DNA of 64,000 nt, taken from Macrocystis pyrifera (lineage: Eukaryota > Sar > Phaeophyceae > Laminariales > Laminariaceae). The position numbers were made by a program, and so were the translations under genes. Where the stretch lies: assembly GCA_031763025.1 (NCBI GenBank), contig JASSKH010000014.1, positions 12,533,201-12,597,200 on the forward strand, written 5' to 3'. The stretch's first letter is position 1. Every line of letters begins with the position of its first letter. The notes under the pieces were generated by a model, which was given only the letters and a program-made list of their open reading frames with translations, was not told where the DNA came from and made no database searches. Below are positions 1-64,000 of this stretch, piece after piece.

Positions 1-1387
1 AAGGTCGACCTCAGGCGTTGAGAGAAGCGTTAGGCCAGTGATGCAGAGGTTCCCGTAGTATTCATTCTCAAAAAAAATAACTCAAATATTTTCAACTCCA
101 TTCGTCCAGAATACGACGCGTGAGCAACGCCTTGTCGGAGGCGGTACGTTGTAGCAGTGGTACCTTTTTAGGGGTGGCGCCTTGTTTCCGGCGCTCCTCA
201 CGTGAGAGGGAGTCAGTATTTCAACAGAGACATGCCCTGGATAAAGGGTAATCTCGCAACAGAATCAACGAGCCAGTCCAAAAAGAATAACCAAGGACAC
301 CACAGAAGTAACAACCGTATCGTCGTACTGAAAAAGAAGAGGGGAGAGGCACGGGCCGGATAAGCCGGCGGATAGGGGAAGGATAAGGAGGCCGAGACAC
401 GACGGGTCGCGGAAGAGGCGGAGGTCTTCATGCGGGAATGGCATAAGGATGACAAGAAGGCATTGGCAGAACGGCACAAGATTGCTGCAACCGCGACTAC
501 AACCGTCGACATGAATGAACCTGCGCAGAACGGCGCAGAATATCAGGAAAAGCGGGAGGGGGGCGAAAGGGGGAGGAGGGGGAAGGGGGGCAAGATGGGG
601 AGAGGGGAGGGAGGCAGTCTGTTCGACAACCTGACGCCTGGATACGGCCATCATCGTTCTGATGCGGGCTGCTTTCTTTGGGACCCAAGTGACTATTAGT
701 AGCATGGTGCCACAAAGGCAACTTCGCGTGTCTGTATGCATCAGTGCCTGCCGTTCGTATTATCTTCCCCCCCACTCCCCCCTTTCATCTCTTTTTTCGT
801 CCCTTTTTTCCTTTTCCTTTTTCCTTTTGCTATTTCCTTTGTACCAGTTTGCCCCTCTTGGTGTCTCTGTATATTTCTTTTTGCTTTTGGCGATCTGTTT
901 TCTCGTTTGACTTTGCTTCGTTGTCTTCGTTTTCGTTTTCGTTTTCGTTTTCATTTTTTTCTTATGTATTAGTTTCTTGTCGCTTCCTTGGTTTTTCTTA
1001 GCAGCTGAATATGTATGATTGTTTTCTGGTTCTTATCTCTGTTCTACACCCCTTGCGCGTAGATTTGCGAGCCTGCAAGCTTCGAAAATCTGCGCATTCT
1101 CTTGTGTGCTTCCATTCTTGCTTTCTTGCTTGAATTGATTTTTTCTCTCTCTCGTCCCTTTTTCGATTGTTCATTTTTTCGATTTTTCGACGTCGAGTTG
1201 TTTTATGTTATTCTGTCTATTTTATATGGGTAGTATGCGGTCTCCTTGGTTTTTGCGGTGGCTTGTACCGCGTACCGCATGTACCTGATGCGTGCGTTCG
1301 CGCACCTCACTTTTTTATTAGTGTCTGAGGTGTAGACGTGCTTCAGTTATCATATGCACTATTCTCTGCTTGTTTTGGTTTTCCCGA
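1..1387. other. No gene seen; purine and pyrimidine tracts
   Basis: I see no convincing gene here. A purine-rich tract runs from about 540 to 620, with many G and GA runs. It is followed by a pyrimidine-rich tract at about 755-960 that includes a short TTTTCG-type repeat near 925-955. Open frames across these tracts have low-complexity translations (Arg/Gly/Lys-rich or Phe/Ser/Leu-rich) and look like composition artefacts. Confidence 0.6.
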
Positions 1388-1406
1388 AGTATTCCTCTAG
1401 CCAAGA
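1388..1406 (+). repeat. Left 19-bp direct repeat flanking the recombinase element
   Basis: This 19-bp sequence is identical to the one at 3355-3373 and lies 328 bp upstream of the recombinase start codon. A perfect 19-bp match in direct orientation around a recombinase gene suggests a recombination (attachment or target) site. The flanks beyond it diverge at once. Confidence 0.6.
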
Positions 1407-1733
1407 AGTATCGTAACGAACCCATGGTAAAGGAAATATCGTAACCCCTACGCATCGGGCGTCTTCGAGCGCTCACCCAGGCTTACGTTCCCTCTTTATT
1501 TGGTGTCCTCTTTCAAACAGAACCGCACTGGCGGGAGCCACCATCAAGGTGGGCCACCTCTCGGTCGGGCGGCAACGGCCAGGGACTGAGTTCGGTTTGC
1601 GTTTTGCTCTACGTGTCATGAAGAAAACGTTGCACTGTTAAATTTCTGCTAAAAGTGCGGCGCTCAGCCGGCTCGATCATTTCCGGCCCCGCGATAGCCG
1701 GAGCGGGTGCCTGTGGTTGTGGACGTTGATAAG

Positions 1734-2918
1734 ATGCAAGCACGTCGTCGTCAAGTACTGGATGCGATGGAGGGGCGCCCCGGGCGAGTCCGAAAAAGCA
1801 GGGTGGCCGATGAGGTTGACGCGTTTGTGCTCGTGGTTTCGGCAGGGTCCCGAGGTTGGCAAACAGCTACCCCAGACGATGTTTTGAATTTCCTCTGCTT
1901 CCTTGACACGAAAGGGAAGGGCACCAAGATGGTGCATGAAGCGTCTTGCCCCGATGTGGGTCACGCGGGCCACGATGCGTGCCTAACGAGGTCTTCGTGT
2001 GTTACACGGTACGCGGCCGAGTCTATTCGAAAAAGTTTTGTGTCGAAGATAAAAATAGCGATGAAAGAAAGCGGGCAGGGAGAGGAATGGGACCCCGTCC
2101 GCCGGGTAGGAAATCCGGGCTCGAGCCCGTTGGTAGATTCGTACCCTACCTTCGTATCTGAGGAACAGAAGCAGGTCGGGGTTCAGGTCAATCAGGCCGC
2201 GCCGATGCTGGAACACACACTCATAGATCTGCTAAGCGACATGCGGTTGCGCGCTCAGGTGGCCAGCTCTCTGGCTGAACGTATTTCGTTGACTCGAGAT
2301 ATTGCCTTGAACTCTTTGGCTTTCTTTTCGAATGGTAGGGGTTACGATCTTTTCTTTACCATGGGTTCACGCGTCTTGAGGCTCCCAGCGTCTAGGGGTT
2401 TGATCTTCAACTTCCAGTTTGGCAAGACGCTGCGGGCTTCTAGTGCGGCAGTGGTAGTGTTAGCGTACCGAGACTGCCCAGCGATGTGCGCGTTTCGGGC
2501 GGTTACGGCGTACATCTCTGCCGCACAGCGGATTGGATGGGACTTAAGCACTGGGCACCTCTTCCCCGTTGCTACGGCAGAAGGTGGCCGGGGCCGTCTC
2601 TCTCTATCCGCGGCCCCTATGACGGCGAACCTGCAAAGCTATCTGCGAATGGTAGACCTGCCGAACCACTTCACGACGCACTCCTTTCGAGTGGGAGGCT
2701 CGCTCAGCAAATCCCTCGCCTGGACGGCGGTGGACGAGATCATGAAACTTGGTGGCTGGAAGACAGAGTCAGTTGCGAAGTACTACATCGGGGCTACCTC
2801 GAGCGGACAAGTGCGGGGTAGCAAGAAGAAACGGGGTCCGAGCTACGCGGACGCTAGAGAGCTACCGTTGTCGCCGGAGTTCACAAAGGACTTTGCGGCG
2901 TGTACGGGTAAGGACTGA
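1734..2918 (+). CDS. Crypton-type tyrosine recombinase (about 394 aa)
   Basis: This gene probably catalyses site-specific cutting and joining of DNA through a covalent Tyr-DNA intermediate and moves the surrounding element. The frame has a stop upstream at 1695-1697, and the first ATG is at 1734 with A at -3. The N-terminal half has Cys/His-containing and helical sequence ending in a GNP...VDSY...EEQ segment, typical of the core-binding region in Crypton/DIRS-like recombinases. The catalytic half begins near residue 180. I see the first catalytic Arg (in FFSNGRGYDL, about R202), a possible catalytic Lys in FGKT (about K231), the HxxR box HSFR (about H316 and R319), the Trp of GGWKTES (about W342) and the tandem YY (about Y350/Y351) that holds the nucleophile. 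All key residues are present and the frame is uninterrupted, so the protein looks functional. The C-terminus is basic (GSKKKRG). A downstream gene partner is not visible. Confidence 0.85.
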   Translation: MQARRRQVLDAMEGRPGRVRKSRVADEVDAFVLVVSAGSRGWQTATPDDVLNFLCFLDTKGKGTKMVHEASCPDVGHAGHDACLTRSSCVTRYAAESIRKSFVSKIKIAMKESGQGEEWDPVRRVGNPGSSPLVDSYPTFVSEEQKQVGVQVNQAAPMLEHTLIDLLSDMRLRAQVASSLAERISLTRDIALNSLAFFSNGRGYDLFFTMGSRVLRLPASRGLIFNFQFGKTLRASSAAVVVLAYRDCPAMCAFRAVTAYISAAQRIGWDLSTGHLFPVATAEGGRGRLSLSAAPMTANLQSYLRMVDLPNHFTTHSFRVGGSLSKSLAWTAVDEIMKLGGWKTESVAKYYIGATSSGQVRGSKKKRGPSYADARELPLSPEFTKDFAACTGKD

Positions 2919-3354
2919 GTTCAGGGGATAACGTTTGGGTGAGACAGTTCTGCCCCGGACCAGTGGTCAACAAAACAAAGGTCAACAAAACTACAGTAAA
3001 ATGGAGATCCAATCCATGGACTCAAATTTGGCACAAATTATAGAACCATTGATTATACCGAAATGTCTCGGAATTTGTATCGAAGCGAGGTCACTTCCTC
3101 CTTTCGCTCCCGAAACCTCCGGAGTAGAGTTGGTCGCGCCATTTCCTGAGACCATCCCACCCGGCAGTAGGGTTAGTACTCTTGGGCTGTATACCCCGAT
3201 CATTTACAGGTATTAACCCCGCGCAGAGTTTGTGATTCGCCACTTTACTCGGCGCGGAGGGAAATACCGGACGGGACCTCCTGCCCGGCGCAGGAGGCCT
3301 CATCCATTCCAATGCTTACATTAAATGATCCACGGCAGAGAGCCAGAATACTGC

Positions 3355-3373
3355 AGTATTCCTCTAGCCAAGA
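3355..3373 (+). repeat. Right 19-bp direct repeat flanking the recombinase element
   Basis: This is the second perfect copy of the 19-bp sequence at 1388-1406. It lies 437 bp downstream of the recombinase stop codon. Sequence between the stop and this repeat is non-coding. Confidence 0.6.
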
Positions 3374-3430
3374 GTTATTGGAGCCTATCCCGCGACCATG
3401 GACTGCATTATATTGTGGTGATGAGTAAGT

Positions 3431-3464
3431 GTGTGAACAACAACTGACCGACACTTGTTCACAC
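3431..3464. repeat. Short inverted repeat (10-bp arms)
   Basis: The arms gtgtgaacaa (3431-3440) and ttgttcacac (3455-3464) are perfect inverted copies with a 14-base loop. The structure lies about 60 bp outside the right repeat of the recombinase element. It could be a remnant of an older integration site or a chance hairpin; no function is evident. Confidence 0.4.
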
Positions 3465-4914
3465 CTAAGGAGCTCAACCAATCAGCCAAAGGTTTAGCGC
3501 CAAACACGCGCAACCACTTTCCCGTGAGATGAGTCGTGCGTATGAGCCCAACCCCGTACGGACATGAACGCCAATTATCGAAGGCACGAGGCGTTTTGGC
3601 TGGTCGGTGAAGGCAATTCCCCTAGATCTGAGAGTCGGCGGGGTTTTACGACCAAATACTACCGTATAACGCCGAAGAAAGCACACTCCGGTGACATTAG
3701 TTTGACCGCTAACAAACCAAATCTCCCGGTGTGCCATCTATCGCATCCTCGTTGATCAGCAACATGCACGAATGCCCCGCAGCTGGTGGGTGTGGGAATG
3801 ACGGGGGGGGGGGGGAGGGGGGGTGTATCGACGGGGTGCGCTAACGGTTTCCGTTATTTTTGCAAGGATCGTTCACAGACATCGGCCAGGTTGGACATGG
3901 TGTGATAACAGGGAGGGAGTGATATCAAGGGGTTCGATGACAAGGGAGGTTATGCCGTCAGCACGGGGCCTGATCGCAAGGGCGGTGCTGACACGTGGGA
4001 GAGTTTTGGTCTGACACCAGTTGGATTTTCCGTTCCCACGCAGTTCCAGTGATGATAAGGCCCATGCTCAAATCCGGAGATAAGATGAAATATCCCCGCC
4101 TTGCTGTGATACCGGAGAACTAATGCCTTCAGGGAATCAATTAGCTGTCACGCTGGCACGACTTTCGTGTCTGACGAATCTGCTGTTCAGAGCTACGGGC
4201 GCAGGCAGGCATGCTTCGCGCAGCGCATTAACCAGTTTCGCGCTGCTCGATGTCTGCGCTGCAGGCGAAACAGCAGTTGGGTAAATAATTGAGAAAGCTT
4301 TCTTGAGTTTGCTGCAGCAAACGAAAAACCACGTTTTAGGTGTCTGAACACTGTTGTTGTCAAGCGTTGTTCAGGCGCATGTTCACGCAACTGTCGCAGG
4401 TTGGGCCTATGACGCCCCCCCTGGGCCCCCTACAGCCATACGCCTGCTGCACGTGCGTGCAACATGCTTTCCAGCTCCTGTTCAATGTAGCAGAACAGCC
4501 GTTGGAGACTAAAAAACCATTCGACCCTGGTTATCGGTGACATAGGTATTTTGTGTGCAAACTCCTGCTGGTTGCATGTCACAGCCCCCTGCCACGTGAG
4601 AACGCTAGTTGCTGCCATAGTCACATGCAACCCTTTGTTTGTGGTTGACGCCCAGAACACCAGCAGACTGTAGCTTTGCGTACTGGTGCTTTTTAGATCC
4701 CGGCACTACTATTATTAGTCGGGGCTTGGGGCGTAGCAGCGGACATGGTATCGGCAGCGCCGGTAACGACTAAGCGGGTTGATCCGCGAAAAACACGGCG
4801 TGATCGTCGTTCGATGCGTAGGAGAAGCAGGTATCGGTCGGATCTGGATCGCACACTGGTTCCGCCCGCCTTGATGGGGTGCGCAGCTGGATGTATGTCG
4901 TGGTAGGAGCCACA
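3465..4914. other. No gene seen; one G-tract
   Basis: Only short, unsupported open frames occur here. A near-pure G tract at 3803-3823 is interrupted by one A. I recognise no repeat family or RNA gene. Confidence 0.5.
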
Positions 4915-5100
4915 TCATGCCAGGAAATGCCACGACTTTTGCCACGACATGCCGCGGAACGACTGCCGCGGCAAGCCCCACGGCACACGCTAGGGTGACC
5001 TTCTCCGCACGCTACGTTAAGGCCCGCGGTAACCACGGCACGCCACAGCAAGCCCCACGACAAGCCCCGCGGCCAGCCTCGCGGCCATACAGTAATCGCG
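4915..5100. repeat. GC-rich minisatellite-like block (CCACGG/CCGCGG motifs)
   Basis: Short CCACGG, CCACGA and CCGCGG motifs recur about every 10-15 bp, often as 'gccccacgrcaagcc' variants. The same style of repeat occurs at 13.80-13.90 kb and 36.85-36.89 kb, next to telomere-like motifs. It is not coding; the frames in it are repetitive in Pro/Arg/Ala. Confidence 0.5.
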
Positions 5101-5516
5101 GAATCAGTCTCTGTCGTATGTTGGTGACGTTGAGCGAGTGTGGATCGTCAGTCGTTTCGACGTGAGACGTATCGTCTTTCAACGTGGCACAACAACCACG
5201 ACCTTGAATGGTCTCCCACCGATAGGCCATGCCTCTGAGGCACGCATTTCTCTATAGATGCATGCACCATGATAGGAAAAAGCCTTCGAGGCCAAAATAT
5301 GCCTGAAACGTGCCCGAAGTCAGTTCCTCAGGCGTGCAATAAACCTGATGAGCCCGCCAAGACACATCCTACATCATTTACGAGTCGTACAGGGTTTCAG
5401 GCATTAATGCCCATCTCGCCTAATAACCCGTACTGAACGCAGAAAAATACCCCCCCTTTCCCCTCATCTAGGGATTTTCCACAAGAACCAGCCTTCGAAT
5501 TGAGACTGCCTTATTT

Positions 5517-5870
5517 GTCGCTTTGAGTGTCTCGCGAAATATACGCATGATAAGCACAAAACGAGCTGTCGGGCTCGCAGTTCAGATAAGATACTTCAAG
5601 CAGTATTTCAAGCATGCCTCGAAGGCATGGTCCTATCTACGTGTGGGCTTGAGAAGAACACTAAAAAACAAAAGCCCTAACCGCTACTTTTTGGATTTCC
5701 TGCATTGCGGCGTTAGGTTTGAATACCCTTTGTTGTCCTTGTGAGTGCCTCGCAAACGATCCGCAAGACAGGCACGAAGAAGGCATTCAGGCATTCTGTT
5801 TTTAAAAACGTATTTCAGGCATTCTTGCTTGCATGCCTCGAGCCCTTTCAGGGATGCAGTGTCGTTTTGG
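5517..5870 (+). repeat. Degenerate tandem repeat, about 218-bp unit, two copies
   Basis: The segments beginning near 5523 and 5742 both start with gagtg-ctcgc, share a basic SxSxxIRxxxTK-like translation, and both contain a gcatgcctcga motif preceded by a tatttca motif. A weaker third trace of the gcctcgagg/aatatgcctgaaa motifs lies at 5281-5345. The two copies are in different frames, so a single coding gene is unlikely. I do not recognise the family. Confidence 0.4.
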
Positions 5871-6630
5871 ACACGAACCGCGAAGAATTCGAGTGGTTTG
5901 TTCCCAAACCGAGACTGCAGCACAACCAAGGTTTTAAGCCATCGGCCTATGTAAAGGCCGTGCCTAGTGAGCTATAGGGGCAAAAGGGCGACCGATTACC
6001 CAGCCCAGGGTAATCCTTATAACACCTAGCCACCGCCGTGCGCCGTGGAGTTTGCACCATCCCGGAGTACACAAACCCACAACTAGCCGAAAAGGGGGCA
6101 AAACTTTGCAAAACGGTGGAGTTCTAACAATTGGCAGTAACAACGCCGTTTCCGTTGGGGAAAGCATGTAAAAAAAGAGGTGAATGCTCAACACCCAACT
6201 TCTGATCAATTTCGCGAAAAAGACAAACACATGCTGAATGGTTGGGAGGTGTCCATGGAGTTCATCAAGCGCTGCAGATTTCGATTTTGAGTCGCTTCGG
6301 CCGAGAACGTCGACATTTCCGTCGGCGAAAAACAGGGTTCCCCTTTCGTCAGTGTTTCGAGGGGCCGGGGGGGAGGTGCCCCTTTAGTCAAAAGGTCAAA
6401 TATATAATATGTTTTTAGTACGTATATCCATGCATTGTCATTCAAATCTTTATACGTGTTTTACGTAACGAACGTTTGGGTCAGTGGCTGAGATTATGGC
6501 AACTGTGCCTTCGCCGTCACGCACAAAACACGACCCTACTTTACGTACTACAGCAGTTACTTTAGTACAATTATTAAAACTGCAGTAAAATAGCTACTGC
6601 TGTACATGGTAGTTGCTGCGTCTGGTCTCC
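5871..6630. other. No gene seen
   Basis: This stretch holds only short unsupported open frames and no recognised repeat. It ends where the truncated 5' LTR of the copia fossil begins. Confidence 0.5.
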
Positions 6631-6908
6631 TTGATTGTGCTTAGAAACACGACGGAGATGTTCCATCTGACATTGGGGAGTTCCCATATATTTTGATATG
6701 GGATTATAGGAGAAGGATATTTAGACAGATGTTCTGCGGGATAACGGGAGGTGTATTCTCGCAACATCTTGGATACTAACCTGCATACGTTGCATGAGCT
6801 GTCACTCGACAGCTCGGATATAATATACGAGGAGTTCCGTGTTACTGTCTGGAGTCAACCACGCGTTCCCGTGCCAGATGCGTCTATACCTTTCGAGATC
6901 AATCAACA
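6631..6908 (+). repeat. 5' LTR of the copia fossil (shorter than its partner)
   Basis: This segment matches the 3' part of the sequence at about 12.91-13.16 kb, including the shared block gagctgtcactcgacagctc. It ends in ...CA near 6908. The first part of the LTR, present in the 3' copy from 12652, is absent here. Confidence 0.7.
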
Positions 6909-6983
6909 CACTAGTAAACCGGTGATCTTCTGCTGGCAAGGGTAGCCAAGGCCAACCTAGAGAAGTGGGAGCCTGCTTCCGGC

Positions 6984-8223
6984 ATGCATTGTTTCGAAGA
7001 TGTGCCTAGTGAAGAGGCCAGCGTGGCAAGTGATAACACGATAGAACAGATGAGGAACAAGATCGAGGTCCTGGAAAGGACGATGGAGGAGCAGAGGCTG
7101 AGCGCCGAGACGGACGCGCAGCGAGCAGAAACGGAGGAGGGGGGCGGTGGGGGAATGAGACGACAACCACCTGCTAGACAACAAGCAACGTCGACTGTGC
7201 CGAAACCTGGGCTGGGGGCCTATTCAGGCATGTCATTACTTTCTTTATACCAACCAAGTTTAACCCAGTCACGACCCCCGAGGTTTGATAGTATTTAGGC
7301 CCATTTCAGTATGTGGCGTAGTACGTGTTAAGTGTACCTATCATTGGTTGGATGCCTGCATGTACTCAGCAACACAGCGAACCCAGCTATGGTAGACGAT
7401 ATGAGGGTGTCGCCGGAGGAACTAATCTCCAGGCATTCCTCTCAACAGAATAGGGACGCGAGATTTGTATACGGTTAGATGATGGAGTCAATGGCGGGGT
7501 ACGACATGGCTGAATTTCTGATGCAGAAGGTACTGTCTCCGAGTGGTGCTTGGAAAGAGTTGGAGAACTATTATATGCCAAAGACGATAGTTGCAACACA
7601 TAGGTTGAGGAAAGAGTTTGATACCATCCGGATAGCTGAGGACGAGAACCCCTTGCTGTTTCTAGGAAGGGTATGCAAGGCAGCAGATGAGCTGGCAATG
7701 CTGGGATGTGGCAAGAGTGTAGAGGAAGTGAATCGCCACATAGTTACAAACCTCTCGTTATTGAACACTATACAAAGCAAGCGAATGACTTCTCGCCCTT
7801 CCATCCCCCGTTCCGAGATCGATGAGATAATCCGTGATGCGTAAGCCAACGACAAACAAAGTAGAGAGTGAGATGGTGTTTAAGGCGTTGGGCGTGCAGG
7901 GGGTGGTTGATCAGCATGCCTTGTATGCCGGAGGTGCGCAGCCTGCCGGTGGTGGAGGTGCGGGTCCAGGTGGGGGAAAGACGAAGAGGAGAGGCGAGAA
8001 GTTCAAGGATGGGCAGCAGCAGCAGCAGCAACGGCATTATCAGCAGCAGAAGCCCCATCCACAGTATCAGCAGCAGCAGCAGCAGCAGCAGCCACAACAG
8101 CAGCAACAGTATCAGCAGCAGCAGCCCCAGCAGCAGCAGCAGCAGGAGCAGCAGCATCAACGGCAGCAGCAGCAGCCCTGGCAACACCAGCAACAGCAGC
8201 AACATCACCGTCCCCATCAGTAA
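6984..8223 (+). pseudogene. copia Gag-like region (fossil)
   Basis: The region has a coiled-coil-like acidic stretch near 7040-7140. A helical Gag segment at about 7479-7844 resembles copia-type Gag (UBN2-like), with conserved W, L and R positions. A basic, very Gln-rich tail encoded by a CAG/CAA microsatellite closes it. It would have formed the capsid-like shell in the cytoplasm. It is a fossil with several breaks. Confidence 0.6.
8016..8220 (+). repeat. CAG/CAA microsatellite
   Basis: This is about 200 bp of mainly CAG and CAA triplets, interspersed with CCC, CAT and TAT codons, inside the Gag-like region. In the plus frame it encodes a Gln-rich tract with Pro, His and Tyr. Interrupted CAG repeats like this expand by slippage. 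Confidence 0.85.
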
Positions 8224-8814
8224 CGTGGCAACCGGGGAGGAGCTTCGTCGAGGGGGATTAACCGGCCTAAATGGCGTTAGGATGCCGTGGCCTGCAGGTA
8301 CCGTTGGGATGACTCAGGCCCAGACCCCTTCGGTACGGGTAGAGTAGTCCCCTCCATGGGTTGGGCACCTACGTATCCACCACCAGGGACGTTGCAGCCG
8401 ATGCCCCCGCCGCCTGTAACGACTCCGTCAGGTTGGGGTTACCCCACCGAACAACACGCCATGAAGGCGCAAGCGGCTCTGCTCCCGGTGCGGCAGACCG
8501 AGCTACGACGTCGCGTCATGACAGTAGATCCCGCGCAGATGAACGTCGCCATCCCGGATGCTGCTGCTCCTCAACCCCCTCAACAGATGTTCGACGGAGG
8601 TGTCTGGCGGCAGGAACGCCCTGCGGCAGTGGTGGGTATACCTCGGCCGGAGCTTCCCCCGTCTCAACAACCCACCTCGAGCACCTCCTCCTCCCCTGAC
8701 CCAGCGAACAGGGGCAACTCTACGCCTACGCTCGATCCGCACCTCTTCACCGCGCAGTTCGACCACCTTGGCAAGGCGACTGATGATTTGTTTTGGGTTA
8801 GTGGGAGAGAAGAG

Positions 8815-9710
8815 TAGGTAGCGGATTCGGGAGCAACCATTCATGTGATTGGTAACCCCTTTAGTATGGTAGACTGTAGTCCCCCTCCCCCCGGTAAGAG
8901 CAGTTTTGTGGTCGGTGACATGAGGTCACTGAAGATGGAGTACTTCGGCCATGGTGATGCACAGATCTCAGTATGACGTTCGAGATAGGCTGATGGACGT
9001 AGCATACGTACCCGGTTTTCGCATAAACCTGTTTTCGCTTCATGCAGTAATGTTGAAATTCCCGTTGACCCTTGATGCTCCGGGAGCTCAAATGTTGGAT
9101 GGGCAATTGTCCTTCATGCGTAGGGACGCAGGTTCGTACGTAGACGCCACGCGGATTGTAGAGACCCCGATTGTTGCCGCCGTTTTGGCCCCTGGAAAAA
9201 AAAACGGAAGATTGATATTAACGACCTTCACGTTTCCCTTGCCCACTCTCATGCTGACACTCTCCGTGAGACGGCACGCCAGATGGGCATTAAGGTTTTT
9301 GGGCAGTTCGTTCCGTGTGCTGGGTGTTCTAAGGCGAACGGGAGGAGGACGGCGGTGCCGTGGAAGAACGAGTGTCGTTCCACCAGGCCTCTGGAGCGTC
9401 TGCGGATCTGTCGGGACAACAGCCTACGTCTTATGGCGGTGCGCAGTACTTGGTGACGATCGTCGACGACTACTCGCGACTGGGGTGGCCGTAATTCTTG
9501 AAGCGGAAGTCCGACGTCCCGAAGATCTTCGCGGGTTTTCTGGCCGACATCAACGCAAAACGTGTGCCGTCCATCGTGGAATGCCTTCCCTCAGACATCG
9601 GCACCGATTTCACCAAAGCGAAGTTCGTGGAGTTGCTCAATCATCATGGCATCCACCGCGAGCACACTTCCTTCGATTCTCTGAAGCATGACGGCGTGGT
9701 CTAGCGACGG
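8815..9710 (+). pseudogene. copia protease and integrase regions (fossil)
   Basis: An aspartic-protease active-site-like DSGAT sequence lies near 8823-8840. It is followed by integrase-like sequence with an LNDLHVSLAH-type zinc-binding segment near 9215-9245 and catalytic-core-like sequence to about 9710. The order (protease before integrase, both before RT) is that of copia. It is decayed in several places. Confidence 0.6.
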
Positions 9711-10204
9711 ATAACCATGACGCTGGAGCTTGAAACGGCGTCGCGCCTAGAGGCCACGCGCCTGTTCGGCGATGCAATGATGCCGGGGACGCAGCCCCTC
9801 TGGACTTAATCATTCGTGTACGCGAGCGATGTGATCAGAATGACGGAGAGGGTAAGGGACAAGCCGGAAATGCACCCGCCGTATCGAACATTCTACGGGA
9901 GACCACCGTTTCCACGGTGGCTCCCGTTTCTGAAACCGGGCTTCCACCACGTCAGGAGATCCCTGACAACCGAGGCAAAGGCGGACACTTGCTTCTACTT
10001 CAACGGCGGCAACCACCACGAAGCTGACTGCAGCAAGGTCCTGCTGTTGTCTGGCCGGAGGTCGTTCTCCCGTGACGTTATCTGGGAACATCCCAGGAAA
10101 CCGTTTGTGGAGATACTGCCTTCGAAGGAGGGCAGCCCCCCGCCATCGCCGTCGCCGTCGCCACCCATGCCGGTAGCGCCGGAGTCTCTGAGGGGGCCCG
10201 TCGT

Positions 10205-10340
10205 ATGGCCCTAGCGACCGTCCCCATCCCCACTGCTACCACCGCAACCGCCGTCATCACCGCCGCTACAGCCATCGTCACCGCCGCCGCCGTCGCCGTC
10301 GCAGCAGTCACCGCAACCACAGCTTTCGCAGCGTGCTGCC
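10205..10340 (+). repeat. CCG/CAC-rich simple repeat in the copia linker
   Basis: Degenerate ccgccgtcaccg-type repeats lie between the integrase and RT regions. This linker is normally the least conserved part of copia polyproteins. Confidence 0.5.
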
Positions 10341-10382
10341 CAGCAACTGGATTTGTATATCCCGGACCCGGAGGATGGCGAT

Positions 10383-10606
10383 GTGCTGAGGGGGCGGACA
10401 AGGGGGGAGACTGCGCGATACCAGGAGAGTGATGGCGCTGTGCAGAGAGGGCGGACTAGGGGAGAGACCGCACGACACCAGGAAAGTGGTGACGGTGCGC
10501 AGGGTGGTCGGGCCGGGGGGGAAGCTGGGCGCCACTCGGAAGACGGAGAGGTGCTGAAGGGGCGGACAAGAGGGGAGACTGCGCGGAACCGCGAGTCTAT
10601 AGGGCA
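10383..10606 (+). repeat. Tandem repeat of about 56 bp, four copies
   Basis: Units start at about 10383, 10440, 10495 and 10551. Each contains a variant of gggcggacaaggggggagac. The translation repeats an RGRTRGETAR motif. It lies in the linker between the integrase and RT regions of the copia fossil. The unit length stays near 56 bp, which is not a multiple of three. Confidence 0.75.
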
Positions 10607-10849
10607 TAGGCTGCTGTCGTTGATGGCAGCGCGGGAAGGTATAGGCCATGTACTTCTCCACCAAGCACCACAGCGCGAGAACCCTCCCCTTACCACACGT
10701 CCGGCGAGCGAGCGTTCGACTATGAGCCCGTAAGCTGAAGCGCGTGCGGACGAGTATTCGGCCATCTGGAGGCAGGCGATGGACAAGGAATATCATGGAC
10801 TGGCGGACGCGTAGACGTTTGGAGCGACGTAGCAACCAGAGGGGCTCAA

Positions 10850-12250
10850 CGTCATCTCGGCGAAGTGGGTGTTCGCCTGGAAGTCCAATGAGCTTGGTGA
10901 TATGGTGCGGGCGAAACCAAGGCTGGTAGCACGAGGTTTCAAGCAGCGTGAGGGTATTGATTTCTTTGAGACTTTTGCTGCGACGCCTGCAGCGTCTTGT
11001 TTTCGTTTGTTGGGTGCTATTGCGTGCGAGTTGGGTTTGGATTTCTGTCAATTTGATGCTGAGCAGGCGTTCGTGCAGTCGAGTTTGGATGAGGATGTAC
11101 TCATGTGACCACCCCTTGGCTGCGGCGAAACGTCTGGTAAGGTAGTCAGGTTGAATCGCAGTCTCTACGGCTTGAAGCAAGCACCGAGGTCGTGGCACAA
11201 CCCCTTTGTCACTCACATAAGAGTCTAGGATTTGAGCAGAGCCCGGCTGATGTATGTGTCATGAGGGTGGTCGAGTCGGGCTCTGTCTCCACTGTAACAG
11301 TAGTTCATGTCGGTGACATTTTCGCTGTGGGATGTAAGGCTAGATGCGATCAGTTCTGTGAAGACCTGAACAACCTTGTTCCCATCAACAATCCGAGCGA
11401 TTTGCGGTGGTATGCTGGTTATTGACTTTCGAGGGATTAGGATGCTAGTACTTTCACCATTCGCAGCAGGCGTTTGCTGAAAAGACCGCGGCGAGGTTTG
11501 GTACTAGTTCTGGGAGGAAAACCTCGCCTTTGACAGGTGTGAAGCTCGAGGAGTTCAACGAGAATGTGAACCCGTGGGTGATTGGTCTTTCCGCGAGTTG
11601 GTGGGGTGCTTGATGTGGCTTGCGAACCAAACACGACCGGACATTACGAACGCGGTGAGGGCGGTAGCGAGTTACACAAATAAGCCAAGGGAAGTACACT
11701 GGAGGACAGCAGACGGAATTTTAGAGTATGTATTATCTACGAGTGATTTCGGCATTACGTTCCAGAAGGCTAACGGGCGTGAGCTGGTAGCGTTTGCAGA
11801 TGCAGACTATACCAACAAAGCCACTGACAGGAGGTCAGTTTCCGGTGGGGATCTCATGTGTGCTGGGGCGTGTGTGTGTTGGTTTTCTAGGACGCAGAAA
11901 AGAGTCGCACTCTCAACCACTGAGGCCGAATACGTAGCACTGGCAGCCACTATCAAGGAGGCAATGCTCATGCGCTATGTATATAGTTTTCATTTTGCGG
12001 GGTTTGGAGAGAGATGAGTTACCTTTTTCGGGGATAACGAGGGGGCAAGGCACCCGGCACAAAATCCAGTGTGTACGTGGAATTCGCAGCACATCGGCGT
12101 ACGACACCATTTTGTGCGGGAGCATATTTCTAGAGGGGGAGTTTCTTATTACCCATGTAGAGCCAGAGGAACAACATGCAGACGTTTTGACAAAGCCGCT
12201 CAACAACACGGTGTTTCGTTACCACCGAGATTGTCTGATGGATCTTTGAC
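10850..12250 (+). pseudogene. copia reverse transcriptase and RNase H regions (fossil)
   Basis: RT sequence characteristic of copia is visible: KWVFAWK and ARGFKQREGIDFFETFA near 10.86-10.98 kb, and DAEQAFVQSSL near 11.06-11.09 kb. RNase H follows at about 11.57-12.0 kb with the signatures GCLMWLANQTRPDI and STTEAEYVAL. A C-terminal motif of the type ...HRDCLMDL ends at 12249. These parts copied the element's RNA into DNA. The region is interrupted several times. Confidence 0.8.
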
Positions 12251-12651
12251 GCGGTTTTTCCGAGGTAGAAGGTTTAATGTTGCGACTTTAGAGCGAAGGA
12301 TTTGTCTGCCCTACGTATAAATCCGAACGTGTAGTCGTTTTCCCTGCCTAATTCCGGGGATGACACCATTTTGTTCCCTGGTGATGGATTTCGAGAGTTT
12401 TTGGTGTTTTCGAGTAGTTTCAACGTCAAATAAAAGGTCAAGTGAAGGAATGTATGCTATCTCGCATTACCTTTGCGATCTGTGTATATGTGGCGGGAGT
12501 AGAGGACAAGGGGATACTCTTGTCCGGAGGAACGATGTTCCTTGCGATCTCTAGCTTTTAAATTCTTGGCATGATTTTTGTTTTGATGAGCATGACTACT
12601 GCCTGTGATGTTTTCTATTATTCGCATCAATTTATCATGAAAAGGCGGGAG

Positions 12652-13160
12652 ATGTTTGGGATAAGTCTGAAGAGAGGCTATGAAGCGCCTGGAGGCGTGT
12701 GCGGTCCATATTAAATGTTTTCTGACTTGGATGGTTTGGATAGTATTTGGGAAATTGAGAGTTTGATTTTTGGGTTGTCGAAAATTGTGTTTCTGAACTT
12801 CATATGAGTTGGTCACAATATTGAGATGTTTTAACCCAGAGGAATCGTACATTGTCGTGTACAGAGCTGGGGGGATATTAGAGTGTGGTCGTCTATATTG
12901 AGCAGGGGGGAAGTTGATTGTGCTCAGAAACACGACGGAGATGTTCCATCTAACATTAGGGAGTTCCATATATTGATACTGGTACGCGATTATAGGAGAC
13001 GGATACTCTGCGGGATAAACGGGAGGTTTATTCCCGCAACCTGTTGGATAATGACCTGCATAGTATATACGTTGCATGAGCTGTCACTCGACAGCTCGGA
13101 TATAATATAAGAGGAGTTCCGTGTTACTGTCTGGAGTCAACCACGCGTCTATATCTTTAG
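12652..13160 (+). repeat. 3' LTR of the copia fossil
   Basis: It begins with TG just after a purine-rich stretch (aaaaggcgggaga, polypurine-tract-like). It matches the 5' LTR from 12914 onwards and the isolated LTR relic at about 56.19-56.32 kb. The exact 3' end is uncertain by about 20 bp. Confidence 0.65.
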
Positions 13161-13799
13161 AGCTCATTGGAGAGGTCCCGATGCCCCGTATCCGGTCTCT
13201 AGTGTCAACTCGTGCCAACAAGCATCGCATACGCCCTACTGAGGTATTCTTCCACTCCAGCGTGTTCTGGAGCCATTCCTGTGACGACGGACTAACATTG
13301 TTAATAAATTGTTGGCGATATATCGATGTGAGAAACATACCAAAGCGAGGGCATACTGTACAATAAGTATGTTTATAGAAATTACTAATAGGCCTCGTTA
13401 TGGCCAGTCGGTGAAACTCGTTTGGAGGTTACTTGCCCTGCGGTTACTTCCCCCATGCTGACAGGTCCTTCTCCTATGTTTTGCTTTCAACTTCTGTGGA
13501 TGTCATGTCCCCGGAACCAACACGCCTACCCAAAAGGTCGAAACCCCAGAATCCTTGGAGAAAAATTTTCCCCAGAAGCTTTGCTCGGGGAAATCGGGAA
13601 ATTGTCATGTCTGGATCTCGCCACGGAGCCTTCTCCTCCACGTTTCGCTGACGAATCCTCAGCGGCGGCAATTCTTCCTAGTTGATTCTCCGCAGCGTGA
13701 CTTAGCAAGGCCCCGCTGAATTTCCCTTTGACCCGAGCGCCGCGAGAGCAACGATGTTTGCTTGCCCATGAACCCCGCATATCATTGTCCTTTTTCGAG
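13161..13799. other. No gene seen
   Basis: This is unclassified sequence between the copia fossil and the GC-rich minisatellite. Open frames are short and unsupported. Confidence 0.45.
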
Positions 13800-14185
13800 A
13801 AATGCATGCCGCGGCACCACCTGCGGCAAAACCTTCCACGGCATCGTCCACGGCATACCAGGGAAAGCCCCAGGGAAAGCCCCACGGACCTCCACGGAAT
13901 ACCATGAGACCCTAACCCTAAACCTTACCCTAACCTAGGTGCCTTGGGCATTGTGGTGCCGTGAGAGTTGCCATGACATTCCGTAAGGGTGCCATGGAGT
14001 GCCGTGTGGCGGTAGCCGCGGGAGTTGCCATGGTACCACCCATGGCGCGCCACGACACCCCCCACGGCGTACTACTATGGAATCCCATGCCACGCCATGG
14101 GATGCCGCGGGGGTGCCATGGTATGCCGAGGGTGGTACCATGACAATGCCACCGCATGAGACGAAAATGTCAAATAGTGTAGAAC
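13800..14185. repeat. GC-rich minisatellite with telomere-like CCCTAA motifs (copy 1)
   Basis: CCACGG-type motifs (13.80-13.90 kb) lead into a telomere-like tract at 13910-13936 (ccctaaccctaaacc and variants). A block of CCATGG/GCATGCC-type short palindromes follows (13.94-14.15 kb), including catggtaccacccatgg. A related block occurs at 36850-37110 in the same order and ends with the same aatagtgtagaa sequence, so this is one dispersed repeat family. Confidence 0.65.
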
Positions 14186-14739
14186 CCTGGGGGGGGGCGA
14201 TGTCCTCGTGGCGTTGTTTGATTCGTCATTTGTTTTGTTCGAGTACTGCTGCTGTGCTGCTGTAGCTCAGCCTAGGTTTGTGCACGCAGGTTGAATTTGT
14301 CTGCTGTATACTTGCACGAGCACTGGCATTGTACAGCAGTAGTTTTTGTTGTTCGCTCCATGCTCGTTCTCGCGACGTATGCTCGCGGTATTACAGTCAC
14401 CAACGGGCTTGCCGGGTCCCGATTCGTGGGTTTGCGACTGGTGAATCGTTGATGTGCACAAAGATCGCTGGCGGCAGCGCGAAGTGCGTCGGCCGCGTCA
14501 CGTTGTTGGGTATGAATTTTGCTTGATGGTGATGGAGGATGTATGTATGTGGCTGCGCAAAGATTTATTCCTCGTGTCTTCATGTCTGCTGCGATTTTTT
14601 CGTGCATGTTCGCCGTCTATATTCTGCTCCTGCAAGGCTCGTGTGACAGGTCATGATCCCTACATTCATTCCGGTTCGCGTCCAACCTATAGTGCCTGCA
14701 GTTTCCAGAGGCGAGACAGTACAAGCTGATGAGCGATGT

Positions 14740-15150
14740 CCAGTCGGCGACCTGGTGCTACTGTTGTTCTAGACATGGTATGCCCGTTGCCCGCGACCTG
14801 GCACGAGTCCTCATGGGTACCGCCGTCGTGATAATATTCACATTGAAGTTCGGGTCGTCCTTGTTTCCCCCCCAAATTTCTGATCCACACTTTATTTTGT
14901 GCCACTTTGGTACGAGATTACGGGGCCATCCCAGAACCTTGAGCAAAACTAGAGGGACGAGTAGCCGTGACCTTTTGACCTGTCTTTCCGATGGTGAACA
15001 CCCACGGCGCAGAAAAAAACAAATTCTCGTACCGTCGCGTCCGGGGCTATCACAAGCGCAAAATCAGTTTATCGCCGACAGCCTGCTACGAGTTCATGGA
15101 CAACAACCACACAGACAGATGCATACGAATAGCCCTCACTCACTTGTCTT
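14740..15150 (+). repeat. Dispersed repeat D, copy 1
   Basis: It is clearly related to 25425-25850 in the same orientation. Shared blocks include cactttggtacgag, ccttgagcaaa and a segment near tttatcgcc-acagcctgct. It has no coding potential that I recognise and no visible terminal repeats. Confidence 0.6.
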
Positions 15151-15283
15151 GTACTGACTATTAATAGCTCGTGAGTTAAATCGGTTGGATCAGGGGATCG
15201 TGCTCGAATAGTAAAATGATGAAATACGTCAATGGTAAGTTGGACTGATTACTATATATATATATATTTTTTTTTTTTCATCA

Positions 15284-15586
15284 TCACTTTTACTTTCCAG
15301 CCCACTCGTAGGAGGTTTTACCCTCGACGATCTTCTGGACAAGCCGTGGTCACAGGTGTCGTCCCTTCTCCCCCCCGGTACGTGCCTTTATTTTTTATCG
15401 CGCATAGGGTTCAGCATTCCCACTGCTCGTCGATTTTCATCGAATGTAGCCAACTCACGCTTTCGCGCTTTCCGCTAATCAATTTTTTATGCAAGAAAAA
15501 GTCCCTATGAGCATGCACTCGGTGAGACTTGAACCCACGAAATTGATCTTGACAGGCACGCGGACCACCTATCAAACCACCGGGAC
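15284..15586 (-). mobile_element. tRNA-derived SINE, copy 1
   Basis: Read on the minus strand, it starts with a tRNA-like head at 15586. That head has a gtcccggtgg start, a degenerate A box, and a B box in gggttcaagtctcacc. A shared body follows (gaaagcgcg, ggcacgtaccggggggg, gacgacacctgtgaccac). The tail ends aaagtaaaagtgatga followed by an A-rich/TA run at about 15255-15280. Four other copies occur in the window. Confidence 0.85.
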
Positions 15587-16574
15587 GACGGATACAAACA
15601 CGTTTTTTTTTTCTGAAATCATATAAAAATTCATTGAAATTGATAAAAGGGCAAATGCCAAAATCAGGTATACCTGATCCGTTTGAGTCAAGATATGGTA
15701 CATTCTAAAATCAAGTAAAATACGCGCGCCAAGAGCCGTGTGATGTCCATGACACTCCGGTAAAAAAAGAATGCGCCTAAAGCACTAAGCGTGCCACATG
15801 GCTTCCAAAATCTAAATCGTTTTGTTTTCTTCAGGGTGTAGGTACCACGGGCTCCACTTGGACCTGCAGAGAGTCACTATTAATATGCTTCGTTTTGTTT
15901 CGCCACGGCGAAAGCGCCACGAAGAGTATTTACTCTGGCGCCCCACCCCCGTTGACAGCTTTGAAGCTTCCAGATCGTCCTCGCGGAACCGGTTGCTCGT
16001 CACGAAATTATCTTGCCGTACCAAACCTGAGACAACCTCGACGCGGGGTGGTGCAGACGAAATGCCGTGTGGCCATGGGGCTGTAAAGACTGCTGTGAAC
16101 AGTGAAAACAACACAGTACACACAACTAACTGAAGCACATCGCACACCCCGAAGGAGAAAAAGTGAAACCAGCGTACGCATGCATGCATGTAGATACATT
16201 TTTGTACGTACGACGTACCGTACGAGTACAGAGTTTATACGTCAATACAGAAGAATTCCAACCGAGGGAGGGCAGATGCAGACGGAGAGAAAACACAGCA
16301 GTGTACGTATGTATGGTCTCTCTGACTGGCTCAAAGTTGGCCAAAATCAATTGAAAGCTAGACAGAGTAGAAAAAATCAGGTGCACCCTGGGCTTTTTCG
16401 AGCCAAAATCAGTTACGATCTCAGCCTGGCCAATAGCAGGCCTCGAGCGGTGTGTTTTGTACTTAGTTTTTAGAATGTGACTGATTTTGGATGAAAAGCG
16501 GCTAGATATACCTTACTTTGGCTAAATACCTTGAAATTAATTTTTGAAATAACGAATATTAGTGTTCCCCGCTA
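15587..16574. other. No gene seen
   Basis: This is AT-richer unclassified sequence. A gtacgtacgacgtaccgtac palindromic cluster lies near 16205-16225. The short opposing open frames over 15.81-16.19 kb have no recognisable domain. Confidence 0.45.
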
Positions 16575-16956
16575 AGATAGACTCTCAGTACACCCAGTGT
16601 CCGTCCTGATTCGTAATCCTAGAGAGATACTGATTCGAAATCCGTGGTCACAGACTGCTGTGAGACAGAGGATGACAAAAAACAAGAAACAATCGCAAAG
16701 TCATGTGTCAAGCAGGTGAAATGCTAGCGTAGCGCGTACGAGAACACAACACAACAAGCAAGACCAAAATAAGAAGGAACATAAAGATTTTAAAAATCTA
16801 CAACAAAAAATTGAAATGAAAAAAAAAAATACAAACGACGCAAAGACTTTAGAAAGGCTGCCAGACGGAAAGCATACGTACTCAGGAAGGACAGATATCT
16901 GCTGCACGGACGAAGAACACGAAATAATGGGAGCTACAGGAAAGAGTCTACAAGAG

Positions 16957-18776
16957 CTAGTCAAACCGATACCTAGCCACCCGATCCGTCATTTCGTTTC
17001 TGCATTCGTCGATAGCTTGACGAGTATCAGTACGGCTGCCCTTCCCCACTCCCCCCCTCCCGTTGTCGCCGTTCTTGGCGTCCTCACCTGCGTGGCGCAG
17101 CCGGATCCTCTGTGCCTCGTCCCTGTGCCACTCGGCCATGAAACAGCCCGCCTCTTCGACGACCCCCCGGCACCACTTCCTTCTCTCCTTAGCCGCTCCC
17201 GGCCATAACACCGAACAGCAGAGGGGAGCTATCCGTTAACCCCTCGGCGGCTTGGAAAACCCTGAGGTCGTCTTCTCAACATTGCGCCCAGTTCTTCTCC
17301 GGTCGGCCTGGTCCGGGGTTCGCCCCACCAGCCATCGTCCCAAACATCACCCGGCGGGTCTGCCGCTCATTGGTCGTCTGATGTACCGCGCCCGCAAAGA
17401 GGATGCTTCTTTTGCGGATGGTCGTCTCAACGCTCTCGCATTGTGATTTTTTTAGGGCCTTGGCGTACGACATGAGGTGGTCAGTGCGTTGCCGGCGCTG
17501 GAAGCCAATGATCCGTAGGAGGAGTTTGTGGTGTGCCGTTCGGAGCTTAGCGAAGTGCTCCTGACCAAGAGTCCACGTCACTCACCCGTACAGCAGGGTC
17601 TCCATCACCTCGGCCTTGAGCATGTGCACTTTTAGAGTGAACGGGGTACCCTGCATATCATACAGTTCCCGTTTGAGACAATTCTAGCATGCCCATGCGA
17701 GCCGGATCCGTCGTGTGATCTCTGGCATAATGTCAGCGCTTGCGACAAGAAGACCGCCCGGATACAAAAACTGCATCGTCTGTCTAAGTCTCTGTCCTTC
17801 TGCTTCGATGACGAGCGGTGAGGCCTCGGGTGCCTGATTCGGTGTCCGCAGCAGCATGGTCTCCGTTTTCTTTTCGGATACGGTGAGGCTTGCTGCATCG
17901 AATACGGTCACAATGACCGCCATCATCCTCGCAAGGCCCTCCGCCGACTTAGACACAATACCTGCTTCGTCCACGCGCAGCATACCCCACACTGACCTCC
18001 GTACGCAAGTTAGTGGGTCAACCTTCACCACGTCCTCGCCAGGGTCCTCCTCGAGGTGAAACAAGCGGCTCCAAATATTTAGGTCATCACTGAAGCGTAC
18101 CAGCACGGCGTGTATCACTGTGACAGCAGCGAAGAAAACATTGAACAGAAGTGGTGACAAGACACATCCTTGCCGCAACCCCTGAGTGATGTCGAACCAT
18201 TCCGAGTGCTCGCCGTCATCCGTACGAACGCGTTCTCGCATGCCTTCGTGAAACTGGTGGACAACGGTTAGCATCTTCTCTGGTACGCCGAACCACCCAC
18301 AGAAGCTCACGGTCGACGGAGTCATATGCTTTCTGCAGGTCGATGAAGCACATGTACAGGGGGATTTTTCTAGCTCGTCCGAGTTCTTGCAGTCGGCGCA
18401 CGACGAACAGCATGTCGGCCGTTGATCGTGCTGGGCGAAAGCCGCACTGTTCTTCGCGGAGTATCGCTTCGGCCTCGCAGTAGTTACTGAGGCGGGACGC
18501 GACCATTTTTAGGAAACCTTTGACTGAATGCGCAACAAGCGAAATCCCTCGGTAATTGTTGCAATCAGAGCGATCCTTTTTTTTACGAAGGACCTTAACG
18601 GTCGTATCTTTCCATTGCTGGGGGACGTTACCCGTTCTCCACACGTTGACAAGTAAGTTGTGAAAGTACCGGATGAATTCGGGGCGGTCGAGTTTCAGTA
18701 ACTCGGCCGGAAGGGACCCTAGTCCCACCGCCTTCCTGTTTGGCATACCCCGAATTACCGCCGTCATATCATCCAT
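16957..18776 (-). pseudogene. LINE-A reverse transcriptase and C-terminal domain, frameshifted
   Basis: RT motifs in order are [46 protein letters not shown] (motif A Asp retained) and [15 protein letters not shown]. Motif C, normally YADD, reads RVDE at 17966-17977, so this copy cannot polymerise. A frameshift lies near 18300 and a stop replaces an expected Cys codon near 17585. The C-terminal domain (17.28-17.58 kb) has HHKLLLRIIGFQRRQRTDH and RVMFGTMAGG; the latter also opens the truncated copy at 20717. The last part (16957-17211) has the W...A...KW..GV..A motif shared by all the truncated copies. Confidence 0.8.
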
Positions 18777-19207
18777 GGTCGGTTAATCTCCAACCGATGG
18801 TGCCAACGGCCGTTGTGGAAATTTGGCGCGGAGGAATTGCTCGCTGCTCGCCTTTCTACCGTCCAACCCCACCGTGCTCTCCAAGCGTTTGTTGAAACCC
18901 CTCTGGTCGTTGTCGGCGAGCATTCTCTCCATTTTAGAAAGGTACTCTTCGAGGTAGGCTTGCAACGCTGTACCAATCGCCCTTCGCAAATTCGCGCACG
19001 CCGTCCTCAGCGTCTTGCACGCGGTTTTATCCATCTTCATGCGAATGACTCGTCGGGCATCCTCCCTCGCATCCCATGCTAGTTGCATGGCGGCTGAGCT
19101 TTCCGCGGTCTCGCACCACCCGGGTTTGTGTGAGTGCTGTGGTGGGGGGGGGGGATATGTCTTTCGCTACTGCATCAGGAATAACATCAGCAAAGGTTTC
19201 TGCCATC

Positions 19208-20256
19208 TCAGAGATACTGTTCGGTTGCGAGGAAAAGGAGGGAAGCTTTGAACGGATCCGCGCCACGACTCGCTGCCTGCAATCTCCGTCGGATCGAAAC
19301 TTCTGCCGGTCGAAAAAAAAAAAAACGATTTTTTGTTTTGGTTCCTACGTATCTGTTGGGTGCGAAACGACCGCCGAGGCGGACCATCGCATATACGATA
19401 TTATGGTCTGAATCCGCCTTGGCTGGGGGCGCAGGCTGGGGGTGGTGCACGCGAGGTCGGTGAGCTTGGCGGGTTAGGATGTAGTCAATCCATTTTTGGT
19501 CGCTGCGGCTGATGATGCCCTTGAACGTATGGGATATTCCATCCTTGCGAGAAAACGTGTTCGTGAGAGCGAGCATATTGTTTGGAGCGAATGCCAGCAG
19601 GCGGTTGCCGTTATTGTTGAGCTCATCACGTCTGTATGCTCCAAGCACTCTACCGTCACCGCACCGTTCCATCGTCTTTCTAGTCCATGAATTTGAGTGT
19701 ACCAGCGCGAACAGGCATTCCTCCGTTGGAGTTTGCTCAACCATGTGCCCCAATTGTTTCCAAAGCTCCTCTTTCATCTGTGTGTTGAGGTTCACCTCCG
19801 TTGGGGCATGGGCAACAACTAACTTGACCTCAACGCTTTCACCAGCCAGCTCGAAGCGCATAGACAAAATAAGGCGTTCGACAATTAACTGGTGGGTATA
19901 GACAGACTTACGGAATATCGCTCCCTTCACTGACAAACCAACTCCGTATAGTCCTTGATTGCCATCCATTTCTTCTTGCCCAGAGCAGAAACCCGGTATC
20001 CTGTTGCAGAAAACTCGGTTTTCCCAAGTCTCCTTGTTTCCTGCAGACTAACGAAGTCGCAGCCCAGTTGTCCGGCTTTTGCCAGCAAACACTCGGCATG
20101 TCCGTATCTGTTCCTCCCTTTCACACCCAGCGCACGCACATTGTAGGTCGCTACCGTCACAAGTGCCGCCTTCTGCCTCGCTCGAGCCTCGCGTGATGCA
20201 GACTTTGCTAGCCGTCGCGTGGTCCTACCCCTCCGTCTTGTTTGTTTTTTTCTCAC
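19208..20256 (-). pseudogene. LINE-A endonuclease domain (APE-like), frameshifted
   Basis: This domain would nick genomic DNA to prime target-primed reverse transcription. Visible motifs are ATYNVRAL (metal-site Asn), LQETR (catalytic Glu), YGVGLSVKG, SDQKWIDYIL and the terminal SDH (in ADSDHNIV). The usual DFN-type motif is degraded to VHSN. A one-base shift near 19965 moves the frame between the N-terminal and C-terminal halves. Another shift in a C-run near 19145-19155 separates the endonuclease from the linker. The frame upstream of 20256 changes within an A-run. Confidence 0.75.
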
Positions 20257-20716
20257 TTTTTTTCCTTGTATCTCGATGTAGGCTCTCTTTTTCTACCCCG
20301 GTGCGTGCCTTCGTTTTCAATGGCTGGGTTTAGCCGTCCCAGCCCATCCCCACCCCGACACTCTCGTCTTCGCTGTCGGGGTGCCTGCTTACCCACGCAA
20401 TGCCCAGCGTTTCCTCTGCCCATGTTGTACCCATTACGCTCTCCGCTGTCGTGATGCTCTTCCTCTGCTGTTGGAACGATTCCCTCGGCATTGGGGTTGA
20501 AAGAAAAACTCATCGACACCACCCCCTCGCCGCCAGTAGTTCACCTACCAGACCGCACAGTGTTCTTCTCTACCGAGGCTTCGGCTCGTATGACCACCGG
20601 TAGACGGGCGTAGGTTCCGATGGGCTCCGATCTAAGCCGAGGTCGGAGCTGGGCGAAGCGAGGGAACAGTTTGTTTTATATTTTTCTTGGTTCGTGTCTT
20701 TCTTTGTTTCTTTTTT

Positions 20717-21103
20717 CGTAAATGTCATTCTTCTTCGCGGGGGGCGTGGCACGGCATAACAAGGAACGATTGCCCTGTCGGGTGATGTTCGGGACGACGG
20801 TTGGTGGGATGAACCCGAGACCTGGCAGACAGTTCAAGACTTGGCATGGATGCATAGTCGAAGAGCTTAGGGAGTTCCGAGTCACCGAAGGGTCAACTAA
20901 ACTCGCCGCCTTGGTGTTTGGAGTTGAGACCGCGCTGTGGTCCACTGCAGTAAAAAAGGGGGGGAAGTGGTACCAGTGGATCATTGCTGCAGCCGAACGG
21001 ATTCATGGTGAGGTGGCCCGAGGCTGAGGCTGAGCTGAGTAGGCAGCGCCGCGCTCAGCCGTGGGTGGTGTCTAAGGGAATTGGTGGGAGGGGGGGGGGG
21101 GGG
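20717..21103 (+). mobile_element. LINE-A 3' end, left part of a copy split by LINE-B
   Basis: This copy starts inside the LINE-A C-terminal domain (FAGGVARHNKERLPCRVMFG) and runs on to a G-run at about 21087-21103. Its sequence resumes at 23927 after LINE-B. It is 5'-truncated, as is usual for LINE insertions. The last coding segment (LAALVFGVETALWSTAV) is well kept. Confidence 0.75.
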
Positions 21104-23926
21104 CGTACTCATTTGTTGCTTTCCTTAGTCATTTGACCATTGACCACGCATCCCTTTCGAGAAGGAGCACCGTTCCTACTCCACCTCCAACAATTGGGCG
21201 CTCATTACGTTGTTTCCATAAATTACATAGAAACGTTTTACTAATCTTATCCCCTTCCTGTTTGGCCTCCTGTGGCCACCATCTATCTCCTAGGATAGCG
21301 ATCATTTTCTCGCTGCTATTCATTGTATCAAACTCCTCCATGTCGCATTCGTCTGTTTTTTTCTCATCTCCTCTTCTAACACATCCCGTTCCTCTTTGTA
21401 TATTTCGTATTCTCCTACTATGTGAGTTCTATTCTCTATTGCTTTGCCACACGGGCACATCTGTGCGTCTACTTCCTCCTCTTCCCGGCTACTGGTGTAC
21501 CTCTTTCTTCTTTCTGGCAGGTCCAGGTCCCCTACACGAAAGCGCAGTTTCAGCGTTTTCGCGAAGTCCATTGGGCCATGCAAATACGTTTTCATTCCTA
21601 TTCCTTCCCTCAATCCCCCGTATATCTCTAAGTGTTTTTCCGATTCCACCTTGTTTCATAGCGCTAGCCTTTTCCTTCTTTCTATCCGTTCTTCTACTTC
21701 TGCCTTGTACCTCCCAAACTTCCCGGCGGACATCATCTCTACTTGGTTTCCCCCTAGATCCTTCCATACTTTCTCAACTACGCCATCCCACCTTATTCCA
21801 GTTCGCCCTTTTCATACTTTCTCCCATACAGCTCTATCAACTATGGCTGGCAACCTCTTTTTTGGCATGTTCCTTACTTTATATTGCCAGTTCAACTTTC
21901 TCGTGTCTCTGTTTGTCTTGAGTGCGCGCATTCCCAGTTCTGCTCTTAATACTGTATTACTAATCGTACTTGAGCATCTTAGGATTTCTTTAGCTGCTGT
22001 CATTTGAACTGTTGCCAACTGTTTTACGAGTTTCACGTTCCCTTCCCATACTTCTCCTGCATATTCTAGCTTTGGTACTATCACATTCATCAAGATACAT
22101 CTCTTATTCTAGTGTCAAGGTTCAGGTCTGTTAGGATCGCATCCATCTTGCCTACTTGTGCCTTACCCTTTCCTATTACTTTTGCTATATGTGTATCCCA
22201 AGAGCAGTCTTTTGAGATCTCTACGCCAAGGTATGTATACTGGTCTACGATCGGCAATAAATCTTCTCCCCACTTCCAACTGAAATTTACCGGGTTTACC
22301 TCATCTTCGTTGCAAAACAACTACTGCGCATTTCTTGACGTTCGCCGTCACCCTCCATTTCCTGGTGTATTCTAGCGCCTTCTCTATTTGTTTCTGCAAT
22401 CCTTCGGGTGCTTCTGACATCCCCACGAAGTCATCTGCAAACGTCAATCCCGACACCGTATCTTCCCCTACCGTGACTCCCTGCCTTGCTCCCTCGACTG
22501 CTACTATCAGGTCGTTAGTATATATATATTGAATAAGTTAGGTGACAATGTACATCCCTGTGCAACACCTTGTAAAATATCAACATATTTCGATATTTCC
22601 CCGTCCAGTATCACAGCACTTCTCGCACATTCCGTCATCTTTTTCATCATTCTCCACATCTTTCCTCTGAGTCCTATTTCCCACAGTTTTTTCCACAATC
22701 CATTTCTCCATACTGTGTGGTAGGCTTTCTGCACATCTAGAAAGAAACAGTACGTTGTTAGTCCCGCGTCTTTCCTACCTTGAATAATCTTACCTAAGGT
22801 GTACACATGGTCTACGCAGCTACGGCTTGGCCTAAACCCTGCTTGCCCTTCGCTTATTTTGTCTTCCTTCTCCATCATCATTCCCATTCTATCATTCAAA
22901 ATCTTACAAATTGTTTTGCCTACTGTGCTTAGTAGCGTTATCCCTCTATAGTTCCCCGGGTCAGCCTTATCTCCTTTCTTGAATGAATTTACTACTACTC
23001 CTTCTCTCCACCTCTTGGGGCGTACTCGTTTTTCCATGTCCAGTTATACAACATAACCATCGTGGTAAGCATTCCTTCTCCCCCGTACTTCATAAATCCA
23101 TTCACTATTTGGTCTGCCCCTGCTGCCTTTCTATTCTTGAGTTTAGCTACACACTTCTTTACCTCTTCCCTTGTGAACTCTCTCTGTAACCCTCCCGAAC
23201 CACTGTCTTCCCTTTCTGATGTATCTACGTTCGCCTCTGCCCACGCGTTGATTTCCTTCTCGAATTCTGCATCGAACGTTTCGTTGGCTGTGGGTGTTCC
23301 TAGCTTTCGGTAATTCTCTACTAGTACCTCCCTTTTCCCTTTCGAACTACTAACCATTTTACCGTTCTGTGCTCTTAGAGTAGCTATTCCCGTGTCTGCC
23401 TCTCCTGCTTGTTTGCCAAGTATCCCTTTTATCCCTACCCACATCTGCCACATCCCGCCTTCAAAGTCTTCATTTGTTTTATTTACTACGTCTTTCCATA
23501 TCCCTTTCTTCTTCTTCTCTACCGTCTCTTTTACTTTCTTTCTAGCTATAGCATACTCCTCCCACCTTGTCGAAGTTTTACTCGATGTATACCTTTCGTG
23601 TGCCTTTCTCCTTGCTCTTATAGCCTCTTTCACTTCTTCATCCCACCATTTTGCCGCTCTGTTGCATACTGTCTACTCCTTCCCTGTTACTTTACTTGCT
23701 GTGGTCTTGACCAACTGCTCCCATCCTTCTATTATCCTAGCTCCTGCATCATCCCTTTCTATATCGTTCCTTGTTGCACCTATTCTTTCCAACAGCTCGG
23801 AAAATTTCTCTGCATTTTTGGCCATCTCTTCTTGGAACTCTTCCCGTTTCTCTTCTACTTCTAGTTCATCTATTCTCCATCGATACAATTTCCTACCTCT
23901 TCTATGTTTGATAACTCTCGTTGGTT
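21104..23926 (-). mobile_element. LINE-B: 5'-truncated non-LTR retrotransposon nested in LINE-A
   Basis: This is a second LINE lineage, on the minus strand, inserted into a plus-strand LINE-A 3' end. LINE-A sequence is found on both sides (left to 21103, right from 23927). Both junctions carry an aattgg(t/c)ggg-plus-G-run sequence, consistent with a target-site duplication. The element lacks its endonuclease and begins within the pre-RT region. It ends at the 3' side without an obvious poly-A. A related 3' fragment lies at 54705-55500. Confidence 0.75.
21129..23926 (-). pseudogene. LINE-B ORF2 remnant: reverse transcriptase and C-terminal zinc motif
   Basis: RT motifs on the minus strand include LKNRKAAGADQIVNGFMKYGG, NYRGITLLSTVGKTICKIL, QAGFRPSRSCVDHVYTL, FFLDVQKAYHTVWR (motif A) and QGVAQGCTLSPNLFNIYI. 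Motif C is FADD at 22430-22441, which is intact. A C-terminal CPCG...H motif lies near 21.43-21.46 kb. Frameshifts are seen near 23019, in the TA run near 22525, near 22316, near 22100 and near 21830. The catalytic residues are kept but the frame is broken at least five times. Confidence 0.8.
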
Positions 23927-24900
23927 GAATTGGCGGGGGGGGGGGGGCAACAAGAGGAGTGGCGGAAAGCCCGAGCAAGGAAGTGCGGAGAGGGGGGCGA
24001 AGAGGAGGAGTTGAAGGGAAACTGAGGTGAACGAACGTAGGAAGGAGATGACAAGCAGAGTAGGAAGGCACCAGGCCGACCAGGAAGTAGAACATAACTA
24101 TTCTACTCGTGCTACCAACTGGTGCGGCTGGTTCGAACGTGGTCTTACTTTATCTTTTATTCTTTTTGTTTTGTTTTTCGTAGTTGCGCTGATCATCTGT
24201 GATTTTCAGTTCATTTCTTTATCTTCCTTTCTTCGATTGACAAGCCCTATTGAAGGAGCCGTGTGGCGTGGGTTGATGACGAGCCTCTGCTTTGCGTGTT
24301 TCGTACCGTATGAAGCCGAGGGACTGGGCATAGTTGACAACGCAAGACGGGGACGGCAGTCATTGTAGCAAAGAACCATAGGGAGAACATAGCCATACTA
24401 CTCGTACCTCAAACTGCTGTCGGTACCTGCAGGGTGCTTTCTGCTCTGGTTTGCCCGGTTTGCCTGTTTGTTTCCCTTGGTTCCTAGGCTTACTCAGTAG
24501 TACAATTAGTGGTGTTTTGTCTTTCTTCCTTTTTTTCAGGTCGTTCGTTTGAAGGGTCTGCCACTTCCCATGAGGGGCGGGCACGACTGAATGTTCCTTC
24601 CATTTTTTCTTTTTTTCTTTTTTCTTTTTTTCTATTTGTCTTATTTGTTCTGTTTTTTCTGTGTTACGTTCGTTTTTCTATTTCATGAAATATGTATGTC
24701 GTGCCTGTCATATCCAGTACCTGGTTTGACGACAAGGCATTCATTCCATTGTGTGCTGCTGTTGTTGTACTTATGCATATCTAACAACTATCTCTGCGGC
24801 GTAGTTTTATGACGACATACCTTGCATCTCTCCAGGATTGAAGAGTCGGCACGGGCACTGGTTGTGCTGGATGTCGACGGGTGGAAAGAACGCTTCAATC
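23927..24900 (+). mobile_element. LINE-A 3' end, right part of the split copy
   Basis: It continues the copy that starts at 20717. Here it holds the 3' UTR, with G-rich sequence, two similar modules ('gcaccaggccgac' near 24.07 kb and its variant near 24.36-24.41 kb), and T-rich stretches. The conserved terminal block (ggttgtgctggatgtcgacg near 24865) is followed almost directly by a SINE. The terminal (AAC)n tail is missing here, replaced by the SINE head. Confidence 0.75.
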
Positions 24901-24904
24901 CGGC

Positions 24905-25215
24905 GTCGCCGGTGACTCGGTAGGTGGTCCGCGAGCCTATTACAATCAATTTCGTGGGTTCCAGTCTCACCGAGTGCATGCTTGTAGAGACTTTTCCTTG
25001 CACAAAATTGATAAGCGGAAAGCGCGAGAGCGTGAGTTAGCTGTACATTCGATGAACATAGACGAGAAGTGGCAATGCTGGCCTCTATGCGCGACACAGA
25101 ATAAAGGCACGTACGGGGGGGAAAAGGGACGACACCTGTGACCACGGCTTGTCCAAAAGATCGCTGAGGGTAAAACCTTCTACGAGTTAGGGTGGAAAGT
25201 AAACGTGATGATTAA
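24905..25215 (+). mobile_element. tRNA-derived SINE, copy 2
   Basis: This is the only plus-strand copy. The tRNA-like head at 24905-24985 contains cggtgactcggtaggtgg and a B box in gtgggttccagtctcacc. The body and tail follow as in the other copies, ending ...gtgatgattaaaaaaatg. It is the most diverged of the five copies. It abuts the end of a LINE-A 3' terminus. Confidence 0.8.
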
Positions 25216-25424
25216 AAAAATGACAATTAAAAAAACAATGTGAAGAACACAGACGACAATGTTCATTTTCATTCTGGGGACTGATACTACATACCCCGAA
25301 AGAGTGATATTAATATGACCTTGCAACATGTTGAATTGTTTTCGGACGAACTAACTTTACAAATATTGATTCAATAACAATGTTGAGTAGTATGAGATAG
25401 ATATGAGGATTTGTTCCGGGGATG

Positions 25425-25850
25425 AGTTGCTCCTCCTGCTATACTGCTGCTGCTGCGATGCCTGGATTGTATTTGACATGGCTCGAGGCGACACCTGATA
25501 AATCAGGTATCATCAGCATTCCCGAAATAATTGTCATGACTACTTGTAATCGTGCTCACTCCTATTTCCAACTTTCTGCAAACTTTCTGTTCCACACTTT
25601 CGCCTATGGGTCACTTTGGTACGAGTTTACGGAGCCATCCCGACTCCTTGAGCAAAGCTATAGGGACAAGGAGCCGTGACTTTGACTTTTAATTCCGATG
25701 GTGGGCACCCATGGCGAACACATGAGCAAATAAACGCGGGTGCGGTCGTGTCCGGCGCTAATGGATAAGATGTTTATCGCCTACAGCCTGCTTCGAGTTC
25801 GTACCCATAACCAAATCATGTACGTCGTGTCTGACTCAAACCACCACCAG
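25425..25850 (+). repeat. Dispersed repeat D, copy 2
   Basis: It is related to 14740-15150 in the same orientation, with shared blocks around 25612-25630, 25645-25680 and 25765-25800. Both copies lie within a few hundred bases of a SINE. No coding function is recognised. Confidence 0.55.
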
Positions 25851-26422
25851 CATGTCAACAGGATGGGGATTGGGTTTGACACAGGTATACGAATGTTAGC
25901 AGCGGGGGTGGCTACTGGAGCAGCCCGGAGGTCTGCCCCTCTCTTAACCCCACCTGCTCCAGGCGGGGGGTGCGCATTAATATTATACAACTTCGAAAGC
26001 AAAATGTAAAAAGTCAGTTTCTCGACTGTCTGGTCCATCCAGTTGAACGAAATAACCGAAAAATCTGGGATCGAAAGGCGCGCTTTATCAACTGCATAAG
26101 AAAGCCCATTTTTGTCTCTGATCGGACACCGGCTTTTTTAATACATACATACATACAAGTTCCCGATTACATAGGAACTGGCCGAGCTACGGACGATTTC
26201 GGTATTGATAGACGGGGGGGGTATATACTATTCGTCGAATACCCTCAATTTTATCCAACTTTTTCTCCTTCCGTGCGTATACTCAATTGAATACGTACTA
26301 CCACCTGTACCAATATACTTCACCTATGTATCTATACGCCCTGCGTCCTCCTCCGCACCTACATTCCATCCCCACGCCATGGGAAGTAGTCCTCCCTCCA
26401 CCTCTCTTCTCCCCCTGGCGGT
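25851..26422. other. No gene seen
   Basis: This is unclassified AT-rich sequence with a short catacatacata run near 26140-26155 and a G-run near 26213-26220. It ends at the 3' side of LINE-C. Confidence 0.45.
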
Positions 26423-29400
26423 CTAGCGGTGCTTATATCGGTGCACACGGTGCGAAATCGCGACCTGGGTGGTCACCGATATGATCTGGAAAAGATGCTC
26501 CTTGCAAACCTCTATTCTTGCTAGAGATCCCCCGTCCGTTCCTCCGATGATGACCGTTGCCAGCTGGTCGATGAAATGGCTGCCTTCCTTCTCGAGGCGT
26601 CCAAAGCTTTCCACCGCGAGGGTGACATGTTTAAGGCTGCGCTCGTCGAAGGACACTTGTCCTGCACGAGCGTAGCGGCTGCGCTTTTGCGCCTCGGAAG
26701 TGGAGGTATCTGATCCGTCTCGATCAGCGCTACCAGCCCGCATGTGTACTCTCGCTGGGGGTCTGCGTGCGTGATGTCGAGGAGTATGGCCTTGTTACGG
26801 TACTCTGACGCGTAGCGTCTCGGACGCCTCCCCTCTCGATCACTATATCCATGCGGAGGTTTATGTCGGCGTTGAAGGGCGCTCCGCTTTCCGTTTGATG
26901 GCGAATGGACAACCGCTTGAAGGTGCGGGACAGCGCGTGAACTAGCGGCTGATGCTGGTTTACCTGCGCGCCTGCTCGGTGGCATGTGCGCGCGTGACGC
27001 GTGGTGGCATCCGTCGCTTCACAGCAGGGGCACCTCGTCGCTATGGGCTCCTCCATTCCCAGGAAGCGCCGTCCCATAGACACGAACTCCGAAGCCGGTA
27101 TGATTCGTGCCGTGTCCACAGGCCTTGCCCTCAAACAGGCGACAGCGCCTGGTCCCGGTAGGCTCCGTTGCCGAGCCTTGGCAAGATCTTGGTTTCGATT
27201 CCCCCGAACACGTCGTTCCGACTCGACGGGCCTGCTGCCTCGGGGAGCTGATCGAGAGACGCAACGTACCGTTGGTACCGTACCCGGTTTACCTGCTGCC
27301 CCAGCTTGTGCTGCGCTTTGTGGGAGCTGATCGTTTGGGCGTCAAGTGCTGGCAATGCCTCCATATCATTATGCTCTGAGACTCCTTCCTCGTTTGCGCA
27401 AAACGCCCGTTCCGCCAGTTTTCCGGGACCACGTTCGCCATTGCCTCCTCCGATACCCCATGGATATCACGGAGGTCCCTGACGCTACTCCAAATGCGGC
27501 GAACGAGGTCCGAATTGGGCAACTCCCTTCGGACGTTTCCCCCCAATAGACCGGAGAGGTCAGCAAGAACCTCTCGCACAGTCGCCACTAAGCTCCCGAT
27601 GGACGCTGACATTCTCCTTAATTTAGCCGATGACATTCCAAACCTCCCGGCCCCTGTGGAGAGGCTCGCCTGCGCTTTCTGGTGGGGCTGTAGCGTCAAC
27701 CGGTTCGCCGGGCATCCGTCCGTAAAGAACGACGATTCGTCCGCTATCCCTGGAAGCTCCAGAAGGCGCTCGAGCATCCATATTGCGCTATTGTCTGCCC
27801 GCTGACACGCGGGTAGTGACAGCTCGGGGTCCATCACACGCTCAATGTAGGAGGTCCGCTTCACCATTGAACTGGTGGCGATGAAGTTCGCCGACTGTTT
27901 GTCCGGCATACCGGCAGGATGCGCACGAGTTGCTCTGCTCCCCCATGTCGGACTATCTCGACGGCGCTGTTCACCGCGAATGCATCAGTGCCTATGGGCA
28001 CGCCAACCACCTTTACCCCACCCCCTTCATCAATGCGGACACCTATGCCCCCGAGAAGTGCTATCTCTTCCGACGTAGGCAGATGCTCTTTTGGAGGCAA
28101 AGCAACAGTCTTGCTGGGGTTAATTGCAACGCCTATTTTGCACAGCTCGTGCTGGAGAAAGGGCACTACTCTCACCTTGTCCGGTGTGATCTCTGATATA
28201 CCGATGCTGATGTCATCGAGGTAAGTAAAGGCTTCAACACCCCGGGGTTCAAACACCTCACGGACGTGTTTGAGTATTGGCAGCAGTGGCATGCAGAACA
28301 GCGCCGGGCCCATGGCATCCCCTTGCTGCACTCCACTGGAGCAGTCAAGTTTACGCCGTTCCCCCGAGTCCATCTGGAAGAACGTAGGGGCTGGCCTCTC
28401 ACCGTAGCATTTAGCAATGAACGGCGTGAGCGCGGGCACGCAAGTGGCCGCCTCGGCAAGTACTGCTGTCCGCTATACAGTATTGAAAGCGTTGGAACAG
28501 TCGGTTAGGATGAGCCAGTTTCTTGCCTCATGGTGCACCAAACTGTCTTGCCTCACGATTAGTCTCTTCCAGCCGTGGCCGCCACTGCCGCATAGTCCCG
28601 GCTGCTAGAAGACGTCTCCATGTCATACCTACACATACGGGGCAACATTTTCCCCCCAAGGCAGTGAGGTTGGACTGCAAGAAGAGCGGCCAGAATTCCG
28701 GCGGGAATGCACCGGGGTCGTCGAAGATCCGCCTCCAAAAGGCCTCGATGCTAGCTCCAAACTTATCGCGACCGAAGCCGGTCCTCATGACCGACTGCAG
28801 GTGTGAGAAGCGTAGACCGTCACTGCCCGCGCCTGATAACGCATTTCGTGAGTTGATGACGTCGAGGGTCACCTGCGAATCGAACTCTTGCTCTGGACGC
28901 CAGTTGGGAACACTCCCTTCCTCCGGTTCCATGGAGCTAGCTGCCACCGCTGCCGCTGCCGACTCGGAGATGGAGGCACGATCTTCCCCGGGAATTTGGC
29001 GTTCACCCGCTCCCATGTCACCTCGTTGCCGGGCGCTCGCGCTTCCGCGAAAAGACAGCATGCTGCTACTGACACCCAGCCCGAGTGGCGACAGGCTGAC
29101 GACGCTCTCTCGTACTTAGCCGCGTCTGTGGCTTCGTAGGTTGGGCCCCTGAGCCGTGTCGATGCTCGGCTGGTGTACTCCATCAACCACGGGAGAATAA
29201 GCGTGATGTCACCACGTTCGACGGACGCGAATCTCTCGCGTCGCTTCACGCTGCTGTCCCGCGAGTGTAGCAGTACCGGCACGATGTACCACAGCTTAAT
29301 GGCCCTCAGGAGCGACCTCGGCGTCCCTGAGTGTCTGTTTGGCAAATGTGCTCCGAGGGCGTGGTTCAGGAGACCGAGCACGTGGGTGAGAAGCTTGGCG

Positions 29401-29426
29401 TGGACAGTAGCTAACCCCGGCTGCAC
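26423..29426 (-). pseudogene. LINE-C ORF2: reverse transcriptase, zinc motif and endonuclease-like tail
   Basis: The N-terminal part (29.43-28.9 kb) has a conserved LWYIVPVLLHSRD...RFASVERGD...LPWLMEYT segment. RT follows: SRNALSGAGSDGLRFSHLQS (about 28.83 kb), SNLTALGG...RPVCVGMTWRRL-like sequence, and motif A TDCSNAFNTV (28477-28506), directly followed by a stop codon at 28473-28475. Then come SSGVQQGDAMGPALF and motif C YLDD (28212-28223). The thumb and connector occupy 27.3-27.9 kb. A CPCC...H...C zinc motif lies at about 27.03-26.98 kb and an endonuclease-like MDIVIERGG...KAILLD region follows. At least five frameshifts separate these frames. The usual length of about 1,000 residues is nearly all present. 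Confidence 0.75.
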
Positions 29427-29752
29427 CTTAACAACCGTGATGAAACGTTGTTGGAGCTGTTCAAGATAAACGCCATCTAGTGGCCCTGCTATTCCTAACG
29501 AATCCTGGTCCCACGGGTAGCAAAGCTCTTCCCTCCGTTCATCCTAGTTGTTGTCCGGCCTTCCTCCAAGTCCTGCGACCGTAACACCTAGTCCCGGATC
29601 AGCCTGAACTGCTGCCTCCAGTTATTCCCGTCTCCCATGGCGAGCTATGCACCCTCGTGCAGCGCAAATGAGTTGTGCGTGTGACCCATTCCTTCGGATA
29701 GCTTCCCCCACATACCGCGCGTGCATAACGTGCTGGTTTCCACACGGCAGCC

Positions 29753-30814
29753 CTACCACTCGGTGCCCCCGAGCGATTGCCGATCGGCATCCCCCGCAAT
29801 CACGCCGTCTTGACTGGCGCCAATGAATGCACGGAGTCGCCCTACGCTCCCCGATGCTGATCCTCCCCCCTCGCTACCTTCTCCTTCCCTGGGGAGTTCT
29901 CTCTCTTCACCACCGCCCCATCTTGAATGAAACTCGCTGCCCCCTCTCGATCCAGGAGCCGAGGGCGACTCGCTGCCTCCTCTCGGTTCAGGGACCGAGG
30001 GCGGCTCACTGCCGCCGGGTCGAGCAATTCTTTCCCGGTTCGTGACGGCCCCTCTCCCAGTGCTTCTCGCTCGTGACCCCCTCCCAGACCCCCGGGGTCG
30101 GCCCCGTCCGCCTCTTGTGCCACCCCCCTCCCTGGCTGCGCTACCAGGTTCAGAGGAAGTATCTCCAGGTGTTGCTGGGTTGGCGCCGGATGGTGTCAGG
30201 GGCACCCCCAAGCGTCCCGATGGCGTGACATCCCTGTCTCTGGATGTTTGAAGGTTTTCCATGGCTACTACAGCAGCATTTCCCTGATCTACCTGCCCCC
30301 TTATCCGCGAGTCGCCCTCCGACGCCAGAGCTTCTCCTCCCAGCGGTGTCGTTTCTGCCGCCGGAGGCAGAGGCCGCGCAGCACTTGGACAGGAACCTCC
30401 AAAGTTTACCCCCATTCTACCTTGGTCGCCCTCGCGCGAGGGCGATGCGCTTCCAGCTGATCTAGGAGAGGTTGCCACCGCAAATGTTGCAGAGGAAGTA
30501 CTGGGCCTTTCCTGAGGGATCTCCACTTGTCCCGCTAGCGCGGCATCCCTACCCCCCTCGGTGTGACGGCTTTCTATGGCACTCCTAGCGGTGCCTCCCT
30601 GCTTCACCTGCCCCTTAGTTTGCGGACCGCGTTCCGCCGTCAGGACCGTTTCCTCCGTTGTGGACACCGCCGCCGTCGGAAAAGGAGGTAAATCGTCCCC
30701 TACCTCCAACGCGTTTTGGGTCCCGGGGGTCCACTCTGCCGTCGGAAGAGGAGGTAGCGCATCACCTTTTCCCGCACGTTTAGTTCCCGCACGTTTAGTA
30801 TCACGAGGGTGCAC
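29753..30814 (-). CDS. LINE-C RGG/Pro/Ser-rich low-complexity region (353-codon open frame)
   Basis: This long open frame contains repeated LPPFPTA-type and QGGTARSAIES-type modules. It ends in an Arg/Gly-rich block (GGRGRPRGSGRGSRARS) and a run of RGGSE(S/P)PS repeats. RGG blocks often bind RNA, and basic RNA-binding sequence is usual in LINE ORF1 proteins, so a nucleic-acid-binding role is plausible but inferred. The frame opens on GTG, not ATG, so its true start is not defined. It probably continued from the upstream module (30961-31527) before decay. Confidence 0.5.
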   Translation of the reverse strand: MHPRDTKRAGTKRAGKGDALPPLPTAEWTPGTQNALEVGDDLPPFPTAAVSTTEETVLTAERGPQTKGQVKQGGTARSAIESRHTEGGRDAALAGQVEIPQERPSTSSATFAVATSPRSAGSASPSREGDQGRMGVNFGGSCPSAARPLPPAAETTPLGGEALASEGDSRIRGQVDQGNAAVVAMENLQTSRDRDVTPSGRLGVPLTPSGANPATPGDTSSEPGSAAREGGGTRGGRGRPRGSGRGSRARSTGRGAVTNRERIARPGGSEPPSVPEPRGGSESPSAPGSRGGSEFHSRWGGGEERELPREGEGSEGGGSASGSVGRLRAFIGASQDGVIAGDADRQSLGGTEW

Positions 30815-30948
30815 CTGGTCAGGGCTGTGCTGGATGTTGTCCGGGGGGTCCCCACTTGTCCCGCTGACGTAGCGTCCCTGTTTCCCGCGGCGTGACGATT
30901 CTCGATGAAATGTCTAGCAGTGCCGCCCTGATCGTTATGCCTCCCTGT
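30199..30948 (-). repeat. Spacer module repeated about every 320 bp (three copies)
   Basis: On the minus strand, blocks at about 30842-30948, 30516-30622 and 30199-30303 share cagg(t/c)...atcaggg-gg(c/a)a(c/a)(t/c)gct and gggacg(c/t)...gcgggacaagtgg-type sequence. They encode variants of QGGTARxxIExxxxxxxRDAxxxGQVxxP. Each is preceded by an LEAGDxLPPFPTA-like motif. A fourth trace lies near 31.75-31.85 kb, linking these spacers to the RING modules. Confidence 0.6.
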
Positions 30949-30960
30949 TAATGGCTCGCT

Positions 30961-31850
30961 CTACAGCGCCTGGCCCGTCCCTCCTTGCGTGTCTGCCACT
31001 GCCGTCGGAAAAGGAGGCACCACGTCACCTGCCTCCAATGCATTTCGTACCCCGAGGGTCCACCTAGTCAAGCGTTCCTCCCATTCGGCGTGGAGGCCTG
31101 CCAGAAACCCCTGGACGTGTGGTGGGATGTAGATCCTCCGGTTTGGGAGTCGGAGCATGATATCCCGTGATCGGATGGCGTGCGCGGCAAAACGCTCACG
31201 GTAGTCGGCGGCAGCCGCTTGCCATTCCCTCGTGCGGGGGAAGTCGAGGTACGCCGCTCGAGGCATGCCCAGGGCATCGCTGAACAGGGAGAACAGCAGG
31301 AACGAAGAGGTTTGGCTCCTTCCATGGGTCCTCACCATGTGCTCGAACGTGGGGTGATGACCAGTCGTCACATAACTGGCTGGTACCAGATGGGTGCCCT
31401 CCTCCTCAAGAAGTTCGGCGAACTGCAGGGCACCTCCTACTGTCGGCCACTTTCCCCCCCCCGGCCGGGGTCTGGGAAGGTCCTCAGTTAAACTGGCGGA
31501 TGGAGAGGTCGGGTTCTTACCGGCCATTCAGAGCCACACTCGACGCATGGCTGCGGGTCTGTGTGTCCACATGCGAGGCGTTCCGCACGATCCAGCATGC
31601 AGCTGGCGTGTACCAACTGTCTGTTGCCATGGTCACAAGTGATGGGTGTCCATAGATGATCGACCTCTGGATTCCTGTCTGAGTTTTGTATGTCCTCACC
31701 GCAATGGATACATGGGCCTGCTAGCGCGGTGTCTCTTGTGGTCTCACGGCTCTCTGTCGAACCTGGCGCGGCGCCTCTCTCTTCAGGCTGCCCCCTTGCT
31801 AACCGGTTGTCCCCCTGCACTGAGTCCGTTCGCTCCGGTGAGGCCGCCAC
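30961..31850 (-). pseudogene. LINE-C RING-like module, second copy, frameshifted
   Basis: The module begins with a RING-like zinc finger (CIHC...TCDHG...LVHASCML...CVECGSEW; C-x2-C, C-x-H, H-x2-C, C-x2-C) at about 31.55-31.73 kb. It continues into a domain of about 150 residues (ALQFAELLEE...VTTGHHPTFEHM...FSLFSDALGMP...YLDFPRTREW...IMLRLPNRRIYI...EWEERLTRW) at 31.05-31.45 kb. A frameshift near 31520 separates the two. It is a tandem duplicate of the module at 31956-32570. I do not recognise the second domain. RING fingers usually bind E2 ubiquitin-conjugating enzymes or act as protein-interaction folds; which applies here is unknown. Confidence 0.65.
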
Positions 31851-31955
31851 CGCCGCCGGGAAAGGAGGCAGCGCGTCACCCGCCTCCAGCGCCCTTTGGA
31901 CACCGAGGGTCTACCTCGTCAATCGTTCCTCCCATTCGGCGCCAAGGCCCGCCAA

Positions 31956-33065
31956 TTACTCTTGGAGATGAGGTCCAATGTAGAGCCTCCGGCTCGGGAG
32001 TCGGAGAAGTATGTCCTGGAGTCGGATGATGTACGCTGCGAACAGCGTCTGATAGTGGGCGGCCGCCGATTTCCATTCCCTCGTGTGGGGGAAATCGAGA
32101 TAAGCCTGTTGCGGTAGATTCAGCGCATCGCTGAAAAGGGAGCACGGCACGAACGAAGAGGTTGGGCTCCTCCCCAGGGCACTCACCACGTGCTCGAACG
32201 TGTTGTGAACCCCGGTCGTCACGTAACTGGCTGACTCCGCACCGAGGTCACCCCGCTCAAGGAGGGCGGCGAACTGCAGGGCACTACTCACCGCCGCCCA
32301 CCTCCCCCCCTGCTTGGACATGGGCAGCCCTCTGGCAAGTTCCGCCGGATGGGGAGGCCTGCCCCCCTCCGGCCACGCAGACAGGCATACTACGCAGGAC
32401 ATCGGGTCGGCATGTCCTCTCGCGATGCGATCTACCCGGTCCAGCATGCAGCGTGCATGCACAAACCCTCCGTGGACGCACGGGATAGGTACTCGCACGT
32501 GGCTTCCCCCCGACTCTCCAGCAGAGTCATCTAGAACCTGGCCGCAATAGGTGCACGATGTTTCGGCGTCATCTCCCCTCCCTCCTTGCGCTTGTTGGCG
32601 GCGGCTGTCGTCCTGGCTTGTGACCTCCTCCATACCCGAATTCACCGATCGCCATAGGATTTCCAACTGACGCTGTTGATAGGCTCCCCGTTCGGAAGCG
32701 CGGTCGTACCTCAGATGGATCCTCGGCAGAATTTCCGCGAGGAGGAACGTTCTCCGACGGGACGGTCCTGTCCCTTCCCGAATGGCCACCCCAAACCGGT
32801 CGTCTCCCCTATTGTCTGCCCCTTCTACGCGTTCAACGGCGCATCTCCTGTGGACGAGCCAACCGGAGAAAGAGAACCTCCCGTCGTCTTCCATAGTCCT
32901 GTCGCAGACTCCACATACCGCATACGGTTGTGGAATCGTGCTACGCCAGTCCCAAGAGAGGTTCTCCTCGTCTCGCGCTGTGGCATTCAGTGTCCAGTCC
33001 ACCCTTTCGGGCACAATATGCGTCCTGCTCCGAAGGCGGTTCTCGGCAACGGTGACCCTATCCAC
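31956..33065 (-). pseudogene. LINE-C zinc-finger region with first RING-like module (370-codon frame)
   Basis: This frame carries a short CGVC...LVHRRC zinc motif (about 32.87-32.92 kb) and then a RING-like finger (CTYC...PCVHGGFVHARCML...CVVCLSAW, 32.38-32.56 kb). The same 150-residue domain as in the downstream copy follows (ALQFAALLER...VTTGVHNTFEHV...FSDALNLP...YLDFPHTREW...LLRLPSRRLYI). A TAA at 31956 ends the frame inside the conserved domain and a TAG replaces a Trp codon of the RLTRW motif about 40 bases on. After that the frame is open again into the next module. This supports one ancestral long protein. Confidence 0.65.
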
Positions 33066-33113
33066 TAAATCGCGTTCGTCCTGTGTGTCCGCCGACCTGT
33101 CAATGGTACGAAT

Positions 33114-33491
33114 CTATTGCAAGAGGGGGTGTAGGTCTACCTCTTTTAGAACTTCGTGTACGGCGGGGTTTGGGCACGTGACTAGCTGTGCCTCGCCGAT
33201 GAATCTCGCTCGAGGGATTGCGTCCTCGCAAAAGCCTAGAGCGCAGCGGCGATGCACGTCGCACGAGCAGGACACCTGTACGCGTTCAGTCTCCTCAACC
33301 AGTCCGTGGCAGATACTACATATCAATCGTTCGCCCCCCTCTCGCCCCCTGTGGTCGTTGTGGATGCCCCCCTTCCCCTCTCGGCCGGCATCGTCTGCCG
33401 CGCGATCGCTAGGGCCTCTGCTATGATCTCGTCGCTGTGCTGACGGGACGCCATCCCGTCGGCTTCTCCAATTGTTACGGTCGCCCGACAC
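33114..33491 (-). CDS. LINE-C zinc-finger segment (CSIC type)
   Basis: The segment contains LICSICHGLVEETERVQVSC followed by CDVHRRCALGFCEDA and TCPNPAV. That is a C-x2-C ... C-x-C-x2-H-x2-C pattern like a RING or RING-variant finger. It overlaps the frame 33323-33913 in another phase, which suggests a frameshift between two fingers of one original protein. It opens on GTG, so no start codon is proposed. Confidence 0.5.
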   Translation of the reverse strand: MSGDRNNWRSRRDGVPSAQRRDHSRGPSDRAADDAGREGKGGIHNDHRGREGGERLICSICHGLVEETERVQVSCSCDVHRRCALGFCEDAIPRARFIGEAQLVTCPNPAVHEVLKEVDLHPLLQ

Positions 33492-33913
33492 GCCGGGCAG
33501 CGCAGGTCGGCCCCTGCCCTAACACCAAGTGCGGCGTAGCACAGTAGATGCAGCCAGTGAGAGCAGTTCACTAGATATACCATCGGGGTCACCAATGCCT
33601 CGTAGCTTACGCAGCAGTCTTCCGAGGTCTCCTGCTGGGGCTGCCCTCTTTCTTCTGGCGTCTGCAATGGTGGCCGTGGTAGAGATGGCGGTGGTTCAGA
33701 CGCCAGCGTGGGCTCCGAACTTCCTCCATCCCGTGTCGATGCGCACGTCGGTTGTAATGAACTTGGTGGTGCCAACTGCGCCATTGTAGCCGCTGACTGT
33801 GTTGACGATTCGAGCGCAAGGATCACGTCCGGCGTCAAAAGTGGTGCGCCTGTCGAGGGACGGGTAGTTGTCGGTAGCCGCCGGGCGGGTGTGGTGGCTA
33901 GGGCAGCCAACAT
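33323..33913 (-). CDS. LINE-C N-terminal region with RING-H2-like finger
   Basis: The frame opens on ATG at 33911-33913. The first 100 residues are Pro/Ser/Thr-rich. The finger is CCVSYEAL...LVNCSHWLHLLCYAALG...LRCPACRA, matching C-x-H-x2-H-x2-C and C-P-x-C of RING-H2 proteins; the second Cys of the first pair is not in its usual place. A Thr/Gly-rich tail follows. It is likely the start of the RING-bearing ORF of LINE-C, or near it. Confidence 0.55.
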   Translation of the reverse strand: MLAALATTPARRLPTTTRPSTGAPLLTPDVILALESSTQSAATMAQLAPPSSLQPTCASTRDGGSSEPTLASEPPPSLPRPPLQTPEERGQPQQETSEDCCVSYEALVTPMVYLVNCSHWLHLLCYAALGVRAGADLRCPACRATVTIGEADGMASRQHSDEIIAEALAIARQTMPAERGRGASTTTTGGERGAND

Positions 33914-34072
33914 TCAATGGACGGGTACTCCAAGCGGAAGGGGGCTCGTCAAAGGAGTCCCCGCACCCGTTGCCGTCGGTGATTGCGTAGTTTCTCGCGC
34001 CCACCGTGCTGAACGGGGTGTATCCGGAGATGGTTCCGGCGACGACGGTGCCGTCTCCAAAAGTGTTATCGA

Positions 34073-34366
34073 TTACGTAAGATGCGTCCTTGTTGGCTGC
34101 TGACGGCAGGATCCGTGGAGCGGCTCGGTGGGAGGTCGGCGTCTTTCTTCCTCCTCCGATGATCGTGCTACGGCACTAGCGGCTGTCCGGGTGCGTGCCC
34201 TTGTCCTGGTGGATATAAGGTCCTCTGTGGATACCCTCCTCATGGCCCGACGCCGTTCGTCTTTTGACATTACCGCCCTTGTGGACGGTCCGACTTGCGC
34301 CACCGCCCTGTTGGGACCTCTTCCAAACGTGGTACCGCTATTGGTACGATGGAGGCCCCCTCTCAC
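34073..34366 (-). CDS. Arg/Ser-rich open frame upstream of LINE-C RING region
   Basis: This 97-codon frame is basic and low in complexity (DERRRAMRRVSTEDLI, TRTRARTRT, SSEEEERRRPP). No domain is recognised. It may be the 5'-most coding part of LINE-C or its 5' UTR read by chance. Confidence 0.25.
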   Translation of the reverse strand: MRGGLHRTNSGTTFGRGPNRAVAQVGPSTRAVMSKDERRRAMRRVSTEDLISTRTRARTRTAASAVARSSEEEERRRPPTEPLHGSCRQQPTRTHLT

Positions 34367-34429
34367 GTATACCCTATCTCTCTCCGTGCTAGGTGCATCG
34401 TCCTCGTGCGGCGTCTCCTCCTGAACAGG

Positions 34430-35576
34430 GGGGGGGGGGCGACCGCTCTTGGGTCTTGAGAGCCCTGTGCCGCCCCCATTGGTAGCGGAGGAGGAAACCC
34501 TACCCTAGTGTGAGCTCCGCCAACGATGAGAGCTGCACCGCACCCCAGCTAGCTCCTCAAAGGTGTGAGTCCGCCCAAGCCTCCCCTCCGGGCAAGGCTC
34601 CCAGTAGCAACACGGACGTCTTGAGACATCGGGTTTAGGTCCCGGAAACCCGGTTCCGCACCCGGCGGTAATGGGGGAGAAGACCTCACCCCACTTCGAG
34701 CGACATCCTCAACGGGAAGTGCACGGTACCCCTGCTGACTCCTTTCGGGCGTGTCCCTCCTTCAAAGCCCCCTCCGGGCTAGGCTTCTCGCTCCACGACG
34801 TGAATCCTGCGACCCAGGGCTCGAGTCCAGAGAGCCCGATGCCGCGTCCTGTGCCATCTGAAACAGAAGGTCTTAACTTGTTGCGGGCACCATTGCTGAC
34901 CCGGGGCGACAAGTACCCCTGTTGGTGCCTCTTCGACGTGGATCTCCTCAAAATCCCCGGCTGGGCGAAGCTCCAAAGTCCGCCGTTTGCCCTCCTGCTC
35001 TCCGTCAGCGTTGGCCCACCTACTCTCACCCCCAAATTAGCTCTCGACGTAGTGCTCTCATTTCCCCCCTGGGGTGCCTCCTCAGGAACGTGTTCAACAT
35101 CCATTTGGTCGCTGGGCCTTTGGCGTTGCTGACCACTCCTTGCTCTCAAACGGGGGAGAACGCAGACCGCTCTTAGGTTCTGAGAGCCCGGTGTCGCCCC
35201 CAGCGTCATCGGGGGAGGAAGTCCTACCCTCGTAGGAGTTGCACCGACGTTAAGGACTGCTCTTCCTCTATTGTGACCCCTCGTAGTTGAGGGCCCTCTC
35301 CGAACAGAACTCCCGGCTGCAATACGAGCGTTGTGAGACCTCGGGTTCAAATCCCGGGTGCCTGGTATCGCACCCGGCGGTAGTGGGATAGAGGACCTTA
35401 TCCAGCTTTGAGCGCCACCTCCCCTATTGTGACCCCTCGTAGTTGTGGGCCCCCTCAGAACAAAGCTTCCCGCTGCAAAGCAAACGTCTTGCAACCTCGT
35501 GTTCAAGTCCCGGGAGCCCGGTATCGCTCTCGGCGGTAGTGTGCTAGGAGGCCTTATCCGACTTTGCGCGCCGCCA
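34430..35576 (+). repeat. Tandem repeats of about 156 bp carrying tRNA B-box-like sequence
   Basis: The clearest units are 35265-35420 and 35421-35576 (shared ttgtgacccctcgtagttg, then a B-box-like gttcaaatccc or gttcaagtccc, then cggcggtagtg). Related, more diverged units occur at about 34620-34700, 34790-34860 and 35150-35240 (cccggcggtaatggggga and similar). A G-run lies at 34427-34438. I cannot fold any unit into a full cloverleaf. The array lies at the 5' side of LINE-C and may be its 5' repeat region, although the B boxes point the other way. Confidence 0.55.
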
Positions 35577-35670
35577 CCAGCGGGAAGTGTACCGTGTGGC
35601 GAGATAGGGACGACGCACCTTCTTTCTCATCCATTGGCGAAGGGGCACTGTTTTATTTTTTAATTTGTTT

Positions 35671-35975
35671 CATTACTTTTACTTTCCAGCCCACTCGTAG
35701 GAGGTTTTACCCTCGATGATATTCTGGAGAAGCCGTGGTCACAGGTGTCGTCCCTTCTCCCCCCCGGTACGTGCCTTTTGTTTGTCGCGCATAGGGTTCA
35801 GCATTGCCACTACTCGTCGATTATCATCGAATGTAGCTAACTCACGCTCTCGCGCTTTCCGCTTGTCATTTTTTTATGCAAGAAAAAGTCCCTACAAGCA
35901 TGCACTTGGTGAGACTTGAACCCACGAAATTGATATTAATATGCACGCGGACCACCTACCAAGCCACCAGGGACG
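35671..35975 (-). mobile_element. tRNA-derived SINE, copy 3
   Basis: This is a full-length minus-strand copy. The tail is at 35671-35690 (acttttactttccag on the plus strand) and the tRNA-like head ends at 35975. It differs from copy 1 by scattered substitutions. The truncated copy 4 lies 15 bp away in the same orientation. Confidence 0.85.
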
Positions 35976-35990
35976 CAGGCCGTAAATTTT

Positions 35991-36227
35991 TCACAGGTGT
36001 CGTCCCTTCTTCTCCCCGGTACGTCCCGTTATTTTCTGTCGCGCATAGGGTTCAGCATTCCCACTGGTCGTCGATTTTCATCGAATGTAGCGTACTCACG
36101 CTCTCGCGCTTTCCGCTAATCAATTTTTTATGCAAGAAAAAGTCCCTACGAGCACACACTCAGTGAGACATGAACCCACGAAATTGATCTTGATAGGCAC
36201 GCGGACCACCTACCAAGCCACCGGGGA
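35991..36227 (-). mobile_element. tRNA-derived SINE, copy 4 (tail-truncated)
   Basis: The head and body are intact but the last 70 bp or so of the tail are missing. The copy begins at tcacaggtgtcgtccc, immediately after copy 3. The head ends at 36227. The arrangement is a head-to-tail dimer with a 15-bp spacer. Confidence 0.8.
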
Positions 36228-36849
36228 CTGTAGGTCCTATTTGCTATGGCCCTTCGAGATAGTGAGATGGGAACACGACTGCTTGTTCGGACCACCCCCA
36301 ACATATTCCAACCACAACAACAACAGCAGTAGTAGTCTGTATAACACTCATGGCGGAATTGTTTTATAGGTACTATTACTAGTATATAAGGGGATCGTCC
36401 CTCGCCCCGACCAAGTTCACGGCCAAGACACCGTCCCCCGTCTCCTTCTTGGGGGAGCATCACAACCTCTCCACCTCTGATCCGGCCAGGGATCCTGGGG
36501 CACCGGCGACAAGCTACCTCCCCTCCAACAGGGGAGTCCATGCGCCTGCACCAGCGATTTCGGTTTACCTCTACCGAGGATACCCGGAGCCAGCAGGTGT
36601 TGGTGCCTCGCAGAGCACCAACCGTCCAGGCCCATCGCCCGCAGCCGTCAGTGACTCCCTCAGAACTAATAGCCAGTGCTAGAGCGTGGAGTACTACAAC
36701 AGATAGGAGGGAGGGCGGTTCTCGATTGATAGCAGGCTCTCAGGTCGGCAACAGCCTCTGTGGACGCCACGGGTCGCCGAACACTGCTCAATGCGTAGGG
36801 GGGGGAACCCCACGACGACAGAGCACCTGCGGCGAAACCGTCAACGGTA

Positions 36850-37110
36850 TGATACCACAGAACCTTCCGCGGACCTCCACGGCATACGATGGAAGCCTAT
36901 CCCCAACCCTAACCCTGACCCTAACCTAGGTGACGTGGACATTCGGGTGCCGTGGGGTTGCCATTCTAGAATGCTGCGAAGGTTGCCGCGGGGGTTGCCA
37001 TGGTACCACCCATGGCATGCCGGGCACCCCCCACGGGGTGCCTTCGAATCTTATCCCATGCCACGGTACGGTACCGGGCCGCATGCCATGAGCAAATCGA
37101 ATAGTGTAGA
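36850..37110. repeat. GC-rich minisatellite with telomere-like CCCTAA motifs (copy 2)
   Basis: In the same order as at 13.80-14.18 kb there are CCGCGG/CCACGG motifs, then ccccaaccctaaccctgacc at 36901-36920 leading into ctaacctagg, then CCATGG and GCATGCC palindromes (ccatggtaccacccatgg near 36999). It ends with aatagtgtagaatcctg. The second copy shows that the telomere-like motif belongs to a dispersed unit and is not a local telomere. Confidence 0.65.
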
Positions 37111-37714
37111 ATCCTGCCGCGTACGCATATGTCAGTTCGTGTGGGTTAAGCACAACAATCCGAACTGTCTCAGCATGAAGCACCGCCGGTATGACTACTG
37201 CGGGTACTGATGCAGGGACTCATCACCAAGCAGTAGCGGTGTCATCCATATTAAACTGTTCGTTGTCCTCGTTAACATCCAGCACACCCCCTTAGTTGCT
37301 ACACTTCCGTTCCCCTCGCTTCCTCAGCAAGGCATGCTGCGAGGCATGCCCTATCAGGCTTACAGTGAGTGGGGTAGAGTCGTTCTGGCGGGGGTAAGGC
37401 CAGACGCACCCGCAAGAGATGCCTTCTCGCTGCTGCTTGCGGTCGCGAGGCTTAGGCTTGGGGGGAGGGAGTATAGAGTTAGGTCGTACGTCGTGCGCCA
37501 GGACATCTACCATTCGCGCGTAGTGTTTAGGCAACAGCGGCAGAGCAGCAATCTTCTATCGAGATGCCCGCGCGCGGAGGCAGGCACCACCACGGGAGTG
37601 GGAGTGTCACGACTACCGTGCGTTTCGTACGGTGTAGGCAGCACTCCAGGTAGTATCCGATGTAGTCAGTAAGTAGCCACGACTTGGTTGTGGGAACGGG
37701 GGAATAGTTAGTTG
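37111..37714. other. No supported gene; one 112-codon open frame
   Basis: A plus-strand open frame covers 37334-37672 (rich in Arg, Val and Gly), with no recognisable domain and a competing frame on the minus strand. It may be chance. Confidence 0.35.
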
Positions 37715-37945
37715 ATTAAATGGATACCCGCAGCTATGCTATCACTATTAATAGTTCAGTTCAACATTGATTTCATTTCTTCCATGTGTGCGCGCTTTCT
37801 TCGTGATGTTTTAGATCGGAAGCGTCGTGATTGCCAGCCGATTTGTTTTTTGTGCTTTAATGGTTTTTCGGATCGTCCTTGGGCTCCAGCACCTTTCTCT
37901 GTGTGACCACGAACTCCTTGATTTGAAAGTTAACGTGAGAACAAT
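37715..37945 (+). repeat. Dispersed repeat E, copy 1
   Basis: It shares blocks with 43010-43100 (attcagttc... ttcattt...tgtgtgcgc) and 43910-44010 (tcttgggct...cacctttctctgtgtg-type and cttgatttga-agttaa). Copy 1 is contiguous; copy 2 is split. Confidence 0.45.
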
Positions 37946-39529
37946 GGCATGGGAAGTTATGCCCGCAATTCTCAACGACGTGGAATCACATCATAGCTGT
38001 GCTGCACCTTTTGCGAATCAGTTCGGGAAGACATGCCGATCGTTGATGTTTGGATGAACATGATATCCCTGAAGCGAACAACTACACATACTGCTATCTG
38101 TAAGTCGGTCATGAAGAATAAGGCAATTCAAATGTTTTCATGACACTTTATATTCATATTTTAGATTTTTGAAGAAAAAAACGGCGTTTTTTTTGCAATT
38201 TTCGTGTGTCGGGGCCGACTAATTTGAGACCCAACGACTTATTTCCACCAGTGTTCACCCGTTTTATTTTTCTTGGAGAACTGCACGCCGACGGCGAACA
38301 CATATGACCGGACAGAAAACTTTTTTTTTGAAACAATTATCGTCGTTTTAAAATTTGAAAAGCTGCTCATTATATCGAAGTGTACTTGTTGACACCATTA
38401 GTTCTTCGTTTCACGAAGATCATGTGGATTTTGGTTTGATTGCTCTTGTTTCACTGCAATTCCGCGAGTCGTCACTCTGACAGCACCCCAGACAGCAGGA
38501 GTTGAGTGTGCTCCTCTCTGTGATGACGACTACAACAGCAGTAAGTAGTGCGTTTCGTAGGGTCCAGGCCTCAATCCAGACAACAACGGCTGTAATCCGT
38601 AGCCACGAGTTGGTTAGTTGCGGAAAGGGGGGGAACTCTATCATCCTGTAAGTGTGTGTACTCTTTGCATTCAACATTTTTTTTTACCCGTCGACGTACA
38701 GCACAACTAGTGTCGGTGCCGACTCTCCAATGGTGGGTTTCAACATCTAGAATTTGTGGTACAAAGCTACGTCACAGAGATTCTATCAGGCCATCCCTTA
38801 TGGCGAACGGGTTTTGATTTCTGGAAATCGAGGTTCAGCACCTTCGCAGGCGTGTATGACCAGGAAAATGGGCGAATCGGGCACGCTTTTCTTGGAGTCC
38901 CATCTGCCATTTTGCGAGAGGCATGCAACGCCGTTTGCCGTTTCATCAGGACAGCAGTTTGAGAATATGTGGATACACTCCAGTTTCCTCTATTCTGTCG
39001 GAAGCGATTTATCTTATAAAGAGGCCATTTTTTCGGCTGAAACGTCGATATATATCTGAAAATGCCATGTTGATATTTTGTCTGAAAATAACAGCATCAT
39101 CGTAAAAACTTCGAACGACCCCCCTGGAGAAGAGAAAAACGGGGCTAGATATCTCTCCCCTGGAGAAGAGCGAACCTGATTCGGTCGAACTCTGGGTTTA
39201 AAATACGTTAACGCACGTATAAAACACAGTTCCGGGTAATTTTTCGGTTTTCAAAACCCTCCCATAAGAGATGGCCTTAATACCATTGATTCGTAGCAAG
39301 CAGAAAACAGCTCAACCAATATCATGTCATCATGCTAGATACCACACACACCACACATTATTCTATAAATTAGAGATACAAAATATAACTGAAAAAAGCA
39401 AATAAGCGAACACAGATATGATATTAAAAATATGACAGCAGGCGTAAAACGGCCTGCGCAAGCGAAGTTTCAGAAGCTCCAAGCAAAACAAGCTCGTTAT
39501 TTCTAGTGAAAACTCGCACAATTACATGA
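37946..39529. other. No gene seen
   Basis: This is AT-rich unclassified sequence with short T and A runs. A segment near 38530-38640 (cagtaagtagtgcg, tagccacgagttggttag) resembles 37650-37700, so part of it is repetitive. No protein domain is recognised. Confidence 0.4.
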
Positions 39530-39842
39530 AAATCACCATGAAGGGCAAACAGCGCGCAACGAACGAACACACACGCACACCCTACAGCCTAGCTCGGCAG
39601 CAGAAGAAGCGTGCGAAAAACCTCGCGAAGCGGGCGGCCTGAGAGGGCGGCTCTACGGCGAGTGTGGCTGGTGTTATTAATAGTGCCATTATACGCAGGT
39701 GATATATTGTGCACAGACGTACTCTCGCACGCAGCTCTCACACGAGAGCAGCCGCACGCAGCACCACAAAAGCAGCAGCAGCACGAGCAGGGGATGGAGG
39801 AGCGGCACGACCTCCCTCGCTGTTGTGGCTGCTACGGTGTGT
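39530..39842 (+). repeat. Dispersed repeat C, copy 1
   Basis: It matches the reverse complement of 42370-42652 along its whole length. Shared blocks include gaacgaacacac, gggcggctctacggcg, gtactctcgcacgca, agcagcagcagcacgag and gaggagcggcacgac. It directly abuts the 3' terminus of a minus-strand LINE-A copy. Confidence 0.65.
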
Positions 39843-39844
39843 GT

Positions 39845-40772
39845 GTTCTTCACATTAAACCGTTCTTCTACTCGTCGACATCCAGCAAGCCCAGAGTCCG
39901 TGCTGACGTTTCACCCTAGAAAGATACGAGCTCTGTGGTCACAGACTACGACACAGAGATAACACACCCTAATGCATTCATAGCCTACGCAATACCTTGC
40001 ATTCGCACTAGGTGCGGCCAACACAACATACATACATACGCCAGCAACCAAAATACACCATGAAGAAAGAGACGCAACGAAATAACCAAACCGAAAAAGA
40101 AAAGTAAAAATAAAAGGAGAAGAATCCCAAATAAATAAATAAAATGGGAAGCCAAAGCTCAGACACATACTTACCTCGAGCATAAGCCAAAAGGGACGTG
40201 CAAGGGGGAAGAAACGAGAAGGAAAAAGGGAACTATGCATCCCGGTGAACACTTAACTAAGTAAAAAAGAGAAATAAGGAGTGGGCCAAAATACGCTCGT
40301 CACCCACCCACTATGTAGTACTTATTTCATAAGGATAAGAAGGGGAATATATAGGGAAAATTCAAGTCATGGGAAAAAAAATCAAAGCACCAAGCCAGTA
40401 CATACCGAACGGCCGCAGCAGTTGGCGGTGCGAGTACCAAAGAAAAGTCCAACCTATTAGTCGGCCTGGTACCTTGCTACCCTATCTGCGGTGTCTTTGC
40501 TACTCTCTTCTACCGCGGTTTCCCTTCTACTCCTCTTGTTCCCCCCCCTGTCCCCATACACTTGTACGGTGTTCCTTCTACCCCTCCCCCCAATCCCTCT
40601 AACACTACCCGCAGCGGATGCACGGCGCTGTCTACTCAGCTTTGCCTCAGCCTCGTGCCACCTGCCCATGAACTGTTCAGCTGCTTCGAAGATTCCCCGG
40701 TACCACTTTCCCGTCTGTTTTGCTGCAGTGGGCCACAGTGCGGTCCTAACTCCAAAGACTAAGGGGGAGTAC
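39845..40772 (-). mobile_element. LINE-A 3' end (5'-truncated copy)
   Basis: The 3' terminus is at the left (complement of the ggatgtcgacg...aagaac block, 39848-39900). The 3' UTR modules and the G-rich region (40.44-40.60 kb) follow. The last coding residues, of the W...KW motif, lie at about 40.64-40.76 kb. Its terminal block is diverged. Confidence 0.7.
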
Positions 40773-42154
40773 AGCTGGTTGGTTGCTCGTTTAAAATGCC
40801 TCTGGTACAGCTATAGGTATTTACCTCTATTGAGAAAAGGCAACAAGACCTAATCTCGTCGTCACAGGAAACTGTAGTACGACGTTATTGTGTAGAAAAA
40901 AACGCACAATGTTGTTTGTTGTTTGTGGGTGTGTGTGCTGACGCATACATCTCTGGACGATCAAATATCGACTGGATTCTAGTTAGGCCACTTCTTATAC
41001 ATCTCTGGCGACAATAATTATTATTCTTATGCACCCGTAAAAGCGCATGTTAAATCCATGATTTTTCGATTCTGATTTCCAACTGGACGAGAAAGTCGAA
41101 AAAACTGAGATTTTCGATCCAACTCGCCAGTCGAATTCGTGCATCGAAAATGGTAGAAAGTCCCGCCTCTTGCTCGTGCGAGAATCATACACCCACGCAT
41201 AATAACAACACCACATAGGCACGACCTTACAACACAACATCTGCGACGCTGGCTTGGCTGCTGTCACTTCTGTCACTGCTGCTCGGCGCAAGTCAGCGTG
41301 ATACATCCTTATCTACCCCCGCCAGCAGCACGTGACAGCACCCGATGGCCGCAGTGAGTGGTTTCGATGGGATTTGCCTACTGCTGCGCTGGCTGTAGCT
41401 TTGGCGACTCTCGACGAAACCCAGCGCCAGAACGGCCTCGAGGACAAAACGGAGGAGAACGCTACGCGTGTGGAGCTCACTGTTCAAGCAAGTAGCATGT
41501 ATGTGTGGTTGGGCGCAGCTGCTGGAAAATAAAGACCTCTCTGACCCCACGAGCATTACGGCGAGGGAAGCAGTTTCGAGCCCGACTTACTCCTATAGGC
41601 CTGCCCTATGTTACCTTTTTCTTGGAGCTAAAAATAGTCAATCCATTGAGAGTCACCCCCTTTCATTAAACGTTTCCAGAAAAAACAAAAAATCTGTGTA
41701 TTCGATCCGACGGACGATAAGAAGGGTAGCTATTCACAATCCAGTCGGAAAAATAGCCGATCGGAAACCCGCTTTTCAATCCTAGTTTCCGACTGCATAT
41801 GAACTGGCCTAACATCAAAATTAAGCACAATTATACTTCCGGCCAGCGTGGTACTGCTGCATCAAGAACCGTGGTGCACGCTGCCTGTACGTACAACTGC
41901 AGTACGTTTACAACAGTACCGACGAACAATGCTGTGCCAGGTATATGCTTAATCATCGAAAATAAGTCCGTGTGTGGCTGTTCGTGTTGGTACGGTCGGA
42001 ATAAGGATTACCTGGTACGTTAAGTTTCGATGCTGCTGTATTAGACTCCAAACGGTATTATATTAGTGTCCAGAGTGGCGAGTGTCCGGTCGCAGCACCC
42101 ATAAACAAAACAGACTATTCACGTATAAAATGCAGTTTACTTTACATACGAAGA
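40773..42154. other. No gene seen
   Basis: This is unclassified AT-rich sequence. The short stretch 41340-41380 (cgcagtgagtggtttcgatggg) recalls 38540-38560. No coding or RNA gene is supported. Confidence 0.4.
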
Positions 42155-42250
42155 ATTCACTTCGCGGGGGTCCATAGTAAGGAAGACCCACATAACACAC
42201 TAAAACCTATATATTTACGTTTTTTCAACAAAAACTTGGTCCTACGTATG
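42155..42250. mobile_element. MITE relic related to the element at 55552-55670
   Basis: It shares gcgggggtccatagtaa, aagaccca(c/t)ataacacacta and gcctatatatttac-like sequence with 55552-55670. Its right terminal inverted repeat is missing. Confidence 0.45.
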
Positions 42251-42369
42251 TACTTTTATTAAAAATATTATTAGTGACAATTCCTGTAATAACGAGAATA
42301 CGTCTTATTGCTTTCACGCTACAGGTACTTATAGCTGTAGCAGAGTTACTATAAAGGAGTAACTAGTCT

Positions 42370-42652
42370 GCAGCGCCGAAGCAGCTAGAACGACGAGGGC
42401 GTCGTGCCGCTCCTCTATCCCTTTCTCGTGCTGCTGCTGCTTGGTGGTGTGTGCGGCAGCTCTAGTGTAAGAGCTTGCGTGCGAGAGTACGTGTGTGTAC
42501 AAGAAACCACCAGGGTATAACAGCACTAGCACCAGGCGTGCCCGCCGTAGAGCCGCCCTGGAGCTTTTCCGCTGCTGAGCTAGTGTGTTCGTTCTTGTGT
42601 GTTCGTTCGGTCCGCGCTGTGTGCTCTTCGTGATGATTTTCAAACAGTTATG
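42370..42652 (-). repeat. Dispersed repeat C, copy 2
   Basis: This is the inverted copy of 39530-39842. The pair lies about 2.5 kb apart in opposite orientation. Each contains a CAG-rich patch and gccgccctgg/ggcggctctac-type sequence. Confidence 0.6.
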
Positions 42653-42699
42653 TGGGTTTCAACTGGAAATAACATGCCTTTTTCTACTGGCAGGTTCCG

Positions 42700-43012
42700 G
42701 CTGAAGAGGAAAAAGGAAAAGGAAAGATAAAGCAAAATCTGTCGTGCTTCCCTCATGTGGAAGGCGTTTAAACCGAAAGACCTAAAGAAGCAGAACCACT
42801 TCACGCTACATACAGAGTGAGACCAAGACCCAACAGAAATAACAGCAAGCCGAGGAACTCATCACCCTTCAGGCAGCCGCAGCAGTTTGTGGTGCGAGTA
42901 GCTTAGCCAGGTTCTCCCTAATATGCGGTCTGGTACCTCGCTACTCTGTCTACCGTCTCCGTCCTGCGCTCGTCATCTTTGCCACACCCCCGAAGAGGAT
43001 GCGTCAGACTAG
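42700..43012 (-). mobile_element. LINE-A 3' UTR fragment
   Basis: It carries the gccgcagcagtttgtggtgcgag module and the gtctggtacctcgctac module of the LINE-A 3' UTR in minus orientation. Both the coding part and the terminal block are absent. Confidence 0.6.
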
Positions 43013-44010
43013 TGGATATTCGCGGGCGTATTAGTTCAGTTTGCACATTAACTTCATTTGACGTGTGCGCCTTCTTCTTCTTGTTCGTGTTATTTTCGTC
43101 TTAACGAGAAACCTTTTTCATGATAATCGAATCGGAAAAAAATCACCTGATTTGATTTGATTTGAATGGAACAGGATTTCGTGAAAAACATGGCCTTGGG
43201 CGTATCGAGGACTAGCGATTGTATTTTGCTTGAATAATCGAATAACGCACAACAACGTTTAACGAACACCCGAGGGTAAACACCGAGGCGAGCGACGGCC
43301 AGCGTCCTCCCCGAGGCGCCACAGTCAGCGGCCGATTGTTTCTGTGGGCACCGCCGAAGAGGCTATCGCTCTTGGGATGTCTTGGGTGGCAGGCCCAGCC
43401 CCGAAGCCTCGCGCAGGCAGCAGCGACGAGGATACAGCGATCGCAACTTTTATGCGAAGTCGTGACCTGGTCGGTGCCCGTATTGTTTGCGAGGCAAAGA
43501 GGGACGAAAAACTTGCTTTGCGTTGGCCTTGTCAATAGTTGGGGCGACGCGGATGGTCTACTCTGTACTAGGGACCGTCGGACCTCGCGCTGAGACTGTT
43601 CCGGTGGCCGTGTCTCTCGGGAATGGTGGATCTCCCCTGTGAACCAGTCGACGACACCGCACGAGTTTGCGTGGCTTGCGTCGGATGCGGGAACATGCCA
43701 CGTCGAATTAGAAAACTCCCCAAATTGAACATCACGAAGAGAAAATGAAGAATTCGTTTTTTTTTCGTTTTATCCGAAAAAAAAAGGTTTAAACACCTGC
43801 TTGGTGATTCACTTGTCGATCTATCAGATGCGAATAAAATCAAATGGAACGAATGGTGCAGTATTATAGAAAACAACGGCCTGGTGCATAGGAAGAGCCG
43901 TGCTTCCCAGCCGCTTCTTAATGTTTTTTCTGATCTGCCTTGGGCTTCACCGCCTTTGTGTGCCGACAGACTTCCTGATTTGAGAGTTAATGTTAGATCA
44001 CGAACAAGAA
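43012..44010 (+). repeat. Dispersed repeat E, copy 2, split by about 0.8 kb
   Basis: Its left part is 43012-43100 and its right part about 43910-44010. The interval between them is not present in copy 1 (37715-37945). It holds a 64-codon plus-strand frame (43344-43538, GTAEEAIALGMSWVAG...) of unknown nature. No terminal repeats were found at the edges of the interval. Confidence 0.4.
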
Positions 44011-44056
44011 CAACAGCAGAGGGTGTGTTCCTCACAATAAACCGTTCTTTCCACGC

Positions 44057-45592
44057 TTAGGGAGTTCGGGCCACAAAGGGGTCAACGAAACTTGCCCCCT
44101 GGTGTTTGGGGTTACGACCGCACGGTGGTCCACTTCAGCAAATAAGGCGGACAAATGGTACCGGGGGGTCCTCGAAGCTGCTCAACTGTTCATGGTGAAG
44201 TGACGCGAGGATGAGGCTGACCTGAGTAGGCAGCGCCGCGCATCTGCCGTGGGTGGTGTCCAGTGCAATAGGGGGGGAGGCAACAGGAGGAGTGGCAGGA
44301 AACCCGAGCAAGGGAAATCGAGGATGGGGGGGAACAGGAGGTATAGATGGGAAACTGCGGTGGGCGAAAGTAGAAAGGAGATGTCAGACAGGTTAGCATA
44401 GCACCAGGCCGACTAGGAAGTAGAACATGCCTATTCTACTCGTACCGCCAAATAGTGCAGCTGGTTCGAACGTGGTCTTCCTTTGTTTTGTCTTCTTTAT
44501 TCTTTCTTGCGCTGATCCTCTGTGCTTTTTCATCTCCTTTTTTCCTCTTCTTTTCTTCGATTGAAAAGCCTTATTGAAGGGAGTCGTGCGGCGTGGGTGA
44601 ATGACGAGCCTGGTTTGGTCGTTTCCTGCTGTCTGGCAGGGCATAGTTGACGAACGCAGCACGGAGGCGGCAGACAGGGTAGCAAGGTGCCAAGCGGACT
44701 GACAGGAAAAACCTGGCTATGCTACTCGTACCACAAACTGCTGCCGCTACCTGGAAGGTGCCTTGTGCTTTGGTTTTCCTGTTAATTTCCCTTGGTCCTA
44801 GGTTTTAGTTTGTTTACAAGTACTAGTAGTGGTGTTTTTTTTTACTTTGATTTTCCAGCTATAAATAGTGTTTTCAAGTGTCTACCACATCCAATGAGGG
44901 GGGGGGGTGCGGCAGATTGTTTCTTCTATTTCCTTCTTTTTTTCTCTTTCGATGTGTATTCTTCAGTTTCAACTTCTTTTTTTCTTGCGTTTCTTTATTC
45001 CATAGAATGTGTATGTCGTGCCTGTCTTTTTTTGTTTTTGATTTTGTTTTTGTTTTTTTATCCATCACTTTTACTTCCCAGCCCACTCGTAGGAGGTGTT
45101 ACCCTCGACGATCTTCTGGACAAGCCGTGGTCACAGGTGTCGTCCCTTCTCCCCCCCGGTACGTGCCTTTATTTTTTGTCGCGCATAGGGTTCAGCATTC
45201 CCACTGCTCGTCGATTTTTATCGGATGTAGCCAACTCACGCTTTCGCGCTTTCCGCTTATCAATTTCTTATGCAAGAAAAAGTCCCTATGAGCATGCACT
45301 CGGTGGGACTTGAACCCACGAAATTGATCTTGACAGGCACGCGGACCACCTACCAAGCCACCGGGGACGCCGGCGTATGCAGTATGATGAGCATGGCCTT
45401 GTATTGTCCACTGCTGTGCTCACTGCGTACCAGGTACGTGGCAAGGTAACATCTCGGCGGCGTAGTTCTGTGGCCACAGAACTTGTTTCTCATCTATTAG
45501 GATTGAATGATTTATCGTCAAGTACACTGGTTGTGCTGGATGTCGACGGGTAGAAATAATAATTTAATGTGAAGAACACGCACCCGTTGACA
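44057..45592 (+). mobile_element. LINE-A 3' end interrupted by a SINE
   Basis: It starts within the last coding part (cttagggagttcggg), passes through the G-rich region (44.26-44.33 kb) and both 3' UTR modules (44.40 and 44.69 kb). It is interrupted at 45061-45368 by SINE copy 5 and ends with the conserved terminal block (ggatgtcgacgggtagaaat to gtgaagaacac, 45540-45580). A 40-bp LINE-A terminus in the opposite orientation (44017-44057) precedes it. Confidence 0.75.
45061..45368 (-). mobile_element. tRNA-derived SINE, copy 5, inserted in a LINE-A tail
   Basis: This is a full-length minus-strand copy. Its tail joins a T-rich stretch on the left and its head ends at 45368. LINE-A sequence is found on both sides (gtatgtcgtgcctgtc left, tatgcagtatgatga right), so the SINE is younger than this LINE-A copy. 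Confidence 0.85.
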
Positions 45593-45847
45593 TCCAGCAC
45601 GTTCCTGCCGATTCTTCAATCCTCATGGAGATTTTTCAAGTTTAATGGTTGCACAACTACGCTACAGGGCTACCACATGGCGAATAGTTTTTCTGTATTA
45701 CAGTAGAAGCATAGTTAACAACGCCTTGCCATGTCTTCATACTGGATACGCCACGACATGCACATTCTAGAAATTAGATATAGAAAACAAACACAAAGAA
45801 AAAAAAACAGACAACATGGAGGACCCGTGCAAGGCTTGTGGCGCTAT

Positions 45848-45918
45848 GTTAAGATCTTCGTCCGTTGGGCTAAAGGTAAAAGGATAACCAATCGCCTACC
45901 CAATCTGAGACTCATAAC
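45848..45918 (-). repeat. tRNA-related direct repeat, left copy
   Basis: About 71 bp repeats with about 90% identity at 46119-46189 (gttaagatctt, gtccgttgggctaaagg, ccaatcgcctacccaatct). On the minus strand it contains an A-box-like tagcccaacgg. Confidence 0.6.
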
Positions 45919-46051
45919 ACTCTCCCCCCCTGGAACGGACCGGATATACGGGTCGACGCGTGACACCAACACGCGGTTCCAATTTCTGGGGATCCAGAAG
46001 TATTTTTTTCAGATTCTTGACATGAGGAAATTCTCTTTTCGTTTAAAAAAC

Positions 46052-46192
46052 ATTTCATGGTGGGCGTGAGATTCGAACTCACGACCAACGACCCATATCC
46101 TGCCGTCGTCGCCATTTGTTAAGATCTTAGTCCGTTGGGCTAAAGGTAAAAGGTTAACCAATCGCCTACCCAATCTAAGCCTCATAACAGCT
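46052..46192 (-). repeat. tRNA-like relic or SINE head
   Basis: On the minus strand there is an A-box-like tagcccaacgg near 46140 and a perfect T-arm (gtgag, ttcgaat, ctcac) followed by gcccacc at 46057-46085. No 5' acceptor strand pairs with gcccacc and the spacing between the boxes is too long for an intronless tRNA. I take it as a tRNA-derived element or pseudogene. Confidence 0.5.
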
Positions 46193-46199
46193 ACAGGGG

Positions 46200-48350
46200 A
46201 AAAAATCCATTCAGTCGGCTTCGCTCTTTCCTTAGCTACACACTTTTTTCTTACTGTCGAAGAAATCGTGCGTTTATGACGCCTAGTACTTCCTTGAGCT
46301 ATGCCCTGGTTTCCTAGCTTTGCTCTTGCTGTGGTGGTCTGCTGAGCAACCTGGGGTTCTATATCTAGTACTCCTAGGTCTGCTCTAGCTTGTCTCGAAG
46401 TATCTGCTTTCTCATGGTTGCTCATCGCCAGAGGTTCGGCAGTCGTCGTACGACTCCGTTTTTCCCTCGTACCAAATCGGGCTACTTGCATAGCTACGGC
46501 TGCAGATCCGTCCACATTGTCTGTTGACAGTTTACGATTCCCGCTACAAAACCCTTTGGTCGACAACCACGGGCCCGGAATGGCCCCCATCATCCGTCAG
46601 ACTTTACCACCTTCATCCCGCTCTTCTTGTCCGACTCCTCGTATCGGTAGTCGGGGCGTGAATGCGAGGAGGGGTGGTTACATCATATGTAGTTGCAGGG
46701 GTTGTCGACCGATCAGCGGCCTGGGGGTTTGGTCGCGGTAGAAGGCGCCATGCGTTTGGAGCCATTTTTTTCGCCCCCGCGGCTGAGCGAGCGGTCGCGA
46801 CGTGCCGAGGTTTTCGACCCCGTCCCGACCAGTCGTCCTGTCATCGCGGCTGTTGCCAGTGCGGCCCCGCGATCATTGCAGACCTGACAGTTGTTTCTTC
46901 AGTGCCTCAATTTCGAACACAGTGTCCACCAGGGTGGCCTGCAACTGGGAGGGTTGGTTCCGGCCGCCGTGTATAGCAGAGGTAGTGGACTGGTGTTCAG
47001 TCGTGTTGCCGTGTATTGCGTTTCTTTCGTGCTTTTTCGCGCGTGTTCGAGATGCTTGAAACGATGGTGCCGCGTCTTCACGTATCATTTCGATGCTAAG
47101 GTGGGGGGGCAGACCGTTCTCATACGATGCAATCATGGGTTTGTGCCATGCGTGCTCATCTGCTGTCGTGTTCGTCGGGGCGGTCCGTTGAGCTTAAGCG
47201 AGCATGCGCACGTACGCTTGTGTTACACGCAGGCTGAATGTGTCAACCGACTCGCCTTCTACCCATTGTAGCGACACAATTGTACGCGCTAATTGTGGGT
47301 TCCGGTTTGCCGGCGAAAAGAGGTTGGTGAATGCCGTCACACATTCGTTCCAAGTAGTAGGAGATCAAATTTTTGTGTCCGCGTTTTGTGACCTGAGGGT
47401 TGCAAGCTGTCCCTCTGTTCTCCGCTCTAGTGTCTCTGAAAGCAGGTGCTGTAGGCTACTTGCTGCAGTTTTCTTTACCAAGAGAGGCAGGTGTCTGATT
47501 GCACGTCAATCGATCACCTCTTCTGGTGATCCATCTGGGGAGTGCAAGTGTACTCGGGATCGGAACTATTGCATAATTTCTGGTATGTCTTCGCTGGGAT
47601 CACCAGTGAGTTGGAGAGAGGCTGGCACATCAGATGCTTTCATCGAAAAATTCGATTCAGTCAGTCGTGGCGCAAACGAGTCACTCGTAAAACCCGGGTT
47701 AGTAACGGTGCCTGTGCTACTCGTAATAGCCGGGGTCACAGACAGTTGAGCTACTCGTAATAGCAGGGGTCAGAGTTGCGCTATTCGTATTAGCAGGGGT
47801 CACGGCAATTGAGCTACTCGTAGTAGTCTGGGTCGCAGCAATGAGGCTAATCGTAGTAGTTGGGTTGCTTGCGGGCGGAGCGGGGAATGTATTGTTAGCG
47901 GTGCTGGGGTTAGTCTCGAGTGATTCTGGGGGGGACAGCGGTGCCAAAGTCATGTCTGAGAGCAACGCACGCGGTTTCACCTGTGGGTAATCCCCTGGAG
48001 TTCCAGGTCGATAACCCATTTTTGAGGTGACGTTCCGGCTATGGCATACTCCTGGAGTTGCTCCCACACCCATGCTCCTTCCATTCCCGTCGAGCTGGTG
48101 CTCGTTGTCTTTCGCACAGTGGTCTGGGGTGTCTTGCTGACTTCCCCCTCCTCTTTGTCCTCGTTTCCGGGGTCGCCGTCCTCGCCGTTTCCGACGTCGA
48201 TTCGCCGTCGGGGTGCTGGGCGAGGCGAAGCCGGATGGTGCCCCTGGTCGGACGCTACAGTTTTACGGCCCGCCGAAGCTACCTCACGTTTTCTTTCGTG
48301 ATAAGTGGCAAGTACGTGGCCTCCACAAGCCTCCCTCGCGTCTCGCAAGG
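46200..48350 (-). pseudogene. LTR-retrotransposon Gag-like relic
   Basis: The minus strand over about 46.87-47.48 kb reads as Gag-like sequence of the kind seen in Ty3-type elements (an aromatic-rich capsid-like helical region followed by a short coiled coil). An upstream Pro/Ser/Thr-rich, acidic region reaches 48.35 kb. No LTRs or polymerase were found next to it. It is an old, broken fragment with many breaks; the family assignment is tentative. Confidence 0.4.
47715..47868 (-). repeat. Minisatellite of 30-33 bp, about five units
   Basis: Units starting with gctactcgtaatagc or variants recur at about 47717, 47752, 47782, 47813 and 47848, each with ggggtcac or similar. It encodes Thr/Ser-rich repeats on the minus strand in the Gag-like relic. 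Confidence 0.65.
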
Positions 48351-48599
48351 AGAGAACTTATAGAAATTGTGAGAGTGCGGGTCCTTCTCTGAAAGACCCT
48401 TTTATCCCTGGCGCGTTCGGACTTCAAGGCCCGAACGTCAACCACTATGAAGGTCCATCAGTGATGGCGGATCTCATAGACCCGATGTTGGTTCACGCAT
48501 CTTCGTGGTTGGCATATGCGATCGGAGATTGACGGTATCTACGTACCCTGTACTCCACAACAAATCACAGAAAAAAACGAATTGGAAAGTAAGGGTTCC

Positions 48600-48915
48600 T
48601 ACTACGTTACCATTGTTTTTTCTTGTTTCTTTTTCTCTTTCGAATTGTCTTCTATGTTTTTGTTTATTTTTTCTTTGTTTCGTTTCGTTTCTCTAGGTCA
48701 TGGAATGCGTATGTCGTGCCTGTCGTACGTAGTATGATGACATGACATTGCATTGCATACGTGGCAACGTAGTATCTCTGTGGCGTAGCTTTGTGACCAC
48801 AGGACTTGTATCTCTCTAGGATTGAAGAATCGGCACGGACAGTGGTTGTGCTGGATGTCGACGGGTAGAAAGAACGGTTTAATGTGAAGAAAACATCAAC
48901 AACAACAACAACAAC
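48600..48915 (+). mobile_element. LINE-A 3' terminus with (AAC)n tail
   Basis: This strongly 5'-truncated copy includes the T-rich block, ggtcatggaatgcgtatgtc, gtgaccacaggacttg, and ggttgtgctggatgtcgacg. It ends gtttaatgtgaagaaaacat followed by an (AAC)n run at about 48897-48914. The microsatellite tail shows the true 3' end of LINE-A. Confidence 0.75.
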
Positions 48916-49137
48916 TGCCGGTGGGTCGTGATACCTTGTCTCTCTGTGGACACAGAGTGTTCTGTCTGTGGAACTACGACGGCTGAGTGATGACGTAACA
49001 AAGGACTCTGACGGGGGTCTGATGACAGGACAGGAGAAGGAGAACTCCTAGAGGAGTGAAGAGGAGGGCGAGGAGGAAGCGTCACTCCTCCTGCCCTCCG
49101 GTCCCGGGACAACGGGACGACGGGAAAAAAAGGACGA

Positions 49138-49166
49138 CCCGGCGGGGTTTCTAGAACCCCGCCGGG
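49138..49166. repeat. 29-bp near-perfect palindrome
   Basis: The arms cccggcggggtt and aaccccgccggg (12 bp each) flank a 5-base centre, tctag. It is GC-rich and would form a strong hairpin in RNA or single-stranded DNA. It lies in a GC-rich stretch that is open on the minus strand (48879-49418) without a recognisable domain. Confidence 0.6.
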
Positions 49167-49429
49167 ACGTTTCATCAGGCAGCGGGGCCACCCCAATGGA
49201 TCCGCTGAACAGATGTGGACCGGTGGCTTCCCCGGCGATGTATGGTTCATGACGGTCTCCTGACATAACCGAGCGAACGCGTCCAGAAATGGAATCTGGA
49301 AGGAGCTGGGTTTCGACTGTATGCGTGGGCGTGTTGTTACCGGGGACATGGTATCCACATAAAATATTAAATTAAAGTATGTCGTCCCTCCCTCGCTCAC
49401 GAAATGTGGCAGAGACAAGAAAAAGAAAC

Positions 49430-50252
49430 AGCACCACTACATACTACATACAGCAGAGTATGACTAAGAACCAAGGAAGACAGCAAGCAAGCCGACGAAC
49501 AAAACAGGCTACTGGCAGCCGCAGCAGTTTGTGGTACAAGTAGCATAGCTACTGTAGGTTCTCCCTACTATTAATAGGCGGTCTGGTACCTTGCTAACTT
49601 GTCTACCGTCTCCGTCCTGCATTCGTCAACAGTGTCCCACCCCCGGAGAGTATGCCTCAGACCATACACGAAACAAGCGAAGCAGGATCGCCATCCACCC
49701 ACGCCACGACACGACTCCTTCCATAAGGACAAGAAGCATAAAATATGAAGAAAGATAATGAAAATCACGGAGGACCAACCGCATAAAACATGAAGACAAA
49801 CAGAAGACAACGGTCGAACTAGCTGCACCGGTTGGTGGCACGAGTAGCATAGACATGTTCAACTTGCTTTTGCGGGCGACCATAGGGAATGGGACTAAAT
49901 TTGGTTAGTAAAAGTAGGTAAATATATAGTTTTTTTGTGTGCGGTAGGTGCTTTTTACTATGGTCCTCCGTGAAATAGTCGATCTGGTGCCTTGCTACCC
50001 TGCCTGCCATCTCTTTCGCAATTTCGTCCACCGCGGTTTCCCTTCTACCCCAATTGTTGCCCCCCCTCCCATCATTCTCTTGGTTGGGTTTTCGTCCACT
50101 CCTCGTGATGACCCCACTTCCCCCATTCCCTTGGGCACTACCTACGTCGGATTCCCGGCGGGGACTACTCTGATGTGCCTCATCCTCGTGCCACTTCACC
50201 ATAAACCGTTCCGCTGCTTCAAGGACCTCCCGGTACCACTTCTCGGCCTTTT
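49430..50252 (-). mobile_element. LINE-A 3' end interrupted by a MITE
   Basis: It contains the gcagccgcagcagtttgtgg module, the G-rich region (50.04-50.13 kb, as C-runs on plus), and the last coding residues at 50.19-50.24 kb. A MITE at 49868-49980 splits one 3' UTR module. The terminal block is missing. Confidence 0.7.
49868..49980. mobile_element. MITE inserted in a LINE-A tail
   Basis: This relative of the 55552-55670 element is inverted. Its ends pair imperfectly (gcgggcgaccatag at the left, ctatggtcctccgtg at the right). It has the same aaatttggttagtaaaagtag and gtaaatatatag core. Removing it restores LINE-A sequence across the junction. Confidence 0.55.
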
Positions 50253-52196
50253 AATTCGTTTTTTTCCCCGTTTTCATATATTTCCAGAGGCATTGGCCTG
50301 TGAGGTAATATTCCATTAATTGTTGGAGCCTTCGCATGGTCAGCAGTTGATGCGACAACAACCAAATCCATCAATATTTTCTTTTGCAATGGGGCTAGAA
50401 ATGGTTTGCTCCAGGATTGAAACAGTTTCTGTGTTACAGCAGCGGTTCTGTGCAAGAGGGCATTGCTAAGGTTGGCGTCCATTAGCTCGATAGACACTGG
50501 ATTGAAGCCTAACGCGCGGGGTTATCATTCTGTTTCTCGTCCTGTGTTTGTTGCAGCTCAGCTTCATTCATAGCTCGGCCAGTGGGGGTTACTTTTCCTT
50601 GTCGTTTATCCAATCTTACTTGCCTCTGCGGCTGGAAAAATAGACGTGTGTCGTGCGTCCTTCCCCGCGGCCATCTTTCACTCCCTCATAGCAAAACCGT
50701 ATGCCCAAGGCCGGCACCCAAGCGTCTATTGGTTCCCAGGATACCGGTGACGTCGATCTCGAGACGTTTCATTGGACCGAACTGAAAACAAACATCACCG
50801 TTTTAACCCGCTGTGTTTAGAACTCCGACTGAGACGTGTTTCATCACAACATCATGTGTTCTTTTCGAGATCGTTTCTCCGCTTCTCAACCGAGGCCTTC
50901 AAATCGGCTTGTTTGATGCTGCATGCTGCAGTGATCGAAAAGGGTCGAAATTGGGGTGTACAAAACGAGACAAAAACCAACCCTCAACTGAACGTTTGCA
51001 CATCACTTGTGAACAGCTACTACAGCTCCTCATGTCAAACTACAGCTCACCGGATGGAAGGATGTGTCTGGTGAGGTGTGTGAGGGCGTCGGGTGCGCTA
51101 GACTGAAGTCGAATGTCGTACCCAGCTATTAATAGAAACGACTCACGAGGTGTTTTTGTGATATCGAAGTTGCGAGCGAGTACGAAGAAAAGCTCGAAAA
51201 AATGCCAAAATGTTTCATTTCACTCGCGGGAGCAAATAACAATGCTACATCACCGATAAATAGTTGGCCTCCACAAAAAATCACTCTTTCTCCACCCAAA
51301 TGATGTACAATGTTTTCGAGCCATCGTCGAAGATGTGCTGCGGGATGCAAAACTACGGTCCAATGATAGATACTAATCATATTATAACAATATAATAGTA
51401 ATTGTTTGGGCCCATAAAAGGGTTAAAAAAGGCTAAAGAAGGTCAGAATGCTTTAAAAAGTTGTATTCGCCTCAGTGTTCCTAAACCTTCGAAATACGGA
51501 TCTCGGTTACTACATGTCTCTTATTCTACTTCCAGGTCGTATCTGGTATGTACAGTTAGCCCAAACGCCTACTCGTACGCACGCGCGGCACTTCACGCAT
51601 TAGCGAGGGTTTCACTTTCTACTGAAAATGAATATGCTGTACGTACGTATGTATCTGGTCGTACTCCTATCTCGTGGTTCGAAATTACAGGAACACGATG
51701 AGTGAGTGTACCACTGCTGTGTAATGAGTCAGATCACAGCGCGGGACTATATCTAACGAAATTCTTGATCGGGGGCTTAAGACAACAACAACTACGCACA
51801 GAGGTGAACGGAACTGCCCCCCGTTGCACGTTTTTTTGGTTTTATTTTAATTTTTTTAATTTTAATTTTGTTTTATCTCCCCATGTATTATCTTCGCCCT
51901 TGTGTTTTCGCTGCCGCCTAGTCGAAACTCAGACCCGGAGTCACACACCATGCTCTCCCTCCCCCTTCCCACTACGGTTCGTGCCTTCTTTTGTTTCGCG
52001 ACAGAGGACAAATCAACCATTTATTCCCTCTTCGACTCGTGTCGAACCTCTCCTACGCGCTCTCAACGGTTATTCCCTGTTCATTTCGAAAATGAAGAAA
52101 CGCTCACAAGGGTAGGTTTCGAAGTCATGGAATGCCGAATCAGCTGAAGCATTCGAGCGTACGAACCACTGAGTCGCCGGGACTAGGACGTAAACC
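50253..52196. other. No gene seen
   Basis: This is unclassified sequence. Open frames on both strands are short and give no recognisable domain. T-rich repeats lie at 51840-51880. Confidence 0.4.
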
Positions 52197-53833
52197 TTGT
52201 TGTTGTTGTTGTTGTTTTCACATTATTATACCGTTCTTTCTACCCGTAGACATCCAGTACAACCAGTGTCCGTGCCGATTTTTCAATCCTAAGGAGATAC
52301 AAGTTCTGTGGTCATAACGTTACGCCACAGATATACTAAGTTGCCACGTATGCAATGCAATCTTTTTCCTGTTTTTTTATTTTGTTTTTCTAGCTCCTTC
52401 TTTTCAAGTGTCTGGCAGATCCCCTGTCGAGGGGTACGATGGGTTGTTGCTATACTGAAGTAAATACATATACCAGGTACATATATATATATTTGTTTTG
52501 TTTCTTTTCCCTTTCGAATTGTCATTGTTTAGTTTTGTTTTTTTTCTCTTTGTTTCGTTTTTGTTTCTCTAGGTCATGGAATGGGCATGTCGTGCCTGTC
52601 GTACGCAGTATGATGACATGGCATTGCTTTGCATACGTGGCAACGTAGTATCTCTGTGGCGTAGCTTTGTGACCACAGAACTTGAATCTCTCTAAGCTTG
52701 AAGAATCGGCACGGACACTGGTTGTGCTGGATGTCGACGGGTAGAAAGAACGGTTTAATGTGAAGAAAACAACAACAAAACAACAATGCCATGTCTGCGC
52801 ACGACAGGCACGACACACACATTCCATGACCTAGAGAAACGAAACGAAACAAAGAGAAAAAATCCAAAAAAACAAAGAAGACAATTCGAAAAAGAAGAAA
52901 CAAGAAAAAAATATAAGAATCTAACCATCGTGCCCCTCCCGCAGGGGATCTGGCAGACACTTGAAAAGAACGAACCGGAAAAAAAGGAAACACCACTGGT
53001 CGTCGTCGACAGAGTAAGACTAAGAACGAAGGGGAATATAACAGGTCAACCAAACGAGGCACAAAGCATCGTCCAGGTAGCGGCAGCAGTTTATGGTACG
53101 AGTAGCACAGCCAGGGTCTCCCTGCTGGTCCGCCAGGTACCTTGCTACCCTGTCTGCCGCCTTCGTCCAGCGTACGTCAACTCTGCCCGGCCCCTCGGCG
53201 TCAGGCAATACGGAACAAGCAAAGCAGGCTCGTCACCCACCCACGCCACACGACTCCTGCAGCAAGGCTTATCAATCAGAGGAAGAAAGACAAAAAAATA
53301 AAATGAAAATCACATAGGGTCAGCGCAAACAGATTGAAAAAATATAAAAAAAAATAAACCAATGCAAAGAAAGAAAAATGAAGACCAAGTTCGAACTAGC
53401 CGCACCAGTTGGTGTTACGAGTAGTATAGGATTTTTCTAGTTCCTAGTCTGCCGGTACCTTGCTACCCTGTCCGCCATCTCCTTCCCACTTTCGTCCCCT
53501 GCAGATCCCCTTCCCCCCCCTCCTTGCATTCCCTTGGTGGGGTTTTCTGCTACTACTCTTGTTGCCCCCCCTCCCCCCATTCCCTTGGACACCACCCATG
53601 GCGGATGCGCGGCTTTGCTTACTCAGCGCAGCCTCAGCCTCGCGCCACCTCACCATGAACCGTTGGGCTGCTTCGAGGATCCCCCAGTACCACGTCCCTG
53701 CCTTTCTTGCTGCAGTGGACAACAGCGCGGTCTCAACTCCAACACCAAGGGGGCAAGTTCCGTTGACCCTTCAGTGACTCGGAACTACCTAAGGTCTTCG
53801 ACTCTGCATCTATGCCAAGGTTCAAACTGTGGC
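52197..53833 (-). mobile_element. LINE-A 3' end split by another LINE-A copy
   Basis: The minus-strand copy has its 3' terminus at 52197-52365 (with a TTG/AAC tail) and the rest at 52786-53833, including both 3' UTR modules, the G-rich region and the last coding residues. It is interrupted by a plus-strand LINE-A terminus (52366-52785). Sequences at the break (gcaatgcaat on the left, caatgcc on the right) overlap by about four bases. Confidence 0.75.
52366..52785 (+). mobile_element. LINE-A 3' terminus inserted into LINE-A
   Basis: It runs from the T-rich 3' UTR block to the terminal block (ggatgtcgacgggtagaaag) and the tail aagaaaacaacaacaaaaca. Together with the flanking inverted copy it makes a long inverted repeat (about 52500-52610 against 52795-52910). 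Confidence 0.75.
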
Positions 53834-54334
53834 GTAATTTCGTGACAACATAACGAAATACATGATAGAATATGCGGGATCGGAAACCGATATGTCAATA
53901 ATCTGCAGTGTGTTGTAGAGATAATTAGCCGTTATGGTTTATATTGATTGGCTGGGTACGTATCAGTAGTAAGTAGCTCACTTCGACAGCAGCAGCGGGC
54001 ACTATTTGGTTGATCGTGCTTGTGGGAGGACAAAGTGGAGATAACGCACGGAACGGTGCTGGCGGACTGGCCGAACATGCAAACCAACAGGGCCCGTCAC
54101 CTGCACCTAGATAGCGGTAGCTCGCTGGGCCAGGTATTCGTGAATTCTAATTTACCTTAAGGTGGGGAGAGGTGAAACACGAAAAAGCAACATTGGAGGT
54201 GGAGCGTTTTATACGGCGTTCGGACGTGGCAAAGGAAGCGAAGGCGGAAGCAGGGACACCGCGCATCGCATCGACCCTAATATTCACTTGGGCAGATACG
54301 GGTGGTTGCCGTTTCCCTAACCGCTGCCATTGTG

Positions 54335-54422
54335 GTATCTCTCTGTGATTGAAGAAACAGCACGGACACTGATTGTGCTGGACGTCGACGGGTAGAAAGA
54401 ACGGTTTAACGTGAAGAACACG
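54335..54422 (+). mobile_element. LINE-A terminal fragment
   Basis: Only the last 90 bp are present (gattgaagaaacagcacgg to aacgtgaagaacac). No coding part is attached. Confidence 0.6.
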
Positions 54423-54704
54423 CACACTTCTACCCACGTATTTACGCATACATACGGGTACGGTGATTTCATTTTTTCTTCTGTGGGGTGTACGGTGTAC
54501 CATGTACTTCAGTATTTATATGGTCTGCTGTGTATTCTCTTCTCTATTTTGGCGCATAACTCAAGACCATCTATTATAGGAAAGTTTCGAAGGGCTCTCA
54601 GAACTGTCTTGTTTTTGCCGAAGACACGACTCGCTCGACGGAACTGCTGCATAAAGCACCGGTGTAGACTCCTCAGAATGCCCCCCTTTGTTTTCCGAGA
54701 GCAT

Positions 54705-55500
54705 GCCAAAAACAAGGCTGCCAGCCATAGTTGATAGATAGAGCTGTATGAGAGAAAGCATCAAAAAGGCGAGCTGGAACAAGGTGGAATGGCGTAGTTG
54801 AGAAAGTATGGAAGGATACAGGGGGAAGCCAAGAATGAGATGATGTCCGCCGGGATGTTCGGGAGATACAAGGCAGAAGTAGAAGAAATGATAGAAAGAG
54901 GGGAAAGGCTGCTAATAGCGCTAAGAAACAAGGTAAAATCGGACAAACACTTTCCAGGTAGAGATATACTGGGGATCGAGGGGGGGAAAAGGAATGAAAA
55001 CGTATTTGCATGGCCCAAAGACTTCGCGAAAACGCTGAAACTGCGGTTTCGTGTAGGTGACCTGGACCTGCCAGAAAGAAGAAAGAAGTATACCAATAGC
55101 CGGGAGGAGGAGAAAGTAGATGCACAGATGTGGCCGTGTGGCCAAGCAATAGAGAGTAGAACTCACATAGCAGGAGAATTTGAAGTATACAAGGAGGAAC
55201 GGGATGTGATAGAAGAAGAGATGAGGGAAATAGACGAATGTGACATGGAAGAGTTTGATACACTGACTACGAGCGAGAAAACGATCATTATCCTAGGAAA
55301 TAGATGGTGGCCACAGGCGGCCAGACAGGAAGGGGATGAGACTAGAAAAAAAATCTATGTAATATATGGAAACAACGTAATGAGCGCCCATTTGTTGGGG
55401 GTGTCTCTAACGCACAGTGCTTATTCTTAGACTGGCTCTGGCCTGCTGTGGTAGGAGAACTAACTGACGTACGTATGAGTGAGTACTATGAGTAAGACTG
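54705..55500 (+). mobile_element. LINE-B 3' fragment
   Basis: It begins at a sequence encoding MPKTRLPAIVDRAV-like residues and covers the C-terminal part of LINE-B ORF2 and its 3' end. The open frame 54798-55430 includes AGMFGRYKAEVEEMIERG, RFRVGDLDLPERRKKYT, WPCGQAIESRTHIAGEF and ILGNRWWPQAARQEGDE. The CPCG of LINE-B at 21.4 kb is WPCG here. The reading frame shifts near the end relative to the other copy. Confidence 0.75.
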
Positions 55501-55551
55501 CTGTTGGACTGACTATTCTGTGATAGCAAAGACTGTTGCTGTAGAAAATAG

Positions 55552-55670
55552 TACTATTACGGGGGGGGGTACATAGTTAATAAGACCTATTGTATACATT
55601 AAAGCCTATATATTTACTTACTTCTACTAACAAAATTTGGTCACGTTAACTATGGACCCCCGTAATAGTA
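55552..55670. mobile_element. MITE with terminal inverted repeats and possible TA duplication
   Basis: The ends ctattacggggg and cccccgtaatag are perfect inverted repeats extended by catagttaa/ttaactatg. TA flanks each end. The core contains aaagcctatatatttacttac. It is 115-119 bp long and non-coding. A TA target and short inverted ends fit a Tc1/mariner-type MITE; that assignment is inference. Confidence 0.65.
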
Positions 55671-56189
55671 GCAGTAGGACAGATTACTTGGAGACTAGTC
55701 GAGTACGTAGCCAATAGCGGAGAGTGTTTCCCGAGAGAGTGACAGTCTAAAGAGGATGTCGGTAGTCAGGTTGTCGATCATTGGCCGGTAGCAGAGACAG
55801 ACACGAGTGATGTAGATCAGAGTATGAGCAAGGTAATGACTCTTGTAGATGAATACCTCGAAGCAGTTGGGTAGAATTACCGACACGAAGGACCAACTGC
55901 GGTTACCCCTTCCCGTTCAGTCCACTTCTTGCCTCTCATCGCGCTGGGTTTAATACACGAAAACTTCTTCTTCTTCTTATTTCTCCTTGACCTGGACCAC
56001 TGCGTCTCTGCCTGTTCGAACTATCATATAAACTCTGGAAACTACCCTTCCAGCCTAAGAGTGTGACAGTTTCAACAACTGTTATCCTTTCAGGTAGATT
56101 GAGGAGTTCCATGTTGGAAAGGGATTTTGGTAGTAGGGTATTGGGATATCGGGGTAATGTGTGCCCACCAATGCCACTCGCCAGGTGTA

Positions 56190-56320
56190 ACTCCATACTG
56201 TATATGAGGCGATCCAACTCGGCAGCTCGGATATAATAGATAAGGAGTTCCGTGTTACTGTCTGGAGTCTACTACGCGTTCCGGTGCCAGTTGCGCCTAT
56301 ACCTCCAGAGATCAAACAAC
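56190..56320 (+). repeat. Isolated copia LTR relic
   Basis: It matches the 3' part of the copia LTRs near 6.78-6.91 and 13.06-13.15 kb (shared agctcggatataata and gagttccgtgttactgtctg). No internal copia sequence is attached. It is diverged and old. Confidence 0.65.
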
Positions 56321-56404
56321 AACATACGTCACCCTTAACCCGGATTCGAGACAAAAGAGACGGTTATAAGGAATACCTTCGGCAGGGTGATTGGTCGATA
56401 GTTT

Positions 56405-56475
56405 ACCCCAGTAGTTTCAGTAGGTGATACCATCACATTTTACGTCGTCGAGGACACGGGTTCGAATCTCACTTC
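56405..56475 (+). repeat. tRNA-like relic 1
   Basis: An A-box-like tagtttcagtaggt at about 56411 is followed 40 bp on by a B-box-like gggttcgaatctcac. The T-stem does not pair perfectly and no acceptor pairing is seen, so it is a pseudo-tRNA or SINE head. Confidence 0.4.
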
Positions 56476-56654
56476 GAACGTTTCTTATTAATAGGCCTGG
56501 CGAGTGCGGCCCTGAATACAAACATCCCCCTGTTTCTCAGGGTATTAAAATAATTCGGAAACGTTAACGTACGGCCGGTACCGAAATATCCGGTCGATCG
56601 GAGGGGGGGGGGATAATACAAGGAGTTCCTGGCCTGGCAAATCGATCGGTCTTC

Positions 56655-56715
56655 TCTCCCTATAGCTCAATAGGCGTTACCTTCACAGTATGTTAAAGTC
56701 TAAGAACAACCTACC
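56655..56715 (+). repeat. tRNA-like relic 2
   Basis: A perfect A-box consensus match tagctcaatagg lies at about 56671, followed by anticodon-arm-like sequence similar in layout to relic 1 (gttaccttcaca against gataccatcaca). No B box follows, so it is truncated. Confidence 0.35.
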
Positions 56716-56719
56716 CCAG

Positions 56720-57700
56720 AACCAAACTAGAAATGATAGTAATATTGAAAGGGGGAAATAGATGCGGCAGTTAAGCGTTCCGTTTGTCATGAACGGTTAG
56801 GCCAAAAAGTGCCACCCCCATCTCAGCACGGCTCGTCTCAAACGTTTTCCTGGTAGGGCATAAAGATTATTACGATGCGATGAAACTTGAAACATTACGT
56901 ACAGTACTACCGCGACGACCTCCTGTTTGCACTGCTGTATTATTATTACTATTGTAAGCACGGGGGAGCATAGGAATCAGAACCCAAGATAGACACCAAA
57001 ACTACAGACCCCCTACATACCAACTATATATTTACATATTTTGTTGTGAGAACTCTGCTCCGTCAGAATAAGGCGCTGGAAAACGAGGCTAGGCCGCGTC
57101 GCTCTTACAGTAGGCCGAGCACAATAAAAACGTACATTGTTTATTATACTGAAACGGAGCATCTGCCGCATAAACACATACAGCGACAAGGTCAACAAAA
57201 ACCATTGTGGTTTTCTCGCCCGGAGATCAGACTTACGATCGTGTTTGCAGGCTCAACCCGCCGTCCGCCGGGGAGAAGGGCACAGCACCTGGTTGATATA
57301 CTTAGTAAAACAGCGTCTAGCCCGGCTAGTCAAGCCGAAGCAGCGCTTGGTAAATGTACACAAGGGGTGGTGGAGGCTTTTCTTGGAGAATAATTGTTTT
57401 TTTTTTTCCGACAACGCACGAATTGCCGAGCAGGGCGAAACTAAAGCTGGGAAAAAAACTTGATCAAGGCAGAAACACAGAAGAGGGGGAGGGGATCGCT
57501 TTGAGAAAGCTCAACTTCCAGTTGACAGGGCTTGTCTGTACCTGTTGCAGGTTGAACAGCCTTCCATGTCGTTGAACACCGTGTTTAAGGCGCTGTCATT
57601 AGTACAGCACCAGCTAAATACAACGACACCCATGCAATGGCCCCTGCACTCTGCCCACATGGACTAATTGGTGGCCGGCAGCGACATCCAATCATTCCAC
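56720..57700. other. No gene seen
   Basis: This is unclassified sequence. The segment 56985-57060 faintly recalls the MITE core (ctatatatttacatattttg). The overlapping open frames over 57.05-57.46 kb have no recognisable domain. Confidence 0.4.
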
Positions 57701-57711
57701 CGGTCTCTCAC

Positions 57712-57757
57712 CTGCTCAGTTCGCCAGCGGCCCCATTTCTTGGGAACTCCTTTGTCT
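57712..57757 (-). CDS. Candidate mini-exon of an unknown host gene
   Basis: On the minus strand, 46 bp lie between an acceptor (ttgtacattccag) and a donor (cag/gtgagag). It encodes DKGVPKKWGRWRTEQ. Support is only splice-site quality and protein-like sequence. Confidence 0.25.
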
Positions 57758-59591
57758 CTGGAATGTACAAGACCACAAGCGGCCGCAAAATACCCGCCGC
57801 AATCGACCCCGCCAAGTTCGGGAGCAGAAACCGGTACCTGGACACGTGGGCACAAATACAACCCGAGAAACGCGGCAAGCAACGGTTGCAGGCTTGCCCT
57901 GACTCCTATAGCTGCTGTTTTGTGTGCCGTCGTAGTATGAGCGATCGTGGTGAACACATACCTAGCTTCAACTTTGATGACTCTAAACCATCCACGAAAA
58001 GAAGACGCAAACCCACGAGAAATACAACAATCACCCATCTTAAAATGCAGGCAGTGATTTTGAGTCGAAACATTTCTGGCAGACAGGGCTTCCACATCAA
58101 ACGAGGAAGTCCAGTACCAATACCACAACTTGTATTTACCTGATTGTCGTTTACTGCTAAATTCTTTGTTTGGGGGGCGCTTACACAATGTTCCTTGAGC
58201 ACGGCATAGAGCTCCTCATTCTTGGAGTCTGATAATTAAGGAAAAAATATATGGGTGAAGTCTAGAAACTCGCCTAGTAATCTACTGATCGACCTGGCCA
58301 GTATATTCGCCAGTATTGTTTGTCGTACGTACGCCCAAGAAACTAGCCTTATTGAAGTACGAACGACAGCCAATTAGATTTCAAGAGGAGAGACGAGGCA
58401 CAGTACACTGCTGCAACACGGGGTACTGATTGATTTTGACGACACTAGAATCGCCACTAACTGAGTCGGCCAGGTCCCAGCCCCACCAATTACAGATTAA
58501 GGGAAAGTGGTACCGTGACCTTGATGCGGAATCCCCGTGGTCTAGACATATGTCTACACAAAGTTGATCGTGAAAACAAACAGTTCTGGTATTGGGATGG
58601 GTCCTGAGTTGAAATGGCCCCCGCCAGTCATCACTGTTTTCGCCAAAGAGCGCGAGATTTAATGCCCATATTGGATGAACAAAATAGCAACCATCGTTTT
58701 CCCGGAGTTTATACATACAGCTGCGGCGGTAGCACGGGCACGTTCAAATTTGGCGTCGTCCGCAGGGTGGGGGTTCAGACCAATGCAACAAGCTGGCGTT
58801 TTCCTCCATAGAATTATCAGCGCGTGCGAAGCCATAAAAAGCAAGCAAACAAGCGAACAAAACTAATAACCGAGCAATGAGCATTCGTCTAACCGGAGCC
58901 CGCACGATTTTGGTCGAAGACTTGGCAAGCGCGTAGAATACGACCATGTGTGGTACGGACACCCACTAACCAATACACTTACGTACGGTCATTAACCGTT
59001 TTTATTAAGGGAGGCTGTCAAATGCAACACCCGGTAACGCTTGCGACGCGTGGGCATCTTGTAGGGGTGGCATCAATTATTTGCTATTGTGCACGGGGCC
59101 CCTCCCTTGAGCCCCATACCTCTACCAACAAACTGATACAGGTACAAAGCATCGCTGAGAGCAAAACAGAAAACGACATACAACCCAACGAACAATCCAA
59201 AGCTGCGTTGGACATACCGCGAAGAGTACTGTAAGGTCACCAAAATATATTCCAACGATGTTGGATATAGGAACCCGGCTAGCCGGCCGCAAGTATTTTA
59301 GCCAGAACGCGCTGCCCCTGTGAATATCATAGCACACGTGTCCCCATGTCCCTGGTTTCCTGTTAACCTGGTTACCCTGCTTTTTGTTTTTTTGAAAGCA
59401 TACCAGTCTTTATTGAGGAGCATGTGCGATATTTTATCGGTGGACTCTCAATATCATTGACCAAACCACCCAGCGGGCAAGAATTGGTGCCAAGTGTTTC
59501 GAGAACGACCACACAATAACGAACGTCAACCGTACGCCAGCAACACCACAACACCCGAACGGACTCGAATGGCCAGACGGTGGTCACTTAC

Positions 59592-59753
59592 CGGCCAAGA
59601 ATATGCACGTCGCCGAGGTGTTCATACCAGAACGCGCCATGGAAGCCGCGATCGGCATTAAACGTCGCCGCAGAAGAGCCAGCCGAGTGCGCGCTATCCC
59701 TGTAGCTGCGAAAACGGCAGTGGCCTACGAAACCAGCTGCGCTCCCAGCCCTA
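59592..59753 (-). CDS. Candidate exon of an unknown host gene
   Basis: The minus-strand open segment ends at a strong donor (ggccg/gtaagtg) and starts after a ctgcag acceptor. It includes SYRDSAHSAGSSAATFNADR and GFHGAFWYEHLGDVHILG. A competing plus-strand frame (59603-59785) also exists. The protein is not recognised. Confidence 0.3.
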
Positions 59754-60318
59754 CTGCAGGTGGCAAGCGCGTAGCCTACATCTAGACTATGTAACAAGAA
59801 ATGTATGCCTATACGGTAGAAGACAACCCTACACAATACTAGTATATAATAGAGCACCTTCCAGCGGAGCTACTGCTGTAATATCATTCGTGTCTACATG
59901 CGTCACTTCGAGGTACAGACAAAATATACACACAATGCCTTCGACGGATATAAAGGTATAAATTGTAACAGATCACCTTTCAGCAGATGTAAGAAGCCGT
60001 CAAGAGACTATTAATAACAACCCGAAAGCAAGCATGTACCTGACATGCAATAAACGTGATCATCGAATGTATACCGGCCCTCGTATATAAACAGGCTCAG
60101 GGACCATGATGGGTAGGGGTCAAGAAAAATATTTCGAAAATATATTGAGGAATCTTTCTCGGAGGAGCTACAACATAAACTATTAATACTTAATAAATAG
60201 TGGGAAAAGATGAGAAACAGGAATGCTGGTCCAATCCGAAGTTCTTATTCGGGAAATGTATGTTTTATGCTGAGTTCAGTCTAACCGCTGTCAAATTTCT
60301 TATTTTCCTGCCACTTAC

Positions 60319-60475
60319 TTTCACGGTGCGCTCCTTTATCTGTGATCCGACTGCGGGCAGGATGTTTTTCCCAACGTTAAAGGTCGACTTCAAGAAATAG
60401 AGCATGTCTGCTCGAGCCAAAATCCGATTGCAAAACGGTTTCTCACGTTGGATTACCTGGTCCTTGCCGGATAGA
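60319..60475 (-). CDS. Candidate exon of an unknown host gene
   Basis: This 157-bp minus-strand exon lies between an acceptor (aattaccag, preceded by a T-rich tract about 30-60 bp upstream) and a consensus donor (gtgaaa/gtaagt). It encodes LSGKDQVIQREKPFCNR and KSTFNVGKNILPAVGSQIK. The start phase fits the end phase of the exon at 63303. The family is not recognised. Confidence 0.35.
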
Positions 60476-60479
60476 CTGG

Positions 60480-63302
60480 TAATTCCGGTATGTTTGTTGC
60501 AGGTGAAGCGTTGTGGGGGTGTCGTCACAAAGATACACAACAAAAAGGAGAAAATACGATAGGTTCTACTTCAGCTTGCTGCTGCTCTTGAATTTTGTCT
60601 GTGACGACACAGAACGATCACACATGAGATACTCACTGCAACGTGACCGATGGACGTGGTATCTCGGATACCATTCTACCGTGATCAACATAAATACATG
60701 GGGAGGTATCTGTTGATGTAATTACGAAGATAACTGCATTTTAGACAACACACAAACGGCGGAGTCTACACCGCCCTCGGCCTTCTCCAAGAAAACATAT
60801 TGCAATAAACGGAAAACGCCGAGACGTGTGATAAGCACAAGACGATTTCAACAGCAAAACGTATCTTCAGCAACAGCCAATTCTACACCAAATCCTGCAC
60901 GTTAGCCTATGTTCAACGTCAGTGGCAACTAAAGACAATCGCCTATGACACCACGCCAGCCATATTTAGAGTCCTTGCACGACCCACGGACAAAAGGGAA
61001 CATGCAAGGAGAAATTCAATGTTCCTCTGCGTTTCGACGAACACGTCTTCCGTCCCTTGCCCACGGTCAGCAGGCACGGTACGTCGTTGCTCGTCCGGAG
61101 ATGAGTTCAGGGTCGATCTGAGACCACCGACCCTTGCGGTGCGCGCACTCCTGGCAACCTCCTGAATTCTCTAGATAGGTGTACAATCGCCATTCCCTCC
61201 GCCTACCCCCCCTGACGATATCCGGCGTGGTCCGTCCCGGCATTGTAGGGATACGAGGGTGGTCATATGACTACGGCCGTGCACGATAATGAGTACATCC
61301 CCCCACCCGCAATACGCGGACTCCTTTCTCTGCCACTGCCTCCGCCGTCCGGGCCGCAACCATGGATGACCCCAACGATTCCTGCATCGAAAAATTGGGA
61401 GCAAATATTCGAGGCGTTGCCACGGCAGTGCTTAAACCCTCAGCGGGTGCGTGCTGCATCACCCCCCTGACGACCCCGCGGCGACTTTCATGATCGGGAG
61501 ACATGAGCGTTCGCGAACACCAAAGAGCTTTCTTTGTAGTTGGCTACCTATCTTCCTGTGAATGGAAATGACGAAGGGGGTGCAGAGATACCGGCGGTAG
61601 CCCTGAATATGTGGGACGCAACACAATGACAGGAATAGTGTTGCCGGGACAGCGGTGATAGGTTGTGGTCCGACAACGAATTCGAAGCGTTTCCGCCGAT
61701 TTAAGTATGTAGCGATTCTTGTACACCCGGAAGGTACGCGCATTTGACCCAGTTTACACGTTGTAAAAGTAACATTAGTGCAGTAGTACCTCTATCTATT
61801 TGTTCAAGAAAGATAGCTAGCCATATCCCTGCTAGCAAGAGTACCCCCCCCATGCGTTAGCACGACTCGTAACCGAGAGAAGGCTGCCAACACACGCACC
61901 CAAGTTTGCAAAACTCTACGGGTTGTTTTGATAATTATATAAGCGTATACACCCGCCGCTCACCTGTATATCCCTGTCGCCGGGTCGCATTAGACCCGCG
62001 CCTTTGTCGTCCTGACCAAGGGCGAGACCGATCCACTCGTTGACTGCTCTGGCTCCACCTGCAGCGTCGTTACTTACGGCGTCAGTCTTATCTGGCAATT
62101 GAATGGAAAATTATGCGGTCCACGCCAGATGATCGTACAGGACAGTAAAACGGATGTCTCAGCAAGGGCTGCACAACATCGTTCGCCTGCAAGAAAAAAA
62201 ATATCAGACATCACCATTTGCAAAACAAAAGTTGAAGGTTTACACGCATGCCCTCATCCTTACGTTAGAGCTCCAGCAAACGACCAACGACTCACCTGCT
62301 CTCTTTGGAGTGTTCCCCGTAGAAAGGCCTCCGCACCATCGTCCAGCAATGGTTCTAAGATTCGGCCTGCGGATGATATACACTCTCCGCAACTCCAAAT
62401 AATCGAAATACTCAGGTTCAGCAGACTCTGGCCGTGTTTTGTCTTGGTGTACACGCCCCCCCTCCCTAAGCAAACAATTCCTAGGCAGCACACCCGTCTC
62501 TACGGTTGCATCAAAACACCTCCTCACCGTCTGCGGCGATTTCCTGCAGGTGGGAGATAGGGAGCCGGTTCGCGGCGCTATGCCCCGGTGTAATGCATTA
62601 GAGGACCGGTGTATTAGAGGACCGAACGTAACGTTTGTGCGTATGGGACCGGTGCACCAGGGGACCGAAAGTATGGTTTGGGCGTACTGGGCCGGTATCT
62701 ACCGGGACCGTATCGATCCGCATTAGTCTTTTCAAACAAGCAGGACATACTGAACCGACATATTCGATTATAGAGCTTTGGCCGGCCATCGCATTGTCCT
62801 CGACACATTTCAAAAACGCGAGGCAGACCCTCAGGTCCAGGGAATGCAGATGCGAGGCAATGGCGCACTTCGAGTCGAGACCATCGCTTTGCACATAACG
62901 ACCGCGTTGAAGGTATCCTATAACTTTAGTCCCGTTGTGTGTCGTCGAGACGAGTGCTTGTGCAGCGGGAGAACGGAATGGTGCTATTCGGCTACTGCTT
63001 CCCCAGCAGGCATGCCGTCATGGCGGTGTGTTATCGAGAAGATTATTCTACCAATTTCAACTTAGCGAGCGGGTGCAAGCACGAACCATTCGCCGCTTCT
63101 ACGCCGTAGTTTTTGAAAGCCTGCGCAGCATCCGGTTCATGGCGAAACTAGTCAGCGCGGGCGGTTGACCGAGCAGGAAGGCGGTCGCCGTGCAAATGGG
63201 TGCACATACAAATGTGTGCAGGTATTCCTACCATAAAAAGAGACACAGGGAATACGTAACAAGATGTTATTTGTAATGGCACTCGTGGTTAACTACCCTC
63301 AC
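60480..63302. other. No supported gene; possible intron sequence
   Basis: Several short open frames occur on the minus strand (for example 61544-61726, 62598-62894) that might include exons. I could not find paired splice sites with matching phase. A short repeat (agaggaccg) occurs twice at 62600-62628. Nothing else is recognised. Confidence 0.35.
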
Positions 63303-64000
63303 CTTAGTCGACCTTCGAGAGCAGCAGGGAACGTGTCCTGTGTGAAAACAGAAGGGGCTCTCTGCAAGTAGGAGAGGAAGGGTTTGCCATGATGGGGGGG
63401 TGCTTTGATGGCCGCCATCCCCCCCCCCCCCCCCCCCGAATCGACCGTCTCCCACCCGCGTCTACACCAAGAACCTTCTTTTCCACCAAGCTGGTCGCTC
63501 TTACGAAGGACATGGACAGCGGCGGCGGCGGCGGAGTGGGGGTTGAACACGATACTCGGCAGGGACTCCATCTCCACCGTTTGGAAACGAAAAGCCGGCT
63601 GGATCACGGCGGTCAGCTCGTTGTCCATGTACGAGCTGATCCCCGTTGCCTCCTGTAGTATTGGGCGGTTAGCACAGGAGTCATCTGGGGATGGGTTCAA
63701 CTAGTGAGACGGACGACGGACGACCGGTGGAGGCGATGTCGTGTCTTGTACAAACTACGTCATTCGTTCTGACGAAACAGGCAAGCAAGTCTGCTCTCGA
63801 CCACCGTGATAAAACCGTCAAGTTGGTAGTTGTTGAGCTGTGCTCTGGATCAAGCGTGTGTAATAAAAACAGAATAATACAACCCGCAGTTCACCTGTGA
63901 GTACAATAGAATGGGCGGCTTCAAGCCGTTGCCCCTGCAGATCCTGAGCCAAGTCTCGTCGGAGAGCTCGAGCTATCTGGCCGGCTGCTTCCTGCTGCTG
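63303..64000 (-). CDS. Partial host gene, two exons, running off the window
   Basis: Exon one runs from the window edge to 63895 (only one frame is open; QQQEAAGQIARALRRDLAQD...) and ends at acag/gtgaac. Exon two is 63303-63684, after an acceptor (catccccag), and ends at ctaag/gtgagg. The splice joins in phase (G plus AT gives Asp). The joined product continues DDSCANRPILQEATGISSYM, then LTAVIQPAFRFQTVEMESLP, an Ala run, a Gly run from a C-tract (63420-63438) and FTQDTFPAALEGRL. The first exon looks helical or coiled-coil. I do not recognise the family. The 210-bp intron and both sites are inferred, without transcript evidence. Confidence 0.45.

Follow-up and report, generated by a model that had tools for sequence, protein, structure and literature searches.

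According to the parts of PMC5678591 drawn on here, LINEs of the RLE type (R2-like) possess a single ORF with an N-terminal zinc-binding part, a reverse transcriptase (RT), a CCHC knuckle of the spacing CX2-3CX7-8HX4C and a C-terminal restriction-like endonuclease (RLE); the "ring finger" mentioned there is part of the RT hand and no zinc finger. In Utopia and NeSL elements, as described in the sections of PMC4640811 used here, one protein combines N-terminal zinc fingers, RT, a further zinc finger and RLE, and an Ulp1-like protease, an enzyme of a ubiquitin-like pathway, occurs in one nematode Utopia family and in nematode NeSL families.

The window analysed here (the whole stretch of 64,000 nucleotides from the kelp Macrocystis pyrifera) contains a decayed copy of a LINE, for which we refer throughout to the protein of another copy, L013. 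The plan of the element, a single-ORF R2-like LINE, is known; the element varies it by a RING-type array and a duplicated domain in its N-terminal half. The kelp LINE shares with R2 the single ORF, the N-terminal zinc-binding part and the RT, which are followed by a CCHC knuckle of slightly shorter spacing and an endonuclease-like motif. R2 has a zinc finger and Myb motifs at its N-terminus, whereas the kelp LINE has a six-cluster RING-type array and a duplicated domain; no C2H2 or Myb profile was matched in L013 (Pfam), RING-type fingers standing in their place. The kelp ORF spans about 3000 codons, in contrast to chains of 1121-1390 residues in three R2 proteins. Insertion is usually site-specific in RLE-type (R2-group) LINEs; the two kelp copies examined at each end differ in their flanks and have no insertion site in common. 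With Utopia and NeSL the kelp LINE shares the single protein with N-terminal zinc fingers and RT; it differs from them in the RING type of its fingers and in that neither an Ulp1 protease nor an RNase H profile matches L013 (Pfam). Among the open-access titles and abstract openings listed, none revealed a LINE with a RING finger, although Repbase may hold a described relative, and no relative was found in IMG/VR by the sequence patterns used.

The RT matches PF00078 (RVT_1) with E 6.1e-10 in the window piece and 4.4e-16 in L013 (1e-14 in its full frame). Among solved structures, a profile from the RT to the end of the protein (alignment A4, 12 rows) is closest to three R2 proteins (E 1.7e-4, 2.1e-4 and 0.017), compared with a best R2 match of only E 0.27 when the single L013 sequence is the query. 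The knuckle of L013, C-x2-C-x8-H-x3-C, is one residue short of the spacing given in PMC5678591. The C-terminal endonuclease region has no PDB profile match, and the model of L013 residues 2080-3002 is poor throughout (mean pLDDT 34.3). The conserved motif in this region is one that we take to be restriction-like-endonuclease-like. Two ORFs with an APE endonuclease before the RT, the plan of APE-type LINEs, were not found, and L013 has no match to an APE-type endonuclease profile (Pfam). Instead, L013 has a single ORF with N-terminal fingers, RT, knuckle and a C-terminal endonuclease-like region. Because these parts fit the published plan, the element is, judged from its predicted protein, an RLE-type-like LINE, with an RT nearest to R2 among solved structures by profile match. 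Utopia elements insert into U2 snRNA genes; at gathering scores, no Rfam family is matched in the window.

The RING-type array and its duplicated domain

The copy in the window (Table 1) is 5'-truncated relative to copy L022, frameshifted, and about 94% identical to young relatives; in two pairs of young copies compared, identity is 98.5% and 98.7%. With its tandem 5' repeats included, the element of L022 measures about 12.6 kb; an A-rich tail forms its 3' end. In the genome searched (537,376,219 bases in 223 contigs) the RING region of the window has at least 41 DNA matches, itself included, and a single host gene was rejected as an explanation since the region is repeated at many loci.

Table 1. 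Parts of the LINE copy in the window (minus strand), with their counterparts in the L013 protein and dN/dS where a ratio was obtained.
Feature	Window positions	L013 residues	dN/dS	Basis
LINE copy	26230-35651			blastn against the contiguous stretch L029+L022+L032
Pro/Arg-rich N-terminal region, in-frame tandem repeats	34426-35260		0.60 (weak constraint)	tblastn of L013 protein
RING1, C3H2C3 RING-H2 spacing, CPxCR end	33488-33616	561-603	0.12	zf-RING_2 match in L013
Finger 2, degenerate RING (C-x2-C ... C-x-C-x2-H-x2-C ... C-x5-H)	33156-33320	659-713	0.10	ligand columns
Finger 3, half finger C-x2-C-x17-H-x2-C	32841-32915	794-818	0.27 (block)	alignment
Finger A, eight-ligand RING-like	32385-32555	913-969	0.24	ligands conserved in alignment
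~160-residue domain, first copy	31854-32339	985-1146	0.20	dN/dS
Finger B, second RING-like finger	31536-31712	~1195-1262	0.22	alignment, L013 comparison, dN/dS
~160-residue domain, second copy	30994-31458	~1275-1435	0.20	L013 comparison, dN/dS
RGG-rich tail	29879-30121	~1720-1800		sequence; tblastn of L013 aa 1505-1833
Sixth Cys/His cluster, directly before RT, frameshifted in window	29600-29798	~1831-1890		sub-cut-off zf-RING_2 match in L013
Reverse transcriptase (GVQQGDAMGP, YLDD), broken in window	27912-29040	2240-2415 (RVT_1)	0.06	PF00078
CCHC knuckle and presumed restriction-like-endonuclease-like motif (RMDIVI...ILLDIT in L013)	26755-27203	~2755-2900	0.13	conserved motif, dN/dS

Six Cys/His clusters precede the RT, namely RING1, a degenerate RING, a half finger, fingers A and B and a sixth finger. 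An earlier note on this DNA had named four to five RING-type fingers on the minus strand, a common domain after two of them and an RGG-rich tail, all of which are present; the sixth cluster had been missed.

RING1 has the C3H2C3 (RING-H2) spacing C-x2-C-x13-C-x-H-x2-H-x2-C-x13-C-x2-C. The fingers are no product of chance: the RING-H2 spacing pattern is matched at two sites of the L013 protein, whereas 1000 shuffles gave no match. In L013 the Pfam profile zf-RING_2 matches RING1 with E 6.6e-5 and 23.5 bits, which is below the curated cut-off of 27.3, and the PDB sequence matches of this stretch are mostly RING E3 ligases, with the AMFR RING first (E 0.0049). RING1 shares its ligand spacing and the CPxCR end with RING-H2 E3 ligases such as AMFR/gp78 and HRD1, but unlike these it is fused to an RT and scores under the Pfam cut-off. 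Foldseek returned no match at E<=0.001, its first row being the HRD1 RING (E 0.24). AlphaFold modelled L013 residues 545-1160 with a mean pLDDT of 40.7 and poorly except for RING1, the best-predicted part of this N-terminal model (pLDDT 72-82, model residues 31-90). The conservation of RING1 is read from 5 of the 33 rows of alignment A3, from few families: the ligands are kept in four rows, the broken copy L025 being without three of them, and V563, L590, P601 and R604 (the Arg after the last Cys) are kept in all five rows that contain RING1. We take these four residues to be E2-contact and linchpin positions. In the window copy, one Cys ligand of RING1 is replaced by Ser (CCVSY).

In the profile search suggested by the earlier note, RING1 stays below the cut-off, and in L013 no RING profile of Pfam matches fingers 2, 3, A or B. 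Finger 2, in which the ligand columns are largely conserved in four to five rows, has a non-significant zf-RING_2 match in the window piece (E 0.59), and the sixth finger matches zf-RING_2 below the cut-off in L013 (E 0.0042). Across A3, zf-RING_2 is matched by 2 of 33 members and any single RING-type profile by at most 4 of 33 (E<=0.1). The eight ligands of finger A/B (C913, C916, C938, H940, H945, C948, C966 and C969 of L013) are each kept in at least 90% of 25-32 rows of A3 (25/25, 26/26, 29/30, 29/29, 29/31, 28/31, 31/31 and 31/32), and two non-ligand histidines inside the finger are poorly kept (11/27 and 21/31). Over the finger A/B stretch, Cys and His are 89% conserved versus 59% for other residues.

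The domain of about 160 residues occurs once after finger A and once after finger B. The two finger-domain modules of L013 are 62.9% identical in protein sequence, with a dN/dS of 0.25 between them. The domain has no NCBIfam or PHROGs match and no meaningful match in Pfam or PDB; a prenyltransferase match (E 0.028; E 0.26-0.27) was taken as chance. Structure prediction, likewise suggested earlier, gave no confident AlphaFold model of it. The view that it is a conserved domain of the element's own is upheld by the low dN/dS of both copies.

The ratios in Table 1 stem from our own Nei-Gojobori count of L013 against the diverged copy L027, in which synonymous sites are near saturation and the values are rough. 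Further values are 0.36 for the stretch after RING1, 0.13 for the pre-RT region and 0.14 for the linker from RT to knuckle; two inter-finger linkers stand higher, at 0.54 and 0.67. This near-saturation is also the reason why the sixth finger and the C-terminal 102 residues have no ratio. The multi-RING part is under protein-level selection.

Possible roles of the array

RING-type zinc fingers are usually found in ubiquitin enzymes, and in single-ORF LINEs the N-terminus governs which RNA and which target are bound. With moderate confidence we favour a single-ORF R2-group-like LINE with an N-terminal RING-type array and a duplicated finger-domain module, in which RING1 would act as an E2-recruiting ligase and insertion would proceed by target-primed reverse transcription. 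As suggested by what is known of the family, the RGG tail and the CCHC knuckle would let the protein bind the RNA that encodes it, a C-terminal restriction-like endonuclease would nick the DNA, and the RNA would be copied at the nick. RING1, perhaps together with the sixth finger, would recruit a host E2 and serve, in cis with the RNP, as a ubiquitin ligase. The two modules of finger (A or B) and domain look structural or targeting and would form a scaffold of that kind. Because the presumed E2-contact residues are kept, a ubiquitin-ligase role of RING1 is plausible, with a chance that we place somewhat below even.

It is quite possible that the same element uses its fingers only as a scaffold for nucleic-acid binding and multimerisation, the RING spacing being kept without E3 activity. 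N-terminal zinc fingers of R2-like LINEs have a nucleic-acid-binding role, an RGG tail follows the kelp fingers, and the failure of four of these to match a RING profile in L013 points in the same direction. Against this, every row with RING1 retains its presumed E2-contact residues together with the Arg that follows the last Cys, and the constraint on RING1 matches that on the endonuclease region. Rather doubtful, on the other side, is the fuller proposal that the LINE supplies, in cis with the RT, a ubiquitin ligase of its own, which would mark host restriction factors or regulate its own RNP, the duplicated module serving as a reader of substrate or target.

Under the favoured reading of RING1 as a ligase within an R2-group-like LINE, the element may bring with it a means of acting on protein tagging in the host. 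With a selected RING array in a LINE lineage, one could test directly, in a brown alga, whether retrotransposition and the ubiquitin system are linked. The element also adds a duplicated uncharacterised domain and an unusually long LINE protein.

One open frame and its decay in the window

The earlier note had placed the fingers in successive frames, as a multi-RING ORF1 ahead of ORF2. Successive frames are what the window has, but they are a product of decay and not a property of the element. In L013, 3002 codons are open from the Pro/Arg-rich region through the RING region, RGG tail and RT to the CCHC/endonuclease-like end, and in L016 2476 codons are open from before RING1 to near the element's end. 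L013 is itself 5'-truncated, its first codons being flank, and in L022 the same frame is open about 500 codons further 5'. The window copy is broken into many frames, which accounts for the separate ORFs seen there; comparison with the L013 protein identifies them as fragments of one collinear copy. Because L013 holds all parts in one frame, the split into ORF1 and ORF2 is the decay of one long ORF, and the multi-RING part belongs to the LINE as the N-terminal half of this ORF.

A LINE with two genuine ORFs would agree with the separate ORFs of the window and with the state of the 20 copies of 10 kb that were fetched (16 of the young family and 4 of diverged families, whose DNA is 70-79% identical to that of the window), 18 of which are broken somewhere in between. 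The frames of L013, open across both halves, and L016 largely refute this possibility, as does the collinearity of the window's fragments, and we regard it as very improbable.

A frame of 3891 codons at C219 was considered as a longer intact copy and rejected: the element there starts no earlier than about aa 1215 of L013. The frame opens 476 codons upstream of the section examined, where nothing matches the element protein, and its length implies that it runs on for about 5 kb beyond the element's usual end.

Linkage of the RING module and the RT across the genome

Protein searches of the genome gave 146 matches at 97 loci for the module (best 146 of 747 candidates scored), 107 at 103 loci for the RT (best 103 of 1366), 116 at 104 loci for RING1 to finger 3 (best 114 of 392) and 141 at 136 loci for the sixth finger and pre-RT region (best 138 of 832). 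Among the matches listed, RING1 to finger 3 lies within 3 kb upstream at 75 of the 97 module loci, the sixth finger and pre-RT region within 5 kb downstream at 67, and the RT within 6 kb downstream at 50, against 0.06 expected by random placement; no locus in the wrong order was seen among them. Throughout the genome the module and the RT are collinear. That a host RING gene or another transposon came to lie upstream of the LINE by chance, for which nothing speaks beyond the window itself, is refuted by both regions sharing one frame and by an order that recurs, among the matches listed, at 50 to 75 of the 97 module loci and on many contigs, and is scarcely credible.

As to whether module and RT always adjoin in this order, a question raised earlier, no wrong order was seen among the matches listed and adjacency is partial there: 53 of 103 RT loci are without a module, 30 of 97 module loci without the pre-RT region and 29 of 104 RING1 loci without a module. 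Three of the 53 RT loci have a RING1-region match upstream (C193:6891619, C216:839867 and C209:4544790). The RT locus L055 has no element match upstream of about aa 1638. The window copy was itself scored as a module without RT because its RT is broken, and the RT locus L056 retains part of the ~160-residue domain together with the sixth finger.

Repeats at and around the element

The tandem repeats at the 5' end of the roughly 12.6-kb element at genomic locus L022 could be either promoter units or coding repeats; they are open in-frame in the stretch upstream of L015. The related repeats on either side of the LINE copy in the window carry a tRNA-like box B, ggttcaagtctcacc, and are perhaps a SINE. 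Neither ARAGORN nor Rfam returned a match for these flanking repeats.

Repeats and open reading frame (L029 and L022 are contiguous; joined coordinates run along them)
Feature	Position	Strand	Remarks
Tandem repeats, unit ~228 nt	L029, joined ~1990-2775		5' end of L022 element
Related repeats, mutually inverted	window 35693-36228 and 24900-25187		flank LINE copy on either side
Further repeat	window 6631-8024	-	83.6% identity to flank upstream of L022 element
403-aa ORF	window 1707-2918	+	tyrosine-recombinase-like C-terminus; Pfam ALOG-domain match

A recombinase-like reading frame

The C-terminus of the 403-aa ORF reads HSFRVGG...GGWK...YY, a tyrosine-recombinase-like motif, and the ORF perhaps belongs to a DIRS- or Crypton-like element. 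Its ALOG-domain match in Pfam (E 5.8e-6) is barely above the cut-off.

Copies elsewhere in the kelp genome

Three LINE copies on contig C201 (10389729-10506390) are of equal identity to the query, and each has one TAA in the region of RING1, a RING-H2 finger; the arrangement looks like a segmental duplication. One of the three is inverted. On C137 (1553042-1556580) a pair of copies lies face to face, about 1 kb apart.

On the minus strand of C219 (~892.3-903.9 kb), an open frame of 3891 codons, the upstream part of which is non-element sequence, encloses a 5'-truncated copy; by arithmetic, this frame must also run beyond the element's usual stop.
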